Below, in pieces: positions 1 to 64,000 of a stretch of 64,000 nt of DNA. The position numbers and the translations under genes are program-made. The DNA comes from Acidobacteriota bacterium. GTDB lineage: Bacteria; Acidobacteriota; Terriglobia; UBA7540. A model generated the notes under the pieces. That model saw only the letters and a list, made by a program, of their open reading frames with translations. It searched no databases and was not told the DNA's origin. The stretch spans positions 310,001 through 374,000 of the forward strand of contig SCRD01000012.1 of NCBI GenBank assembly GCA_004298155.1. The letters are read 5' to 3'. Each line of letters starts with the position of its first letter. Position 1 is the first letter of the stretch.

Positions 1-2072
1 ACCTGCTTCCCCGGGCTGATTCCCAGGATGCTATTGGTCAATTGGGCTTCGAATATCTGTAAAAAACTGGCTTTCACGTTATCTCCGGTTCCCTCTGGGA
101 TCTTTAGTGACTCACTGCCTTTCCAGAACTCGATGTTGGCAACCATCCCATCACAAACCGATACGTGGAGCCGCGCATTACAGTCTCCATCGATGGTGAT
201 CCGGATCTCGAAGGAGGCATATTCCTGTCTGAAAGCCGCCTTGAAGTCCAGGCGAAGAAAGAGGGCATCGCGGCTGCAGCCGTAGTAAAGGGATTCAAGA
301 CAATTGTGCGCTCCATGCATCGAGCCTGAAGTGGTGTTGGGAAGATAGATTCCCGCACCAATCCATTCAAAGTAGTTTGTCTCCATCCCGTCAATCGAGG
401 GCTTAATGGTTCCCGTTGGTAGGTAGTTTACCGCCCGGGGTTCAGTCCCTTTGATTGGAACCGCCAGACTGTCTGGCGGCGACTCGCCCAGCAGGCGGTA
501 GATGTTGCTCAGGTGTGTGCGGTAAAGATGATCAAATTCCTCATCGTGGCCACTTGAATGTTCAGGACCATACCACCAGCACCAGTCGCTCCCTTCACTG
601 ACCCAGAGCTCGTGCTGCGCACGCTCGCGGTTTGAGTCGTTGACACTGCTTCGGGCTTGGTGTTCGCCGAAAAATTCGCGAGCTTCAGCCAAGAGATTCC
701 AGGCGCGATTGTCTTCTTCAGCCCCAATCCACACGTCAAAATTTGCGTTGATCCAGGAGCCAGGCACAACGTGCTGGATTGTTTGCGCTTCACATAGTTC
801 CAGGGCCTCACTTGCCGTAACCGCTTTCAGATCAGGATCATCCACAACTTTCTTATAAAAACACTTCAGAAATTCACGGCCGTTGCGAGGGAAAAATTCC
901 CAGGCGTTTTCACCGTCGAGAATAATGGAGATCACCCTGGGGCCGTCCCCAGCGCAACGCGCGGCAGCGTGGATTCGCTGGTGAAGATCATGAGCCGCAG
1001 CCTCGGGCGGCATGTTGGCGTAGGCAAATCCAATCAGGTCTGAAAGGTAGTGGTCTCTGAAAAAAACGGAGATTGTCTGGTTTCCCGCACTAAACCTGTA
1101 AGGCCGATAAAGCTCGCATGCCCCTTCAAGCGACCCGTCATGGCGACGGCTAAAGTTTGTTGGAAGTGATTGACTCAGCACGCCCTCGTCCGTCGCAGTC
1201 CAATTAAAGCCCTCCCGCGCGGCGAGCCCCAACACTTCGTCAGAAACACTTCCTTCGCTCGGCCACAGCCCCGCAGGCCGACGACCGAAAACATTCTCAT
1301 GCAGATTGACGGCGGCCTTTAATTGCGCTGCCGCATCTTCCGGATGTTGGAAGACCCTCTGCGGCAAGCGCACTCCGGGGTGGGACTCCGTGGCCACATT
1401 CGTGTCACAAATCAGAGGCAGGATGGGATGATAGAAGGGGGATGTGGAGAGTTCAATCTGGCCGCGTTCGGAGGCGGCACGATATTCTTCAAGTGTTACA
1501 TTAAATATCTCGATTTCTTTCTTGCGCACTGTTTGTTTGTCCGCTTCTGTAAATCCCTTCCCCTTTTTTACAAGACTTCGAACCGTTTCATCCGAAGAAA
1601 GGTAAATTTCGTCAAACCAGGCAAGCTGCGACAAAACCTGAAGGTCGATAAAATCACGCACAGCCCAAAATCGGCCAATGTCGCCTGGATTGCCGCCGTG
1701 CGCTTTGTCGTAAAGCTCGCGCAGGCGCGGGAAGCGATTCACAAGGTTCTTGAGGTTCATCTGAAACGAGACTTCAACCAGCTCTTCACGTTCTGAAGAG
1801 GACAGTTGGTCCACAGGTTTAAATGCGATGTTGAAGGCTTGCTCGTGTACCTCATCTCGGGCATACTCTTGAAGTTGGGAAATCAGAGACGGGACAAGGT
1901 TGAACGTTGCGTGGAACTCGGGGAATTCCCGGAGCATAGCGACCATTCCGTAATAGTCCTTCAGCGCGTGGAGCCGGACCCACGGCATCGTGTAGACGCC
2001 TTCTGCCAGATCCTTATAGAAGGGCTGGTGCATGTGCCACAGCAACATGAGGTAAGTTGGCCGACTAGACAT
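1..2072 (-). CDS. Glycoside hydrolase family 57 protein, 3' end cut by the window
   Basis: The frame is open from an ATG at 2072 to the left edge, giving about 690 residues with the C-terminus missing. The start carries the GH57 signature HMHQP (residues 13-17). A WPSEG motif places the likely nucleophile at Glu273, and an LDGENAWE motif places the likely acid/base at Asp386. After about residue 500 the sequence turns beta-rich (motif GMETNYFEWIG), as in the C-terminal domain of larger GH57 enzymes. GH57 enzymes act on alpha-glucans (amylase, branching enzyme, amylopullulanase). No signal peptide is visible, so it probably acts in the cytoplasm on storage glucan. It is divergent from lptFG. 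The exact specificity is not determinable here. Confidence 0.85.
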   Translation of the reverse strand, partial: MSSRPTYLMLLWHMHQPFYKDLAEGVYTMPWVRLHALKDYYGMVAMLREFPEFHATFNLVPSLISQLQEYARDEVHEQAFNIAFKPVDQLSSSEREELVEVSFQMNLKNLVNRFPRLRELYDKAHGGNPGDIGRFWAVRDFIDLQVLSQLAWFDEIYLSSDETVRSLVKKGKGFTEADKQTVRKKEIEIFNVTLEEYRAASERGQIELSTSPFYHPILPLICDTNVATESHPGVRLPQRVFQHPEDAAAQLKAAVNLHENVFGRRPAGLWPSEGSVSDEVLGLAAREGFNWTATDEGVLSQSLPTNFSRRHDGSLEGACELYRPYRFSAGNQTISVFFRDHYLSDLIGFAYANMPPEAAAHDLHQRIHAAARCAGDGPRVISIILDGENAWEFFPRNGREFLKCFYKKVVDDPDLKAVTASEALELCEAQTIQHVVPGSWINANFDVWIGAEEDNRAWNLLAEAREFFGEHQARSSVNDSNRERAQHELWVSEGSDWCWWYGPEHSSGHDEEFDHLYRTHLSNIYRLLGESPPDSLAVPIKGTEPRAVNYLPTGTIKPSIDGMETNYFEWIGAGIYLPNTTSGSMHGAHNCLESLYYGCSRDALFLRLDFKAAFRQEYASFEIRITIDGDCNARLHVSVCDGMVANIEFWKGSESLKIPEGTGDNVKASFLQIFEAQLTNSILGISPGKQ

Positions 2073-2120
2073 AGTCAGATAATACGCCTTACGGCGTTCA
2101 ATTGCGAAACTCCAGGAAGC

Positions 2121-2167
2121 ACCTGACAGCCGCGCGGCGCCTCGGCGCTTCGCTTAGAATGTCAGGT
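2121..2167. promoter_or_regulatory. Inverted repeat in the GH57/lptFG divergent spacer
   Basis: In the 119-base spacer between the two divergent starts, ACCTGACA (2121-2128) is repeated as its exact reverse complement TGTCAGGT (2160-2167), 31 bases apart. It could be an operator pair or a long-loop hairpin in the lptFG leader. No clear -35/-10 pair was identified. The role is inference only. Confidence 0.3.
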
Positions 2168-2191
2168 AATAGAACCTCGCGGAATGTGTAG

Positions 2192-4492
2192 ATGAGAATA
2201 CTGACCCGGTACATTTTCAAGGAAATATTTGGACACTGCCTTCTCGGGCTGGTCGTCTTTACGTTTGTTCTCTACGTGCGGCCTCTCAGTCAGATTCTCG
2301 AACTGGTGGCAAGGCGGAACCTTTCAGTCGCGCAGGATGCCTATCTTTTCCTGCTGTTGCTTCCAAGGATTCTTGTCATCACAATACCGATGGCGGTCCT
2401 GCTGGGCACGCTGATCGGCCTCAGCCGGATGTCGGCCGATAGTGAAACCATTGCCATCCGTGCAGCCGGGATCAGCAAGAGTCAGGTTTTGCGGCCTGTC
2501 CTGATGTTTGCACTCTGCGGATGGGTGATGACTTCATGGATGAGCCTATTCCTCGCGCCAGCGGCCGCGCGTACACTGGAGCGATCTGAGTCGGGCCTGG
2601 CCGCCACTCAAGCCAGCTATGATATCCAGCCCCGTGTTTTCATCGAGCAATTTCCCCACCTCCTTTTGTATTTGAAGGATATCTCGAGTTCGAATACGCG
2701 GTGGCGCGGGGTCTTTATCGTAGACCGCAGCCAGAGCAATGAACCAAAAGTTACACTGGCGGAGTCGGGCCGCCTTGTACAGGACGATGCTTCCGGCCAG
2801 ACCATGCTCTATCTCGAAAACGGAGCGACACATGAATTTGACTCACAGCGCCGACAACAATATACCGTTACGTCTTTTGCTAACTGGGAAGTTCCCATCT
2901 CCGGCCTCGGCGCAAACGCCGAACAACGCCTGACGCCCGCCATGCTTTCGCCGGCGGCGCTCATAGCCGGCCTGCGCACACCTGAAGGACGCCAGGCGGC
3001 GATGGTGGAAATCAACTACAGACTGGCGCTCCCGGTTGCGTGCCTGGTGCTGGCGATCGTTGGGGTCCCTATTGGACTGATCTCACGCAAAGGCGGCAAA
3101 GCCTTTGGCCTGATGCTCAGCATCCTGCTGGTGTTTATTTACTACGTGCTTATGGCCTCCGGGCTGAACCTGGCGAAAGAGGGGCGATTAAACCCGCTAA
3201 CCGGGTTGTGGATGGCTAACGTCGTTTTTGCGATCTCCGGGCTCATCATGCTGCGTCAGACCAACAGAGTGCGCACTGGCGTCGATTCTCTCCACGCCGG
3301 CCTTGAGAAAATCAGCCGTGCGCTTGAGCATTTCCACGAGGGGACCAGCGAGCGAGAGGGCCAGCAAAGCGAATTGAAGCGCGGCAGGTTTGGAGGACGG
3401 GCCTTCCAGATTCTCGACCTTTACGTTTTTCGGAGCTGGCTGTTCTATCTGGGAATATTGCTGGTTACATTTACCGGCATTTACATGATTTTTGACTTTT
3501 TCCAGTTGCTGGGCGATATCGTCCGCCATCAGGTTTCACCGGAACTGGTCGTTGAATATTACTGGTATCTGGCGCCACAGATCATCTACCTCATGCTGCC
3601 CTTGAGCATTCTGGTCGCGACACTCGTCAGCCTTGGCTTGCTTAGCAAAGCCAACGAGGTCACGGCAATCAAGTCTGCCGGCATCAGCCTTTATCGCATC
3701 TCCGTGCCCATCCTCGTGGGCGCCGGACTTCTTAGCGGCGGCATGTTCCTGCTTGGCAACAACTATTTGCCTGAAACGAACCAGCAGCAGGACTCCCTTC
3801 GGAACCAGATCAAGGGCAAGCCCGCCCAGACAATGTACCGTCCAGACCGCCAGTGGATTTCAGGCAATGCAGACAAGATATACAACTACCGATTTTTTGA
3901 CGCTGACCTGAACGTTTTTGCAAGCCTCTCAGTTTTTGAAATTGACCCGAATTCATTTCGCCTGAAGCGCCGCATCTATGCTGAAAGAGCATTCTGGGAA
4001 CCCCAAATTCATCGCTGGGTTCTTGAGAACGGCTGGACACGAGACTTTTCGGAAGGGAGTGTCACTGATTACCAGCCCTTTTCGGTCCGTACCTTCAACG
4101 AAATGGGCGAGGCTCCCTCCTATTTTAAGAAGGAGGTCAAACCATCCGAGCAGATGAGCGTACTGGAATTGCGACAGTATATCCAGAGCCTCAAGCAGAG
4201 CGGGTTTGATGTGGTACGCCTCTCCGTTGCTCTCTATCGGAAATTCTCCTACCCGCTCATCGCATTTGTCGTAACACTGATTGCAATTCCTTTTGCGTTT
4301 TCGACCGGCAGCCGCGGCGCACTCGCCGGGATCGCGATCAGCATCGGCGTCGCCATCGTCTACTGGTCTGTTTCAAGCCTGTTCGAGGCGATGGGCAACC
4401 TTAGCCAGTTGCCACCCGCAGTAGCAGCCTGGTCACCTGATATTTTGTTCAGCCTGGCCGGTATCTATCTATTGACTCGGATCAAGACTTGA
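2192..4492 (+). CDS. LptF-LptG fusion, LPS-export ABC transporter permease
   Basis: 766 residues containing two tandem LptF/LptG (YjgP/YjgQ) permease domains, at about residues 1-395 and 405-766. Each opens with the same pattern, an amphipathic start (MRILTRYIFKEI; FQILDLYVFRSW) leading into a first membrane helix. Each then has a periplasmic beta domain between helix groups. Normal LptF and LptG are separate proteins of about 360 residues that form a heterodimer with the LptB ATPase to pull lipopolysaccharide out of the inner membrane. Here both halves sit on one chain. The start is the ATG at 2192 with only a weak CGGA upstream. lptB, lptC and lptA are not in the window. Confidence 0.88.
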   Translation: MRILTRYIFKEIFGHCLLGLVVFTFVLYVRPLSQILELVARRNLSVAQDAYLFLLLLPRILVITIPMAVLLGTLIGLSRMSADSETIAIRAAGISKSQVLRPVLMFALCGWVMTSWMSLFLAPAAARTLERSESGLAATQASYDIQPRVFIEQFPHLLLYLKDISSSNTRWRGVFIVDRSQSNEPKVTLAESGRLVQDDASGQTMLYLENGATHEFDSQRRQQYTVTSFANWEVPISGLGANAEQRLTPAMLSPAALIAGLRTPEGRQAAMVEINYRLALPVACLVLAIVGVPIGLISRKGGKAFGLMLSILLVFIYYVLMASGLNLAKEGRLNPLTGLWMANVVFAISGLIMLRQTNRVRTGVDSLHAGLEKISRALEHFHEGTSEREGQQSELKRGRFGGRAFQILDLYVFRSWLFYLGILLVTFTGIYMIFDFFQLLGDIVRHQVSPELVVEYYWYLAPQIIYLMLPLSILVATLVSLGLLSKANEVTAIKSAGISLYRISVPILVGAGLLSGGMFLLGNNYLPETNQQQDSLRNQIKGKPAQTMYRPDRQWISGNADKIYNYRFFDADLNVFASLSVFEIDPNSFRLKRRIYAERAFWEPQIHRWVLENGWTRDFSEGSVTDYQPFSVRTFNEMGEAPSYFKKEVKPSEQMSVLELRQYIQSLKQSGFDVVRLSVALYRKFSYPLIAFVVTLIAIPFAFSTGSRGALAGIAISIGVAIVYWSVSSLFEAMGNLSQLPPAVAAWSPDILFSLAGIYLLTRIKT

Positions 4493-4823
4493 AGATTGGC
4501 TCTCGCCGGATGGTGCCTTAAAGTCGCTGAAACCGGTCGCTACAGCCAGATGTCGACGCGTCGACAATTTTGGAGTGTTCGGCTGTATTCGTCCTTCTGA
4601 AAGCTAGAGTAAAACTTGAAAGTTAAAGCAATACTTTATATTTGCTTCAGCCTCGAAAGCCCTCCCACCAGAGTTTTCTTCTACACAACAATCCGGCCCA
4701 CGCCTGCGAGAACCATCTAGAGATGTCAGGTACGACATTCCCAGATCCGAGCGCAGCTGCACTCCATTTGAAGGGCAGAGTGCCACGGTCAATCACAGGG
4801 CTGACCAACCGTGGCAGACAGCG
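4493..4823. other. Spacer with a 16-base perfect palindrome
   Basis: No supported gene lies between lptFG and the end of ppdK. A perfect 16-base palindrome, TGTCGACGCGTCGACA, occupies 4551-4566, about 60 bases after the lptFG stop. It lacks a following T-run, so it is not a typical intrinsic terminator. It could be a protein-binding site. The rest of the spacer shows nothing recognisable. Confidence 0.4.
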
Positions 4824-7544
4824 TTATGCGGTGGTGTATGCCTCTGCAGCAGCAGTTTCCTTCTCTGCTGCTCGCAAAGCCGACTGCGCGGCGGCGAGGC
4901 GGGCGATTGGCACACGATATGGAGAGCAGCTCACATAATTCAATCCAGCTTCAGCGCAGACCTGAATCGATGACGGATCCCCGCCGTGTTCGCCGCAGAT
5001 CCCCACCTTAAGATTTGTCCGCGTCTTCCGACCTTCGGCCGTGCCGATCTTCAGCAACCGCCCGACACGCTTCGGGTCCAGCACAGCGAAGGGATCCGCC
5101 GGCCAGATCTTTTGCTTCACATAGGCGGCGATGATCTTTCCGCAATCGTCGCGGGAAAGGCCGAACGTGGTTTGCGTCAGGTCATTGGTCCCAAAGCTGA
5201 AGAACTCCGCTTCGCCGGCAATTTCACCGGCAGAGAGCGCCGCAGCGGGAAGTTCAATCATGGTTCCCACAAGGTATTCCACTCGAATTCCCTTCCGGGT
5301 GAAAACCTCTTCGGCAACGCGGTTGACAATTTCTTTTTGCAGCGCCAGCTCCCGTACATCGCCAACCAGAGGGATCATAATTTCCGGTTTGGCATCGATG
5401 CCGCGCTTTTTGCTTTCGGCTGCCGCCTCAAAAATGGCCCGCGCCTGCATTTCGGTAATCTCGGGATACATGATACCAAGGCGGCACCCGCGTAGCCCCA
5501 GCATGGGATTGAATTCATGTAATCCTTCAACTACGGTCAACATCTTCTTGAGCCTGCTAAGCTTAGGGCTCTTACTCCTTTTTGTTTCGAGAACTGCAAT
5601 CTCCACCATCAATTCTTCGCGCTTGGGCAGGAATTCATGCAAAGGAGGATCCAGTGTCCGGATGGTAACCGGCAGGCCGTCCATCGCCTTGAAGAGTCCG
5701 ATGAAATCTTTCCTTTGCATGGGAAGTAGTTTGGCAAGGGCAGCTCGACGCTCCTTCTGGTAACGTGCCGCTTCTTTTTCGTCATCCGTATCCTTGCAGG
5801 CCATGATCATCCGCTGAACGTGCGGCAGGCGGTCGCTGGCAAAAAACATGTGTTCTGTCCGGCAGAGCCCGATACCCTCGGCGCCAAATCGGCGGGCCAC
5901 TGACGCATCACGAGGAACGTCCGCGTTCGCCCGAACACCCAGCCGGCGAGCTTCATCGGCCCAGCCCATAAATGTGGCGAAGTCGCCGCTTGATGGGTCA
6001 GGAGGCAGTGTGTTTGCTTTGCCAAGGATCACTCGCCCCGTCGAGCCGTCGAGAGAAACCCAGTCGCCTTCCTTGAGGGTCAGTTTCCCGATGCGCAACT
6101 GCTTTTTTTTCTCGTCCACTTCGGCAGCCGCGCAGCCGGCCACGCAACACTTGCCCATGCCCCTTGTAACCACCGCCGCATGCGAAGTCATGCCTCCGCG
6201 TGAGGTCAGAATGCCGGCGGCGACTTCCATGCCGTGGATGTCATCAGGGACCGTCTCTGCCCGAACAAGAATTACCGGGTGTTGCTTCCCCTTTTCCACG
6301 GCGTCTTCCGCTGTAAAGACAATGCGTCCGACGGCTGCTCCCGGAGAAGCTGGCAATCCGCTTGCGATCACTTTCAGGGGCTTGGATTCATCGAGTATTG
6401 GATGCAGCAGTTGATTTAGCTGGTCAGGGTCGACGCGCATCAGCGCCTCATTGGATGTAATGATTCCCTCTTCCACCAGGTCAACGGCAATCTTTACTGC
6501 CGCCTTGCCCGTTCGCTTGCCGGTGCGCGTCTGGAGCATGTAAAGCTTGCCTTCCTGAATCGTAAACTCGAAGTCCTGCACATCCTTGTAATGGTGTTCC
6601 AATCGTGAGGTGATCTCGCGCAACTGGCCGTAGACCTCGGGCATGATCTTCTGCAGCTCGGCAATCGGCACGGGTGTTCTGATACCAGCCACCACGTCCT
6701 CGCCCTGGGCGTTCATGAGGAATTCGCCATAAAACTTGTTTTCGCCGGTAGCCGGGTTGCGAGTAAAGCCTACACCCGTCCCAGAGGTATCACCCATGTT
6801 TCCGAACACCATGGCCTGGACATTCACTCCCGTCCCCAGACTGTCAGGAATTTTATTCATCCGGCGATAGGTATTGGCGCGCGGATTGTTCCAGGATCGG
6901 AACACCGCCTCGATGGCCATCTTGAGTTGTACTCGCGGATCCTGGGGAAAATCTTTGCCGATCGCCTTCCGGATGACCTGCTTGTAGCCCTCAATCACCT
7001 CTTTGAAATCCTCGGCCGTAAGCTGAGTGTCCAGAGTGAACTTGCGTTTCTTCTTCTGGGCGGTAAGGATATGCTCAAACTTGTCCTTGGAAATATCGAG
7101 TACGACGTTGCCAAACATTTGGATAAAGCGGCGATAGCTGTCAAAAGCAAATCGTGGATTTGCAGTCTTGCGCCCTATTGCTTCAACCACGCGATCGTTC
7201 ATCCCGAGATTCAGAATGGTATCCATCATGCCGGGCATCGAGAATTTTGCGCCGGAGCGGACGGAAACAAGAAGTGGGTTTTCGGGGTCGCCAAGCTTCT
7301 GCTTGAGAAGGGCTTCGAGCCTCTCAAGCGCCCCCGCGTATTCTGAAGTTACCTGATGAGGAAGGCTGTTTCCGCCTTCAAAGTAGGCGCGGCACGCTGA
7401 TGTCGCAATTGTAAAGCCGGGAGGAACGGGCAGCCCGGCGTTGGTCATCTCCGCCAGCCCTGCTCCCTTTCCGCCCAGAACATCCTTCATGGTTCCCTGG
7501 CCGTCGGCCTTGCCGTTGCCAAAAAAGTAGACAAATTTTTCCAT
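4824..7544 (-). CDS. ppdK: Pyruvate, phosphate dikinase
   Basis: 906 residues, the usual PPDK length. The enzyme interconverts pyruvate + ATP + Pi and PEP + AMP + PPi, so it serves gluconeogenesis or PPi-linked glycolysis. The N-terminal ATP-grasp region begins with FFGNGKADG and GGKGAGL. The swivelling phosphohistidine domain has GGMTSHAAV with catalytic His455. The C-terminal PEP/pyruvate barrel ends with CGEHGGDP (Cys near 850). The start at 7544 has AGGAG nine bases upstream. The 5' leader holds a small hairpin (ACGGCC-TGA-GGCCGT, 7577-7591). It lies 217 bases downstream of glyS on the same strand, an arrangement often seen with recO-glyQS. Whether it shares their transcript is unclear. 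Confidence 0.96.
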   Translation of the reverse strand: MEKFVYFFGNGKADGQGTMKDVLGGKGAGLAEMTNAGLPVPPGFTIATSACRAYFEGGNSLPHQVTSEYAGALERLEALLKQKLGDPENPLLVSVRSGAKFSMPGMMDTILNLGMNDRVVEAIGRKTANPRFAFDSYRRFIQMFGNVVLDISKDKFEHILTAQKKKRKFTLDTQLTAEDFKEVIEGYKQVIRKAIGKDFPQDPRVQLKMAIEAVFRSWNNPRANTYRRMNKIPDSLGTGVNVQAMVFGNMGDTSGTGVGFTRNPATGENKFYGEFLMNAQGEDVVAGIRTPVPIAELQKIMPEVYGQLREITSRLEHHYKDVQDFEFTIQEGKLYMLQTRTGKRTGKAAVKIAVDLVEEGIITSNEALMRVDPDQLNQLLHPILDESKPLKVIASGLPASPGAAVGRIVFTAEDAVEKGKQHPVILVRAETVPDDIHGMEVAAGILTSRGGMTSHAAVVTRGMGKCCVAGCAAAEVDEKKKQLRIGKLTLKEGDWVSLDGSTGRVILGKANTLPPDPSSGDFATFMGWADEARRLGVRANADVPRDASVARRFGAEGIGLCRTEHMFFASDRLPHVQRMIMACKDTDDEKEAARYQKERRAALAKLLPMQRKDFIGLFKAMDGLPVTIRTLDPPLHEFLPKREELMVEIAVLETKRSKSPKLSRLKKMLTVVEGLHEFNPMLGLRGCRLGIMYPEITEMQARAIFEAAAESKKRGIDAKPEIMIPLVGDVRELALQKEIVNRVAEEVFTRKGIRVEYLVGTMIELPAAALSAGEIAGEAEFFSFGTNDLTQTTFGLSRDDCGKIIAAYVKQKIWPADPFAVLDPKRVGRLLKIGTAEGRKTRTNLKVGICGEHGGDPSSIQVCAEAGLNYVSCSPYRVPIARLAAAQSALRAAEKETAAAEAYTTA

Positions 7545-7761
7545 GATTCCTGTTCTCCTTGTGATGAAATCTGCGCACGGCCTGAGGCCGTTGAATTTCT
7601 AATGTTCCAACAAAGGCGTCGCTTGGCCCTGCAGGCGGCGGACACTGGTTAAGGATCTATGTCACTGAATGCTGAGGTCGGCGCGCCGACAAGAGCTAAG
7701 GTAACACTTTAAGCACGGCTGGCTGTCAGTGACATCCCCGCCTAGCCTGGATCGCGGCTAT

Positions 7762-9948
7762 CTAGGACCCGCGGGCTTCAACTGCAATCTCCGAAAGTTC
7801 CGCCAAACTGGCAAAGACGTCCCGGTTCAATTGAGCCAGGAGGCGAAGTCGATTTTCTCTCACTGCAGCGTCCTCGGCCATCACGAGGACCTTGTCGAAA
7901 AACCGATCCACTTGAGGCCTGATGCGGGCCATGGCGCGGAATGCCGCCCCAAACTCACCGGACTTATCCAGTGTCTCGAGGTCATTCAAGAGGCCCTGGT
8001 AAGCCACATAAAGTTCCTTCTCTGGACCATCACCCAGCAGATCCCTATTCAGAGGCGCGTCCTGACCCTTGAGGTTTAGACCGGCGGACTTGGTCAGGAT
8101 GTTTCGAGTACGCTTGGCGGCAGCGGCCAGCGCCAGGAAATCGTCCGTGTCGCGAACCTGCTCAAGCGCCTTCGCACGGGCGAGCGCAGCGGAAGGGATG
8201 CCGGAGCCCGCAAGGACCGTAGGGCTCAGAACTGCACGAACCGTGTCATACCTAACGCCAGCTACATCTCGAAAATAAAACTCCATGCGCTCGCGCAGAA
8301 AACTCTCAACACGTTGCCCAAGGTTTGCTTCCTTCGTTCCAGAAAGGCTCGTCTCGGCGATTTCAATAGCCTTTGTCGTGACCTGGGCCAGATCAAGCGT
8401 GGGAAGGGACTCGATGGCGATCTTGATAGCCCCGTTCCCCGCCCGCCGCAATCCGAACGGGTCGCTCGAGCCGGTTGGCTCAAGGCCCACACTAAAGCCG
8501 GCTACCACGCTGTCAAGTTTGTCTGCAAGGGCTACGACCGAGCCCACCGCGTTCCGAGGGCACTCATCTCCGACGTTTGCTGGTTTGTAATGGTCGTAGA
8601 TAGCGTCTGCGACATGCTGTGCTTCGCTCTGCTCGCGTGCATAGAGCCCGCCAACGATACCCTGTAGCTCAGTGAACTCACGCACCATCTGTGTGGTCAG
8701 GTCGCACTTGCAGAGCCGGATGGCTCTTAATACATAACTGCTGCCGGCAGCGTCCAGAACGCCCTGCGATTCGAGATTTGAGCAGATTTTGCCAGCAATC
8801 GCAGCCATCCGGTCAACCTTCGCGGCATAGCTTCCCATCTTGGCCTGATAGGTTACCTTTTCCAGCATCTGTTGGCGTGACTCTAGCGAAACGCGAAGGT
8901 CAGATTCCCAGAAGAACTCGGCGTCGGCAAACCGCGCCGTCAGCACACGTTCGTGCCCTTCGCGAATCAGGCCGGCGGTATCCTGCCCAAGATTCATAAC
9001 TGTCACGAAGTCCGGCTGGAGGTTCCCTGCCATGTCCTCCACAGCAAAATATTTCTGATGGTCCCGCATAACGGTCACCAGAATCTCGCGCGGCAGGTGA
9101 AGGAATCTCCGGTCGAACCGTCCCAATATAGCGTGGGGCCATTCAGTTGAATTGATCACCCACTCGTGCAGATCTTCATCCGGGAACGCGTTCAAACCAT
9201 TTCCTTCAAGTATTACTTTAATTCCAGAACGAATAATTTCCGATCGTTTCCCGTGATCAATTTCAACCTTGTGCTCACGCAGCCTGGCCGCATACTCCTC
9301 AAAACTTCTGATGGAGATAGCCTTGGACCCAGAAACGCGGTGGCCGTAGGTTGATTTCCCCGACGCAACACCGGCAATCTCAAAAGAGATAACTCTTGAT
9401 CTCTCGCCTTCCGCCAGAATAGCCACAAGCCAGCGAATGGGACGAATGAACCTCGGTCCAGCCTTTGAGGTCCAATACATGCTCTTGGGGAAGCTAATGC
9501 CCAGGATTACTTCAGGCAACACCTTAGACAGTTCCTCACGGGCAGAACGCCCTCGGACACGCCGGCGAAGGCCGACGTAGACCCCTTTGGCTGTTTCAAT
9601 TTTGAGCAGTTGGCTTACTCTGGTTGAGTTTCTCTTCGCAAAGCTATCGGCAGCCCGAGTGGGCTTCCCTTCCGGATCAAAAGCAACTTTGACAGGTGGC
9701 CCAATGATCTCTTCCATTTCGTCCGGTTGCCGCATCAGGAGCTGCGGTGCCCGCGCAACAAGCCGTCGCGGGGTTGAGTACGTGCTGACAGGTAGCGCAT
9801 CAGGGAGCAGCAGCCGAAGGTTTTGCAAGGCAGTAGTCAGCCGCTCGCCCAAATCTCGCTCTGCCTCGGCAAGAAAGCGCGCAGGGATTTCCTCAACTCC
9901 CACTTCAATCAGTAGTGGTTCCGTACGCTGTTTTTGCTCGACTTTCAT
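7762..9948 (-). CDS. glyS: Glycyl-tRNA synthetase, beta subunit
   Basis: 728 residues of the bacterial two-subunit (alpha2beta2) glycyl-tRNA synthetase. The beta chain recognises tRNA-Gly while GlyQ does the aminoacylation chemistry. Family hallmarks are an N-terminal [11 protein letters not shown], the STPRRL motif, MRDHQKYF in the middle and [10 protein letters not shown] near residue 510, followed by an anticodon-binding C-terminal region. Its ATG overlaps the glyQ stop by four bases, which fits translational coupling and fixes the start. The length is slightly above the common size of about 690 residues. Confidence 0.97.
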
Positions 9949-10889
9949 GCTGATTTACCCTCTGCTGCCGCTGCGGATTGTTCAAGGTAAACCTGCGCTA
10001 CTTCGGTGGCGATCTTCCGAATGCGCGCAATCAGCGCCACACGTTCCGTCACGCTAATGGCTCCTCGGGCATCAAGGATATTGAACAAGTGGGAACACTT
10101 CAGACAGAACTCATATACCTTTAGAAGTGGAAATCGAGCAGGCCGGTGGGCCTGGCCCGTGGCAAAGTAATCCTTCAAAAGCCGTGCTGCTTCAGCCTCG
10201 TAGATCTCAAAAAGTTTTCGCGTCGATTCGGGTGAGGCCGACTCAAAGTCGTACAAGGAAAGCTCGAATTCCTCACGATGCCTAAGATCACCATATTTCA
10301 CAGAGTTATTCCACTTAACTTCATATACATCATTAACATTCTGGAGAAAGGCCGCGATCCGCTCCAAGCCGTAGGTCAGCTCAACCGAGATGGGGTCAAG
10401 GTCCACCCCACCCGACTGCTGGAAATAAGTGAACTGAGTGATTTCAAGACCATCAAGCATGACCTGCCATCCGATTCCCCAGGCACTCAAAGTCGGAGCC
10501 TCCCAGTTATCTTCCTCGAACCGGATGTCGTGATTGTGGAAGTCAATTCCGATATCTCGCAGACTTCGCAGATAGATATCCTGCACATCTTCAGGTGGTG
10601 GTTTAAGAATTACCTGCAATTGCGTGTGCTTGATCAGGCGATTTGGGTTTTCTCCATAACGTCCGTCCGCGGGTCGCCTGGAAGGCTGAACGTATGCCAC
10701 ACTCCAGGGCTTCGGACCGAGAACCCGAAAAAAAGTTTCCGGACACATCGTCCCCGCCCCAACCTCCAAATCATAGGGAAGGGCCACTACGGCCCCCTGC
10801 CTTGCCCAGAAAGCAGTGAGCCGGCTTACCATATCCTGGAAGGTAAGGCCTTCATCTTTTGATCTTACTGCCGGTCGGCTTTCCGCCAT
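9945..10889 (-). CDS. glyQ: Glycyl-tRNA synthetase, alpha subunit
   Basis: 314 residues, the usual GlyQ length. This class II catalytic subunit activates glycine with ATP and charges tRNA-Gly as a tetramer with GlyS. Conserved stretches include LTAFWARQG at the start, [15 protein letters not shown] in motif 2 and [12 protein letters not shown] followed by a motif-3-like [11 protein letters not shown]. The ATG at 10889 follows recO by 45 bases. That gap is too short for a T-box leader, so any glycine-responsive control would have to lie further upstream. The downstream overlap with glyS is four bases. Confidence 0.97.
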
Positions 10890-10934
10890 ATTCTCCTGTA
10901 GATTATGAATTTCCTGATCGTGGCGCCGTTGCGC

Positions 10935-11681
10935 CTAGATTTCATCTGCCAGCATTGCTCGCGTAGTCAGCTTCTTTTCAAGATGTGCTTCAATGATCTG
11001 CTCCAGCAGCCGCCGAAGTTCACGCGTGCCAGGCGGGGCTGCCTCGTTTTCGATCCACTGCTCAATCCGAGCGGCACGAAACGATGGAATCAGTCCCAGC
11101 GCATCCACTGAGATTCTCTCAGTTGCCGTGCTGCTTCGACATTGCGCGCACACGAGGGCCACGGCAATCGGATCATAGAAACCGTCTTCGCCCGCAAACG
11201 GCCTCTGGCACGCCATGCATCCGCTGAGGTCGGGGAGAAATCCTCCCAGGCGCAGCAGCCAGTAGTCAAAAAACAGGAGCGGCCGGCTGACTTCGCCGAA
11301 GCGCTTAAAGGCCCTCAAGACGACCAGCAGCAGCCGGAAGACTCGCTCGTTGACTTCCCTGTCCGGAAGGAAACGCTCCGTCACTTCAGCCAGGTATTGC
11401 GCCGCAAGCTGAATGCGATAGTCCCTCTGCATCTCAAAGAAGGATTCCACAATCTCAGCCGAACCCACTCGCTGGAGGTCCCGGTTCTCCCGGTCATAGA
11501 CCCAGACTCGAATATAAGTGAGGGGCTCAAGCGCGGCCCCGTACCGGCCTCTGCGGCTTAAAGCGCCCTTTGCCACAACACGTATGCGGCCCAATTGCCG
11601 AGTCAGCAGTGATGCAATCTTGTCAGCTTCCCCTAACCGGTGGGTCCTAAGAACGATAGCCTCTGTTTCGATAAGGGGCAT
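10935..11681 (-). CDS. recO: DNA repair protein RecO
   Basis: 248 residues. RecO anneals single-stranded DNA and, with RecR, loads RecA at gaps in the RecF pathway. The N-terminal OB fold starts with the typical ETEAIVLRTHRLGEADKI and a GALSRRGRYG segment. The C-terminal helical domain holds a zinc-binding set of Cys155, Cys158, Cys178 and Cys181. It appears to head the recO-glyQ-glyS transcript. No convincing promoter was identified upstream. Confidence 0.94.
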   Translation of the reverse strand: MPLIETEAIVLRTHRLGEADKIASLLTRQLGRIRVVAKGALSRRGRYGAALEPLTYIRVWVYDRENRDLQRVGSAEIVESFFEMQRDYRIQLAAQYLAEVTERFLPDREVNERVFRLLLVVLRAFKRFGEVSRPLLFFDYWLLRLGGFLPDLSGCMACQRPFAGEDGFYDPIAVALVCAQCRSSTATERISVDALGLIPSFRAARIEQWIENEAAPPGTRELRRLLEQIIEAHLEKKLTTRAMLADEI

Positions 11682-12488
11682 TGCGGATTACTGTGTCGGC
11701 ATTCCGGCAAATAATTAAAGTTAGCACAACGTCCTAATGTTCGAAAGAATATTTCAACTGGCGCAAGTTCGCCGAATTCATCGCAACTGTCGAAAACCGC
11801 CAACCGGCCTTGTGCCTGCATCTGAGCGCGGTAAGCATCGGCCGGCAGAGCCGGGGCCTTCTAAGTTGTGCCAGCTGCCTTTCCACTCCCGGCTAACTCT
11901 TATCCTGACTACGCCGGACACGCCTACAAAAATGATAGCCACAAATCAAGCCCATTTCACAAGCCCGATGAGCAGCGCCTTATCAATGGGCTCGTTACTA
12001 TTGCGGACGGTGGAATTTGAATCACGGACGCCACCACAACCCAAAAGGCATTGAGCCGCAATCCGATGTAAGTGATCGAACACCCGCACCGTGTGCATAT
12101 TCAAGGCGCTTCTCCGCAAAACAGATTATGTTAACCATGGCGCGCTCCTCCTGGCATTATCAGACGCGGCCGTGGCAGCCCCCAACGCCCACTGCTATTG
12201 GCTAAAGTTGCCCTCCTAACAGTCATTGCAACTGGGCTGTTCGCTCGGGGGATCAGGTCCTGCAGGCTTCCCTACCCTGACTTTTTTTGGCTTTGGCTGC
12301 CTTGGGACGTTTAACCTGAAACAATGTTGAGCGGCCGACGACGAAGGCACCTCAAAAAATGAAAGTTGATTACGATTGCTATCGGAGTGCAGTTTCGCCG
12401 CTCTAAAGCTGAGGCCCCGGTGGATACCCCGTCCCTTTGAATGGCCGGCTGATTTTCGTGCGCGCAGAGTGAATGTGTGTTTCAGGAG
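11682..12488. other. Gene-poor stretch upstream of recO
   Basis: About 800 bases without a supportable gene on either strand. Short open frames exist but none has family-like composition, a good ribosome site or recognisable motifs. Presumably it carries the recO promoter and decayed sequence. Confidence 0.4.
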
Positions 12489-12517
12489 TTGACTTCGGGG
12501 GCACCTGCCCTTAGCAT
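12489..12517 (+). promoter_or_regulatory. Sigma70-type promoter for the small membrane protein
   Basis: TTGACT (12489-12494) and TAGCAT (12512-12517) are separated by exactly 17 bases. This predicts a start of transcription near 12524 and a leader of about 37 bases to the ATG at 12561. Confidence 0.45.
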
Positions 12518-12560
12518 TATATAGAGTTGGATTTTGTTCCTGAAGTGGGGTGATTGGTTA

Positions 12561-12959
12561 ATGCTGGGTTGTTCATTCCTTACGGTTATATTCTTCCCTG
12601 CCCTGCTCACAATAAACCTTGGAGTTGTCATCCCACTTGCTCTATCCTGCCTGGTCCTCGTGGTTGTGATCCCGTCTGCCGCCTGGCGAGGCAAATTGAG
12701 TGTTCCCGCCTATGCGTTGATTCTTTTTGCTGCAGCATTTGTCGCCTACGGCATCGGGAGACTGGCGGGGGCACAGTCTATCCATGGAACAACGCTGGGA
12801 ATCGTGATTTCCTTCATTTTCTTCCTGCTGGTGGCTGCCGCCGTTGGCTCTTTCCTGGGGATATTCTTCTACCGCCAGCCTGTCGACAATTCGACAGCCA
12901 GTCCCTCTGAGCCCAGCGTATCATCCGCCGTGCCTGCCATGGAAGAGGATCGGCGATAG
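12561..12959 (+). CDS. Small hypothetical membrane protein
   Basis: 132 residues from the ATG at 12561, chosen because GGGGTG precedes it and the predicted promoter would leave almost no leader for the in-frame TTG at 12534. Four hydrophobic segments are visible at roughly residues 1-20, 25-40, 53-70 and 80-105. They are followed by a polar Ser/Pro-rich tail (residues 110-132), so it is an integral inner-membrane protein. No family was recognised. It stands alone between recO and the relic zone. Confidence 0.55.
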   Translation: MLGCSFLTVIFFPALLTINLGVVIPLALSCLVLVVVIPSAAWRGKLSVPAYALILFAAAFVAYGIGRLAGAQSIHGTTLGIVISFIFFLLVAAAVGSFLGIFFYRQPVDNSTASPSEPSVSSAVPAMEEDRR

Positions 12960-12974
12960 AGGCCATCCAGTTCG

Positions 12975-13178
12975 ACCTCCGTTTGCCGCCCACAGAAGTG
13001 CTTGAACCTCCGCACGAACCAGCACTGGGGTAATCCGGTAGCTGTCCTGACCCCGGCGCACGCTGCCTTCCACAACGTAATCGACTCCCAGCTCGCACCC
13101 GACATCGCTAATGGACTTTCCCATCGATTGATAAACTTTTGAGGACGCACATGCAATGCCTCGGGCTCTGGCAGTGTT
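12975..13178 (-). pseudogene. Relic of a FlgO/TolB-N-like domain from a winged-helix TPR regulator
   Basis: On the minus strand one frame reads ARGIACASSKVYQSMGKSIS and continues GCELGVDYVVEGSVRRGQ, then YRITPVLV and LLWA. This is the pattern seen in acidobacterial CadC-like/adenylate-cyclase-like proteins (LGVDYVLEGSVRR followed by VRITAQLI and HLWAESYDR). No start codon, DNA-binding domain or TPR region is left, and the match stops after about 68 codons. I read it as a fragment of a once larger gene. An alternative is chance similarity, but the run of matched positions makes that unlikely. Confidence 0.55.
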
Positions 13179-13221
13179 CCAGCGCCTCAGGAACGCAAGC
13201 TGGGTCTACAGATATTTGCAA

Positions 13222-13316
13222 AATACAGTGACGGTCCGCAATTGTAGCGCCGCCGCCCCGGCGGCAATGTTCAAGGCCGGCAAGATGCCGGCGCTACGAA
13301 GACTCGTCACTGTATT
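13222..13316. repeat. 95-base element with 12-base terminal inverted repeats
   Basis: AATACAGTGACG (13222-13233) and its exact complement CGTCACTGTATT (13305-13316) bracket an inner palindromic segment built on TGTAGCGCCG and CGGCGCTAC. The whole folds as a nested hairpin, like a REP or MITE-type unit. No second copy was found in this window. Confidence 0.55.
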
Positions 13317-13346
13317 ATTCAATCCTCAATAGTCCTTTTGCGCTAG

Positions 13347-13637
13347 GCGCGGCTGAACGCGGCACAAAACGTATGTGCCCGCGTCGTTCAAACCTTTCTC
13401 AAGACCGGTTCCCATTTTCTGAGCCAGGCAGGTTGGCGCTGCACGGACGGCGAACACAAAGTCTGGATTTCCGACTGCGCTGCCGCCAGGAACGAAACAT
13501 GCGCCATTGTCCTGGCCCAATTTCTAACCGCGACCAGGGTTACAGGGCTCAGCAAGTCCACCATAGGCGAGATCGAGCAGATTATCCAAGCTCATCAGGT
13601 GCAACGCTTCCAGCGCATGCTTCGCAGGCTTCGATAG
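13347..13637 (+). pseudogene. Start-less open frame, probable hypothetical-protein relic
   Basis: The plus-strand frame from 13347 to the TAG at 13635-13637 is open for 96 codons but contains no ATG, GTG or TTG near its beginning. The translation looks protein-like: VQTFLKTGSHFLSQAGW, then CTDGEHKVWI, then GLSKSTIGEIEQ. It resembles, from memory only, small acidobacterial proteins with a DGEHKxW motif. It is probably a gene that lost its 5' end. A non-canonical start cannot be excluded. Confidence 0.35.
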
Positions 13638-13809
13638 ACGCGGATGAGGTTGCAGGATGCCTCATCGCGGCATAAAATGGACAAACTAATACGAGGCTTC
13701 ATTGGGGCTTGAAAAGCTGCAACCTGTGTTGGGGCTGAAAAACGAAGTTTAAAAAGCATGCGTTTCACGCGTACAATCGGGACACGGAAATCAACCCATT
13801 GGTTTGCTA

Positions 13810-13972
13810 GTGTCGCGTTACCGAAGAAAGTGAAACGGTCGATAGTCTGTCACCTTGAGCGCAGCGAAGGGCCTCTGCATTCCTTTTCTTTGGGAAAATG
13901 CAGAGATGCTTCGCTTCGCTCAGCATGACAGCTTGCGTCGGGCGTGTTTCACTTATTTGTGTAACGCCGCAC
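13810..13972. repeat. 163-base MITE-like nested palindrome
   Basis: Imperfect 27-base terminal inverted repeats, 13810-13836 (GTGTCGCGTTAC, then AAGTGAAAC) and 13946-13972, match at about four positions in five. Inside lies a second palindrome of the common genomic type CTTGAGCGCAGCGAAG, then CTCTGCATT, its complement AATGCAGAG, and CTTCGCTCAGCATGACAG (13849-13931). No open frame is inside and no clear target duplication flanks it. This suggests a non-autonomous mobile element that carries or is built on a REP-like unit. Confidence 0.6.
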
Positions 13973-14050
13973 GAGTGATGCCGAAAACCGCTTTGCTTAA
14001 GGCTTCAAATGTCTGTCAGAAAGCTTGATCAACAACTTGATTCGTACTTC

Positions 14051-14064
14051 AATGCACGTGCATT
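14051..14064. promoter_or_regulatory. 14-base palindrome upstream of the flavin oxidase
   Basis: AATGCACGTGCATT is a perfect palindrome 78 bases before the oxidase start codon. The size and position suit a dimeric repressor or activator site. No dedicated regulator gene lies next to it. Confidence 0.3.
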
Positions 14065-14142
14065 CTTTATTCCACCAGATCGGTCTTTTGAGATCTTTCC
14101 AACGGACTCAATACGTTCAACTGCTGGTTTAAGGAGAAACCC

Positions 14143-15519
14143 ATGAATTCCGCAACCATCGCAAAGCTTAAAGAGGGTCTTCGCGGCGAAATTATCCAGC
14201 CTGGGGATTCAGGATACGATGCCGCCCGAAAGGTCTACAACGGAATGATCGACAAACGCCCGGCAGTAATTGCCAGGTGCGCCGACGTTGCCGACGTCAT
14301 TGCAGCCGTCAGATTCGGTCGTGAAAACAATCTGCTGACGTCGATTCGAGGTGGCGGCCACAACGCCGGCGGTCTCGGTGTCTGTGATGACGGCCTGGTC
14401 ATTGACCTGTCAAGGATGAAGAACGCCCATGTGGACCCTAAAGCGAAAACAGTCCGGGTTGCCCCCGGATGCGTGTGGGGCGACGTTGACCATGCAACAC
14501 ATGCGTTCGGGATGGCCACGCCGTGCGGCTTTATCTCTACCACAGGCGTGGCAGGCCTGGCACTGGGCGGGGGTGTTGGGTACCTCAGCCGCCGGTACGG
14601 CTTGACCATTGACAGCCTGCTTTCTGCGGACATGGTGCTGGCAGATGGCAAATTTGTTACTGCCAGCGCAGAAGAGAATTCTGACCTTTTCTGGTCAATT
14701 CGGGGCGGGGGCGGCAACTTTGGTGTTGTGACCTCTTTCTTGTTCCAGCTTCATCCCGTTGATACGGTATATGCTGGCCCCACCTTCTGGCCGCTGGACC
14801 AGACCGTGGAGGTGATGAAAGCCTATCGCGAGTTTATTTTGAAGGCGCCGGAATACGTATATGGTTTTTTTGCCTTCCTGACCATCCCGCCAACTCCCAT
14901 GTTTCCTGCACAGCTTCACAATCAGAAAGTGTGCGGGATTATGTGGTGTTGCACGGGCTCCCCGGAAGATGCTGAGAAAGCCATCATGCCGATGCGAGCG
15001 GTTGGGAAGCCGGTCCTGGACCATGTGAGTCCACTGCCTTTTCCGATGGTCCAGAGCCTGTTTGATGCTCTCTACCCGCCTGGACTCCAATGGTACTGGC
15101 GCGCCGATTTCTTCAAGGAAATCAGTGACGCATCCATTGCAAAGCACGCTGAACACGGCGCAATGCTTCCTACAATGCACTCCACGATGCACCTGTACCC
15201 CATTGACGGGGCGGTCCACCGCGTTGGGAACCAGGAGACTGCATTCAGTTACCGCGATGCGAATTGGGCAGGAGTGATTGTTGGCGTCGATCCCGATCCA
15301 GCGAACCGCGGCAAGATTACAAAGTGGTGCAGGGATTATTTTGACGCCGTGCACCCATACTCGGCCGGCGGCGCCTACGTGAACTTCATGATGGAAGAAG
15401 GCCCGGAGCGTGTAAAGGCATCGTTCCGCGAAAACTACAACCGTCTGGCTACGATTAAGAAAAAGTATGACCCGTCGAATTTCTTCCGCGTCAACCAGAA
15501 TATAATTCCGGCCGCATAA
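14143..15519 (+). CDS. FAD-binding oxidoreductase of the berberine bridge (BBE) type
   Basis: 458 residues. The N-terminal PCMH-type FAD domain (about 35-210) has RGGGHNAGG, where His73 is the expected covalent flavin attachment site. The second cysteine used by bicovalent family members is not at its usual place (GFISTTGVAG where GxCPTxGxGG is expected), so attachment is probably single. The C-terminal BBE segment ends with YVNFMMEEG and YDPSNFFRVNQNI. Such enzymes oxidise sugars, alcohols or alkaloid-like amines with O2. No signal peptide is visible. The start has AAGGAG seven bases upstream. It is monocistronic, with a palindrome at 14051-14064 upstream. Confidence 0.9.
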   Translation: MNSATIAKLKEGLRGEIIQPGDSGYDAARKVYNGMIDKRPAVIARCADVADVIAAVRFGRENNLLTSIRGGGHNAGGLGVCDDGLVIDLSRMKNAHVDPKAKTVRVAPGCVWGDVDHATHAFGMATPCGFISTTGVAGLALGGGVGYLSRRYGLTIDSLLSADMVLADGKFVTASAEENSDLFWSIRGGGGNFGVVTSFLFQLHPVDTVYAGPTFWPLDQTVEVMKAYREFILKAPEYVYGFFAFLTIPPTPMFPAQLHNQKVCGIMWCCTGSPEDAEKAIMPMRAVGKPVLDHVSPLPFPMVQSLFDALYPPGLQWYWRADFFKEISDASIAKHAEHGAMLPTMHSTMHLYPIDGAVHRVGNQETAFSYRDANWAGVIVGVDPDPANRGKITKWCRDYFDAVHPYSAGGAYVNFMMEEGPERVKASFRENYNRLATIKKKYDPSNFFRVNQNIIPAA

Positions 15520-15590
15520 TTGCCGGGACGGTGCGATGTGCAGCCAGGACAGGGGGTCAGAATGGCAGAAGGGTATGTGCCTTGCCCCCT

Positions 15591-16439
15591 TTAGCTGAAC
15601 TTGCTGAGTCGCGCCGAGACCTCCTGTGAAAAGCGGTCAATGAAGCTGGTGATGTACTTGACCGGGTCAAGTTTGTCGTCTTTAACGAGGGGCGTCAAAT
15701 CAACTCCGAAGACCACGGACGTGGCCACGTCCGTCGCGTGTGAAGCAAAATAGGTTGCGTTCGCCCGCCGCCGCCCGGCGGTCGCAAGGTCATATCGTTT
15801 GCCGCCGCAAATCTGCGAGTCAAAGATACCTACCAGCGACATCGCCAGGTTCTCATGCGCGCTCACGTCAAACAGCACCTTGTCATCGTCATTCAGCCAA
15901 TCGAGGCCGCGCCAGACCTCACATCCATAGAGCTTTTCCGGGCGCGCGCTGGCAGGCAGGCTGCGGAGGGCCTGGATCACCCGAAGAGTTACGCCAACGT
16001 GCGTATCATGTTTGTCAGCCAGGTTGTGCGTATAAACCACTCTCGCCTGGGCGACGCTGAGCAGTTGCTTCAGGTCTGCGACAACATCGGGATTGTTCTT
16101 GTCCTTGACGGCCCCGCTGGTGTAGTCGAGAAAGACCTGAGCAGAATATTCTCCAACGTATGCGGCCTTGCGTTGCTCAACACGCCGGACCTTTTGCATG
16201 TCCTCGTCAGTGTAGCTGGCGTAGAGATCGTCGCGCGGGCTTCCGGCTCCGTTTGTTACCGTGACTCCGGTAAAGTGCCTGTCCCGCTTGCCAAAGCACT
16301 CCAGGATGCCGTGGTAGGCCATGATTTCAAGATCGTCCTGATGCGCTCCAATCCCGAAGTGGGTCGTGCGGGCAACCGCCTGCTCAGCCGGACCTCCGTC
16401 AGGCACGTAGATTTCCGATCCGAGGTTATGAAATTTCAT
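15591..16439 (-). CDS. PIG-L (LmbE-type) deacetylase
   Basis: 282 residues. The zinc motif GAHQDDLE (His33, Asp35, Asp36) replaces the usual AHPDD, and NGAGSPRDD and YTHNLADKHDTH follow as in the family. These enzymes remove N-acetyl groups from GlcNAc-type sugars or conjugates. The start at 16439 is chosen because AGGAGG lies five bases upstream; a longer frame to 16517 overlaps the upstream gene and has no such site. It is translated just after the ROK-like gene (16 bases apart), so the two probably act in one pathway. It converges with the flavin oxidase. Confidence 0.85.
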   Translation of the reverse strand: MKFHNLGSEIYVPDGGPAEQAVARTTHFGIGAHQDDLEIMAYHGILECFGKRDRHFTGVTVTNGAGSPRDDLYASYTDEDMQKVRRVEQRKAAYVGEYSAQVFLDYTSGAVKDKNNPDVVADLKQLLSVAQARVVYTHNLADKHDTHVGVTLRVIQALRSLPASARPEKLYGCEVWRGLDWLNDDDKVLFDVSAHENLAMSLVGIFDSQICGGKRYDLATAGRRRANATYFASHATDVATSVVFGVDLTPLVKDDKLDPVKYITSFIDRFSQEVSARLSKFS

Positions 16440-16455
16440 TGCTTCCTCCTGAGTT

Positions 16456-17856
16456 TTAATGAGTGGCAGGCAGACTTGCGGCGGCGACGGCCTGGCCCAC
16501 TCGACGAGTCTTTTCATCCGGCAAATGCAGCTCGACTTTGTCCACCAGTTCCGGAAATTCTGCTCGCAGCACTTCCTGCGCCTTGGTCAGAACGATGTTC
16601 CCGCCGTGGCCCGATGTCACGCGCCCCAGGATCAGCACGTGGCGCAACTCATAGAAATCGGCGTAGTGGGCCACTCCGTAACCGACGTAAATGCCAATCG
16701 TTTCAAATATACTGCGTGCGCGATCATCGCCTTTGCTTAACAAGTTCTGGACAGACTTTAGCTGGTCTGCCGGGCCCATCTTTCCATCAAGCTGGATTCC
16801 TGCAACGGGCGCCAGGCGAAAAACCGCCTGTTGGGAGAAATATTGGGCCCCAACGCCGGGGTCTCCGGACCACTCATCCACCGGCGCTTGCGGGTGATAA
16901 TCGACCGGTACGAAGGCCAGTTCGTCAAGCCACGTGCTGATGCCGCCCGTCGGAGTCACATACCCGCCCGCCTGGCTGGAGCCAAGCGCTATCCCGAGGA
17001 CTGCGTTGTCATTCAGAGACATGGACCCGGCGAGGGCTGTCACCTCGCCATCGTTGACCACTACAAACGGGATGCCGCCCCAGGCCTTCTGCAGATCAAT
17101 GAAGAGACGCGTCGTCTTTGATTCAAACAGATCTTTGGGAATGCCCCGGAAGAGCGACGCCACTCTCGGCCGGTTGTTGATGTAGACCCCGGCGGAGCTC
17201 CCTCCAATGGCATCCACACGTGGCAAGTGACTAGCGGCAGACTTCAATCCGGCCATGATCTCATTAAAGTGGTAGCTCGGATCGGAGGAGTTTCGGGGGT
17301 CCCAGACAATTTCTTCACTAAACACGGACTGGCCGTCAATCACCGCAGCTACCTTGCGGTCCGTTGCTCCCAAGTCGAACCCAATGCGGCAGCCGTCCAG
17401 ATGACGGCCAATTTGCAAGGAGTCTTCCGAAGCCTCGGGCACATTATCCGGAGAGGTGATATCAACCGTGAACGGATGCTCATAAACGCCGCCCATAAAT
17501 TCGGAATCAAATGCGCGCGCCCCAGCGGAGGAATAAACCTGCCGAAGATGCTCACCAATGCTCCTGAGGCCGCCCACAATGACCCGCCACCCGCCTCTTT
17601 GCCAGAGGAGCATCTTGAGAGTCCGTTCAGCATATCGAAGGTTCAGCGAGGCGAATGAGTGTCCCTCGTCGAACGCCAGTGTCCGGTAAACTGAGACCGA
17701 CCCGTCGCCACGTTCCAGGCCAATAGCGAGTGGAACCGCTTTTCCCGACTCCTTCACCAACTTCAGATAAGCGCGATCGGCAAGAACTGCAGGCGCAAAC
17801 TGTGGATGCAACGAAGATTTGATGCGTGGTTTTGCGAGTTCATGAAGTTCGTTCAT
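16456..17856 (-). CDS. ROK-family sugar kinase-like protein with N-terminal extension
   Basis: 466 residues from the ATG at 17856, preceded by GGAAAGGAA. The actin-like phosphate-binding loop (FDLGATDRK, about 160-168) begins only after some 150 extra N-terminal residues. The core continues with AIGGSSAGV, VVNDGEVTAL (Asp in the catalytic position) and GIALGSSQAGG. The Cys-rich zinc motif of classical ROK kinases is absent; its place reads VDEWSGDPGVGAQYF. The protein could therefore be a kinase with altered metal use or a non-catalytic sugar sensor. The first half of the extension has no recognised domain. It is co-directional with the PIG-L gene. Confidence 0.8.
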   Translation of the reverse strand: MNELHELAKPRIKSSLHPQFAPAVLADRAYLKLVKESGKAVPLAIGLERGDGSVSVYRTLAFDEGHSFASLNLRYAERTLKMLLWQRGGWRVIVGGLRSIGEHLRQVYSSAGARAFDSEFMGGVYEHPFTVDITSPDNVPEASEDSLQIGRHLDGCRIGFDLGATDRKVAAVIDGQSVFSEEIVWDPRNSSDPSYHFNEIMAGLKSAASHLPRVDAIGGSSAGVYINNRPRVASLFRGIPKDLFESKTTRLFIDLQKAWGGIPFVVVNDGEVTALAGSMSLNDNAVLGIALGSSQAGGYVTPTGGISTWLDELAFVPVDYHPQAPVDEWSGDPGVGAQYFSQQAVFRLAPVAGIQLDGKMGPADQLKSVQNLLSKGDDRARSIFETIGIYVGYGVAHYADFYELRHVLILGRVTSGHGGNIVLTKAQEVLRAEFPELVDKVELHLPDEKTRRVGQAVAAASLPATH

Positions 17857-18043
17857 CCTTGGGTTCCTTTCCAGATTGTCCCGCTGATAGCGTTTTGAGG
17901 AACGCTGAAAACTCTTCATCATAAGAGGATGGCCGAAGGAGGTCAAGAAGCAAAGGAGCGCGAGCGTGTCTATATCTTTGCCACGCCCGCGCGCATTTTC
18001 ACGGTGGGAATTCTATGCAGGAAGAAACAGCCTCGGCGCCTCG

Positions 18044-19324
18044 TCAATCCCGTCCCATGCGCCGGATTTTGAGGTATAGGCCTGAAATCGCAATTACGAT
18101 TGCGATCAGAGCGATCGCCAGCCCTTTTCGCCTGTAATCGCGCTCCTTAAGCGCAGCGATCCCAGCCTCATACCCTTTGTGCGAAGTTTCAATACCCTGG
18201 TTAATGACCTTGAGGACTTCCGCTGCATTGAAGCTATGGACCGCAACCCGCGCCTTGATGAGATCACTGTGGGCATCGGCCATTTCCACTCGGGCGCTGG
18301 AAACTTCCATGCCCGATTTCTCCGCCTTATTAAGCACTCCATCTGCGTCATTGTAGGCGGTTCCCAGCTTGTCGAACCCTGCCGAAATTTCTTCCGCCGC
18401 CTTGTACCCGTTGTCGCCTTTCACGTGGCAGGTTACACAAATTGATTTTGGGCCGATCCCTGCCCAGCTATCATCAGGCGCAAGAATTTCATGATTGGAG
18501 TGGCATTGGACGCAACCGGGCAGGCCCATCCTGGCAAAAATCGAACCGTGCGGGCTTTTTTCAAACAACTGCTGGTTCATCACATGGCAGGTCCCGCATA
18601 CATTGGCCACGGAACTCACACCCGGAGGCGTAGCGCCATGATTTCCGTGGCAAGTGGTGCATGTGGGAGCGGAAACATCGCCGTTGGCCATTGCCGCCGC
18701 GTGCACGCTTTTCTTATAAAGTTCATACTGGTTGGTCGGAATCTTGTAGCCCTTCATGTAATTCGCGTCAGCATGGCATCGGGCGCAGGTTTCCGCCACA
18801 TGCGTGGGGTGCACGGGTGCGCGAGGATCAGAGGGCGCATAAATGTTATGCACGCTGTGGCAATCCACGCACACGGCCACCTTGACGTCACCCTGCTTCA
18901 AGCGTTTGCCGTGTATGCTGGTGAAATACTGGCTGGCCTGGTCAGTACGAAGGCCCGGGTTAAACTTCCGCATGTAGGCAGGGTCTGAATGGCAGCGGCC
19001 GCAAAGCTCCGGAATCTGCGCCCTGGCGGGAGCGCCTCGAAAACCCTTGGCTGGACTCATGGCGTTCATCGACTCATCGCCGCGGTCTCCGCCGTGGCAA
19101 TCTGCGCAACTCAGTCCAGCCTGCTGATGAATGTCATCAGGAAACAGCTTCGCCGGCTTGCCAAACTGCCCCGGCAACTGCGAATGGCAAGCCACACATG
19201 AGTCTTTTGCAGGCGCAGCAGGCGCAACGGCCCCACCAGCCAGGCACCAGAGCATGATGGCCGCAGCAGGTGTACATCCTCTTAGCCGTGAGTTGCTGAT
19301 TAAGAATCCTTTCAATATCCGCAT
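18044..19324 (-). CDS. Nonaheme cytochrome c with C-terminal membrane anchor
   Basis: 426 residues from the ATG at 19324, with an N-terminal signal sequence (hydrophobic to about residue 35). Nine CXXCH heme sites follow: CVACH, CADCH, CGRCH, CVDCH, CARCH, CTTCH, CGTCH, CVQCH and CVTCH. A helical segment without hemes leads to one C-terminal membrane helix (GLAIALIAIVIAISG) and a basic cytoplasmic tail. The hemes therefore face the periplasm, tethered to the inner membrane. It is the last gene of a four-gene respiratory operon, 28 bases after cytochrome b. It most likely takes electrons from the Rieske/cytochrome b unit. The terminal acceptor is unknown. Confidence 0.88.
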   Translation of the reverse strand: MRILKGFLISNSRLRGCTPAAAIMLWCLAGGAVAPAAPAKDSCVACHSQLPGQFGKPAKLFPDDIHQQAGLSCADCHGGDRGDESMNAMSPAKGFRGAPARAQIPELCGRCHSDPAYMRKFNPGLRTDQASQYFTSIHGKRLKQGDVKVAVCVDCHSVHNIYAPSDPRAPVHPTHVAETCARCHADANYMKGYKIPTNQYELYKKSVHAAAMANGDVSAPTCTTCHGNHGATPPGVSSVANVCGTCHVMNQQLFEKSPHGSIFARMGLPGCVQCHSNHEILAPDDSWAGIGPKSICVTCHVKGDNGYKAAEEISAGFDKLGTAYNDADGVLNKAEKSGMEVSSARVEMADAHSDLIKARVAVHSFNAAEVLKVINQGIETSHKGYEAGIAALKERDYRRKGLAIALIAIVIAISGLYLKIRRMGRD

Positions 19325-19352
19325 CGCAAAGCCCTTGTTGCCTATGTTTGAC

Positions 19353-20438
19353 CTAGAAGATCGCCAGGCATGACAGCACGATGATGTATCCCAGCACAAA
19401 CATCCCGAGCCCACTGAAAAACCGCGTAATGCGCCCGAAACCTGCCTTGTAATCAAGGAACGGTACAATCACCCAAACGGCTCCGGCAAAGCCGAATAGC
19501 ATCAGACCCAGAAGTTCGCCGTCAATAAAGGAAACCTTCGATGGCAGATATTTCAGTGTCTGATACATGAATAGGAAGTACCACTCCGGACGTATTCCTG
19601 CCGGCGCTGAGCCAAAAGGATTGGCCTTAACACCAAGCTCCCATGGAAAGATAGCGGCCAGGGCCCCCAGCACGCCCAGTGCCCCGTACCATCCCATGAT
19701 GTCGCGCAGCAGGAAGTTCGGGAAAAAAGGCATGGAGCGCTCCGGCAAATGCCCATCTTCGATCTCTTTCTCCACGCCCGGAGGGACGCTCATTCCGAGT
19801 TTCTGAACCAGCAGCAGATGGAAAGCGAGAAGCAAGGTCGCAATCCCCGGCAGCACAGCAACATGAAAGCCAAAGAAGCGCGTCAGGGTGGCGCCTGTGA
19901 CCTGGTCGCCGCCTCGGAGGAACTCCACGATCCATTTGCCGGCGAAGGGCGTGAAGCCAGCCATGTCCGTGCCCACCTTCGTGGCAAAAAACGCCAGCGT
20001 ATTCCAGGGAAGCAGATACCCGGAGAAGCCAAATGCCAGAACAATGAAAAAAAGGAGCATGCCGCTGACCCAGGTCAGCTCGCGCGGCTTTCGGTACGCT
20101 TTCATGAAAAAGACGCTGAACATGTGGATGAATACGATAAGGATCATCAGGTTCGCAGACCAGCTGTGGATTGAGCGAATCAGCCACCCGAACTGGACCT
20201 GCGTCATGATGAATTGCACGCTTTCAAAAGCGCCGCTGGCCGTTGGCCGGTAGTACATCAGCAGCAGGATCCCGGTGAGGACCTGGATGATAAACAGGAA
20301 GAGGGCCATGCCGCCAAAGTAGTACCAGACAGTGTGGCGATGAATTGGCACTCGCTTGTGACGAAGGAATTCCTCGATTCCATCGCTGCCCATGCGCTCG
20401 TTAAGCCAGTCTAGAGTGCGGCGTTTAAGGTTTGCCAT
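19353..20438 (-). CDS. Cytochrome b (bc1/b6f-type) quinol-oxidising subunit
   Basis: 361 residues from the ATG at 20438, two bases after the Rieske gene stop, which fixes the start. The N-terminal heme-bearing helices include [17 protein letters not shown] and a second His pair in FHVAVLPGI and AFHLLLVQ. The C-terminal half has the Qo-site motif [10 protein letters not shown]. One chain therefore covers both the b6-like and subunit IV-like parts. It oxidises membrane quinol and passes one electron to the Rieske centre and one across the membrane. A neighbouring cytochrome c1 is absent; multiheme cytochromes take its place in the operon. Confidence 0.93.
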
Positions 20439-20440
20439 AA

Positions 20441-21016
20441 TTACGCGTTCCGGACGACAACGATGTCCTCGCCCTGAATGTGAACCTGGTATTGGGCCAG
20501 CGGGCGAGGAGGCGGCCCGCTGACATTGCGGCCCTGCAGGTCGTACATGCCGTTGTGGCACGGACACCAGACTTCGTGAAGATCCGCCCGGTACTGAACG
20601 GTGCAACCGAGGTGAGTGCACACCGCAGTAAACGCCCGGTAATTTCCGTCTGCCGTCCGGATCAATATGGCCGGCTCCGAGCCGAACCTGAAGACCTTCG
20701 CGGCGTTGTTTTTCAGTTCTCCGACCTTGGCGGCAACCACGGAGAGATTGCTCGATTCGCTCACTGGCGGCGGAATCACGTACCGAACGGCCGGATAAAT
20801 AAAAGAGGCGATAGTGGCCACTATTCCGGTGCCCAGAACCAGGTTGACCCAGCGGCGCCCTGTGTCGACCTTCGACTCTCTTGCGCCCTCATCGGGTTTT
20901 CCAGAATCGGACTGAGCCATCATACGATTTGTTCCCCCATTTGTCTTTCGCGCTAATGTCTTTTCCTCTTCGTCACTTAAGTTCGCCGGCACGAAGGCCG
21001 GGACGGATATTCCCAC
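20441..21016 (-). CDS. Rieske iron-sulfur protein of the bc complex
   Basis: 191 residues from a GTG at 21016, seven bases after the pentaheme gene. An alternative ATG at 20923, with GGGGGA upstream, would give 160 residues. One membrane helix (about 56-75) precedes the soluble [2Fe-2S] domain, whose ligands lie in CTHLGC and CPCHNG, followed by the conserved GPPPRPL proline loop. It accepts electrons from quinol bound at cytochrome b and hands them to a c-type cytochrome. The four tightly spaced genes suggest a single complex. Confidence 0.92.
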
Positions 21017-21023
21017 CTCAACG

Positions 21024-22139
21024 TCACTCCACGAAACGGCTGAAGCTGAGGAACTTCACTTCCTGCTGCTCCCTGGTTGCAGCGGAGGGCGAATAATAGT
21101 AGTAAAAGTCGGCCTCTACAGTTGAACGAACGCCCTGTGGCACTATGAATGTGAAGGATTCTTTCCGTGTCTCTCCCGGCGCCAAGCGAGTGTCTGATAC
21201 CATTTTTGCCGCCTTGATGAATACCAGATCTTCGCGGTTGAGAACCCTGCCCTGCTGGTCCGCCACCACCCGGCTGAAGATACGCTCCTGTCGCGCCGGT
21301 CTACCACCAAAAGGGAAGGCGCTGACACGGAGTATCAGCTTCCGCAGCGGCGAGCCTGTGGGGACCATGTGGCCAGCTCCCTGATTGGTGACGCTGACTT
21401 CCACGTGGAGCTGGTCTCCGCCATGAGTCACGGAAAGCTGCCCGTGGATAGCTTTGTCCAACTGAGCCAGGGAATGGCTACCGGGCATCTGATGCAGATT
21501 GATGGCTGCGCCCGACGTTCTCTTCACGCGCGGGTCCACAACCTCGCCTTCAACACGGTACATATGGCAGGACTGGCATCCTATGTGCTGCGCAGCGTAA
21601 GGGCCTTTCTGCCATTCGCTATACGTCGTGAGCACCGGAAATCCCAGAGAATTCCGGTACTGATGACAGGTGGCGCAAAGCAAAGAAGACGAGTGGACGG
21701 CGGAGTATGCAGTGCTGTGGGCAGGCGAACTAAGCCCCTTCCATGGCCCCATCTTCACGTTGCCGTACTCCACGATGGCCCTTGGATTGGGGCCGCCCAT
21801 GTCCACGCTCCGGATGGAGTGGCAGTAATCGCAGGTGATCCCCTCCCAACTTACCTTCCGCACCAGACCAAGGTCGCCGGTGACGGCCACTGTTGGTGAA
21901 TGACAACCCAGGCAAACACTCCGCGCGTGGGAGCCCAGATCGTTATTAGCCATCTGGAGAGCATCCTGGAAAAGCCGGCTTTCCATCGCCCGTGAGTGTA
22001 CGGATTCCTTCCACCCCTGCTCGATTGCCCGGTGGCAGTTGCCGCAGAATTCCGCAGTCTCTGGCATCTGGGTTGCTGCTTTTGTAATGGATGGCGTCGC
22101 TATGAGAATGAAAGCAAGCAGGTAGGAACCTTTATGCAT
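21024..22139 (-). CDS. Periplasmic pentaheme cytochrome c
   Basis: 371 residues. A signal peptide (residues 1-21, cleavage near TKA-A) is followed by five CXXCH sites: CGNCH, CLGCH, CDYCH, CATCH and CQSCH, in an arrangement like the cytochrome c554 family. The last 150 residues lack hemes and look like a beta-sandwich domain (GAGHMVPTGSPLRKL, then FYYYYSPS). It is the first gene of the bc-type operon and may be the electron carrier in the place of cytochrome c1, or an oxidoreductase. No enzymatic activity can be assigned. Confidence 0.85.
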   Translation of the reverse strand: MHKGSYLLAFILIATPSITKAATQMPETAEFCGNCHRAIEQGWKESVHSRAMESRLFQDALQMANNDLGSHARSVCLGCHSPTVAVTGDLGLVRKVSWEGITCDYCHSIRSVDMGGPNPRAIVEYGNVKMGPWKGLSSPAHSTAYSAVHSSSLLCATCHQYRNSLGFPVLTTYSEWQKGPYAAQHIGCQSCHMYRVEGEVVDPRVKRTSGAAINLHQMPGSHSLAQLDKAIHGQLSVTHGGDQLHVEVSVTNQGAGHMVPTGSPLRKLILRVSAFPFGGRPARQERIFSRVVADQQGRVLNREDLVFIKAAKMVSDTRLAPGETRKESFTFIVPQGVRSTVEADFYYYYSPSAATREQQEVKFLSFSRFVE

Positions 22140-22566
22140 GGCCTACCTCCCACTGGAATTAAGTGACGCTTCAAACCACCTGTCTGCATAAGATCACTTT
22201 CTCCTCTGCGTGTCTAGTATGTCCTGCAGGTCTTAGCCGGACGGCCGTCAACAGATGCATAGACCCAAAACCCGACTAGCGCTAACTTTGGCCTTGCCCT
22301 GCTCACCGTCCGATTGTCTGCTGACTGAGTGAAAACAAGGCAGTTTTCCCAAAAAACTTCAAGAATCGCAAAGCGATACACCTCTGGCCGGAACACAGCC
22401 ATTTCGCCAGTGAAACGCCGTCAATTTAACGGGAAAGCTGCCACGACGCTGTGATAGCGCTCACATCGCGTAGTGATTAACCGCACAATTATTGGGGTCA
22501 GCTTTCAGATGTTTGAGATAGAAAACAATAAGAAGATAAGTTCAAATACTATATGTGCTGAGGATT
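22140..22566. other. Upstream region of the cytochrome operon
   Basis: About 430 bases with no gene supported on either strand. The region lies between the pentaheme gene start and the 3' end of tRNA-Pro. It should contain the operon promoter, but no clear -35/-10 pair was identified. Confidence 0.4.
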
Positions 22567-22643
22567 TGGTCGGGGCGCGCGGATTCGAACCGCGGACCTC
22601 TTGCGCCCAAGGCAAGCGCGCTACCAGGCTGCGCCACGCCCCG
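22567..22643 (-). tRNA. tRNA-Pro (anticodon UGG)
   Basis: 77 bases on the minus strand including an encoded 3' CCA. The acceptor stem pairs CGGGGCG with CGCCCCG. The D-arm is GCGCAGCCTGGTAGCGC, the anticodon loop CTTGGGC gives anticodon TGG, and the T-arm carries GGTTCGAATCC. It reads CCN proline codons. Confidence 0.95.
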
Positions 22644-23112
22644 ACACGATGGAATGAGCTACGCGAAGCCGTGGTATTTACTGCGACCTCCGCGCCGCTG
22701 ATTGAATTCTATTTTGCCAAGCTTCCTGAATTCAGTCCAGATGATTCTCGAAAAACCAAGGAGAGTGCCGGTTAGGGTCGGTCCAGGCGGGCCCTCAACG
22801 TCGGTTGTTAGCCGGACAAAAACCGGAAATCGCACTTGGACGCACAGCGGCCCAGGCCGGCATGCAATTACTTCCCATTGCAAGCTCTGGCACTCATAAC
22901 AAGCAGGTGATAAAATCCACAAAATACGTCGGCTGGGGTTGCGCTGAGTTGATGTGAAAAGTGAGATCGCATAACCCATTATTCGTTATTATTTGAAAAC
23001 GCCGGGCACCTAGTAGTCTTTACGATCCATCCTTCGATGACGCAGTTTTAGTGGGACCTATCCGAGCCTGTTAACGATTCCTGCACTTCGGGTGCATAAA
23101 AGGAGGATCTCC
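22644..23112. other. Spacer between tRNA-Pro and a membrane-protein gene
   Basis: About 470 bases. No gene was recognised on either strand. It must hold the tRNA promoter and the leader of the next gene, which ends with AAAAGGAGG at 23097-23105. Confidence 0.4.
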
Positions 23113-23796
23113 ATGGCAAACGGCAATCGGGGTTCAATTACGCGTCTGATCGCAATTCCTGCGGTGATTACACTGCTGATCACTTTCCTGCGTCTCGAGG
23201 GTGAACTGAATCACTGGGGGGCGCCCTGGTTCAACAATGCGCCGGGTGGGGGCGGCGCAATTGTGGGTATCAGTTGGCTGCCATTCATTTTCGGGCCCTG
23301 GTTTGCCCTCGACCTTTTGAAAGCCGGAAACGGCTTTGAGAAAGCCAAGAGAGCGTGGGGATACCTCGGCCTGGGGTTCGTTGTTCTGATTGCAAGCGGC
23401 ATCGTCCTGGGCGTGGGAATATCGAAGCAGATGAAGGCGCTCGCAATCGTCGGCTTTGCCGGGATGCTGGTTGCAGCATTTTTGCCTCGTATCGGCTGGC
23501 GGGCGCTCGCCCGGACGCTGATTGCCTATGCCTTTGCCGCCCGCATTCCGGTCCTGATCGTTATGTTTTTTGCCATGCAGGGTAACGGCGGAGCAGGTTG
23601 GGGGACCCACTATGACGCTGTCCCGCCGGGGATGGCGCACCTCCCTTTCTCGCTAAAGTTTCTATTTGAAGCGTTCCTCCCGCAGATGACTCTCTGGATA
23701 GCCTGGACTGTGATTGCTGGAATGCTTGCCGGCATGATTGCAGTAGCCTTGGCCCGGCGCGGCCGGAGTGAGGCTGCTGTTCCGGCGAAAGCGTAA
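23113..23796 (+). CDS. Hypothetical multi-pass membrane protein
   Basis: 227 residues from the ATG at 23113, preceded by AGGAGG. About six hydrophobic segments cover most of the chain (first at about 9-25, last at about 195-217), with a short basic C-terminus. A Gly-rich loop (APGGGGAIVG) follows helix 1. No family was recognised. It stands alone, and its link to the downstream mutase genes (232 bases away) is uncertain. Confidence 0.6.
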   Translation: MANGNRGSITRLIAIPAVITLLITFLRLEGELNHWGAPWFNNAPGGGGAIVGISWLPFIFGPWFALDLLKAGNGFEKAKRAWGYLGLGFVVLIASGIVLGVGISKQMKALAIVGFAGMLVAAFLPRIGWRALARTLIAYAFAARIPVLIVMFFAMQGNGGAGWGTHYDAVPPGMAHLPFSLKFLFEAFLPQMTLWIAWTVIAGMLAGMIAVALARRGRSEAAVPAKA

Positions 23797-24028
23797 GATC
23801 GCCGTGGACGGGCATACCAGGCGTCCGATCCACTGTCGGGGATAGGTCTTGAGGAACGGAGCATGGTTTTGGAGTCGTGTGCGGCGGCTTCCCGGCGCCC
23901 GTCTAAGCCAAAGCAGCGGTCCGGCTGCCTTCTCACCTGATCGCGCCAGGCTGCCACTGAAGCGTGCCGGTTTGACTTCGCCTCTGCTGCCAGAATAAGA
24001 TAGGGCCAGAAAGTGGCGGCCTGCGGCA

Positions 24029-25666
24029 ATGGCAAAGACAATCACGCCAGGCGCACCAAGCGCCGGTCCGAAAAAGGAACAGGGGCGGAAATTCACCACC
24101 CTTTCGGGCGTACCTGTTGAGCCGCTTTATACCGAAAATGACCTCCAGGATTTCAGCTATTCACGCGACCTGGGCGACCCGGGCGAATATCCCTTCACGC
24201 GCGGCATTCACCGCAGCATGTACAACGGCAAGCTGTGGACGATGCGTCAGTTCTCCGGGTTCGGCAGCCCTGAAGACACCAACCAGCGCCTTCACTACCT
24301 TCTGAAGCGTGGCCAGACGGGCCTTTCTATTGCTTTTGACTTGCCTACGCTAATGGGCTATGACTCAGACCATCCACTGGCTGATGGCGAGGTGGGAAAG
24401 TGCGGGGTCGCAGTTTCTTCTCTCGACGATATGGAGACAATGCTTGCGGGACTCCCCCTTGAGCGAGTTTCCACTTCCATGACGATCAACTCCCCGGCAG
24501 CCATGATCTGGGCCATGTACCTGGTGGCCGCGGAAAAGAGCGGAGCGGATTGGAAACATATTTCCGGCACAATCCAGAATGACATTCTGAAAGAATATAT
24601 TGCGCAGAAAGAATATATCTTCCCTCCTGAGCCTTCGATGCGCCTGGTAGTGGATTCCATCATCTTCAGCGCGAAAGAGACGCCGCGCTGGAACCCAATC
24701 TCCATCAGCGGCTATCACATTCGCGAAGCCGGCTCGACTGCCGTACAGGAGCTGGCCTTCACCCTTCGCGATGGAATCGAATACGTTGACTGGGTAAGGC
24801 GCGCCGGCTTGGATGTGGACGAATTTGCGCCGCGTCTGAGCTTCTTCTTCAATTCCCACAATGATCTTTTTGAGGAAGTTGCCAAGTTCCGCGCGGCCCG
24901 CAGGGTCTGGGCCACGGTAATGCGCGAGCGTTACGGCGCAAAAAATCCGCGATCGTGGCTCTGCCGGTTCCATACGCAGACGGCAGGATGCTCCCTGACA
25001 GCCCAGCAGCCTTATAACAATGTAGTGCGAACAGCTATCCAGGCGCTGGCGGGGGTGCTGGGAGGGACCCAGTCACTGCACACCAATTCCCTGGACGAAG
25101 CCTGGGCCCTGCCCACCGAACACGCTGCAACGGTGGCCCTGCGTACTCAACAAGTGATTGCCCATGAAAGTGGCGTGGCCGCCGTGGCCGATCCGCTGGG
25201 CGGCTCGTATTTTCTTGAAAAACTGACGCTTGATACGGAACGTGCCTGCTATGAATATTTTGACAAGATCGACGCCATGGGCGGCATGGTAGCCGCCATC
25301 GAAAAAGGCTTTCCGCAGAAGGAGATCCATGAGGCCGCGTATGCTTATCAGCGCGCCGTCGAGCTGAAGGAAAAGATTGTTGTTGGCGTCAACGAATTCG
25401 TCACTGAAGAGGACCGTCCGGTTGATATTCTGGTGATCGACAAAGGAATTGCAAAACGCCAGCGGGACAAGTTGGCGGCGCTGAAGAAAAAACGTGACAA
25501 CGCCCGCGTTCGGCGATCCCTCGATGCGCTGGGCGGCCGCGCCGAATCCGGCGGAAACCTGATGCCCTGCATTCTGGAATCCGTGCGGGCCTACGCCACG
25601 CTGGGCGAGATGTGCGATGTTCTGCGCAAAGTTTTTGGGACTTACGAAGAGCCCGCATTCCGCTGA
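24029..25666 (+). CDS. B12-dependent acyl-CoA mutase, catalytic subunit; isobutyryl-CoA mutase-like
   Basis: 545 residues with the (beta/alpha)8 barrel that binds the acyl-CoA; the B12 domain is a separate gene 22 bases downstream. Overall it matches methylmalonyl-CoA mutase large subunits ([33 protein letters not shown]). In methylmalonyl-CoA mutase, Tyr89 and Arg207 bind the substrate carboxylate; in isobutyryl-CoA mutase these are Phe80 and Gln198. Here RQFSGFG gives Phe75 and YIAQKEYIF gives Gln193, with the same 118-residue spacing. I therefore infer interconversion of isobutyryl-CoA and n-butyryl-CoA. Automated pipelines would probably call it mcmA. The start ATG has only a weak ribosome site. 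Confidence 0.85.
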
Positions 25667-25688
25667 ATTCAATGATGGGACCAATTGC

Positions 25689-26093
25689 ATGCCTGACCGA
25701 AGGATCCGCGTTATTGTTGCCAAGCCTGGCCTCGACGGGCACGACCGTGGCGCCAAGATTGTGGCCCGCGCTTTGCGAGACGCCGGCATGGAAGTGATTT
25801 ATACGGGCCTGCGCCAGACGCCGGAGCAGATTGTAAATGCCGCCCTGCAGGAAGACGTGGACGCCGTCGGCATTTCGATTCTTTCAGGCGCTCACAACAC
25901 CATCATTCCGCGCGTCTGTCAATTGTTGCGCGAAGCGGGCATGCCGGACGTGCTGGTCATTGTGGGCGGCATCGTCCCGGATGAGGATATCCCCGGACTG
26001 AAGGAGTCCGGAGTGGCAGCGGTCTTCCAGCCCGGCGCCTCCACGCAGGAGATCGTGGATTTTATTCGCAGCCATGTAAAGCAGGCGGTATAA
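25689..26093 (+). CDS. Cobalamin-binding small subunit of the acyl-CoA mutase
   Basis: 134 residues from the ATG at 25689. It is a stand-alone B12-binding Rossmann domain with DGHDRGAK (the DxHxxG cobalt-ligating loop, lower ligand His), then SILSGAHN and GGIVPDEDI as in mutase C-terminal domains. It pairs with the catalytic subunit just upstream to form the heteromeric mutase (IcmA/IcmB or split MCM layout). The longer frame starting inside the upstream gene is not needed. No MeaB-type G-protein chaperone is in the window. Confidence 0.92.
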
Positions 26094-26127
26094 CGATCAT
26101 CGCGGACGGAGCCGTAAGGCACCTAAA

Positions 26128-26676
26128 ATGGCCCACGAATTCACGACATCCTATCTGAAAGACTCCATTGATTTGCTCCGCCATTACAAGCGGCTTGCGG
26201 AACGCGCAATGGCCCAAGTTCCCGACGAGGCCTTCGGCCGATCGGTTGGCGAAGGATCTAATTCAATCGCCACTATCGTGAAGCACCTCGCAGGCAATAT
26301 GCGCTCGCGTTTTACCAACTTTCTGACCTCGGACGGAGAAAAGCCGGATCGAAATCGTGACATGGAATTTGAGGCCCCGCCGAATACCCGGGCCGAAGTG
26401 ATGGGATTGTGGGAAACCGGCTGGGAATGCGTCTTTACCGCGCTCACTCCGCTCCAGGAAAGCGATCTTGCTCGAACCGTCTTGATTCGGACGGAGGCCC
26501 ACTCCGTGATGCAGGCGATCAATCGCCAAATCGCCCACTACTGTTCACACATTGGGCAGATCATCTATCTGGCGAAGCATTTTGCCGGGGACCAATGGAA
26601 GGCAGTGACGGTGCCCCGCGGGAAGTCGGCAGAGTTCACTGCAAAGGTGGCGAAGGGCGAGCTTTCGCAGCGGTAA
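26128..26676 (+). CDS. DinB-like four-helix protein (DUF1572 type)
   Basis: 182 residues with the DinB/YfiT helical-bundle pattern: a first helix with KDSIDLLRHYKRL, a metal-type His in IVKHLAGNM, and the C-terminal pair in INRQIAHYCSHIGQIIYLAKH. Members bind divalent metal, and some are thiol-dependent transferases. The true reaction is unknown. It lies 34 bases after the mutase small subunit on the same strand, so it is probably co-transcribed, but no functional link is evident. Confidence 0.75.
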   Translation: MAHEFTTSYLKDSIDLLRHYKRLAERAMAQVPDEAFGRSVGEGSNSIATIVKHLAGNMRSRFTNFLTSDGEKPDRNRDMEFEAPPNTRAEVMGLWETGWECVFTALTPLQESDLARTVLIRTEAHSVMQAINRQIAHYCSHIGQIIYLAKHFAGDQWKAVTVPRGKSAEFTAKVAKGELSQR

Positions 26677-26751
26677 TCGCCGGCGTACGAGATGTGATTA
26701 TTCGCCCCACGGATTTTGCCATAAGCGCACAGCTACAAAGGGCCAACTACA

Positions 26752-28428
26752 TTGCCAGACTCCATCCTCAAAAGCCAGATCAACCTCGACTCGAGGGAGT
26801 TCGAGACTAATACGCGCCGAATGAAAGACCTTGTGGGTGAGGTCCTGAACCAGGAGGAAACCATCCGCGAGGGCGGCGGTGAAGAAGCTGTGGCATACCA
26901 GCACAAGAAGGGGCGCCTGACGGCGCGAGAGCGAATAGCCCTTTTGACCGATCCCGGAAGCGAATTCTTCGAGTTAGGCATTTACGCCGCTTTTGAAATG
27001 TACGAAGAGTGGGGCGGCGCGCCGGCTGCAGGCGTAGTCACCGGGCTCGGGCGGATCCACGGGCGCCTAGCGATGATTGTGGCAAACGATGCTACGGTCA
27101 AAGCCGGAGCGTTCTTTCCCATGACGGCCAAAAAAGTCCTGCGGGCACAGCAGATTGCCATCGACAACCATATTCCCACCGTTTATCTTGTGGACTCGGC
27201 AGGCATCTTTCTGCCGCTTCAGGAGGACGTTTTCCCCGATACCGACGATTTTGGCCGGGTCTTCCGCCACAACGCCGTAATGAGCGCGATGGGGATTCCG
27301 CAGATTACCGCCATCATGGGCATGTGCGTGGCGGGCGGCGCCTACCTGCCGGTGATGTGTGACCACATTCTGATGACGGAAAGCAGTGGACTCTTTCTGG
27401 CCGGGCCCGCCCTGGTGCAGGCTGCCATCGGTCAGAAATCTACCGCGGAGGAACTTGGCGGCGCCAGAATGCACATGCAGATCAGCGGCACCATCGACTT
27501 TCGCGAACGAACCGATGAGAGTTGCATTGCAAAAATTCGAGAATTGGTTGATAGATTCGGGAGCAAACCGCTGGCCCCATTTGACAAAAAGGAAGCGATG
27601 CCGCCAGCTTATCCCGCAGATGAAATCTATGGAGTTTTTGCGAGCGGGCCAAAATCGCAATACGACATGCGTGAGATCCTCGCACGCATTGTCGATGAAA
27701 GCGTCTTTACGGAATACCGTTCAGAGTACGGGCAAACTGTGCTCTGCGGCTATGCGCGGATTGGCGGTTGGGCCGTGGGCATTGTGGCTAATCAGAAGAA
27801 GACCGTCCGTGCAGTTTCCCGCGAGCATGGTGAGAAGAGAATCCATTTTGGCGGCGTGATCTATACGGAATCGGCAGATAAAGCGGCCCGCTTCATCATG
27901 AACTGCAACCAGAACCGGGTCCCGCTCATTTTCTTCCACGACGTAAACGGATTCATGGTAGGCAAAGAAGCTGAATGGAGCGGCATCATCAGGGCCGGGG
28001 CCAAGATGGTGAATGCCGTCTCAAACAGCGTGGTGCCCAAAATCACAGTGATCTGCGGCGGAAGCTTTGGCGCGGGCCACTACGCCATGTGCGGAAAAGC
28101 CTACGATCCCCGGTTCATTTTTGCCTGGCCCACAGCCCGCTACGCCGTGATGAGCGGAGATGCCGCCGCAGACACGCTGGTGGAAATCAAGACGAAACAA
28201 TTGGAGCGCAACGGGAAGAGGTTGAGCGAAGAGGAAAAGCGGGAAATGCTCCAATCAATCCAGAAAACCTATGAACGCCAGACAGACCCGCGCTATGGAG
28301 CAGCACGCTTGTGGGTGGATGCGATCATCGACCCGGCGCAAACTCGAGAAGCGTTGATCTGGGCCCTTGAGGCAGTTTCCATGAACCCTGAGATTAAAGA
28401 ATTCAAGACCGGCGTGCTGCAGACTTGA
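26752..28428 (+). CDS. Acyl-CoA carboxylase carboxyltransferase (beta) subunit, probably methylcrotonoyl-CoA
   Basis: 558 residues with both crotonase-like carboxyltransferase halves. GGGEEAV and KGRLTARERI open the N-domain; CVAGGAYLPVMCDHILM and GGSFGAGHYAMCGKAYDPRF mark the biotin and acyl-CoA pockets. The second motif and the N-terminal INLDSREFETNTRRM resemble methylcrotonoyl-CoA carboxylase beta chains more than propionyl-CoA ones, and an HMG-CoA lyase and a crotonase follow. The biotin carboxylase (alpha) subunit is not in the window. I take the TTG at 26752 (AAAGGG upstream) as start; an ATG at 26821 lacks a ribosome site and would cut the conserved N-terminus. Confidence 0.85.
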   Translation: MPDSILKSQINLDSREFETNTRRMKDLVGEVLNQEETIREGGGEEAVAYQHKKGRLTARERIALLTDPGSEFFELGIYAAFEMYEEWGGAPAAGVVTGLGRIHGRLAMIVANDATVKAGAFFPMTAKKVLRAQQIAIDNHIPTVYLVDSAGIFLPLQEDVFPDTDDFGRVFRHNAVMSAMGIPQITAIMGMCVAGGAYLPVMCDHILMTESSGLFLAGPALVQAAIGQKSTAEELGGARMHMQISGTIDFRERTDESCIAKIRELVDRFGSKPLAPFDKKEAMPPAYPADEIYGVFASGPKSQYDMREILARIVDESVFTEYRSEYGQTVLCGYARIGGWAVGIVANQKKTVRAVSREHGEKRIHFGGVIYTESADKAARFIMNCNQNRVPLIFFHDVNGFMVGKEAEWSGIIRAGAKMVNAVSNSVVPKITVICGGSFGAGHYAMCGKAYDPRFIFAWPTARYAVMSGDAAADTLVEIKTKQLERNGKRLSEEEKREMLQSIQKTYERQTDPRYGAARLWVDAIIDPAQTREALIWALEAVSMNPEIKEFKTGVLQT

Positions 28429-28527
28429 GCGCCCCCAGGCAAAGTCGCAGTAGCATAAAAAAGTACTGTATGAAACGACCATGCGGCACGCCAAGCGAGA
28501 CTGACATAACTGTGACACCTTTGCGCC

Positions 28528-28556
28528 TTGGCGGCTTTTCGTGAGATGGCTACAAT
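28528..28556 (+). promoter_or_regulatory. Sigma70-type promoter before the HMG-CoA lyase gene
   Basis: TTGGCG (28528-28533) and TACAAT (28551-28556) are 17 bases apart. Transcription would begin near 28563, some 27 bases before the ATG. This suggests the lyase-crotonase pair can be transcribed apart from the upstream carboxylase. Confidence 0.5.
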
Positions 28557-28589
28557 TAACGACCAATCGAAAGTTAAGAGGGATAGGGA

Positions 28590-29474
28590 ATGGAGAGCGT
28601 TAAACTCATCGAGTGTCCCCGTGATGCCTGGCAGGGACTGGAAAAGAATATTCCAACGGAGGTGAAGGCGGACTATCTTGCGAAACTGCTCCGGGCAGGG
28701 TTCCGCCACCTCGACGCCGTCAGCTTTGTATCGCCCAAACTGGTTCCCCAGATGGCGGACAGCGAGCAGGTGATGGCGCTGCTGGCAAACGCCCTGCAGG
28801 CCACCACAAACGGCGCGATGCCGGAAGTTATCGGCATTATCGTGAACGAGGAGGGACTGGAGCGGGCCCTCTCTGTCCCACAAGTGACCACACTGGGATA
28901 TCCCTACTCGATCTCAGCGAATTTCCGCCGTCAGAACGCCAACATGTCGCTGCAGGAATCGCGCGAACTGGTACAAAAAGCCCAGCGCGAAACTCAGAAG
29001 GCCGGACGCGATCTGGTAGTCTATATCTCGATGGCATTCGGCAATCCTTTTGGGGAGCCGTGGGGCTTTGAGATTGTGGAGGATGCGCTGAATTGGCTCA
29101 AAAGCTTGGGAGTGAAAACTGTTTCACTGGCCGACACCGTCGGCGTGTCGACAGCTAAGGAAACAGGTGAACTTTTTCGCCATCTGAAGCCGTTTGCGAA
29201 AGATATGGAACTCGGCGCGCACCTCCATGGCCGCGCCGAAGAGGCCGCGGAAAAGGTTCTCGCTGCCTACGAAGCGGGGTGCCGTCGCTTTGATTCCGCC
29301 CTGACAGGACTGGGTGGCTGTCCTTTTGCAGGGGATAAACTGGTGGGCAACGTTCCAACTGAAATCGTGGTTTCTACTCTAGCCGAACACGGCGCCCAGG
29401 TTGGCATTGAGCCGTGGGCCATGCTTTCTGCTCTCGACGCCACAAAAGAGATTCGCAAGCATTACGCAGAGTAG
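28590..29474 (+). CDS. Hydroxymethylglutaryl-CoA lyase-like aldolase
   Basis: 294 residues, DRE-TIM metallolyase fold. HMG-CoA lyase splits HMG-CoA to acetyl-CoA and acetoacetate in the last step of leucine breakdown. Conserved features are SFVSPKLVPQM, SLADTVGVST and GLGGCPFAGD, the glycine-rich loop whose Cys is catalytic. Two divergences place it in a branch I associate with Bacteroidetes: RDGLQN becomes RDAWQG, and the metal His pair reads GAHLHGR instead of HCHDTYG, losing the Asp. The ATG at 28590 follows GGGATAGGGA. It is followed by a crotonase 18 bases on. Confidence 0.82.
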   Translation: MESVKLIECPRDAWQGLEKNIPTEVKADYLAKLLRAGFRHLDAVSFVSPKLVPQMADSEQVMALLANALQATTNGAMPEVIGIIVNEEGLERALSVPQVTTLGYPYSISANFRRQNANMSLQESRELVQKAQRETQKAGRDLVVYISMAFGNPFGEPWGFEIVEDALNWLKSLGVKTVSLADTVGVSTAKETGELFRHLKPFAKDMELGAHLHGRAEEAAEKVLAAYEAGCRRFDSALTGLGGCPFAGDKLVGNVPTEIVVSTLAEHGAQVGIEPWAMLSALDATKEIRKHYAE

Positions 29475-29492
29475 ACAGGCAAAAGGAAGAGA

Positions 29493-30275
29493 ATGGCTTA
29501 CGAATCCATAAAACTGGAATTCAGCGGTCGTGCTGCTCTTCTTACGCTCAACCGTCCTGAAAAGCGTAATGCTATCACCCATAAAATGATAGCGGAAATA
29601 CTTAAGGCTTTAGATGAGGTTGAGAAAGGTCCCGCCAGCGTCCTGATCCTGACCGGAGCAGGCAACGCTTTCTGTGCCGGAATGGATCTGCAAGCGCTAA
29701 AGGATTTCCCTGCACAATCTGCCGCTGAAATTGTTGCTGACGCCCGGCGCATCGCCGCCCTGTTCCGCCGGCTATATGGGTTCCCTAAGCCGACTATCGC
29801 GGCAGTGAACGGCCCTGCCATCGCCGGGGGCTGCGGTCTGGCAACCTTGTGCGATTTTACCCTCGCATCCCAAGAGGCAAAATTCGGGTATACCGAAGTC
29901 CGAGTGGGCTTTGTTCCAGCCCTCGTGTCTTCCTACCTGATCCGGCAGGTGGGAGAGAAGCGGGCGCGCGATCTCCTGCTGTCAGGCCGCATCTTCAGCG
30001 CCTCTGAAGCGCAGGCATTGGGCATAGTTAATGAATTAGTTGAGTCCGACAGGCTGCTGCCACGGGCGAACGATCTGGCGCATTCGCTTGCCGAAATGAG
30101 CCCTGTGGCCCTAAGCCACACTAAGAGGCTCCTGGTACGGCTCTCTGAAGAAGAACTCGACCGCGAAACCGAACTGGCGGTTGAAGCAAGCGCCCGCGTG
30201 CGCAAAACCGCCGACTTCCACGAGGGTCTGGCGGCCTTCCTCGAAAAGCGCAAACCGCAGTGGACAGGACAATGA
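29493..30275 (+). CDS. Enoyl-CoA hydratase/isomerase, probably methylglutaconyl-CoA hydratase
   Basis: 260 residues of the crotonase family. Visible are the acyl-CoA binding stretch LNRPEKRNAIT, the oxyanion-hole region GAGNAFCAGMDLQAL and GPAIAGGCGLATLCD, and the catalytic-Glu segment FGYTEVRVGFVPA, which resembles methylglutaconyl-CoA hydratases (LiuC/AtuE type). With the carboxylase and lyase it would complete methylcrotonoyl-CoA to acetyl-CoA plus acetoacetate. The ATG at 29493 has AAAAGGAAGAG upstream. Other enoyl-CoA substrates remain possible. Confidence 0.85.
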   Translation: MAYESIKLEFSGRAALLTLNRPEKRNAITHKMIAEILKALDEVEKGPASVLILTGAGNAFCAGMDLQALKDFPAQSAAEIVADARRIAALFRRLYGFPKPTIAAVNGPAIAGGCGLATLCDFTLASQEAKFGYTEVRVGFVPALVSSYLIRQVGEKRARDLLLSGRIFSASEAQALGIVNELVESDRLLPRANDLAHSLAEMSPVALSHTKRLLVRLSEEELDRETELAVEASARVRKTADFHEGLAAFLEKRKPQWTGQ

Positions 30276-30540
30276 TCTTGTCGTGGCGCTCAGCTAAATG
30301 CGAAAACCCGTCTTGTGCAAAGGCGCTAGTGCACAAAGGTATCACAGCCTTTTCAGCTTTCTGTGGTGCGGTGCATGGCAGTTTCGAGTAGCGCTACTTT
30401 TTCTAAAGGCATTCTTACGTTTCTTCGCGCCTCTGCGCCATTGCGTGAGCATGCCCTTATCCGGCGAGCCCGTCAACAACACCGAGCACACCTTGCTCCA
30501 CTCGCACGGGAACTGCAGCGATTCACCCACCTATAATGAC

Positions 30541-31635
30541 TCAACTCCGCCACCTCAAGGCAGTGGGCCCCTCGATCGGGTGGACCATGGGTTGGCCGGT
30601 TGCTTTGGATTCCAAATACGCGGCTTTCAATGCAAAGTACCATTTGGCCGGACGGTCGGCGTCATCGATGAGCATCAGAGGTGGGTTGTATTTCAGTCCC
30701 TCAGCCTGCTTTACCATGGTTTGCCTGTCCTGCTCGACGAACATATTGCCAAAAAATCGAAGAATTGACGTCATGAAGGGCACATGGCGGAATGCGTTCC
30801 ACGCCGCGCAGACATCTATCCGGCAGCGCGACGCAGTGATGGGAGTGACAGTAGTCCGGCTTGAAAACCAGTACCTACCGCAGTGAATTTCCTCAAACCT
30901 CCTGTTGGGCAAAACAAATTGGATGGTGGTGGTGATGGGCTCGCCGTAAACGCCCAACAGTTTGTAGGCAGCGCTGTTGGCTGATGGAGAATGACTCTTG
31001 ATGCGAAAGCCGTTGGGGATGGGCTCAAAGATCTTCTCTTTTTCATGGATGCTACTGCGGCTGCGCCACCACCAGGCCTGGTGCACAAAAGGCCCGTGCG
31101 CGGGATCCATCAGACCAATAATGCCGTGGTCCACGTGGCAGGGTAGTTCGGCTTCCAGGTGCTCCAGGCGATAATCGCTGCTGAAGGTTGGCAGGCGCGG
31201 GGCTTGCGGCACCGCTTCATTGCGGTACTCAGGATCGGGGACAAAAACCCAGAAGTAACCATCCTGTTCCTCGCAGGGAAAGCTCGTGGCAAACACACGA
31301 TCCACTTTCAGCTTGTCGCGCGCCGTCAGTGACGGAATGGCCTGGCACTGGCCGGTTTTCCCCTCAAAGACCCAACCGTGATAAGAACATTCAATTTTAT
31401 TGCCATCGAACCTGCCCTCAGAGAGGGGCATCCCGCGATGCGGGCAGGCATCGCGAAGGGCAAATCCCTCGCCCTTTGTGTTGCGTCCAATTACGAGAGG
31501 GATTCCCAGCAGCGTCGCAGTGCGCAATTCCCTCCCCCGGACACGATTGCTTCGTGCAGCGGGGTACCAGAAGCCGCGCATCAGGCCGTCACTATTTGAG
31601 CTGTTCGCTGGTTCCCTGCTGGAACTTTCAGTCAT
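30541..31635 (-). CDS. Rieske-type non-heme iron oxygenase
   Basis: 364 residues. The N-terminal Rieske [2Fe-2S] domain has CPHRG (near 64) and CSYHGW (near 83) with the classical ligand spacing. The catalytic domain has CHVDHGIIGLMDPAHGPFVHQ, in which Asp and His residues can hold the mononuclear iron. Family members hydroxylate or demethylate aromatic or ring substrates (VanA, Pao, KshA-like). No reductase or ferredoxin gene is adjacent. It is oriented against its neighbours and appears monocistronic. The substrate is unknown. Confidence 0.87.
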   Translation of the reverse strand: MTESSSREPANSSNSDGLMRGFWYPAARSNRVRGRELRTATLLGIPLVIGRNTKGEGFALRDACPHRGMPLSEGRFDGNKIECSYHGWVFEGKTGQCQAIPSLTARDKLKVDRVFATSFPCEEQDGYFWVFVPDPEYRNEAVPQAPRLPTFSSDYRLEHLEAELPCHVDHGIIGLMDPAHGPFVHQAWWWRSRSSIHEKEKIFEPIPNGFRIKSHSPSANSAAYKLLGVYGEPITTTIQFVLPNRRFEEIHCGRYWFSSRTTVTPITASRCRIDVCAAWNAFRHVPFMTSILRFFGNMFVEQDRQTMVKQAEGLKYNPPLMLIDDADRPAKWYFALKAAYLESKATGQPMVHPIEGPTALRWRS

Positions 31636-31757
31636 GACCTTGGCTAATATAGCAGATGTTGGATGGCCGCAGAAGTTTATCGCCCTTCCCGGGATTTAAC
31701 ATCCTGTGCCAATGAGCCGGACGGCCGCTTTGCGAAAGCCTCTTCGCAACCGTAGAA

Positions 31758-32222
31758 ATGCATGTTCAGGCTCCGCATTTCGCACGAGGCTCTGATATAG
31801 TTTTTTATTTAAACGTGCCTGACCAACCGCCCATTTCAAAAAGAGCAGCGCGCCGCCTGATCCAGCAGGCGTTTGTCCTTACGGGTCGTGACCGCTCCGT
31901 GCGTCAGCACATCCGTGAAGCGCGCCTGGAAACGCGATGGGTGCTTGAAGACTGGAATTTTGAGTGGACGATTGTCATGGATCGCGGCAAGGTCCGGTTT
32001 GAGCGGCGGCCGTCCCGATCGCCGGATATGACTTTGAGCTGGCCGGAAGCGGCGGATTTTTTTGCCAGCATCCAGGAAGGCCGTACGCCCGATGGCGCCC
32101 TGGCTATGGAAGGCAACGTGGTTTTCCGGACATATGTTGACCTGGTTTATAAAAGTTTTTGTCGTTCGCTCGAGCAGGTCATAAAATACCCCGTTGACGA
32201 CGCCGGAAATCCTCTTATGTAA
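31758..32222 (+). CDS. SCP2-like lipid-binding domain protein
   Basis: 154 residues. The C-terminal half follows the sterol-carrier-protein-2 pattern: a charged strand (WTIVMDRGKVRFERRP), a DMTLSWPEAADFFASI segment, and an EGNVVFRTYVDLVYKSF helix where SCP2 proteins read EGD followed by hydrophobics. The N-terminal half is not recognised. It would bind a hydrophobic ligand such as a lipid or acyl-CoA. No good ribosome site precedes the ATG, so the start is uncertain. It is followed by a thioesterase on the same strand. Confidence 0.6.
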   Translation: MHVQAPHFARGSDIVFYLNVPDQPPISKRAARRLIQQAFVLTGRDRSVRQHIREARLETRWVLEDWNFEWTIVMDRGKVRFERRPSRSPDMTLSWPEAADFFASIQEGRTPDGALAMEGNVVFRTYVDLVYKSFCRSLEQVIKYPVDDAGNPLM

Positions 32223-32330
32223 TACTTTAAGTATGAGACGTAACGCATTGACATGCCGCTAGCGCGCCGTGTATCCAAGCCATGGCAACCCAGCCCATGC
32301 AGGCGTGAACGGGCAGAAAAAGGATTTTTG

Positions 32331-32771
32331 ATGACGACGGATTATCCAGCAGACTGGGTTTCGACAAGCTTTCGGGTGCGGTACGCTGAAACCGACCAGA
32401 TGGGGGTGGTGTATTACGCCAACTACCTGGTATGGTTTGAAATTGGAAGGAGCGAATTCTGCCGAAAGCACGGCTTTGAATACCGCGACATGGAGCGGGA
32501 AGATGGCCTCTGCATCATCGTCGCGGAAGCCAGTTGCCGTTATAAAGCCCCGGCACGCTATGACGACCAGGTTATTGTCAAGACAGGCCTGCGCGCAGTC
32601 AGGCGGCGTGTCCTCATTTTCGGGTACGAAATTTACCGCCAGCCAGATAAGATTCTGCTGGCCGAGGGCGAAACCACGCACGTGGTGGTTAATCGCGAGG
32701 GTCGCCCTTGCGCCCTGCCCGATAAGTACCGGGAGTTGTTTGAGACGGGAATCAAGCTCCGAAACGGGTAA
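32331..32771 (+). CDS. Acyl-CoA thioesterase, hotdog fold (4HBT/YbgC family)
   Basis: 146 residues from the ATG at 32331, with AAAGGA upstream; the frame extends further 5' but without support. The signature VRYAETDQMGVVYYANYLVWFE contains the catalytic Asp and the tyrosine-rich active-site loop of 4-hydroxybenzoyl-CoA/YbgC thioesterases. The core helix includes RSEFCRKHGF. It hydrolyses acyl- or aroyl-CoA thioesters in the cytoplasm. The gene lies between an SCP2-like protein and a glycosyltransferase. Which acyl-CoA is used is not evident. Confidence 0.88.
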   Translation: MTTDYPADWVSTSFRVRYAETDQMGVVYYANYLVWFEIGRSEFCRKHGFEYRDMEREDGLCIIVAEASCRYKAPARYDDQVIVKTGLRAVRRRVLIFGYEIYRQPDKILLAEGETTHVVVNREGRPCALPDKYRELFETGIKLRNG

Positions 32772-32934
32772 GAGAGTGCTCAAGGGGCCCGGGAAAGGCC
32801 GGTTTTGAGCATTGTTCTGGTCGTCTCCGTCTGCTTGTTCAGTCCGGGGAGGGCCCAAATCGCTATCGGAGACGATCAGCCGCGTAAAATTGAGCCTTAG
32901 CACGACGCGCGCCGAGCCAATCTGACGCCTTGCC

Positions 32935-33696
32935 ATGCAATCCATTTCCGCCACCATCATCACACGCAACGAAGCCGCGCACATTGCCCGCGCGATCCGA
33001 TCACTCGATTGCGCTGATGAAATTCTGGTGGTCGATTCCGGCTCGACCGACGATACCGTAAAGATTGCGGCCGCACTTGGCGCGCGGACCGTCACTCATT
33101 CCTGGGAGGGGTTTGCGGCGCAAAAGAACTTTGCCGTGCGCAAGGCCAGCCATGACTGGGTCCTGAGCCTGGACGCCGACGAGGAATTGAACGACGAGGC
33201 ACGAGCTGCCATCCGCGAATGGAAGCAATTGACGCCGCGGGTTGGAGCCTACTGTCTTGCCCGGCGTGCGCGATATCTTGGACGATGGATCCTGCATTCA
33301 GGCTGGTACCCTGACCGGAAAATCCGTCTTTTTCATCGTGGCAGGGCCCGCTGGGCTGGAGATTACGTGCATGAGTCCGTGGTAGCCGATGGTCCGGTAG
33401 AAACGCTCAATGGCGAAATTCTCCACTATACATGCGACTCGCTGGCCGACCATCGCAAGCGGATTGATTTTTACACCGGCCTGGCCGCGCAGGAAATGAT
33501 CGATCGGGGCCAACACGCTGGCTTCGCCCAGCGAATGCTTGCGCCGCCGTGGGTGTTTTTTCACACTTACATCTTCAGGCTGGGCGTGCTGGATGGTGCG
33601 CCCGGCTTTCTGATTGCCTGGATGGCGGCCCGTTATGTCCGCCGGAAATACGCCAGGCTTGCGGAACTCGAGAAAAGCGCCAAAGGCAGGCATTGA
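32935..33696 (+). CDS. Glycosyltransferase family 2, LPS-core WaaE/LgtF type
   Basis: 253 residues with a GT-A fold: SATIITRNEAAHIARAIRS, VVDSGSTDDT, and the DxD-like SLDADEEL at about residue 80. The pattern AAQKNFAVRKASHDWVLSLD is shared with lipopolysaccharide-core beta-glucosyltransferases (WaaE, LgtF). It probably adds a hexose to the LPS inner core. Its stop overlaps the TTG start of the next glycosyltransferase, so the two are translationally coupled. No convincing ribosome site precedes the ATG. Confidence 0.87.
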   Translation: MQSISATIITRNEAAHIARAIRSLDCADEILVVDSGSTDDTVKIAAALGARTVTHSWEGFAAQKNFAVRKASHDWVLSLDADEELNDEARAAIREWKQLTPRVGAYCLARRARYLGRWILHSGWYPDRKIRLFHRGRARWAGDYVHESVVADGPVETLNGEILHYTCDSLADHRKRIDFYTGLAAQEMIDRGQHAGFAQRMLAPPWVFFHTYIFRLGVLDGAPGFLIAWMAARYVRRKYARLAELEKSAKGRH

Positions 33697-34847
33697 GCCC
33701 AGAGACTCCACTCAGCATCGCGCATGTTGACACGGGCCACGAACTTCGCGGCGGCCAGCGCCAGTTGCTGCTGCTCGCGCACGGCCTGCGCGAACGCGGC
33801 CACTCGCAGTTGATCGTGTGTCCGGAAGCGAGCGAGCTGCGCGCGCACGCAGAAGCCGATGGATTTCCGGTACTTGCTCTCCCGCAAAATGACTTCAAAC
33901 ACTTCAAAGGCATCCGGGAGCTGCGCCAGCGGCTGAATGGGACCGGGCCCATGCTTCTGCATGCGCACGATGGAGTGGGCCAGACGGTCTCATGGCTGGC
34001 ATCATTCGGGACACGAGTGCGACGCATCGCCACGCGCCGAGTTACCTACCTTCCCAAACGACGTATTGACTATCGGCTGAAGTACAGGCACACCTGCCAC
34101 GCGGTCGTTGCGGTGTCACTGTTTGTCGGACGTATCCTGGAGGAGGCGGGCGTCCCGCCAGGGATGATCAACGTGATCCCCGACGGGATCGAGATCCCGG
34201 AGCGGCTTCCCGACTCCGTATCGCGGCGGGCAGCCCGTGCCGGATGGAGGCTCGACGAAAGCGAATTCGTCATTGGGCACCTGGGAGGCATCAGCAAAGA
34301 AAAAGGGTATGACCTGGCGCTCAAGGCGCTGGAAATTCTTTCCGATCGCCTGCCAAACGCCAGGATGGTCCTGGGTGGCAAAATCTCAATTGAAGACCTT
34401 GCAGCATCACCCCTTGCGACGGCAGTGGCAAGCGGTCAGGTATTATTGTCCGGTTATCAAGAAGATCTTTTCGAGTTGTTTTCCGGGCTTGATATCTATA
34501 TCATGCCGTCGCGCTCAGAGGGACTGGGCTCCTCCGCTTTGATGGCCATGGCTCATGCCCTGCCCGTAATCGCCACCCGCGTGGGCGGCCTTCCGGAAAT
34601 TGTAGAAGATGGAAAAACCGGATGGCTGGTTGCGCCGGAATCAGCCGACGCGCTTGCGCAGGCGATTGCCGCCGCGGCGTCTAATCCCGAGCGGCTCAAG
34701 GAATTGGGAAGCAACGCGCGACTGCGCTCGATGGAGTTTTCAGCCGATAGGATGGTTGAGCGGACGGAGGCGCTTTACCGGCGGCTGATAACTCCCGGGC
34801 AGGCACACCAGGCCGCCACTTCACAGCGAATGCGAGCGAGCGGATGA
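33693..34847 (+). CDS. Glycosyltransferase family 4 (GT-B)
   Basis: 384 residues. I take the TTG at 33693, which overlaps the upstream stop as TTGA and has AAAGGCAGG before it. No in-frame ATG lies nearby, and the longer frame runs deep into the upstream gene. HVDTGHELRGGQRQLLLLA begins the N-terminal Rossmann half. The C-terminal half has GHLGGISKEKGYDLA, the nucleotide-sugar site SRSEGLGSSALMAMAHALP, and VGGLPEIVEDGKTGWL. It likely extends the LPS or another surface glycan with its GT2 neighbour. It overlaps the prepilin peptidase gene by four bases. Confidence 0.87.
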   Translation: MSPETPLSIAHVDTGHELRGGQRQLLLLAHGLRERGHSQLIVCPEASELRAHAEADGFPVLALPQNDFKHFKGIRELRQRLNGTGPMLLHAHDGVGQTVSWLASFGTRVRRIATRRVTYLPKRRIDYRLKYRHTCHAVVAVSLFVGRILEEAGVPPGMINVIPDGIEIPERLPDSVSRRAARAGWRLDESEFVIGHLGGISKEKGYDLALKALEILSDRLPNARMVLGGKISIEDLAASPLATAVASGQVLLSGYQEDLFELFSGLDIYIMPSRSEGLGSSALMAMAHALPVIATRVGGLPEIVEDGKTGWLVAPESADALAQAIAAAASNPERLKELGSNARLRSMEFSADRMVERTEALYRRLITPGQAHQAATSQRMRASG

Positions 34848-35671
34848 TCCAGACGATGGTGGCCTTGTTCGGACTGATTTTTGGCAGCTTCCTGAACGTT
34901 TGCATCGTGCGTGTGCCGCGCAGCGAATCGATCATCGTCCCCGGGTCGCATTGCCCTGCCTGCGGGCGCAGCATTCGCTGGTACGACAATATTCCGCTCT
35001 TGAGCTACGCTCTCCTGCGCGGCCGTTGCCGTGATTGCAACCAGCGCATATCTCTGCTTTATCCCCTTGTCGAAATCCTGACCGCCGCCGTCTTCCTGCT
35101 GGAATATTGGCGCTATGGCCTCTCCGTCGAATTCGGTAAAGGCCTGATATTCGCCATGCTGATGATCGTTCTGATCTTCACCGACCTGCGCGAACGCCGC
35201 ATCCCGCATAAGATCAGCGTTCCCGGCATCGCGCTGGGCGTGGCGTTCAGCCTCATAGCGCCGGTGGATAATCGTCCCTTCGGCTGGCTTCTGGCACGAT
35301 GGGATATTTTTCCTTCCGGCCTTCTACTCTCGCTTCTCGGCTCGCTGGCAGGCGCATTGATTGGCGGCGGCCTCTTCTTCGTGGTGGGAGAAATTTTCTA
35401 CCGCCTTCGCCACAAGGAAGGCCTGGGGTTCGGTGATGTTATGCTGATGCTCGTGGTAGGCGCTTTCCTGGGCCCGCCGCTGACCCTGATGACCATCCTC
35501 CTGGGATCGCTGCTGGGATCGCTCGTCGCTATTCCGGTTACGGTTATCAACCCAAAGTTCCGCAGCTACCAGTGGCCCTACGGGACTTTTCTGGGGGTTG
35601 CCGCCATTTACGCCAGCATTGGCGGCGATGCTCTCCTCCGCGCATACCTGCAGTGGGGTGGATTTAGATAA
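34844..35671 (+). CDS. pilD: Prepilin peptidase / N-methyltransferase
   Basis: 275 residues with about seven membrane helices. The cytoplasmic N-methyltransferase loop carries a zinc-type tetracysteine set (Cys37, Cys40, Cys62, Cys65). The aspartyl protease centre is formed by Asp114 (IFTDLRERRIPHK) and Asp198 in GLGFGD, the GxGD motif. It cleaves the leader of type IV pilins and type II secretion pseudopilins at the inner membrane and methylates the new N-terminus. It is translated from an ATGA overlap with the GT4 gene. No pilin genes are in the window. Confidence 0.95.
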   Translation: MIQTMVALFGLIFGSFLNVCIVRVPRSESIIVPGSHCPACGRSIRWYDNIPLLSYALLRGRCRDCNQRISLLYPLVEILTAAVFLLEYWRYGLSVEFGKGLIFAMLMIVLIFTDLRERRIPHKISVPGIALGVAFSLIAPVDNRPFGWLLARWDIFPSGLLLSLLGSLAGALIGGGLFFVVGEIFYRLRHKEGLGFGDVMLMLVVGAFLGPPLTLMTILLGSLLGSLVAIPVTVINPKFRSYQWPYGTFLGVAAIYASIGGDALLRAYLQWGGFR

Positions 35672-35701
35672 CCAACACAGTGCAGGCCTCCCGCGCGAAA
35701 G

Positions 35702-35755
35702 GGCACGAGCTTCCTCGTGCCGTTATGGTAGAAGATAAAATAACGGCTTTAGCCG
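35702..35755. repeat. GGCACGAG hairpin repeat plus second small hairpin
   Basis: GGCACGAG-CTTC-CTCGTGCC (35702-35721) is a perfect 8-bp stem with a tetraloop, followed by CGGC-TTTA-GCCG (35744-35755). A close copy is found at 38031-38050. It sits 30 bases after the prepilin peptidase stop and may also act as a terminator or mRNA-stabilising hairpin. Confidence 0.6.
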
Positions 35756-35804
35756 CTGCGGGCAGAGGGCGACATCAGGACCATCCATACAAACCAGCAG
35801 CTCG

Positions 35805-35942
35805 TTAGTAGCGCTTCTCCTGGCTGTAGGTCGGATGGTCCTGCAGCGCAACAAACTTCTCAATCGCTTCACGAATTGCGGCAAGCTGGGCGACAATCTT
35901 TGCAAGCTGGTTTGAAATTTCAAGCGCATAAGCGTCCTGCAT
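35805..35942 (-). CDS. Small helical protein of 45 residues
   Basis: A short frame of 45 codons with a strong ribosome site (GAAGGAG, seven bases before the ATG at 35942) and a TAA stop. The protein is predicted to be mostly one amphipathic helix (AYALEISNQLAKIVAQLAAI, then REAIEKFVALQ) with a polar tail ending in EKRY. Hydrophobic residues recur every three to four positions, which would suit a coiled coil or a membrane-surface partner. No family was recognised. It is divergent from the ECF sigma gene and lies beside the repeat at 35702-35755. Confidence 0.55.
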   Translation of the reverse strand: MQDAYALEISNQLAKIVAQLAAIREAIEKFVALQDHPTYSQEKRY

Positions 35943-36238
35943 TTTGATCTCCTTCGGATACCGCCCATTGTACCCCTTTTGCGCGCCACTGTCGCAAACA
36001 GGCTGTGATGGCTCAGCCTGTTATCGTGCAATCCATTTTGGCGAGGTCCCAGGGCGGCAAGAGATCTGCTGTGCGGGATGCCCACCACGCAACGCTTACA
36101 CAACTCTCCGTCCGTCAGCCTGTCCAGGCAGATCAAATCTGAGGTTAATTAGAACGATGATAGATCATGACAACAAGTTTCGTCAGCCAGGAGGGGTCTT
36201 TTTCGCCGGGTTCGCCGTATATCAAGGCAGAGGGTAGA

Positions 36239-36838
36239 ATGGGCAACGCGATTCATCTCTTTGCATTGGCGATGGAACCGGAAACGAAAGCCTTGGCGCA
36301 CGGCCTGCGGCGGCGGGACCCGGACCTGCTTGCAGCACTGATTGCACAATACGAATACCGTCTTTTCCGCTACCTGATCTACCTGACCGGCAGCGAAGAC
36401 GTCGCTCGCGACATCTTCCAGGAAACCTGGCTGCGCGTGCTGGACCGCGGCCACCAGTACGACGGCGTTTCGCGCTTCGATTCCTGGCTATTTTCGATTG
36501 CGCGCCATCTGGTGATTGATTCAAGCCGCCGCAGAAAAATGGATAGTCTGGACGCACTGCTCGACCCGGCCCATGACGCCGGGGCCAAGGAGCCTCGATC
36601 TTCCGAAAGCGCTTCACCGCTCGTCGAATACGAGAACAGAGAACTTGCAGCCCGAATCAGTTCCATGCTGGGACGCCTGCCGGCCGTTTACCGGGAAGTC
36701 CTGCTGCTGCGCTTCCAGGAGGACCTTTCGCTCAAAGAGATTGCAGGCATCATACGGGCCCCGCTCGCTACCGTGAAGTCGCGGCTATATCGCGGCCTCG
36801 GCGCCGCTCGTGAACTGCTGGAGGAACTGCAGTTATGA
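36239..36838 (+). CDS. RNA polymerase ECF-family sigma factor
   Basis: 199 residues from the ATG at 36239, with AGAGGG upstream; an in-frame ATG at 36167 lacks a ribosome site. Region 2 (YEYRLFRYLIYLTGSEDVARD, then DIFQETWLRVL, then FDSWLFSIARHLVID) binds the -10 element and core polymerase. Region 4 (LLRFQEDLSLKEIAGI, then APLATVKSRLYRGL) is the helix-turn-helix for the -35 element. A Ser/Pro-containing linker joins them. The next gene overlaps by four bases and encodes the likely anti-sigma factor. Its regulon is unknown and no self-promoter was identified. Confidence 0.92.
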   Translation: MGNAIHLFALAMEPETKALAHGLRRRDPDLLAALIAQYEYRLFRYLIYLTGSEDVARDIFQETWLRVLDRGHQYDGVSRFDSWLFSIARHLVIDSSRRRKMDSLDALLDPAHDAGAKEPRSSESASPLVEYENRELAARISSMLGRLPAVYREVLLLRFQEDLSLKEIAGIIRAPLATVKSRLYRGLGAARELLEELQL

Positions 36839-37359
36839 AGAACAGGGATGCGATTTACGATTTGCACGAACGGGCCCGCCGGTTGATTGACCGGGAACTG
36901 GTCGAGGGGCTTGAGCCCGAAGAGCGCATCTGGCTGGACGAGCATCTTGGCGCGTGTGAAGCCTGTGCCGTCCAGTGGGTATCGACTCAGGCGGCTTTGA
37001 CGGCGCTGAAATCAATCTCCGTCCCGGTTCCACATGGCCTCGCGGCCTCAACAAGTCTGTGCGTGCGCGAGAACGCAGAGCGACTCAAAACCAGGCGCTC
37101 CAGAAATATTGCATTAACCGTCGGCTGCGCCGTTTCGTGGGCGGCGGGTGTGGCCAGCGCGCCGCTGGTGTGGAGGGTGTGCGAGTGGGTCGGGGCAACG
37201 CTTTCCCTGCCGCGAATCGTTTGGGAAGCGGGCTTCTTCTGCTGGTGGCTTGTGCCTGCCGCCGCAGCCGGACTCGTGATTCTGTGGGTGAACTCGAGGG
37301 CGGAGCGCGAGGAAATGAACGGACGACTGTGGACAGGTCCTCAGTCTAACGGCTGGTAA
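36835..37359 (+). CDS. Zinc-finger anti-sigma factor, membrane-anchored
   Basis: 174 residues. The N-terminal anti-sigma domain has a ZAS-type metal motif (His37, Cys41, Cys44 in DEHLGACEAC). Two hydrophobic segments follow (about 90-110 and 133-153), so the sensing part is in or across the membrane, with a short cytoplasmic tail. It would hold the upstream ECF sigma factor inactive until a signal arrives. The four-base ATGA overlap with the sigma gene supports the pairing and the start. Confidence 0.82.
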   Translation: MKNRDAIYDLHERARRLIDRELVEGLEPEERIWLDEHLGACEACAVQWVSTQAALTALKSISVPVPHGLAASTSLCVRENAERLKTRRSRNIALTVGCAVSWAAGVASAPLVWRVCEWVGATLSLPRIVWEAGFFCWWLVPAAAAGLVILWVNSRAEREEMNGRLWTGPQSNGW

Positions 37360-37411
37360 GAAAAGTGCCGGAAGACGAGCGGAGAGATTTGCCGGAAGCG
37401 AGGGTATAAAG

Positions 37412-38011
37412 ATGTCGAACCAGGGCAATGTTCTAGGACGAATTCAAGACAACTGGCGGCAGCGGGCCGGAGAATGCACAACGTTCCGGGCCGAATTGCG
37501 GGTGATCTCACGATGGCCAATCAGGGTGCTGGTGTCGCTGTATATCCTGGCCCTTGCCGTTGTAACAGGCACGACCTTATACGTCACCAACGCTGTGCCT
37601 CACGACATCGTTGAAAAGCCTGTTGCGATCAAGCTGCTGGCAATGTACGGCATCGTGACGGGAATCGCAGTTGTTATAAGTCTCGTCGTTCTGGTTCTTA
37701 GTTACGTTTGGGCGGATGCGAAGCGGCGCGGCATGAGCCCCGTGCTCTGGCTGCTGGTCGCGCTTCTGATACCCTACGGGATTGGCACCATCCTCTACTT
37801 TGTGGTGCGCGAGCCGCTGAGCCGCAATTGTCCGCAGTGCGGCCAATCCGTGAACCCTCATTTCAACTTCTGCCCGGCCTGCCAGTTCAACCTGCTTCCC
37901 AACTGCCCGCAGTGCCGGCGCGCAGCCCGTGCGGGAGACCGCTTCTGCCCCTACTGCGGCGCCAACTTGCAGGCGGACGTTGCGGCTGCGGTTAGCACCC
38001 AGAAACCGTAG
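37412..38011 (+). CDS. Membrane protein with double zinc ribbon
   Basis: 199 residues. Two to three membrane helices (about 32-50, 69-91 and 103-123) precede a cytoplasmic double zinc ribbon built from four CPxC knuckles: CPQC, CPAC, CPQC and CPYC. Such proteins often sit at the end of sigma/anti-sigma operons, but no function is established. It follows the anti-sigma gene by 52 bases on the same strand. A hairpin repeat pair begins 20 bases after the stop. Confidence 0.75.
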   Translation: MSNQGNVLGRIQDNWRQRAGECTTFRAELRVISRWPIRVLVSLYILALAVVTGTTLYVTNAVPHDIVEKPVAIKLLAMYGIVTGIAVVISLVVLVLSYVWADAKRRGMSPVLWLLVALLIPYGIGTILYFVVREPLSRNCPQCGQSVNPHFNFCPACQFNLLPNCPQCRRAARAGDRFCPYCGANLQADVAAAVSTQKP

Positions 38012-38030
38012 CGGTGATTTCGCGGGAAAG

Positions 38031-38107
38031 GGCACGAGTTTACTCGTGCCGTAAATTCCCGCCAGGATGAGTGGGACATCCTCTCGCGGCACGACTGAAG
38101 TCGTGCC
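38031..38107. repeat. Paired GGCACGA hairpins between convergent genes
   Basis: GGCACGAG-TTTA-CTCGTGCC (38031-38050) and GGCACGAC-TGAA-GTCGTGCC (38088-38107), each with an 8-bp stem. They are flanked by matching arms (GGGAAAGGGCACGA and TCGTGCCCTTTCGC), so the whole unit is itself palindromic. It fills the gap between the zinc-ribbon gene and the end of purQ and could stop transcription from both sides. Confidence 0.6.
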
Positions 38108-38125
38108 CTTTCGCAAAATGTAGAA

Positions 38126-38857
38126 TTATCTTTTAAACCAGCGGACAAGGTTTTCGAACAGGCGCAAGCCATCCTGGGAATAATGGGCGGGGAGCGAGGC
38201 GCGCTCGGGGTGCGGCATCAGGCCGAGGACAAGGCCAGTCTGGTCCGTGACGCCGGCAATTGCCTCGGGTGAGCCGTTGGGATTGTCGGGATATCCCGCG
38301 GCGGGTTTTCCCTCGGCATCGGTGTATTGGAACGCCACGCGGGGGGGCGCAGCGCCACTTTCTGGAAACATGGCGCGGCCTTCGGCGTGCGCGGAGGGCA
38401 TATTCAGCACCTGCCCCGCCAGACCCTCGGTCCACATGGACCTTTCGCTCGAAACCAGCAGGCGCACTTTGCGATCTTCAAAGTGCGAGGATTGATTTTC
38501 AAGCATCGCCATTCCCCGCACTCCCGGGCAGCGCGCAGGCAAAATGCCCGCTTCGGTCAACACCTGGAAACCGTTGCAGATGCCAAGCAGCGGCCGCTGC
38601 GCTTCAAGAACAGCCAACAACTGATCGCGCAGGCGGGCAACCATCAGCGTGGCAAAGATCCGCCCTGCGGAAAGGTGGTCGCCATAGGAAAATCCGCCGG
38701 GAAAAACCGCGGCTCCGTAATTCTCCAGGCTGTCATGGCCAGCCAGCAGTTCGTGAAGGTGGAGCAGGGCTGTCTTGCCGCCGGCGCGTTCAATGGCGGC
38801 TGCCGTCTCTTCGTGGCAGTTGGTGCCGGGGGAGTAAAGGACCGCGATCTTCGACAT
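38126..38857 (-). CDS. purQ: Phosphoribosylformylglycinamidine synthase, glutaminase subunit
   Basis: 243 residues, class I glutamine amidotransferase. It releases ammonia from glutamine for PurL in step four of purine synthesis. The nucleophile lies in LGICNGFQVL (the Cys of the GxCNGxQ motif), and the His-Glu pair is in MPHPER near the C-terminus. The N-terminus SKIAVLYSPGTNCHEE is typical. The ATG lies two bases after the purL stop, so the genes are cotranscribed in the order purL-purQ. Confidence 0.96.
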   Translation of the reverse strand: MSKIAVLYSPGTNCHEETAAAIERAGGKTALLHLHELLAGHDSLENYGAAVFPGGFSYGDHLSAGRIFATLMVARLRDQLLAVLEAQRPLLGICNGFQVLTEAGILPARCPGVRGMAMLENQSSHFEDRKVRLLVSSERSMWTEGLAGQVLNMPSAHAEGRAMFPESGAAPPRVAFQYTDAEGKPAAGYPDNPNGSPEAIAGVTDQTGLVLGLMPHPERASLPAHYSQDGLRLFENLVRWFKR

Positions 38858-38859
38858 CG

Positions 38860-41664
38860 TTAATCAACGACCTCCCTGAAAGGTTTGCTCCAGGCCGCCT
38901 CGAGGCTGGCCACGCTCTGCTGCCACAATGTGTAGCCGCCCCGGGCCAGGATTAATTGCTGCTCCGGAATAACCTCTCCAATCGTCTGATGCGGGACCGC
39001 CAGGTTTGAGAGCTCTTTCTCAATCTCGCGTGAAACTTCCAGCAGCACAGTGCCAATGAATTCCCCAAATAGCAACTCGTCAGGGCGGGCCTTTGATTGC
39101 GCGCTCAACTCGATGCGCGCACCGAGCCCTGAGCCGAAGGCCGCTTCAAACACGCGGACCAGCAAACCGCCTTCGGCAATGGCGGAGCCGGAAACGTAAC
39201 TCCGTTCATTGTGCAAGGAGAGGATAGCGTCCCACACGGCACGAACTGCAGCCGCATTGCCTGGGTCGAACAGCCGGTCGCCGCGCTGGCCGTAAGTGTC
39301 GGCATAAACGCTTCCGCCGAGCCCTCCGGCGCCAGTGGGCCCTACCAGGACAAGCCTGTTCCCCGCCCGTTTGAACTCCCTGGTTACAACCTTTTTGGCG
39401 TCAGGCACGCGGCCCATCAGCGACACGGCGAGAGTCATAGGGACGTCAATCTTTCGTCCTGCGGACTCAAAGGTTCCGGAGCTCGAATCCTTTCCGGAGA
39501 TGAACGGGATTCCCAGCTCCACTGAAAGATCGGCGATAGCATCCACCATCTGCGAGAGCTCCCAGGCGACCTGTGGTGTGACTCGAGGCGTGTAAAAATT
39601 GTCGCAGAGCGCCGCTTCCCTGTAGCTGCTTCCGGCTACGACGGCTTTGGTGACTGCCTCGATCATCATCAGGCGCGCCATGGCGGCGGGATCAACGTCC
39701 CCATAGAACGGATTGAAGGCCAGCGTCGAGACCATTCCGTAAGGTTTCCCGCGCAGCGGCGCCGAAACATAAATGCCGGTCGGCATGCGGTGGTTGTGCC
39801 CGCCGTAAGGCCCGATGGCCGTTCGGCCCTGCACCGTCGTGTCAAAGCGGACTCCGGCAGCGCTCTGGTCACAGCAGTGGTAATGCGAGACGACGCTTTC
39901 CGCCGCCTTCTGCCACTCGGCCTGCGTGCGCGGCTCCGGAATTGAAAGCGGCCGCAGTGGCCGCTCGTGCTCGATGACGGCGGTGGGCTCAATTGGACAG
40001 CCTTGCCAGAGAAACTCCATATCGAGGTCGACGACCCGCTGACCGTGCCAGGTTGCCTGCAAACGTTGCGTGTTGGTAAAACGTCCGAACTCGACGTGCG
40101 CCACATCATAGCGGTCGAGAATCTCGCGCGCCTCGTCCAGCTTTTCGAGAGGAACTACGACGAGCATTCGCTCCTGCGATTCCGAAAGAAGAATTTCCCA
40201 GGCGGTGAGGCTTGCGTCTTTTAAACGGACGCGGTCGAGATCAAGCTCCACGCCGGTCTCGCCTCCAATTTCTCCGGCTGCCGAAGAGATACCGCCCGCA
40301 CCGAGGTCGGTAATGGCGCGAATGCATCCAGCATCCCGCAGAACGGGAATGGCGGAAGTGAATCGGCGCTCGGTGATGGGATGGCCGATCTGCACTGCGG
40401 CAAATTCCTTTTCCAGCGTGGCGCCGGTCATGCTGGTGGAGCTGGCGGTTGCGCCGTGGATGCCATCGCGCCCGGTTTCGCCGCCGATCAGCAGCGCAAT
40501 ATCGCCAGGGTGGGGCGAATCCTTGAGCGCATCCTTCGCAGGAATCAAACCGATGGAGTGGCCCAACGCAAAACACTTGGCATAGCCCGGATGGATGCGA
40601 TAGACGGGGTGCATCATAGGAATTCCCATCGGGTTCACGTAGTAGGACGTCGCGCGAATGGATTCCGTCACGATCAACTGTGGATGCAATGCGCCAGCAG
40701 GAACTTCATCATCCGCCATGCGGGGGTCCATGGTTCCCATCACCGTGGTGCCGCCAATGGGATATGCGCCTTTGCCAAAGCCCAGAGTGTCGCGAATCAC
40801 GCCGCCGTGCTTGGTGGCGATGCCGCCGAAGGGAGCAATGGAGCTGGGAAAGTTGTGCGTTTCGCCCTTGATGGTGATCACCCAGCCGTCATAGAACTCC
40901 ATTCCGCCGGCATTGTCCTTGAAAGAAGAAACAACCAGCGGATGATCGATCTGTGCCGTAGCATGGCTAAGGCGCTTTAACAATCCCAGGCTTTTCCACG
41001 TGGTGTGGTAGCAGTGGTCGCTCCAGCTCTGCACCAGGATTTCGATTTCAGCATCGGTATGCGGCCTGCCTCGTTGAGTCTCGTGCGCCTGGATGGCTTT
41101 CATTTGTGCGAGCGGCGCGTACCAGGAGCGCTCAACCGATATCGCCTGAAGTTGCTGGTCGCTCAGGCCGCGTAATGAAATTTCCGTGACCGGATCGGGG
41201 CGGCCCGTGGGAAGAAGGGTTTCAACCACTTCCCTCGGCTCGCGGACACGCTCAACAATCTTGTTGTAAAGGAAGCGCGAGGCAAGCTTGCGGGCTTCGG
41301 ATTCTTCAAGTCCCGTGAACTGGTAACGGCGGCTGAGGCGTGCGAACTTCAGGCCCGTTTCTCCGAGCGCACGCGCGCCCTCCAGGATGGAGGGCGTCTC
41401 AGGGTCCGTCACGGCGGGACGGTAGGCAATTTCCACCACCGGGCCCTGTGCGGGATCAAGCTGCGAGTGGGCCGAGCCCGTCTGGTAAAGCGGATTGACC
41501 AGAAGCGGCTGGAGCCTGCCGACATCAACGCTGCCTTCCAGCCAGAAAACGCGCTCGATGGTGATTCGGCTGAGGCGATCGTATCCGTGACGATGAAAAA
41601 ACGCAACCCAGTTGCGCGCTTCCGGATCATCTTTGGAATGTATGTAAACCGTGTGAATAGCCAT
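38860..41664 (-). CDS. purL: FGAM synthase PurL with fused N-terminal PurS-like domain
   Basis: 934 residues, clearly longer than the small-type PurL (about 740) and shorter than the one-chain enzyme (about 1,300). Residues 1-85 look like PurS: a short beta-strand start (IHTVYIHSKDDPEARN), a helix, and LLVNPLYQTG where PurS reads LLANPVIEDY. A helical linker leads to the PurM-like synthase core with the conserved His217 in SWSDHCYH and, further on, IKGETHNFPS and SGKDSSSG. No separate purS gene is adjacent. The enzyme converts FGAR, glutamine and ATP to FGAM with PurQ. Confidence 0.93.
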   Translation of the reverse strand: MAIHTVYIHSKDDPEARNWVAFFHRHGYDRLSRITIERVFWLEGSVDVGRLQPLLVNPLYQTGSAHSQLDPAQGPVVEIAYRPAVTDPETPSILEGARALGETGLKFARLSRRYQFTGLEESEARKLASRFLYNKIVERVREPREVVETLLPTGRPDPVTEISLRGLSDQQLQAISVERSWYAPLAQMKAIQAHETQRGRPHTDAEIEILVQSWSDHCYHTTWKSLGLLKRLSHATAQIDHPLVVSSFKDNAGGMEFYDGWVITIKGETHNFPSSIAPFGGIATKHGGVIRDTLGFGKGAYPIGGTTVMGTMDPRMADDEVPAGALHPQLIVTESIRATSYYVNPMGIPMMHPVYRIHPGYAKCFALGHSIGLIPAKDALKDSPHPGDIALLIGGETGRDGIHGATASSTSMTGATLEKEFAAVQIGHPITERRFTSAIPVLRDAGCIRAITDLGAGGISSAAGEIGGETGVELDLDRVRLKDASLTAWEILLSESQERMLVVVPLEKLDEAREILDRYDVAHVEFGRFTNTQRLQATWHGQRVVDLDMEFLWQGCPIEPTAVIEHERPLRPLSIPEPRTQAEWQKAAESVVSHYHCCDQSAAGVRFDTTVQGRTAIGPYGGHNHRMPTGIYVSAPLRGKPYGMVSTLAFNPFYGDVDPAAMARLMMIEAVTKAVVAGSSYREAALCDNFYTPRVTPQVAWELSQMVDAIADLSVELGIPFISGKDSSSGTFESAGRKIDVPMTLAVSLMGRVPDAKKVVTREFKRAGNRLVLVGPTGAGGLGGSVYADTYGQRGDRLFDPGNAAAVRAVWDAILSLHNERSYVSGSAIAEGGLLVRVFEAAFGSGLGARIELSAQSKARPDELLFGEFIGTVLLEVSREIEKELSNLAVPHQTIGEVIPEQQLILARGGYTLWQQSVASLEAAWSKPFREVVD

Positions 41665-41810
41665 GGAGAGTTCAATCGCGACGCTGACTCACTATTATAA
41701 GCGAGTTCGCGAAAAACCACGACGTCCGGCAGCAGGGGCAAAACAGGTTCCTCTGCCGCCTGGCGGGACCGGAATGACACAATGCAATGTTGTTTTCTCC
41801 TGACGCGATG

Positions 41811-43238
41811 CTACTGCTCGCGCGGGACCATGGGCCAGAGGCGCTTCTTATAGGCCAGGACAAAGTAGCCGCAGATGCCCACGCAGATGGTGGTGAAGGC
41901 GTAGGCCATGAATTTCCAGCCGCCCGGCTGGAAGGCAGAGCTCGAAAAGATATAAAGCCAGCCCACCAGCGCCAGAATGGCCGGGAACGGATAAAGCCAC
42001 ATCTTGAAGGGCAACCTGGACGCTGGCTGCGTCTTCCTGAAGACGAACAATCCGATGGTATGGCCGACAAACTGGATGAGAATGCGGGCCACCATCAGGC
42101 CGGTAATGATTTCACCCAGGCTGAACATGCTGGCCACCGCCGCCAGGATGCCAACCAGAACCAGCGAGCGGTTAGGAAACTCTCCTGTGGGGTGGAGTTT
42201 TTCGAACCAGCTGAAGAACAGGCCGTCGCGCGCCGCCGCGTAGGGAATCCTGGAGTAGCCCAGCATGAGCGCAAACACCGAGGCAAAAGCCGTAAACAGG
42301 ATCATGGCCGTCAGCAGAATCGCCGCCCAGTGGCCGTAAATCTTCTGCATAAAGACCGAGGCCACAGCGAGATTGGCAAACGAATTCGGTCTGATCATGT
42401 CCCGCCAGGGGACGACGGAAACGAAGCTGTAGGAGAGAAGAAAATCGATGACGGTGACGGCCAGGATGGAAATGATCACAGCGTAAGGAATGGTACGTTC
42501 CGGCTGCTTGACCTCGTCACCCAGGTAGCAGACCTGGTAGTAGCCGAGATAATTATAGATCACCACAATGGTCCCGTTGCCGAGGCCGATCAGAAACGCC
42601 CAGTTCAGATGGAATGCTCCCGGCGGAAAGTCGAGCGCCATATGGTAATTCATATGAATCAGCCCGGTGACGATGACCCATCCGGTAGTGACCAGCGTGG
42701 TAATCCAGAGGACCAGCATCAATCGCGCAACATCGTGAATTTTCCGATAGAGAGAGACCATCACGATGATGGCGATGCCGGCGGCAACAAACTTCATTTG
42801 CCACGGGTGGCTGGCCAGGCCCGTCCACAGGTAGCTCATGTACTGCGTCATGCCAACGGTGCCGGAGGCAATCTCGAGCGGCCCGAAGAAGAGGAATTCC
42901 CAGGCAAACAGCCACGCCATCAGCTTGCCCCAGGTCTCGCGGTTGTAGCTGTCACGCAGGAAAACGTAGGTGCCGCCCGAGCCCGGCAGTGCGGCGCCGA
43001 GCTCTGAAATCACAAGGCCATCGGCGATGGCCAGAACAGCCCCGGCAAACCAGGCCAGCAGTGCCTGCGGACCGCCCATCGTGGACAAAATAATCGGCAC
43101 GGTGATGAACGGACCGATGCCGATCATGTTTGACATGTTGATGGAAGTGGCGTTCAGGATTCCGAGCCTGCGCCGCAGCTGGGGTTGCTGCGCTTCGTTT
43201 TTGGCAGCCTGGGCATTCTTGTTTTCTTTGGAGCTCAT
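41811..43238 (-). CDS. APC-superfamily amino acid permease
   Basis: 475 residues with about twelve membrane helices. The first helix region (INMSNMIGIGPFITVP) has the glycine-rich substrate-binding break of APC transporters, and ISELGAALPGSGGTYVFLRD is the conserved helix 2-3 loop. Helix 6 has FLIGLGNGTIVVIYNYLGY. It imports an amino acid or related amine, probably with protons. The start is the ATG at 43238 with GGTGAGG close upstream; a GTG three codons earlier is possible. It stands alone between purL and the glycosidase. Confidence 0.87.
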   Translation of the reverse strand: MSSKENKNAQAAKNEAQQPQLRRRLGILNATSINMSNMIGIGPFITVPIILSTMGGPQALLAWFAGAVLAIADGLVISELGAALPGSGGTYVFLRDSYNRETWGKLMAWLFAWEFLFFGPLEIASGTVGMTQYMSYLWTGLASHPWQMKFVAAGIAIIVMVSLYRKIHDVARLMLVLWITTLVTTGWVIVTGLIHMNYHMALDFPPGAFHLNWAFLIGLGNGTIVVIYNYLGYYQVCYLGDEVKQPERTIPYAVIISILAVTVIDFLLSYSFVSVVPWRDMIRPNSFANLAVASVFMQKIYGHWAAILLTAMILFTAFASVFALMLGYSRIPYAAARDGLFFSWFEKLHPTGEFPNRSLVLVGILAAVASMFSLGEIITGLMVARILIQFVGHTIGLFVFRKTQPASRLPFKMWLYPFPAILALVGWLYIFSSSAFQPGGWKFMAYAFTTICVGICGYFVLAYKKRLWPMVPREQ

Positions 43239-43429
43239 CAACCTCACCTTCAGTCCATGCAGCCAGGATTGTTAATGTTATTCCCTTGCGCCGCCCTGAG
43301 ACGCAATGACGCAATCTGCGGGCCTTAACGAATGCTAAACCACTATGTGAAGGAATGGAACGGATTCAGACCGAGACAGAGGACACCCTCGAAACTTAAA
43401 CGTATTTCTCCGCACGTTGCAGGTTCGTA

Positions 43430-45931
43430 TTACTTGCCGCCGGGGCCCACGTAACGCCGGTTTTCATCCAGGGTGAAAGCAGTTTTCAGCGTGCCCTGCA
43501 CTGCAATCGTAATTCCTTTCTCTGCCGGAAGCCCGTCCATGCCATCGACTGTCAACTTCACCTTGTAGTCCGCAGCCCGAGTGAAGGCGTGGCTGACCTC
43601 CGGTCCGCTGGCGGTTGTTCCATCGCCCAAATCCCAGTGGTAGGAAAGCGCCGGGACGCCATCGGTGGCGGCAACCGCCTGAAGCCTGACAGCTTGCCCC
43701 GGCCCAACCGAAGCCGGAGCCCTCAACGTAACAGAAGGCGCGGCGGCCGCAACCGAAGTATTGATGATCTTAATCAGGCGTACCGAATGCGGCGGCTGCT
43801 GTTTAATGCTGATGCTCCCAGCCTCGATGGCAATCGGCGCATCGGCGTGGAGGGCGTCGTACGCTTCAAAGGAAGCACCCTGCGCAAGGCCGAGGTCAGT
43901 GAGGTTGAGCATGTGTGAGCGCGGCGCCTCCGTCCAGTTGAAAAGCGCCAGCATGGACTGGCGGGCATCCTCCTTCAGAAAATATATGCTGGGCATCTCA
44001 TCCTGCGCGGAATAGCTCATCAGGTCAAGCGGCGTCGCCGCCCGCCTCAACGCCACCATCGTCAGCAGGTTCCTGTTTTCCACCAGCGCCAGGCGGTCAG
44101 GCGTGGAAGCCAGCGTTGGAAGGTCGTCGCCGATGTCATACATTCCACCAGCAACCGCCGCAATCACCGCCTGCACCTCAGCCTCATCAAGGGTCAACGG
44201 CTGTCTTCGGTTATGCCATGTCTGTTGTGGCTCCACCTCCATTGACACGCTGAAGGCGTCCGGGTCGCTGATGTAGAAATTCCTGTTCATGTAGTAGCGG
44301 GCAGCGATGTTGGGGTCAGCGTCCTTGCTGGCTATAAACGAATGGCCCGTGTCCGGAGCGATCCGCCCTTCATCTACCAGGCCGACGGGAGCCAGCATGG
44401 GGCTCCCGTCCTTATCCAGCAGCACGCCATCACCCACAGCGTCGCGGATGATTTTGAGCCCAATCCGCTCCGCTTCAAGCGCTGTGGTGTGCGGGCGGTA
44501 AAAGTAGCCTTCAATGGCGGAGGAGTCCATGAAGTCGAGCTTGATGTAGCGCACGCCCCACTCACGCGTTAGAACGCGATAGGTCTCGCGAAGATACGCC
44601 TGTGCGCCCGGATTAGTGGTGTCCAGCGCGTAGAGGGGATCAACGCCACGGTGGACGTACGCAATCCGGATGGGCCGTCCCTTGGCATCATGAACCAGCC
44701 AGTCCTTGTGATGCTGGTAGACCCAGGCGCGCTCCGACACCTCAAACGGAGCAGTCCAGACGCCCAGGCGCAGGCCCATGTGAGTGATTTTGTAACCCAA
44801 ATTGCGCATGCCGTCAGGGAACTGAGTGGCGTTGGCAGTCGTGTATTCGCCGCGGGCGTAATCGTATCCTTCGTCGATATGGCAGAAATTGAAGCCGAGT
44901 GACTCGAGATGATTTGCAAGCCAGTTGGCGTTCGTCAGCACCTCGCCTTCATTCACGCCCGCGTAGAACGCCGTCCAACTCCACCAGCCCATGGGCGGCT
45001 GGCTTGAAACTCGAGCATCGTGCAATCGCCGCGCAGCCGCTCCGTAGACTTCCAATTGCGCATGATAATCCGCTCCTGCGGCGAACATCACAGTCTCTGA
45101 GCTCAACTCCTTCCCTGGAGCAACAGGAAGGCTCAACTCGACCTGCTGATCCGGAGCGATATTGTCCCTTTGGAGCACGCCCTCCGTGGTTCCGGTGGAA
45201 TCGACGGTAAACGAGCTGATGCTCGAAGACCCCATAGGAGGTTTTTCCACCTTCAAGTGCAGCGAAGTCATAAAGCGGTCTTCCGTAAGCGCGGCCACCA
45301 AAAGACTCTGTTGGCTGTTGAGGTTGTACACCAGGCCGTCACGCACTCCGAAGTAGGTCCCTTTCGGCGCCTGATCAAGGCCGCCGATGTGGATGGTGGG
45401 ATCCTCGCTGTAACTTTCAAACATCACGCGGTCTGCGCCCTCTGTGCTTCCCAGGCTGATCCGTGGGTTGCCGATGGCATCGAGGTCACGGATGGCTTCC
45501 ACCATGACGGATTTCGCGGTGTGGTTCGCCACCTTAACCATTACCGTGCCGTAGGGAAAGTCATTATACAGGCGCAGGATGCAGACCAGATCGGGCGCCG
45601 ACTTAAGGCCGCTGAAAGTGATGGCGGCCTGCTGGCCAGAACCCAGGGCATCCTGAAAAGTGCTCTGGGCCGCCTGATGACTCGGATAGTCGCTCGACAC
45701 CAGCCAATGGTGATTGACTTCTGCACCGACGACCGCCTGGAAGACGGCCGACTCCGAACCTTTCGCCTGAATGGCGTACGAACCGTTATGGGGATCGACG
45801 GAGACGGTCAACTGCGAATTGCGCAGTGAAACTGCCGCAGTTGCTGGCTCAGGGGTGGCAAATACAACGATAATAAATACAACCAGACCTGGAAAAAAAA
45901 GATGAAAGAACTTAGATGCTGTCTCTTTCAT
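43430..45931 (-). CDS. Secreted GH36-type alpha-galactosidase-like glycosidase with C-terminal PKD
   Basis: 833 residues. A signal peptide (hydrophobic 12-32) implies export. An N-terminal beta-sandwich (about 35-300) leads to a barrel with MGWWSWTAFYAGV, FCHIDEGYDY, and KLDFMD, where Asp466 fits the clan GH-D nucleophile. ISDPDAFSV (about 562) would hold the acid/base. A beta-rich segment follows, then a PKD module (about 745-805, YHWDLGDGT) and a short tail. It is expected to release alpha-linked galactose or a similar residue outside the cytoplasm. The PKD module may aid substrate or surface binding. The sugar specificity is inferred. Confidence 0.85.
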   Translation of the reverse strand: MKETASKFFHLFFPGLVVFIIVVFATPEPATAAVSLRNSQLTVSVDPHNGSYAIQAKGSESAVFQAVVGAEVNHHWLVSSDYPSHQAAQSTFQDALGSGQQAAITFSGLKSAPDLVCILRLYNDFPYGTVMVKVANHTAKSVMVEAIRDLDAIGNPRISLGSTEGADRVMFESYSEDPTIHIGGLDQAPKGTYFGVRDGLVYNLNSQQSLLVAALTEDRFMTSLHLKVEKPPMGSSSISSFTVDSTGTTEGVLQRDNIAPDQQVELSLPVAPGKELSSETVMFAAGADYHAQLEVYGAAARRLHDARVSSQPPMGWWSWTAFYAGVNEGEVLTNANWLANHLESLGFNFCHIDEGYDYARGEYTTANATQFPDGMRNLGYKITHMGLRLGVWTAPFEVSERAWVYQHHKDWLVHDAKGRPIRIAYVHRGVDPLYALDTTNPGAQAYLRETYRVLTREWGVRYIKLDFMDSSAIEGYFYRPHTTALEAERIGLKIIRDAVGDGVLLDKDGSPMLAPVGLVDEGRIAPDTGHSFIASKDADPNIAARYYMNRNFYISDPDAFSVSMEVEPQQTWHNRRQPLTLDEAEVQAVIAAVAGGMYDIGDDLPTLASTPDRLALVENRNLLTMVALRRAATPLDLMSYSAQDEMPSIYFLKEDARQSMLALFNWTEAPRSHMLNLTDLGLAQGASFEAYDALHADAPIAIEAGSISIKQQPPHSVRLIKIINTSVAAAAPSVTLRAPASVGPGQAVRLQAVAATDGVPALSYHWDLGDGTTASGPEVSHAFTRAADYKVKLTVDGMDGLPAEKGITIAVQGTLKTAFTLDENRRYVGPGGK

Positions 45932-46056
45932 GGTCGCTTCCTATCCTGGATTGGCATTAAGGCAGCGCAATCTGCCTGACTGGGCGCGCGCCTGAACAGA
46001 AGACATGTGAATGGCGTGGCAGAATCAATGGCTCCTGGTGGCAATGAACCGTGCAA

Positions 46057-46701
46057 TCACGATTGATGTTCGGGATGAGTGCATGCCCCCGGGAACGACA
46101 TGTTGTAAGTATCTCCCTGGTATTGCAATTCCTGGTCGAGGCCGATTTTGGAGGTGTAGTATCCGAAGATTGTCAATCCTTTAATAAAACTGAAAGCTTT
46201 CACGCCGGCCTCATCTTCCGGCCGTGCCTTCGCGGGATCGGCAAGAGGTTTCAGCAAGTCCGTCTGCTGGGCCTCGTTGAGGCTGACAAACGGTTTGTTG
46301 TGCAATGCCAGGCTGCGGCCATCGAACCATGCCAGTGCCTGGATGATTTCCTGCTGATTTTCAGAGCTCTCTTCGTTGTACCTCAGGTCAAGGTAGCGGT
46401 TCACCAACGCAGACTTGGCGCCGGGCGTATCCGTCGTCGGGATGATCAGGTCAGTCAAGGCGATCAGCGTTTCGTTTTGGTGAGCGTCAAAGAACTGCGG
46501 CTTCCAGTTGGCGCCGGTCTGTGCGATGGCATCCACGTCGTCCGATGACATGTCCATGCCGGACATTGCAGGCATGGCTGTGCGAGCGGGTCGCGCCTGG
46601 CCAAGAATGGGCAGGGTCGTCAACCCACCTGCACCCATCACAAGAGTTTTCAGTACGCCGCGGCGCCCCTGGTTGGCTTCCTCTTCAATTCTTTTTGTCA
46701 T
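46057..46701 (-). CDS. Gluconate 2-dehydrogenase subunit 3-family protein, Tat-exported
   Basis: 214 residues from the ATG at 46701 (GGAGATG upstream). A twin-arginine signal (NQGRRGVLKTLVM) targets it to the periplasm. The mature part is the small helical subunit that accompanies GMC flavoproteins in membrane sugar dehydrogenases (LIALTDLIIPTTDTPGA motif), needed for their maturation or export. It lies 39 bases downstream of the GMC gene on the same strand, so the two are partners. No cytochrome c subunit gene is adjacent, so the electron acceptor is not known. Confidence 0.85.
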   Translation of the reverse strand: MTKRIEEEANQGRRGVLKTLVMGAGGLTTLPILGQARPARTAMPAMSGMDMSSDDVDAIAQTGANWKPQFFDAHQNETLIALTDLIIPTTDTPGAKSALVNRYLDLRYNEESSENQQEIIQALAWFDGRSLALHNKPFVSLNEAQQTDLLKPLADPAKARPEDEAGVKAFSFIKGLTIFGYYTSKIGLDQELQYQGDTYNMSFPGACTHPEHQS

Positions 46702-46740
46702 GGCTTTGCATCTCCGTTTCCCTGGATTCACTCGGTACCC

Positions 46741-48411
46741 TTAGCTGAGAGTCCCAGTGCGCATTTGTTCGGCGATATAGTCAGCGGTCCGCATGGAGAG
46801 CGCCAGAATCGTGAGCGTCGGGTTCTTCTCCGTCGAATTCACAAAGCACGAAGCGTCCGCCACAAAAAGGTTCTTGATGTCATGCGACTGGTTGAACTTG
46901 TTCAGGTATGATGTTTTCGGGTCGTCCCCCATGCGCGCTGTCCCGGCCGAATGGATGCTCCAACCGGGCTGCAAGGGCGTAGTCCGCTCGCCGATGATCT
47001 CGATCCCTGCCCTTTCAAACATCTCCCGCTGGGCGTCGTTGGCATCCCGGGCCATGGCCAGTTCGTTCGGTCCCCATTCCACTCCAAACTTGAGGACGGG
47101 AATGCCCCAGGCATCGTGGACCACGGGATCGATCTCTACGTGATTTTCCGCCCGCGGCACGACTTCGCCGAATGATCCGATGCTGATCACCGTCGCATAG
47201 TATTTTTTTACTTCCTCTTTGAACTCGGCGCCAAAGCCGGGAATTTTGTTCGCAAAACCGGGGAACTCGCTGCTCCCCCCACCACCCTCGTATCCATACC
47301 CGCGCACAAAGTTCTTCTGCTTCTCTTTCAGGTTGCGGAAGCGTGGGATGTAGATGCCTCCACCCTCCGGGTGGGCGTCGCCGCCGCGGTTGGTGTTTCC
47401 TTTCAGCCTCGGTATGATCCCGGAAATGCTGCCGGCCATGATCTGCTCGCAAAAATATTTACCCAGCACGCCGCTGGAATTGCCCAGACCGTCGGGGTGA
47501 TCATCGCTCCGGGAGTTCAGAAGGATGCGCGTGGTGTCGAGCGTTCCCGCGCCCATCACGATCACTTTGCCGTAAACCTCTTCCACCTGGCGCGTGATGC
47601 GATCAATGAAAACCACGCTTTTCGCGCGATTCTCACTATCGGCAGTCACCTTCCAGACGACGGCGTTGGTGCGCGTGGTCAGGTTGCCCGTCTTTTCGGC
47701 AATCGGGAGCAACACGCCCGCCGAACTGAAAGAGGCAGAGACGTTGCAAACCCGCCCGCAGTGGCCGCACCAATGGCACGGAACGCGTCCGTGGAAACCC
47801 GGCTTGGTCACCGTCGCCGAGCGACCCTGAATGACAGGCCGGCCCCCAAATTTGCTCTCGATCTGCCCCTTGAATATGTTTTCCGCGCAGGTCAGCGGGA
47901 TCGGCGGAAGAAAATGGCTGTCTGGATTGTTCTCCAGGCGGTCCGTATGGCCGCAGACTCCAATCCAGTCTTCAACTTTGCTGTAATAGGGTTCAACGTC
48001 TTCGTAGGAAATAGGCCAATCAGAGCCGACACCGTCATGGCTGGCGGCTTTGAAATCCCGCGGGCTGAAACGGAGCGAAACGAGCCCCCAATGGAGCGTC
48101 TTGCCGCCGACGGCCTGCGCGCGAACCCACACAAACTTCTTGCCTGTGTAGGGATTTTCAAGCTCATTCACAAAGTGCTTTTTGTTCCACTCGTCGGCCG
48201 TATAGTTATAAATGGCCCGCTCTGAAGGGCGGATTTCGCCGCGAAATGGAAAATTGTACGGTTTCCGGTGATGCTCGAAATCCGTAGCGATATTGAACTT
48301 CGGTCCCCGCTCGAGCATGAGGACCTTAAGCCCTTTCAAGCACAGTTGCGTGGCCGCCATGCCCCCGGCGGCGCCTGATCCCACAACCACAACGTCATAC
48401 ACTTTGGCCAT
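46741..48411 (-). CDS. GMC-family FAD-dependent sugar oxidoreductase
   Basis: 556 residues. The N-terminal FAD Rossmann motif is GSGAAGG (11-17). A cysteine-rich CHWCGHCGRVC segment (near residue 220) recalls the iron-sulfur-like cluster motif of glucose/gluconate dehydrogenase large subunits. The catalytic His-containing motif SIHSAGTARMG and the C-terminal NPTLTILALS are typical. It lacks its own export signal and would be carried out with its Tat-bearing small partner. Probable substrates are glucosides or sugar derivatives oxidised at carbon 3 or 2. A TIM-barrel epimerase follows within 900 bases, a common companion in 3-keto-glycoside loci. Confidence 0.88.
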   Translation of the reverse strand: MAKVYDVVVVGSGAAGGMAATQLCLKGLKVLMLERGPKFNIATDFEHHRKPYNFPFRGEIRPSERAIYNYTADEWNKKHFVNELENPYTGKKFVWVRAQAVGGKTLHWGLVSLRFSPRDFKAASHDGVGSDWPISYEDVEPYYSKVEDWIGVCGHTDRLENNPDSHFLPPIPLTCAENIFKGQIESKFGGRPVIQGRSATVTKPGFHGRVPCHWCGHCGRVCNVSASFSSAGVLLPIAEKTGNLTTRTNAVVWKVTADSENRAKSVVFIDRITRQVEEVYGKVIVMGAGTLDTTRILLNSRSDDHPDGLGNSSGVLGKYFCEQIMAGSISGIIPRLKGNTNRGGDAHPEGGGIYIPRFRNLKEKQKNFVRGYGYEGGGGSSEFPGFANKIPGFGAEFKEEVKKYYATVISIGSFGEVVPRAENHVEIDPVVHDAWGIPVLKFGVEWGPNELAMARDANDAQREMFERAGIEIIGERTTPLQPGWSIHSAGTARMGDDPKTSYLNKFNQSHDIKNLFVADASCFVNSTEKNPTLTILALSMRTADYIAEQMRTGTLS

Positions 48412-48594
48412 TCCGGCCTCCCCGTAAATATGAGTCTGTTACGTGCATATCAAAACTCTTTTATGAGTGCTCATACTTGCACCGGTCACGAATGCAAATG
48501 CCTCGTGAGCCTGCCGGCCATTCACAATATCGGGACAGCGCTCCAGCAAGCATCTGACCCAGGCGCCCATCAGTGTTTGGCGGACTGGCGCCGT

Positions 48595-49293
48595 TCAGCT
48601 CGAAGAGCAGAGCGCACCCAGCCACCGGGCTGCTTCTCTGTCCGCGGACAGAAGATGCGGCCCCAGCGGCGAACCTAGAAAGACCAGTGTTCCCTTCCCG
48701 ACACGGCGTTTGACGCCAACGGGCAAATCCTGAAACCAGGCAATGGCCTCTCCATTCTCCCCGCTGACTGGAACGACACGGCTGAAATCGCGAACCTTGG
48801 CAACAACAGGCCAGTGGTAATCAACATAGGGTGATTGTTTGAATGAGTCTGCGGAATCCCATAACCGGACGGGATCATGAAGGCACACTCCGAACAATGA
48901 CCTTATGACGCGCTTATGATTGCGAAACTCTTCAGGCTCCAGGAACGCTGCCCCGGTTTCATAGAGGACCTGTGCCCCATTCAGGAGTTGCCCGCTAAGG
49001 CTGACAAGCGTCGACGAATCTGTATCAACAGCCGCCGGCAAAATCACCATCCGCGCCGGCGCGAGTGCATTAATGGATGTCTGGCGCCAGGATACATTCA
49101 ATGAGGACAGCGCCGATGCATAACCAGCGGCGGACTCACGCAAAGGAGAAGCCGGGGCGGCATCTGCCAGAACGCATCCAGAAGGCAGCCGTACAATTTC
49201 AGGAAGAAGGCTGCCCAGGCCCGCTGCACCTGCAACTCCGGCCGCCGAAGCGCCCGCCGCACATCCCAGGAATCTACGCCGAGAGAAGGGCAT
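48595..49293 (-). CDS. Tat-exported protein of unknown function
   Basis: 232 residues from the ATG at 49293, one base after the stop of the upstream epimerase gene, so the two are cotranscribed. The start PFSRRRFLG is a clear twin-arginine signal with a long alanine-rich hydrophobic stretch. The mature part has strands such as PARMVILPA and KGTLVFLGSPLGPHLL, which recall glutamine-amidotransferase-like/ThuA-type folds, but no catalytic triad can be picked out. It is probably a periplasmic accessory of the sugar-oxidation genes next to it. Confidence 0.6.
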   Translation of the reverse strand: MPFSRRRFLGCAAGASAAGVAGAAGLGSLLPEIVRLPSGCVLADAAPASPLRESAAGYASALSSLNVSWRQTSINALAPARMVILPAAVDTDSSTLVSLSGQLLNGAQVLYETGAAFLEPEEFRNHKRVIRSLFGVCLHDPVRLWDSADSFKQSPYVDYHWPVVAKVRDFSRVVPVSGENGEAIAWFQDLPVGVKRRVGKGTLVFLGSPLGPHLLSADREAARWLGALCSSS

Positions 49294-49294
49294 T

Positions 49295-50131
49295 CTAAAC
49301 CTTGTTGGCAATCAGTCGGTCAATAGCCGCTGCCGTGTCATAGAACTGCTGGTCTTGCGCATAGTGGTACCGCCGTTCCATTTCAGCCACCAACCACCCG
49401 TCGTATCCCACTTTGGTCATGGCGGCCCGGATGGCTTTCCAGTTGTTGTCGCCGAGGAAAATATTGGTATAAACGCTATCGCCGCAGCGGCCGCGTTTTT
49501 TCATTGCGTCTTTCAGATGAATCCTCGTGATGCGAGGCCCCATCATTTCAATCCACTGCTCGGCAAATCCATCGTCATGGATGTTGCCGACGTCAAGATG
49601 GATGCCCACCGAAGGTTCGTTGATGTCTTTAAGGAAAAGAAGGAACTCGCGCGGCCCCATCAGGAAGCGCTGCTCGGAGTTGCAATTCTCGCAGCCGATC
49701 CTGACTCCAGCATGCGCGGCGTCCGGCGCAAGCATCTTTATGGCCTCTACCGTGCGATTGTAGACTTCGTTGTAAGGGACTTCCTCGGTCACCAGTCCCG
49801 CCACTACGAGGATGGCATCCGTGCCGAGGATCTGCGACGTTTCGATCTGACGCCTGACGATCCGAATTCCCTCTTCGCGCACTTTCGGGTCGCGAGCGGA
49901 TAGCGAGTATCTCCAGTGAAGGCCCGTTGAGACGTTTGAAACCACCAGCCCGGCGTTTTCAACCTTTCGGCGAAGTTCGCGAACCTCGGCGTCGGTAGTG
50001 CCCATCTGGAACCATGGGACGTCGCCCAGCCAAAGTTCAATCCCGTCGTATCCGGCTTTCTTGACTAGCTCCAGTCCCTGCTCGAAACTCCAGCCCTTCG
50101 GAATCTCGTTGTCCCCGATGGATTTTTTCAA
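49295..50131 (-). CDS. Sugar phosphate isomerase/epimerase (AP-endonuclease-2 TIM barrel)
   Basis: 278 residues from a TTG at 50131 (GGGG upstream), which gives the usual MKKSIG start of this family. The xylose-isomerase-like barrel shows FEQGLELVKKAGYDGIEL, GCENCNSEQRFL, GIHLDVGNIHDDG and RIHLKDAMK, whose Glu, Asp and His residues are the expected divalent-metal ligands. Members isomerise or epimerise sugars and keto-sugars or act on 3-keto-glycosides. It precedes the Tat protein and the GMC genes. No leader peptide is seen, so it works in the cytoplasm. Confidence 0.85.
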   Translation of the reverse strand: MKKSIGDNEIPKGWSFEQGLELVKKAGYDGIELWLGDVPWFQMGTTDAEVRELRRKVENAGLVVSNVSTGLHWRYSLSARDPKVREEGIRIVRRQIETSQILGTDAILVVAGLVTEEVPYNEVYNRTVEAIKMLAPDAAHAGVRIGCENCNSEQRFLMGPREFLLFLKDINEPSVGIHLDVGNIHDDGFAEQWIEMMGPRITRIHLKDAMKKRGRCGDSVYTNIFLGDNNWKAIRAAMTKVGYDGWLVAEMERRYHYAQDQQFYDTAAAIDRLIANKV

Positions 50132-50345
50132 CTTACCCCAGGCTCCAGTTTCGTTAAATTACGGATAATTTCGAAGACAAATGATTATCACAAACTGCAG
50201 CCAACATCAATCCTTTCCTGTCTGCCCCAAGCGAGCGCTGTGCCGGCTTCCAAACTCTCTGTCTGTACTGTGAGGAATAAAGGGGGCCTCTTGCAATGGA
50301 ATGCGTCCTTGTGGAGCCAACTGGCGGCGGGTAATCCTTTGGCGC

Positions 50346-50777
50346 TTACTCGCCCATCACCTGGACCATGTAGGTCCGAAGCAAGGGGCCATCGTATTCC
50401 ATGAAGTAGATGGTCTGCCGCGACCCGCGCACCATCTTGCCGCCCTCGATGGGGAATGAACAACTGATGCCGCCCAGGATGCTCTTCAGATGCGTTTCGG
50501 CGTTGAAGCCCAGCCGCCCGTCGTAGTCGAGATAACGTCGATGATGATAATTCTCGTCCTCAGGAAACAGCCGGCTGAAGTGCGTCAAAATGTCTTCTTC
50601 CAGGCACGGAATGCCTTCCGTCACCAGCAATCCCGAAGAGGTATGGCAGGTCATCACGTTCACGAGACCCTGCTTCACGCCGCTCTGCCGGATTACTTCA
50701 TCCACCTTTGGCGTGATATTGATGGCCTCTTCTGACTTCCGCGACTGGAGCTTAATCTTTTCAAGCTTGATAATCAT
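50346..50777 (-). CDS. YjbQ family protein (UPF0047)
   Basis: 143 residues, full length for the family. MTCHTSSGLLVTE contains the conserved His and Thr of the active-site pocket. ETHLKSILGG and the strand motif GGKMVRGSRQTIYFMEYD also match. YjbQ proteins have weak thiamine-phosphate synthase activity, but their physiological role is not settled. It lies 16 bases after the amidohydrolase gene on the same strand and probably shares its transcript. Confidence 0.93.
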   Translation of the reverse strand: MIIKLEKIKLQSRKSEEAINITPKVDEVIRQSGVKQGLVNVMTCHTSSGLLVTEGIPCLEEDILTHFSRLFPEDENYHHRRYLDYDGRLGFNAETHLKSILGGISCSFPIEGGKMVRGSRQTIYFMEYDGPLLRTYMVQVMGE

Positions 50778-50793
50778 GGCCTTTACCCGCCTT

Positions 50794-51639
50794 TTATTTG
50801 AGGCCCAGCAACCGGCCGGGATTCTCTTCGAAAACTTTCTTCAAACAGCCTTCCGTCAGCGCCAGTGTGCCGAGCGCGTGCACCATATTCTTGATTTCAA
50901 CCCGCGGGTAGTTTGAACCGAACACCATCCGGTTGCGCAGGCTGCGCTCCAGCACGGTGGTCGGGATCTGCTTCGAGAAGACAAACTGGTAAAACTCCTT
51001 CGGGCTGTCGTAGTAGAGGCACGAAGTGTCGAGATAAACGTTGGGATACTTCAGCGCCAGGGCGGTGGCTTCCCACACCCAGGGCCAGCCCCAATGCGCC
51101 AGCACAAAATTGAGCTTCTTAAAGCGCGCAATGGCTTCTTCCAGCAGCATAGGATGCCCGCGCTCAATCAGCGTGGAGGGCGCCCAGCTCATGCCAGTGT
51201 GGATTAGCACCGGAATATTCAATCCCAATGCTACTTCGTAAAGCTCGTAGACTTTGCTGTCACGCAATTCGAAGTCCTGGAGAGCGGCGTCGAGCTTCAG
51301 CCCCTTCAGACCCATTTTTCTAACGGCGTGTTCCAGTTCTTTTGCCGCACCCGTCTTCAGCGGATCCACGCTGGCAAAGCCGATGAAGCGGCCGCTGACC
51401 GCACATAGTTCCGCCACCTGCTCGTTTGAGCTGACGGCATCACCCCGGGCCCTCTCGCAATCAATCGGCAGCAACACCGCGCGGTCAATGCCCGCCACAT
51501 CCATCTGCAAATAGAAAGTTTCAAGCGGCTGGAAGTTGTTGCCAATCTGAAAAACGTCGCGCGACATGCGCGCGTAGTTGGGATACTTGTCCACCATTTC
51601 CTGAATCAGTACCGGGTGCGTATGGAAATCGATTCTCAT
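50794..51639 (-). CDS. Amidohydrolase-family metal hydrolase
   Basis: 281 residues, TIM-barrel amidohydrolase-2 type. DFHTHP (residues 4-9) is the first metal site, VLIHTGMSW and VLAHWGWP supply further His residues, and FGSNYPRVE gives the terminal Asp-equivalent position as GSN instead of GSD. The change from Asp to Asn in this last motif is unusual for a hydrolytic member. It overlaps the PfkB kinase gene by four bases and belongs to the same operon. The substrate is unknown. Confidence 0.84.
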   Translation of the reverse strand: MRIDFHTHPVLIQEMVDKYPNYARMSRDVFQIGNNFQPLETFYLQMDVAGIDRAVLLPIDCERARGDAVSSNEQVAELCAVSGRFIGFASVDPLKTGAAKELEHAVRKMGLKGLKLDAALQDFELRDSKVYELYEVALGLNIPVLIHTGMSWAPSTLIERGHPMLLEEAIARFKKLNFVLAHWGWPWVWEATALALKYPNVYLDTSCLYYDSPKEFYQFVFSKQIPTTVLERSLRNRMVFGSNYPRVEIKNMVHALGTLALTEGCLKKVFEENPGRLLGLK

Positions 51640-52580
51640 GCTGCCGCCTCATTCTTGTGTTTTTGCAGAAATTCCTGCCATTTCGACTTGTCGCGGAACG
51701 CCTCCGTACCGCCCGGCCGCGTGGTTGAAAACGCGCCTGCAAGATTGCCACCCGCCAGGCACGCCTGCAGGTCGGCACCGCGAACGTACCTGTCCAGGAA
51801 ACCAGCGTCGAAACTGTCACCCGCGCCCACAGGATCAACGGCGTCTACGGCATATCCAGCGTGCGTCCATTCCCGCTTGCCGCGGCGCGCCCGCGCGCCC
51901 TTTGCCCCAAGTTTGACGGCAACCATCTGCACCCGGCCCGCCAGTTTTTCCATGGCTGCTTCGAGGCCGCCTTCGCCCGCAATCTTCTCTGCCTCTCGTT
52001 CATTCACCAATAGAACATCCACAAAGGGGAGAACGTCCTCGAGGCCCTCCCAGCGGTCGTCCGGGTCGTCGTTTGTGTCAAGCGAGGTGCCGAGGCCAGC
52101 CCGCTTCATATGTTCAAACAGGTTCGGGATGCGCGGCCGCAGCGCGCGGTGCAGGTAAAACGAAGAAAGATGGAAGTGCTTGCCGGAACGGAGGTAATCA
52201 AGGTCAAGGTCATCGTATCCCATTTCAAACATCGCACCGGGATAGGTTAAAATTCGCCGGCTGCCAGTTCCTGTAACGATAACAGTCAACCCCGTCTTGG
52301 TTGCTCCCGCCACGCTTCGCACCCGGCTGACATCCACACCGCCAGACGCAAGCCTCTCCAGAGCGATCTCTCCCAGTGGATCGGCGCCAATACGCGAAAT
52401 GAAACCGACTTGGTTGCCGATCACCGCCAGATTGTGGGCAAATATGGCGGAAGAACTTCCCAGGGTCAGGGCAAGATCGCTGGCCAGAAGCTCCTTTTCT
52501 GGCTCCAGTTCGTCCGGCAAACCATAGAGGATCAGGTCAAGGTTCAGTTCGCCGGCCACCGTCACGTCGAATTGAGCCAT
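51636..52580 (-). CDS. PfkB-family carbohydrate kinase
   Basis: 314 residues, ribokinase fold. The signature PVGAGDSFDAGFLDRYV (near 255) holds the anion hole and the catalytic Asp. TVAGELNLDLILYGLPD begins the substrate domain and SLDTNDDPDDRW lies in the middle. It phosphorylates a sugar or sugar derivative with ATP. The upstream gene nine bases away is a SIS isomerase, and the downstream amidohydrolase overlaps. The SIS/PfkB pairing is like FrlB/FrlD of fructosamine breakdown. Confidence 0.9.
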   Translation of the reverse strand: MAQFDVTVAGELNLDLILYGLPDELEPEKELLASDLALTLGSSSAIFAHNLAVIGNQVGFISRIGADPLGEIALERLASGGVDVSRVRSVAGATKTGLTVIVTGTGSRRILTYPGAMFEMGYDDLDLDYLRSGKHFHLSSFYLHRALRPRIPNLFEHMKRAGLGTSLDTNDDPDDRWEGLEDVLPFVDVLLVNEREAEKIAGEGGLEAAMEKLAGRVQMVAVKLGAKGARARRGKREWTHAGYAVDAVDPVGAGDSFDAGFLDRYVRGADLQACLAGGNLAGAFSTTRPGGTEAFRDKSKWQEFLQKHKNEAAA

Positions 52581-52589
52581 CCTGAATCC

Positions 52590-53672
52590 CTATCCAGCCT
52601 TCCTCTTCAGCACAACCACGCGGCTCAAATGCCGAGGTTCGTCGGGATCAAACCCTCGCTTGAGTCCAAGGTATAGGCCTAATAGCTGCGCGGCCAGAAT
52701 GTGAGGCGCCAGGCGCGCCACTTCAGGAACGTCCAGTTGAAGTTCAACCAGCACGTCGGCGGCACTGCGAACTTTGTCATTCGCGCGGTTGGTAATCACC
52801 AGTGTCTTGCCGCCCAGTTCCTTCATCTCTTCCAGCACTTCCTGCTCGGAAGTTCCAGTGCTCTCAGCGAGAAAGAAAGTCAGCAGCGTTTGCGGGCTCA
52901 CAATCGATTTTGGGCCGTGGCGAAATTCCAACGTATGAAAAACCTGCGCATAAGAGCAGGACATTTCTGTGACCTTTAACTGCCCTTCTGACGCGATCCC
53001 GAAAAACGGCCCTTGCCCCATAAAAACATAGTCCGCAAATTCGTTGGAGCTCGCAAACTTTTCAATGCACGGCTGCAACCTTCCCAGCGCGCGCTGTGCC
53101 TGTCCCGGCATCTGCTTTAGCGCCTGCAGAAAATCCTTGCGCCCGCCGGCCCAGCCGGCCAGCGCCTGTAGGCCCAGAAGCATCGTGCTGAACGAACGCG
53201 TCATCACGGTGCTCAACTCGTCAGCCGCTGGTAGCAGCAGGGTGGAGGTCACCCGCTTTTCAAGATCCTTTCCCGTTGCGCAGCTAACCGCAAGTGTCCG
53301 GATGCCCCGTTCCTTCTCCAGATAATCAGCCGCCATCAGCATCTCGGTCGTGTGCCCCGAGCGCGAAATCAGGACGGGCTGGCACTTGCCATTTCCCAGC
53401 ACATGATCCGGATAAAACAGGAGTTCAGACGCCGGCACAGCCTTTGCCCGTTGTCCTGTGACGGCAGTCCAACTCCACGCGGCGGTCTGCGCCACGTAGT
53501 AGCTTGACCCACAACCAACAAAAATCCACTCATCAGCCTTATCCAGCGGCCTCAGGACTTCCTCATAGCGGCCGTGCTCTTCAAGTTCCTGCAGAGTAGC
53601 CGCCCAGACGCCGGGCTCTGACATGATCTCTGCGTAACTTCGATGCCCTCGGCCCTCTAACGTGTCGTTCAC
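52590..53672 (-). CDS. SIS-domain sugar isomerase/deglycase (GlmS/FrlB/AgaS-like)
   Basis: 360 residues with two SIS domains. The first (about 45-180) has FVGCGSSYYVA and ISRSGHTTEM, phosphate-sugar loop motifs. The second (about 195-350) has FMGQGPFFGIASEGQLKVTEMS and the HTLEFRHGPKS loop typical of GlmS-like isomerases. No glutaminase domain is attached. Such stand-alone proteins deaminate or deglycate amino-sugar phosphates. It is the first gene of the run SIS-PfkB-amidohydrolase-YjbQ. The ATG at 53672 lies after an AGGAGG-like stretch. Confidence 0.88.
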   Translation of the reverse strand: MNDTLEGRGHRSYAEIMSEPGVWAATLQELEEHGRYEEVLRPLDKADEWIFVGCGSSYYVAQTAAWSWTAVTGQRAKAVPASELLFYPDHVLGNGKCQPVLISRSGHTTEMLMAADYLEKERGIRTLAVSCATGKDLEKRVTSTLLLPAADELSTVMTRSFSTMLLGLQALAGWAGGRKDFLQALKQMPGQAQRALGRLQPCIEKFASSNEFADYVFMGQGPFFGIASEGQLKVTEMSCSYAQVFHTLEFRHGPKSIVSPQTLLTFFLAESTGTSEQEVLEEMKELGGKTLVITNRANDKVRSAADVLVELQLDVPEVARLAPHILAAQLLGLYLGLKRGFDPDEPRHLSRVVVLKRKAG

Positions 53673-53944
53673 TCTACTGCCTCCTTCAAGCCTATAAAGA
53701 CTTACAATTCATCTGGAGTACACTTTTGATGTGGGAGCCTTGCAGCAACGAGCGGCTGCAAGTTACCCGGATTACGGTAGGTTTCTTTTTACTACGTTTT
53801 CCTTTCGAATGTCAAAGCGTTTTGGGCTTCTCACCGTCCCACACGGACCGGTTTCACGCAGGCATAAAAGCCCGAACATTCTTCGCGCAACGCGAGAGTC
53901 CCGTATTCAAACACACTGTGATAGTCCGGTGTCGGAACTCATTG

Positions 53945-55036
53945 TCAGTGTCCCCGGTTAAGCCAAGGGGTTACTGGCACCTGGCCAGGATTCCCGGGCT
54001 TGTAAGGCCAGTTGATGCGCTTGCCAGTTGCAGCCGATTCATAGGCAGCGTAAATAATCTCCAGCGTTGCACGCCCGTCTTCTCCGGTTTCTATTGGTTC
54101 CACTTCACCCAGGACCGCTCGCGTGAAGTGCCGCATCTCGTGCGGAAAGCCGTAAAGGAAGGCTTCCTCAAACACCGTAAAAGTCCAGCCTTTTGTTTCG
54201 CCAGCCTTTTCCACGGCATACCCATAGCCTCGCTTACTGTACGTTTCCATTGAACTGCCGCGAAGCAGATCACAATGGACGACGCCTTCGGTCCCGTAAA
54301 GATCGGCGCGATCATCCATGCCTCCCAGGCACGCCCAGCTGTCTTCAATCACGGCAATGCCGCCGTTTTCGAATTCAACGATCACCAGAGAATTGTCATC
54401 GCCCTTTGTTCTCCCTTTGTGATAAACGAGCTGGCAGTGGGCGGTAACACTTTTGACCTTTGGCTTACCATACACCCAGCGGGTCCATTCGATCCCATGG
54501 CAACCCATATCCATCAGCGCTCCGCCGCCTGAGCGATTGACATCGTAGAACCAGTCCGAGTGCGGCCCGGAGTGCTTTTCACTCTGTTTGGCCATGTAAA
54601 GATCGCCAATGGCCCTCTCATCCACCAGGTGCTTGGCACGAGCGTACTTGGGTGAGAAGCAGATCGTTTCTGCGTACATGAGCTTGACTTTGTGCTTCTC
54701 GCACGCGGCAATCATGGCGTCGGCGTCTTCCAGCGTGTGGGCGATAGGTTTCTCAAGGATGATGTGCTTGCCTGCTTCGGCCGCGGCGACAACGACTTCG
54801 CGGTGCAAATCATTGGGAATGCCCACTACCACCACGTCCACGTCTTTGCGCTCAATGAGCTTCCGGTAATCGGTCACTGCCAGAGGTATATTCCACTTGC
54901 GGGCAAATTCGTCAACGTGCTTTTTGTTAGGAGAGCACGCTGCAACAAGCTGTGCCTCCTTTACCTCCTGAAAAGCTTCCGCATGAAGGTTTGAAACAAA
55001 AGCCGACCCGATCACACCCGCCCTCACCTTGTCCAT
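53945..55036 (-). CDS. Gfo/Idh/MocA-family oxidoreductase
   Basis: 363 residues from the ATG at 55036, with GGAAGGAG at good spacing; the longer frame upstream is unsupported. The N-terminal Rossmann domain (AGVIGSAFVSNLHAEAF) binds NAD(P), and ILEKPIAHT holds the conserved EKP lysine. The C-terminal part has GGGALMDMGCHGIEW, with the substrate-facing His. Members oxidise or reduce sugar carbons, including 3-keto sugars and inositols. It is transcribed away from the second PfkB gene, whose start lies 275 bases off. Confidence 0.9.
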   Translation of the reverse strand: MDKVRAGVIGSAFVSNLHAEAFQEVKEAQLVAACSPNKKHVDEFARKWNIPLAVTDYRKLIERKDVDVVVVGIPNDLHREVVVAAAEAGKHIILEKPIAHTLEDADAMIAACEKHKVKLMYAETICFSPKYARAKHLVDERAIGDLYMAKQSEKHSGPHSDWFYDVNRSGGGALMDMGCHGIEWTRWVYGKPKVKSVTAHCQLVYHKGRTKGDDNSLVIVEFENGGIAVIEDSWACLGGMDDRADLYGTEGVVHCDLLRGSSMETYSKRGYGYAVEKAGETKGWTFTVFEEAFLYGFPHEMRHFTRAVLGEVEPIETGEDGRATLEIIYAAYESAATGKRINWPYKPGNPGQVPVTPWLNRGH

Positions 55037-55310
55037 CATCGCTCCTTCCAACGAATTGGGTTTTCGTGCCCCTGATTCTCCTGTGTGGGACAACAGGCTT
55101 CTTTTGACCCCTGCAGGCAGCCTTTCAAGATACCACAAGCCCGGCTGAACTCGGATTTCAAATCGTATCCATAGACTCCTGAAATGAAGTTGCGAAATAA
55201 TAGAAAGCCTCCCGCATAGCAACACACAGAACCTCTTCGTCAAAATTTTGTTGCAGGAGTGAGACAATCGGCGATAGCATCCAATGCTTTGTTCTTACCG
55301 GAGAAACCAG

Positions 55311-56312
55311 GTGCCACAAACCAAAACCGACGTTGTAGGCCTCGGTTTGAATGCAACGGACACAGTTCTGATGGTCCGAGAATTTCCGCCACTGGGAGGG
55401 AAAGAACGCGTGGTGTCCCTGTCCCGGCAGGCGGGGGGGCAGGTGGCCACAGCGCTCGTCGCCTGCCAGCGGCTGGGACTGCGAGCGCGTTACATCGGAA
55501 AAGTTGGCGATGACGAAGCCGGCCGCTTCCAACTGAAAAGCCTGCGTGAAGAAGGCCTCGATGTGCAGTACGCGGAAGTTACACCCGGCGCAGCCACGCA
55601 ATTCGGACTGATCATTGTTGACCAGGCCACCGGCGAAAGGACCGTTTTCTGGGATCGCGACAAGCGTCTGGCCGTTGCGCCTCAGGAGTTAAAGCCGGAG
55701 GCCATCACCACGGCCAGGCTCCTGCATATCGATGGATGCGATTCCGCTTCCTGCGCCCAGGCGGCAAAATGGGCACGGAAGGCCGGGATGCCTGTGATCG
55801 CAGACCTGGACACGGTTTATAAAGATGTCGAACAGATTTTTCCACTGATCGATTACCTGATTGCCTCAGCAAATTTCCTGCCCGCCGTGACCGGGCGGAA
55901 CGACCCTTTTCTCGTTCTGGAGTACATGGCGCGGGAATACAAGATCCGCGCCCCGGGAATGACGCTGGGCCGCGATGGCGCGCTGGTGTACAGCAACGGC
56001 CGCTTTTATTATTCGCCGGGATTCGTGGTGGAGACAGTGGACACTACGGGAGCGGGAGACATCTTTCATGGGGCCTTTGCCTGCGGCATCCTCGAAGGAT
56101 GGGACATCGAACGCATATTAGACTTTTCGAACGCCATGGCAGGCCTGAATTGTACGCGCGTTGGAGCGCGCGGAGGGATCGCAACCCGCGCCGAGGCAGA
56201 AAAGCTGATGACCACAGGCACACGCCACCGAAATCCAGACTATGAAAAACTTCCGCAGGCCGGAGGCAAGAGCCTGCGCCATCGAGGGACAAGAAAGGCG
56301 CAACGCGCTTAG
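55311..56312 (+). CDS. PfkB-family sugar kinase
   Basis: 333 residues from a GTG at 55311, chosen because GGAG lies seven bases upstream; the in-frame ATG at 55284 has no such site. DVVGLGLNATDTVLMV begins the ribokinase fold, RQAGGQVATALVACQRLG is the sugar-binding segment and VDTTGAGDIFHGAFACG holds the catalytic Asp. The last 40 residues are basic and probably disordered. It phosphorylates an unknown sugar. It runs with an SDR gene six bases downstream and a cyclase-family gene after that. Confidence 0.9.
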   Translation: MPQTKTDVVGLGLNATDTVLMVREFPPLGGKERVVSLSRQAGGQVATALVACQRLGLRARYIGKVGDDEAGRFQLKSLREEGLDVQYAEVTPGAATQFGLIIVDQATGERTVFWDRDKRLAVAPQELKPEAITTARLLHIDGCDSASCAQAAKWARKAGMPVIADLDTVYKDVEQIFPLIDYLIASANFLPAVTGRNDPFLVLEYMAREYKIRAPGMTLGRDGALVYSNGRFYYSPGFVVETVDTTGAGDIFHGAFACGILEGWDIERILDFSNAMAGLNCTRVGARGGIATRAEAEKLMTTGTRHRNPDYEKLPQAGGKSLRHRGTRKAQRA

Positions 56313-56318
56313 AACGCA

Positions 56319-57116
56319 ATGGCAGGGGATAGCTACGCACTCATTACCGGAGCATCAAGCGGTATTGGCGAATGCTTCGCGCACGCCCTCGCCCGGCGCG
56401 GGCAAAACCTGGTGCTGACGGCACGGTCGGAAGATAAACTCACCCAATTGGCCGCAGACCTGGCTCGTGAACACTCCATCAAATCCGACATAATTCCGGC
56501 AGACCTCAGCGTGCGTGATTCAGCCCCCAGGCTTGCCGCGATCCTCAGGGAGAGAGGCCGTTCGATCAACCTGCTGGTGAACAATGCCGCATTCGGCGCA
56601 CGCGGGGAGTTCTGGAACCTGCCGCTCGACCGTCAGATGTCGATGGTCCGCTTGAATATCAATGCCCTCGCGGAACTCTCGTACCTGCTGCTGCCAGCCA
56701 TGGTGGAACGCGGCGAGGGCGCAATCATCAACGTCTCCTCGACGATCGGTTTCCAGCCCGCAGCCTACACGGCCACCTACGCCGCCACCAAGGCTTTCGT
56801 CACAAGCTTTTCGATGGGACTGGCTGAAGAGGTGCGACGGCACGGTATTCGCGTAGTAACGCTGTGCCCGGGAAGCACCCGCACCAATTTTTTTGAAGCC
56901 GGCAACTACGGAGTCCGCGATATGCCCGGCGGTTTGCAGGCGCCGGAAGAAGTGGTGGAGGAGGCGCTTCGGGCGCTCGACCGGGGCGGTGGGCTGGTGG
57001 TCCCGCGCCTGCTCAACAAATCCATGATTTTCATCCAGCGTTTTTGTCCGCGCGAGACGGTGGCAAAGTTTGCCGCCAGGGTCTTTCGTCCCCGGAACGT
57101 CCGTCAGCAGCCTTGA
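56319..57116 (+). CDS. Short-chain dehydrogenase/reductase (SDR)
   Basis: 265 residues. The classical SDR motifs are present: TGASSGIGE for the nucleotide, NNAAFGARGE, the catalytic Ser in NVSSTIG, and YAATK with Tyr and Lys at about 152 and 156. Basic residues after the second strand (TARSED) suggest NADP. The C-terminus has a short hydrophobic/basic extension. It oxidises or reduces an unknown alcohol or ketone. It sits tightly between the PfkB kinase and the cyclase genes, so it probably belongs to the same route. Confidence 0.9.
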   Translation: MAGDSYALITGASSGIGECFAHALARRGQNLVLTARSEDKLTQLAADLAREHSIKSDIIPADLSVRDSAPRLAAILRERGRSINLLVNNAAFGARGEFWNLPLDRQMSMVRLNINALAELSYLLLPAMVERGEGAIINVSSTIGFQPAAYTATYAATKAFVTSFSMGLAEEVRRHGIRVVTLCPGSTRTNFFEAGNYGVRDMPGGLQAPEEVVEEALRALDRGGGLVVPRLLNKSMIFIQRFCPRETVAKFAARVFRPRNVRQQP

Positions 57117-57162
57117 TGTATCCGCGTAACTGGATATTTTTTGCTGGAAGGGACCTCTCCAT

Positions 57163-57888
57163 ATGGAATTGTCAGATTTGATCGCCAGCATGCGCAACGC
57201 CCGCGTGGTGGACCTGAGCCAGACGCTCGAAGAGCGCATGCCGAACTTTCCCACTCACTCAAAGTTCTTCCATAACCTTTGGGGGTCTTATCAGCTTGGA
57301 GGGAGGTCGCTCAGTTACCAGGTCCTGATGCACGAGCACAACGGAACGCACGTTGACGCTCCCGTGCATTTTGTGAGCGATAGAAATCCCGATGCACACA
57401 AAACGATCGACCAGATTGGGCCTGGCCACCTGATCGGGCGTGGTGTGCGCCTTGATTGCCGCGGGTTGAAGGAAGGCGGTTACGTCTCAGCGCGCTTCAT
57501 TCAAGATTGGGAAGTTCAGCACGACGTCATCGGGGCAGACGACATTGTGCTATTCAATTTTGGATGGTCGGCTCACTGGGGGCTGAGCCCGGATAACCGG
57601 CGCTATCTGAACGACTGGCCGGGTGTTAGCGTGGGGGCCGCGGAATATCTTGTCAGCAAGTCTGTTGTAGCCGTCGGGGTCGATTCACTTTCGCCAGACC
57701 CGCCTGCAGCGCTTGATACCAGGCCGATCCATCCCCTCCTGCTCGAAAAAGAGGTCCTGATTATCGAGAACCTCACGCGCCTTGATGAGCTTCCGGATTT
57801 CTTTCTCTTTTTGGCGCTGCCGCTTAAAATCCGGCAGGGATCCGGCTCCCCCATCCGGGCCATTGCCTTGGTTCCAGGGGCTGAATAA
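57163..57888 (+). CDS. Cyclase-family hydrolase (kynurenine formamidase-like)
   Basis: 241 residues. The family metal motif HxGTHxDxPxH appears as HEHNGTHVDAPVHF (near 65-78), supplying His and Asp ligands for zinc or manganese. Further family signs are DLSQTLEERMP at the start and GVDSLSPDP near 180. Members hydrolyse formamides, lactones or cyclic diones. It ends 15 bases before the convergent kdsC. No tryptophan-pathway genes are nearby, so kynurenine formamidase is only one option. Confidence 0.87.
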   Translation: MELSDLIASMRNARVVDLSQTLEERMPNFPTHSKFFHNLWGSYQLGGRSLSYQVLMHEHNGTHVDAPVHFVSDRNPDAHKTIDQIGPGHLIGRGVRLDCRGLKEGGYVSARFIQDWEVQHDVIGADDIVLFNFGWSAHWGLSPDNRRYLNDWPGVSVGAAEYLVSKSVVAVGVDSLSPDPPAALDTRPIHPLLLEKEVLIIENLTRLDELPDFFLFLALPLKIRQGSGSPIRAIALVPGAE

Positions 57889-57903
57889 CACTTTACCACG
57901 CTG

Positions 57904-58461
57904 TTATTCGGCCGCGTGCAGGTACCCGTCCACCACCGGTTTCCATTTACCCTGGGCATCGAGGATGATCTCAATGGTTTCGCGGATGGCTCCCAGCCCA
58001 CCCGGAGCTTTTGTCACATAGTGGACGTGCCGCCGAAGCAGCGAGTGGCCATTCTGGACGCATACCGCGAAGCCAACCCGCTTCAGGATCGGCAGGTCCA
58101 CCAGGTCATCGCCCACGTAGCACACTTCATCGTCTTTCACACCTGCCGCCTGAAGAATGCGCTCATACGGTGGAATCTTCTTGAGAGAATTTTCCTCGAT
58201 AAAATCCAGCTTCAGCTCCGCCGCCCGGTAACGCACCGTATCCGAACCGCGGCCGCTGATAATGCCTACCTTGATTCCAACCTCGCGCGCGTAACGGATA
58301 CCGATGCCGTCTCGGGAATGAAACGTCTTGGTCTCAAACATACCGCCTCCGGGGCGCGGCACATAGTAGATGCGGCCATCGGTCATGACGCCGTCAACGT
58401 CCAGAAGCAAGAGTTTGACTTTGCTCGCGCGACGGCGGATCTGCTGATTGGACGACGGCAT
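57904..58461 (-). CDS. kdsC: 3-deoxy-D-manno-octulosonate 8-phosphate phosphatase
   Basis: 185 residues from the ATG at 58461 (GAGG upstream), the usual KdsC length. This tetrameric HAD phosphatase (class C0, no cap) has the nucleophile and acid Asp21 and Asp23 in DVDGVMTDG, ISGRGS as motif II and VGDDLVDLPIL as motif IV. It releases phosphate from Kdo-8-P. kdsD lies 670 bases upstream and the kdsA end another 3 kb further. A YdeI-like gene intervenes between kdsC and kdsD. Confidence 0.93.
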   Translation of the reverse strand: MPSSNQQIRRRASKVKLLLLDVDGVMTDGRIYYVPRPGGGMFETKTFHSRDGIGIRYAREVGIKVGIISGRGSDTVRYRAAELKLDFIEENSLKKIPPYERILQAAGVKDDEVCYVGDDLVDLPILKRVGFAVCVQNGHSLLRRHVHYVTKAPGGLGAIRETIEIILDAQGKWKPVVDGYLHAAE

Positions 58462-58533
58462 ATCGCTCCTCACGTATTCCCAATTTGCGCTGCAACAGGC
58501 CCTTCCAACGAATCGCACAACTCTTTCGGCGTT

Positions 58534-59094
58534 TCACTTCAGGCCCAGCTTTTGCCCGCGCGTTAGCAGCGCTATCGATTCCTGCAATCGCTTCTCCCGC
58601 GTTTCGGGCCGTTTGGCTGTATGAATCCACACCACAAAATTGCGCCGGTGGGTTGGCGCAAGAGTGCGAAAGAAGGTCCATGCTTTGGAATTTCGCTTGA
58701 ATGCATCGGCGATGAAGCCTGGTAATTCCGGAACTTCCGGTCTTGGGTCATAGCTGTTGCTGGTCGGTGCCGCGGCGAGTCCCGGCGCTGCCAGCAGGCC
58801 AGCGGCCTTGAGTTCAGTCCAGCGTTTCCGGTTCAACTCCAACCACTTACTGGCGGGTTGCCGCGGCGTAAACTTGCGGGCGAACCGTTCATCGTCCAGC
58901 CGTTTGATCAGGCTATCAATCCAACCAAAACACAGAGCTTCGCGCACCGAACCCTCATAAGCGATCGAGTTAGTCCCAGTGTGACTCTTTTGAAACACAA
59001 GCCAGACTCCCGGGCTTGACGCATGGTGCTTCTCGAGCCAACTGCGCCAGCGATCGCGGTCCCGAATTTCCAGCAGCACGAGTTCATTTGCCAT
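58534..59094 (-). CDS. YdeI/OmpD-associated-family protein
   Basis: 186 residues from the ATG at 59094, with GAGG upstream. The family pattern is clear: WRSWLEKHHASSPGVWLVFQKS, the YEGSVREALCFGWIDS segment and the C-terminal WTFFRTLAPTHRRNFVVWI with AKRPETREKRL. It is a small cytoplasmic protein of unknown biochemical role; some relatives affect bacteriocin sensitivity. It lies between kdsD and kdsC on the same strand (35 and 72 bases apart), an unexpected place in a Kdo operon. Confidence 0.88.
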   Translation of the reverse strand: MANELVLLEIRDRDRWRSWLEKHHASSPGVWLVFQKSHTGTNSIAYEGSVREALCFGWIDSLIKRLDDERFARKFTPRQPASKWLELNRKRWTELKAAGLLAAPGLAAAPTSNSYDPRPEVPELPGFIADAFKRNSKAWTFFRTLAPTHRRNFVVWIHTAKRPETREKRLQESIALLTRGQKLGLK

Positions 59095-59129
59095 ACCCGA
59101 GCCTCGCCAGAAACGATTGGGGAAGGTGG

Positions 59130-60089
59130 TTAAAACATTTCGGTCCGCCACAGGTCGTGAATGTGGACCACACCCTCGATGCGGCCTGCCTCATCCACTA
59201 CCATCAGCGAGGTGATGCGGCGGCTTTCCATCACGTTTAGAGCGCGCGTCGCAAGTTCCTTGCGCCCAATGGTGACAGGGTTACGAGTCATCAGGTCGGC
59301 TGCTGAGTGTTCGAGTGCATGGCCGCCCGCGCGCTGGAAGAAGCGCCGCAGGTCGCCGTCAGAAATCACGCCGGCCAAACGCCCCTCGCCGTCCACGACG
59401 GCCGTATGGCCCAGCTTCTTCTTGCTGATTTCGTAAATCACGTCCGGCAACGTGGTTTCAGGTTGTACTAGCGGGATCTCCTCACCCGTGTGCATCACGT
59501 TCTCCACGCGCCGCAGGCGTACACCCAGGCCGCCGCCCGGGTGAAGTGCTGCGTAGTCCTCCTGCTTGAACCCACGCTTTTCAAGCAGCGCCATGGCCAG
59601 CGCGTCGCCTACCGCCAGCATGGCCGTGGTTGAGGCTGTTGGAGCGAGGCCCAGCGGGCAGGCTTCTTCGCTGATACTCACGTCAATCACCACATCGCTT
59701 GACTGTGCAAGAGTCGAGTTCGGCATGCCGGTCAGCACAATCAGCGGAATCGCAAGGCGCTTGATCGTGTCGAGCAGGCGGAGCAGTTCTTCTGTCTCGC
59801 CGCTGTAAGAGAGCGCCATCAGCACGTCGTTAGGGACCAGCCGCCCGAGGTCCCCGTGGAGCGCTTCTGCAGGATGCAGGAAGAATGAGGGCGTCCCAGT
59901 GCTTGAAAATGTGGCGGAAATCTTCTGTCCGATCAGGCCAGACTTGCCCATGCCGGCCACCACCAGGCGTCCGCGGCAAGCAAGTATGGTTTCTACGGCG
60001 CGCTCAAACTGCTGGTCCAGCCTCCCGATCAGTTCGGCGATGGCGCGCGCCTCAATTTCAAGTACTCTCCTGCCAGTTTCAAGACTCAT
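59130..60089 (-). CDS. kdsD: D-arabinose 5-phosphate isomerase (KpsF/GutQ type)
   Basis: 319 residues. The N-terminal SIS domain (about 35-180) has VAGMGKSGLIGQKISATFSS, ALHGDLGR and SYSGETEEL. Two CBS domains follow (about 205-260 and 270-319; VVDGEGRLAGVISDGDLRR). It converts ribulose 5-phosphate to arabinose 5-phosphate, the sugar that KdsA condenses with PEP. The CBS pair may respond to nucleotides. It begins at 60089. No close upstream gene is on its strand, so it may be first in a kdsD-ydeI-kdsC transcript. Confidence 0.95.
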   Translation of the reverse strand: MSLETGRRVLEIEARAIAELIGRLDQQFERAVETILACRGRLVVAGMGKSGLIGQKISATFSSTGTPSFFLHPAEALHGDLGRLVPNDVLMALSYSGETEELLRLLDTIKRLAIPLIVLTGMPNSTLAQSSDVVIDVSISEEACPLGLAPTASTTAMLAVGDALAMALLEKRGFKQEDYAALHPGGGLGVRLRRVENVMHTGEEIPLVQPETTLPDVIYEISKKKLGHTAVVDGEGRLAGVISDGDLRRFFQRAGGHALEHSAADLMTRNPVTIGRKELATRALNVMESRRITSLMVVDEAGRIEGVVHIHDLWRTEMF

Positions 60090-60300
60090 GCCAGGTGTAT
60101 GCTCAAATCAGGGATGATATCACACGTCGGACGGACACGAACCGCCGGACGGGAGCTTGTCAAAGGCTAAGAAGCTGTTCGATGACCGCAATCCCAATGC
60201 GCCCTTTCCCTGGCGGATTGAAGAACAAACCTTATTCACTTTCAAAGTGTCTGGTCCTACAGGTGTAGTCGTTGGATGACTGATCCCAAGGTTAACGATA

Positions 60301-60600
60301 TTACTCCCTGAACATAAAATCAATCGAAGGCTCATTGAAATGCAAGCCGCCGCCGTAATGAATAAACCCGTCTTCCCGGAACTGGTTCATTAAGGCACTA
60401 ACTTACTCCCGCGTGGCGCCGATCATCTGGATAAGGGTTACGTGGGTGACCCGGAGAATGGCGTCAGTTGCGCCTCCACCTTTTCCGGTCCGCGCCAGGC
60501 GCTTGTCCGTGGAATTGAACATCTGGTCCAGAAGGTCAGCCTCCATGGCGAGAGTGCGCTTGAGAAGATAAGAAAAAAAGATTTCTGATACTTCTTATGG
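60301..60600 (-). pseudogene. Broken Crp/Fnr-family regulator, C-terminal remnant
   Basis: Read on the minus strand, one frame gives VSEIFFSYLLKRTLAMEADL, then LDQMFNSTDKRLAR, VTLIQMIGATRE, a stop, then VSALMNQFREDGFIHY and GGGLHF. This is the dimerisation helix and winged helix-turn-helix of a Crp-family protein (LVDQLFNSSEKRLAR, then EMIGTTRSRVSFFMNRFRKLGFI). A TAA interrupts the recognition helix at about 60408, another TAA lies near 60594, and some ten residues are missing after RLAR. The cyclic-nucleotide domain is gone. The gene is dead. Confidence 0.75.
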
Positions 60601-60731
60601 TCCGTCTATATAAAATTGGACAGGCCGGGCGGCATCCCTCGCATTCCCAAAAGGCCTCTGACAGCGTGCCTCCCCGTCAAAATCGCAATGGGAGATTGCC
60701 CTGGCTCGGAGAACGCAATAAGGAAACAGCC

Positions 60732-61166
60732 ATGCCAAAATTCGAGACAAAGCAGCTCCCTGTTGATCGTGACGCCGTAGCCCCAGACGGGTCGGATGTC
60801 AGAGCTCTGCTGGGGCTCACGGGCGGCGGGATGGCGCATTTTGAACTCGGCTCAGGCCAGATTGCACGCGCTGTCAGTCACCGGACGGTGGAGGAAATCT
60901 GGTACTTCATCGCCGGCCAGGGCGAGATGTGGCGAGAGCTTGACGGCGTTGCCGAGACCGTGGAAGTCTATCCGGGTGTATGCCTTACCATTCCGCTGGG
61001 CACCTGCTTCCAGTTCCGCTGCACAGGGAAGGACCCGCTTGAGGCAATCGGCGTCACCATGCCTCCCTGGCCGGGTGAAGGGGAGGCTGTGCTTATGGAG
61101 GGCCCCTGGCTACCGACAGTCGGTCCTGACCGGACACCCGGAACCTCTGCCTCGCGGGAGGCTTAG
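60732..61166 (+). CDS. Cupin-domain protein
   Basis: 144 residues from the ATG at 60732 (AAGGAA upstream). The single cupin barrel has two motifs: ISHRTVEEIWYFIAGQGEM-like residues at about 50-70 (His, Glu) and VYPGVCLTIPLGTCFQF further on. The usual last His is replaced in GTCFQF, so metal binding may be weak. It is likely a small sugar- or metabolite-binding or isomerase protein. It is the only plus-strand gene in the last 6 kb and ends 45 bases from the convergent GGDEF gene. Confidence 0.75.
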   Translation: MPKFETKQLPVDRDAVAPDGSDVRALLGLTGGGMAHFELGSGQIARAVSHRTVEEIWYFIAGQGEMWRELDGVAETVEVYPGVCLTIPLGTCFQFRCTGKDPLEAIGVTMPPWPGEGEAVLMEGPWLPTVGPDRTPGTSASREA

Positions 61167-61211
61167 GGTCCCGACCTTTCAATGCGCTTCAGGAAGCTCA
61201 ATTATGCAGCC

Positions 61212-63002
61212 CTACCCGCGTCTTTCAATTTCTGCAACGTAAAGAGTGGCGCGGTTGCGGCCGGCGCGTTTGGATTCATAGAGAGCGCGGTCGCTGGCCT
61301 GCAACATTTCTTCAAGAGTGGAGCCGTGTTCGGGATAGACGGCGATACCGAGACTGACAGTGATACTGGGCAGTGGCTTTTCGTTCACTTGAGGCATATT
61401 CATAAGGGCCACAGCATTCCGGATGCGTTCGGCGACCACCTGGCAGGCTTTAGCGCCCGTATCGGGAAGAATGACGACAAACTCTTCCCCGCCCAGGCGC
61501 GCCGTCAGATTGGTCTCCCTCATTGACTGCGTGATTGTTTTGGCAAACAGCTTCAGGACTCTGTCGCCAATTTCGTGGCCGTAGACGTCGTTGATGTTCT
61601 TGAAGTGGTCAAGGTCCAAGATGAGGAAACCCAGAGACGTATCCTTGCGCCGGGCCATGGCCATCAGCTTGCGAGCATAGTCCTTGCAGAAGCGCCGGTT
61701 GTATAAACCTGTGAGCGGGTCGATGTTGGCCTGCTCGCGCATGGTCTGAAGCAGTTGAAGGTTGGAAAGCACCGAAGCGGTTGTGCTGAGATAACTTTCC
61801 AGAAGACTCTCCCGCTCCGGCGTCCAGAACCCTTTTATCCCCTGCAGGCGAATGGCCCCGATAATGATGCCGCCGGCGATCAACGGACCGCAATAGTAGC
61901 TGCCGTCTTCCGGCAAAGCGAACCTTCCGGGGCAAAGCGGTTCCACCGTGACGTCGTTCACGCGGAAGGGGCGCCCCATGCGGACAGCCTTACAGCTGTT
62001 TTTACCTTCAATTACTGGCCAGTCGTGTACATCCGTCGGCAAAGGATGCAGAGAGGCCACGACCTCCAGAAAGTCTTCCTCAGGGCGAAGTTTGAAGATA
62101 ATTACCTGGGCCGGATTGAAGCGGTCGCGGAAAGCGTGCAGAATCTGGTCGTAGACTTCGCTCTCTGATGTGCACTCGGTAACGGATTCCGAGAAACGCT
62201 TGATGGCTGCGAGTTCCTCCCGGTCCCGCCGCAGGGACTGGGACATGTGGAGAAAGCTTCGAGTGAGGACGCCGAATTCATTGTCTGTTTCCGGCGGCAG
62301 CATGAGATCAAAATCACCCTGGCGGAGCCGGTCTGAGGCCTGGGTCAGCTGAAGTACAGGATTTGAAATGTTGCGGCTGATCACATGCACCAACACCGCC
62401 AAAAGCAACGCAAACACTCCCACCAGCACAGCGCCCGAGATGAGCCCGGAGTGAACGATCCGCTGGCTTTGGTCTCTATTCTCTGCGGCAGCCGCCTGAT
62501 TGGCGCCCCGGAACTGACGGATAGTAGTCTGTATGCCGACGAATTCCTCGCTGCCCTGGAGCATCGCAACCGTGGCCTCAGAGGAGCGCCCTGCCTTGAC
62601 TTTTTCGATCAATGGATCAGCCCACGTCTTCTTCCAATCTTCGACACTTTTTCGGATATTCTCCACTCGTGGCGCCATGAGAGGAACGTCTGACTCGATT
62701 TCTCGAAGAACGACAAAATCCTGAAACACGGAAGCTAAGGCCGAATTATAATCGTCCAGGAACAACTGCCGGCCGGTCAGGACATACCCTCGCACACCTT
62801 CTGACATTTGACTGGTGCCCTGCAGCAAAGAATCAGCCCTCATCGCGGCCAATTCTCGATTCTGCGCAGAGACCGTAATGCGCCCCACTTGCCAGTAGTT
62901 GTAAAAAAACAGGGCGATGATTCCCACCAAGGCGAACAGCAGGGGCAGCACCAGGATGAGCACCTGGTCCCTGATTTTCAATTGTTGAATCGAGATAGCC
63001 AT
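61212..63002 (-). CDS. CHASE3-HAMP-GAF-GGDEF diguanylate cyclase
   Basis: 596 residues from the ATG at 63002. A first membrane helix (about 15-35) leads to a periplasmic CHASE3-type helical domain (about 40-180), a second helix (about 185-205), a HAMP linker (RLRQGDFDLMLP), a GAF domain (about 285-425) and a GGDEF domain (about 435-590). The active site reads RLGGEEF (504-508), so cyclic-di-GMP synthesis is expected. The inhibitory I-site RxxD is RETN (495-498), so feedback inhibition is probably lost. It lies between kdsA and the cupin gene. Confidence 0.9.
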   Translation of the reverse strand: MAISIQQLKIRDQVLILVLPLLFALVGIIALFFYNYWQVGRITVSAQNRELAAMRADSLLQGTSQMSEGVRGYVLTGRQLFLDDYNSALASVFQDFVVLREIESDVPLMAPRVENIRKSVEDWKKTWADPLIEKVKAGRSSEATVAMLQGSEEFVGIQTTIRQFRGANQAAAAENRDQSQRIVHSGLISGAVLVGVFALLLAVLVHVISRNISNPVLQLTQASDRLRQGDFDLMLPPETDNEFGVLTRSFLHMSQSLRRDREELAAIKRFSESVTECTSESEVYDQILHAFRDRFNPAQVIIFKLRPEEDFLEVVASLHPLPTDVHDWPVIEGKNSCKAVRMGRPFRVNDVTVEPLCPGRFALPEDGSYYCGPLIAGGIIIGAIRLQGIKGFWTPERESLLESYLSTTASVLSNLQLLQTMREQANIDPLTGLYNRRFCKDYARKLMAMARRKDTSLGFLILDLDHFKNINDVYGHEIGDRVLKLFAKTITQSMRETNLTARLGGEEFVVILPDTGAKACQVVAERIRNAVALMNMPQVNEKPLPSITVSLGIAVYPEHGSTLEEMLQASDRALYESKRAGRNRATLYVAEIERRG

Positions 63003-63200
63003 CGTCTGCTTCAGTATCCGGCGGTTGCTCGTCCCGGCAGCCCCGGCGTTGCTGCCAGAATGGCCCAAGACCTTGAATCCGTCGCCGTGGTGCACGTCCG
63101 TCAAATCAGAACAGGGCAGCTTGGAAGGAACCAATTTGCCCCTTTATACGATTCGCACGGTCGACTTTACCGGACTCTTTTGTCCCCCCGTTGATCGCCC

Positions 63201-64000
63201 TCAACGTAACTGGCGCACAAACTTGCCAAGGTCCCGCAGCCTCCGGGCAAGCGGAGCAAAGTTCTGGAGCTTCAACGCGGATGAGCCGTCCGACAGCGCC
63301 TTCTCAGGGCGGTCGTGCACTTCCAAAAAGATGCCGTCGGCGCCGGCGCCCACGCCTGCCCTTGCCAGAGTTTCGATAAACTGCGGCTGCCCTCCGCTCT
63401 TCTGCCCTTCTCCTCCCGGCAACTGCACCGCATGCGTACAATCGAGCACTACTGGATAACCCCAGTCGCGCATCACGGCCAGCCCGCGCATATCAACCAC
63501 CAGGTTGTTGTATCCAAAAGTGGTTCCACGCTCTGTGATAAGAATCCGGCGGTTTCCAGTGCGCTCGATTTTCTCTATGGCGCTCCGCATGTCCCAGGGG
63601 GAGACGAACTGGCCTTTCTTGATGTTGACAGCCGCGCCACAGCGCCCGGCTGCTTCCAACAGGTCGGTTTGTCTGCAAAGGAAAGCGGGAATCTGGAGCA
63701 CGTCACAAACTTCGGCCGCTGCCCGTACCTGGCTTGCATCATGAATGTCGGTAAGGACGGGAATGCCAACCTTCTTCCGGATCTCCGCCAGTATCGCAAG
63801 CCCCCGCTCGAGGCCGGGCCCTCTATAAGACGACGCGGAAGTCCGGTTGGCTTTATCGAATGACGATTTGAAGATATACGGAATACCCAGCCGGCGCGCG
63901 ACGGCGCTCAGACGCCGGGCCATCATTAGTGCGTGCGGTTCGCTCTCAATAACACAAGGGCCGGCGATTAGAAATAAGGGACGTCCCTGGCCGAGTGAAA
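63201..64000 (-). CDS. kdsA: Kdo-8-phosphate synthase, 5' end beyond the window
   Basis: The frame is open from the stop at 63201 to the right edge, about 266 residues, so only the first few residues are missing. LIAGPCVIESEPHAL near the edge, FKSSFDKANRTS, SYRGPGLERGL, the DIHDASQV segment and LDCTHAVQLPGG are KdsA landmarks. It condenses PEP with arabinose 5-phosphate to Kdo-8-phosphate. The ORF starting at 63926 is an internal Met and not the true start. The GGDEF gene begins 198 bases downstream on the same strand. Confidence 0.95.
   Translation of the reverse strand, partial: SLGQGRPLFLIAGPCVIESEPHALMMARRLSAVARRLGIPYIFKSSFDKANRTSASSYRGPGLERGLAILAEIRKKVGIPVLTDIHDASQVRAAAEVCDVLQIPAFLCRQTDLLEAAGRCGAAVNIKKGQFVSPWDMRSAIEKIERTGNRRILITERGTTFGYNNLVVDMRGLAVMRDWGYPVVLDCTHAVQLPGGEGQKSGGQPQFIETLARAGVGAGADGIFLEVHDRPEKALSDGSSALKLQNFAPLARRLRDLGKFVRQLR

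Follow-up and report, generated by a model that had tools for sequence, protein, structure and literature searches.

Among described systems, those closest to the locus reported here are the Aga pathway of Escherichia coli (agaR, kbaZ, agaS and kbaY), which serves N-acetylgalactosamine and galactosamine, the stand-alone glucosamine-6-phosphate deaminases of the GlmD/1j5x kind, and the Frl and Gfr systems (frlABCDR of E. coli and gfr of Salmonella). Two papers (PMC3668189; PMC12118421) present E. coli AgaS as a galactosamine-6-phosphate deaminase/isomerase. Two protein families are also concerned: the metal-dependent Amidohydro_2 hydrolases and the YjbQ/UPF0047 proteins, whose curated model is named only for a secondary thiamine-phosphate synthase activity. 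These were compared with a four-gene operon in 'the window', that is, the whole 64,000-nucleotide stretch of Acidobacteriota DNA that was analysed. An earlier note had likened the operon to fructosamine catabolism; as judged from sequence, its core most likely belongs to an amino-sugar pathway instead. In the open-access literature, no paper linking YjbQ with an amidohydrolase and a kinase was found, and no such operon appeared in the titles or abstract openings among the matches listed.

Gene content and layout

All four genes lie on the minus strand. A SIS protein of 360 amino acids with a GTG start (52590..53672; Pfam E-value 8.9e-21), of the GlmD/AgaS-like amino-sugar phosphate isomerase/deaminase class, is followed by a PfkB-family sugar kinase of 314 amino acids (51636..52580; 5.7e-45), an Amidohydro_2 protein of 281 amino acids, designated 'AH' (50794..51639; 3.5e-40), and a YjbQ/UPF0047 protein of 143 amino acids (50346..50777; 1.8e-28). 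The successive intergenic distances are 9, -4 and 16 bp, the PfkB and AH genes overlapping by 4 bp. Open reading frames, Pfam matches and spacing thus confirm a genuine, tightly packed operon, as proposed earlier. The same gene order was seen again in other genomes, which rules out a chance arrangement.

The neighbouring genes, both on the minus strand, are less constant. Upstream, a gene for a Gfo/Idh/MocA oxidoreductase (53945..55267) was found at this place only in the window's genus, among 20 loci compared; its open reading frame has a TTG start, and by eye an ATG near 55045 seems the likelier one. Downstream, the TIM barrel that the earlier note called FrlC-like is indeed present (AP_endonuc_2, 49295..50131), at 214 bp from YjbQ, but its likeness to FrlC is weak (37.4 bits where the cut-off is 305, and 17% identity to the E. 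coli protein). It was rejected as a core member of the operon owing to this distance and to its presence in only 4 of 20 related loci (the window, L060, L062 and L073), several of these loci stopping at contig edges.

Class of the SIS protein and of the kinase

The SIS protein scored 130.1 bits with the GlmD model, 127 with GlmS, 101.8 with AgaS and only 28 with FrlB. It reached no NCBIfam cut-off, including those for FrlB (430), the AgaS family (529.2) and GlmD (NF041128, 580); its best match among solved chains was 1j5x (8.9e-41). GlmD and 1j5x are its best matches by model and by solved chain respectively, although at 130 bits it remains far under the GlmD cut-off. A tree was built with 10 of the 21 SIS proteins of the window's own family and 5 of the 6 from another family of relatives, leaving out a five-residue fragment (L002). 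A single split, supported at 100/97 with long branches flagged, placed the window SIS in one broad group with GlmS, AgaS and GlmD; on the other side stood the FrlB deglycases, 2a3n, and the SIS proteins of Niallia, Enterococcus faecium and the acidobacterial genome G104. In the motif EMS...EFRHGP, Glu and His align with those of GlmS; we take both to be catalytic residues, and FrlB-type proteins carry them too. The protein is, on this evidence, a member of the GlmS/AgaS/GlmD group of amino-sugar phosphate enzymes. The FrlB type assigned to it earlier does not hold, given the FrlB score and its grouping, in the broad sense of a clade, with GlmS-like enzymes.

The kinase fared no better as an FrlD: it scored 86.3 bits against a cut-off of 247, and its scores stayed under the cut-offs of all 20 NCBIfam families scanned. 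Its closest relative among the references compared was the G104 kinase (32.8% identity, 8e-40), which lies in a cluster with an FrlB-like SIS. The window operon thus shares with E. coli frl the plan of a kinase and a SIS protein, but differs from Frl and Gfr in the group of its SIS, in a kinase far under the FrlD cut-off, and in having no permease among its four genes. Membership of the Frl operons was rejected on the SIS tree and on the model scores of SIS and kinase.

The genomic context in relatives points the same way as the SIS class. Of the 16 same-family loci having SIS, 11 carry a DeoR-family, AgaR-like regulator gene upstream of it, which is absent there in the window's genus, where AgaR is sited elsewhere in the genome, away from the operon. 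By coordinates, it adjoins SIS in 9 of 12 genomes of the family, and one copy scanned singly (L062) scored 264.5 against the AgaR cut-off of 260. Exactly one AgaR above cut-off was found in each of 18 genomes, while 5 of 14 control genomes had a match and 1 of these exceeded the cut-off. AgaZ/GatZ passed its cut-off of 568.8 in two related SIS-PfkB clusters (L015, 620.8; L016, 646.3). AgaZ was present in 4 of 6 genomes of the other family, and in none of 20 from the window's own family at E <= 1e-30. The presence of AgaR and AgaZ in related genomes indicates amino sugars. A Deinococcus cluster among the nearest plasmid relatives contains an annotated polygalactosaminidase, SIS, class II aldolase and PfkB, and near some loci are found melibiase-like glycosidases and a GH2 protein whose Ig domain is of the exo-glucosaminidase type.

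The likeness to the Aga pathway, in SIS class, regulator and AgaZ of relatives, is nevertheless incomplete: the AgaS score is far from its family cut-off, AgaR does not adjoin the window operon, the 20 family genomes have no AgaZ at the threshold used, and the window operon has PfkB, AH and YjbQ. Separately, a TTTCGAA-type element occurs near 53798, upstream of SIS, with a similar one upstream of AgaR in L063. We do not claim it as an AgaR operator: at width 16 it scored 34.7 compared to 20.5-21.2 in shuffles, a margin inflated by related sequences.

The amidohydrolase-YjbQ module

YjbQ directly follows AH in 19 of 20 loci, and the remaining locus ends with its contig; one further candidate (G410/L079) was excluded from this count, having 35% identity and no YjbQ found. 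A window-type SIS was present in all 20 genomes with AH, a count that ignores phylogeny and in which joint absence may mean a missing contig. The pair is also retained where no PfkB adjoins SIS (L064 and L065) and where SIS is encoded at a separate place in the genome (G399, G408, G426 and G433). AH and YjbQ are thus a conserved, co-inherited two-gene module. At E <= 1e-30, AH is absent from all six genomes of the other family that have this SIS.

AH matches Pfam Amidohydro_2 with 139 bits (cut-off 26.4), and differs from the usual metal-dependent hydrolases in its last metal motif. The GSN noted earlier in place of GSD proved to be fixed: by alignment, Asn replaces the usual Asp, presumably a catalytic position, in all 20 copies from the family. 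All 11 family copies aligned preserve four His residues and the Lys. Over 11 loci, AH is better conserved (65-93%) than SIS (50-90%) or PfkB (58-84%). YjbQ passes TIGR00149 (104.9 bits, cut-off 67.75), and belongs to a subfamily marked by an HxRxLxxxG insertion, which is usually additional to further YjbQ copies within the same genome; YjbQ/UPF0047 proteins occur in 10 of 14 control genomes.

AH is unlikely to substitute for a NagA/AgaA deacetylase, since a NagA match exists elsewhere in 22 of 26 genomes (19 above cut-off) and since fructosamine clusters should need no deacetylase. In the four genomes without a NagA match, such a role may still apply. Seven plasmid relatives of AH (L032-L035 and L080-L082, 28.6-32.2% identity) all fell outside the module AH group in the tree; the four that are annotated sit among acyl-CoA, amide, purine or phenylacetate genes, the other three being in unannotated surroundings.

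Outside Acidobacteriota, the pair was found in two plasmid records, from Niallia taxi and E. faecium, the latter cluster being rare (1 of 72,556 plasmid-collection records by near match). In trees including 11 of 20 AH and 11 of 19 module YjbQ proteins of the window's family, both proteins of both records fall inside supported module clades. In each case the pair is accompanied by a deglycase-clade SIS and by an FrlD-class kinase (313.6 and 295.9, above the cut-off of 247). The Niallia SIS matches 2a3n (4.8e-76), which we take to be a Salmonella Gfr protein, and 3eua (6.8e-59), named a putative fructose-aminoacid-6-phosphate deglycase. G104, from another acidobacterial family, likewise combines the pair with its FrlB-like SIS; its AH retains Asp in the last metal motif. 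The Niallia AH additionally has Gln replacing one metal-motif His, and that of E. faecium (partial frame) has Gln for the same His, Ala for Asp and Ala for Lys. The earlier statement that AH and YjbQ are foreign to known Frl operons is therefore correct for E. coli K-12 frl, but not for the Niallia and E. faecium clusters. As the pair is found with both types of SIS, the module appears to serve both kinds of kinase/SIS pathway.

Proposed pathway and competing explanations

We favour, with a probability of roughly 0.55, the view that the operon breaks down an amino sugar, which may be N-substituted, with AH and YjbQ acting on the same intermediate. The PfkB kinase would phosphorylate the imported sugar at C6, and SIS, as an AgaS/GlmD-class enzyme, would remove the amine and isomerise the product to a ketose 6-phosphate for glycolysis. 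As no AgaZ was found in the 20 family genomes, a route through tagatose 6-phosphate would depend on a different kinase and aldolase. AH and YjbQ would take the intermediate, an amino sugar or its phosphate, and most likely work ahead of SIS or alongside it. We place them there because the pair also accompanies FrlD-kinase/deglycase sets, which would handle the same class of intermediate, namely 1-amino-1-deoxyketose or 2-amino-2-deoxyaldose 6-phosphates. Since the pair occurs with FrlD kinases, and since of the reference kinases compared that of G104 comes closest to the one in the window, an Amadori- or Heyns-related substrate may apply.

A true Amadori (fructosamine) pathway, in which PfkB is a fructosamine 6-kinase and SIS a deglycase, draws on these same two observations, the G104 SIS being FrlB-like. 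It is improbable, however, in view of the 100/97 split that parts the window SIS from FrlB, 2a3n and the SIS proteins of Niallia, E. faecium and G104, of the FrlB and FrlD scores (28 and 86 bits), and of the AgaR-class regulator upstream in relatives. What survives of the fructosamine reading is that the AH-YjbQ pair accompanies Frl-type genes elsewhere; SIS is not of the Frl class, and kinase and TIM barrel lie far under the FrlD and FrlC cut-offs. SIS could instead be a Heyns-compound deglycase splitting N-substituted glucosamine 6-phosphates (2-amino linkage), which would fit both the amino-sugar-type fold and the Frl-type partner genes. The position of 2a3n in the opposite SIS group makes this, too, quite unlikely, even though SIS is GlmD-like, the module is common to deglycase clusters such as that of Niallia, and Salmonella Gfr is described (PMC12675984) as acting on both fructoselysine and glucoselysine.

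Two other explanations concern the module. AH and YjbQ might work in damage control, off the main route, clearing side products of reactive amino-sugar phosphates; their occurrence beside two kinds of SIS, and their retention without an operon PfkB or with a distant SIS, are consistent with this. The six genomes that have SIS and no AH, however, argue that AH is not generally needed, and we regard this role as unlikely. Alternatively, the fixed Asn and the further replacements in Niallia and E. faecium could mean that AH is catalytically dead, or a binding protein, and that YjbQ works alone. The conserved His and Lys residues, the Asp of G104 and the high conservation of AH relative to SIS and PfkB make this a poor prospect.

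Under the favoured amino-sugar reading, the interpretation of the operon shifts from fructosamine towards amino sugars, and the YjbQ subfamily, linked in two phyla both to a single amidohydrolase and to sugar pathways of the kinase/SIS type, offers a concrete candidate substrate class. We tentatively suggest, at somewhat less than even odds, that the breakdown of N-substituted amino sugars includes a step not described before, carried out jointly by the insertion-type YjbQ and the Asn-type Amidohydro_2 protein, and that in at least two phyla this step is used with amino-sugar isomerases as well as with Amadori/Heyns deglycases. If true, part of the UPF0047 family would thereby gain a place in a pathway.

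Gene order and co-occurrence in the family

Four minus-strand genes lie at 53672-50346 of the window, in the order SIS (a sugar isomerase-domain protein), PfkB (a sugar kinase), AH (an Amidohydro_2 protein) and YjbQ, with intergenic gaps of 9, -4 and 16 bp. This confirms the four-gene operon described in the earlier note, as well as the GSN it had read in the last metal motif of AH. A survey of gene order showed that the arrangement recurs. A search of 101 genomes, that of the window and relatives, matched AH at E <= 1e-30 in 21; a close copy (55-100% identity) was found in 20 of the 21, all belonging to the window's family (f1). A co-directional SIS precedes AH in 16 of these 20 loci, with PfkB between the two in 14 of the 16. 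In 19 loci, AH is followed directly by a co-directional YjbQ, which lies 4-183 bp from the AH match; at the twentieth, the contig stops 96 bp past AH. Several loci deviate: SIS directly precedes AH and YjbQ at L064 (8868-11322) and L065 (80-2466), with no PfkB in the operon, PfkB is present and SIS absent at L074, and PfkB is on the opposite strand at L077 and L078. At L066, an FGGY kinase resembling rhamnulokinase (378 bits, cut-off 528) and a pair of zinc alcohol dehydrogenases are the neighbouring genes.

Distance matrices compared across 12 f1 loci are concordant among the four proteins (r 0.79-0.87, reached by none of 2000 permutations), which is what joint inheritance would produce. SIS (E <= 1e-60) was found in 21 of 39 f1 genomes, including all 20 with AH; 18 have neither gene, and G404 (66% complete) is the sole genome with SIS and without AH. 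This co-occurrence (Fisher p = 3e-10, phylogeny ignored) calls for caution, since loss of one contig takes out both genes where they adjoin; it nevertheless amounts to more than adjacency, because SIS and AH are on different contigs in four genomes (G399, G408, G426 and G433). Outside f1, AH (E <= 1e-30) was found in four more of 396 genomes sampled from the phylum: G104, from a further family, which has the AH-YjbQ pair, and three distant genomes in which no YjbQ was matched in the stretch fetched around AH.

Other features were observed around the window operon. Downstream, 46057-49311 holds a GMC oxidoreductase, a short ORF that by eye resembles gluconate dehydrogenase subunit 3, a further ORF unmatched in Pfam and a TIM barrel; this gene set was found in few related loci and is reminiscent of glycoside 3-oxidation sets. 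Genes for a GMC protein and for gluconate 2-dehydrogenase subunit 3 likewise lie near the SIS of a Thermus plasmid (L085). Near 53798, upstream of SIS, lies a TTTCGAA-type element similar to one that precedes AgaR in L063. About 50 kb from the operon, Gfo/Idh-like genes flank another SIS, a distant one (25%; G000:C12:414268-415158, L003).

Class of the SIS protein

The earlier note had likened the operon to fructosamine catabolism, with an FrlB-type SIS. A tree of 27 proteins places the SIS opposite FrlB. A single split (support 100/97) separates FrlB, 2a3n (presumably Salmonella STM4540) and the SIS of Niallia, E. faecium and G104 from GlmS, AgaS, 2dec, 1j5x (which we take to be TM0813), Deinococcus, Thermus, Halomontanus and 15 Acidobacteriota SIS; the program warned that long branches join at this split and within the FrlB side. 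The class assignment therefore rests on the split, the model scores and the C-terminal motif, and not on inner order. Against NCBIfam models, the window SIS scored 130 bits for GlmD, 127 for GlmS, 102 for AgaS, 60 for NagB-II and 28 for FrlB, exceeding none of the five cut-offs. Among solved structures, its best match is 1j5x (8.9e-41), which is named glucosamine-6-phosphate deaminase. The C-terminal motif is PRxLSRVV-like versus RRYY, the latter occurring in 4 of 5 FrlB-side rows and absent from G104.

The AH-YjbQ module

Outside Acidobacteriota, the whole basis for the AH-YjbQ module is two plasmid records; other YjbQ plasmid matches examined had no adjoining AH of the module type. Niallia taxi pMEGANia (L031) carries SIS, AH (GSN), YjbQ and PfkB in this order and, further along, what looks by eye like an ABC transporter of amino-acid type. 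Its PfkB exceeds the FrlD cut-off (313.6 versus 247); its SIS is under that of FrlB (77.8 versus 430), and matches 2a3n (4.8e-76) and 3eua, a putative fructose-aminoacid-6-phosphate deglycase (6.8e-59). E. faecium DO plasmid 2 (L057) has, in order, AH, YjbQ, an amino acid permease, GntR, frlD, a second GntR and SIS; FrlD is over its cut-off (295.9), the SIS is under that of FrlB (42.6 versus 430) and pairs with 2a3n (98/94), and the AH frame lacks its 5' part and reads GSA. G104 has PfkB, AH (GSD), YjbQ, SDR and SIS, the last scoring 109.7 bits for FrlB, under cut-off. When other relatives are included in the trees, AHs from the f1, Niallia, E. faecium and G104 clusters group together (97/96), as do their YjbQs (98/98).

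An HxRxLxxxG insertion is present in 14/14 rows of the module YjbQ group and 0/16 others; it is absent from six further, non-module f1 copies aligned. YjbQ-family matches number two to four in 19 of 20 f1 genomes and one in the other, and one or none in each of six genomes of f2, another Acidobacteriota family. Given these clusters, the AH and YjbQ groups, the insertion and the extra YjbQ copies, the module is thus a specialised pair, of ancient sharing or transfer between phyla, standing beside both types of SIS/kinase pair.

In the last AH metal motif, Asn takes the place of the usual Asp in all 20 f1 copies and Niallia; the position is Asp in G104 and Ala in E. faecium. Four His and the Lys are retained in 11 f1 copies aligned. 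Over 11 loci, AH (65-93% identity to the window) and YjbQ (76-94%) are more conserved than SIS (50-90%) and PfkB (58-84%). From the retained residues and this conservation, we read the site as probably active but altered.

Further YjbQ-family proteins were seen within sugar operons (L108, L110, L111): with PTS, class II aldolase and TPI in E. faecium pQL50 and L. paracasei pLPCN-1, and with SDR, TIM barrel, TPI and FGGY kinase in Shinella. In Thiodictyon pTs485 (L058:5001-6736), YjbQ overlaps a RuBisCO-like protein gene.

Probable amino-sugar context and proposed route

Of the 16 f1 loci having SIS, 11 have a DeoR-family gene upstream of it, with at least 64% identity to the L062 copy; this copy (264.5) and that of L013 (275.6) pass the AgaR cut-off (260). 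Exactly one AgaR over cut-off was found in each of 18 genomes searched; among 14 control genomes, five had a match and one was over cut-off. AgaR adjoins SIS in 9 of 12 f1 genomes searched. That of the window's genus lies away from the operon (G000:C18:297525), where no sugar genes were recognised by eye. SIS was also found in six f2 genomes of the 396, with PfkB adjacent in five and AH (E <= 1e-30) in none. These loci have AgaR-like genes, sugar porters in some cases, and in four a different Amidohydro_2 protein, which retains Asp in 3/3 aligned copies; AgaZ is over cut-off in four of the six genomes, 5 kb or less from SIS in two. AgaS is the proposed GalN-6-P deaminase/isomerase of E. coli (PMC3668189, PMC12118421). 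Near f1 loci are melibiase-like glycosidases, a GH2 protein with an exo-glucosaminidase Ig domain and, by eye and similarity only, TonB-type receptors. The regulator, the f2 relatives and the neighbouring genes support an amino-sugar substrate without naming which. A second subfamily of Amidohydro_2, which has a GTD motif, is found repeatedly next to f2 SIS loci and some f1 loci (L063:1204-2406, L016:10354-11400).

We put the probability that the core handles an amino sugar rather than a fructosamine at about 0.7. Most likely, an amino sugar would be imported and released by a glycosidase, PfkB would phosphorylate it at C6, SIS would deaminate and isomerise the phosphate, and AH and YjbQ would act on that phosphate or on its N-substituent. 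For the complete statement, an amino-sugar operon including the AH-YjbQ part, the odds are slightly better than even. In the open-access literature, no paper linking YjbQ to such operons was found by title or abstract start, and as far as that search reaches the shared module seems undescribed; the core of the operon is a variant of a known pathway type.
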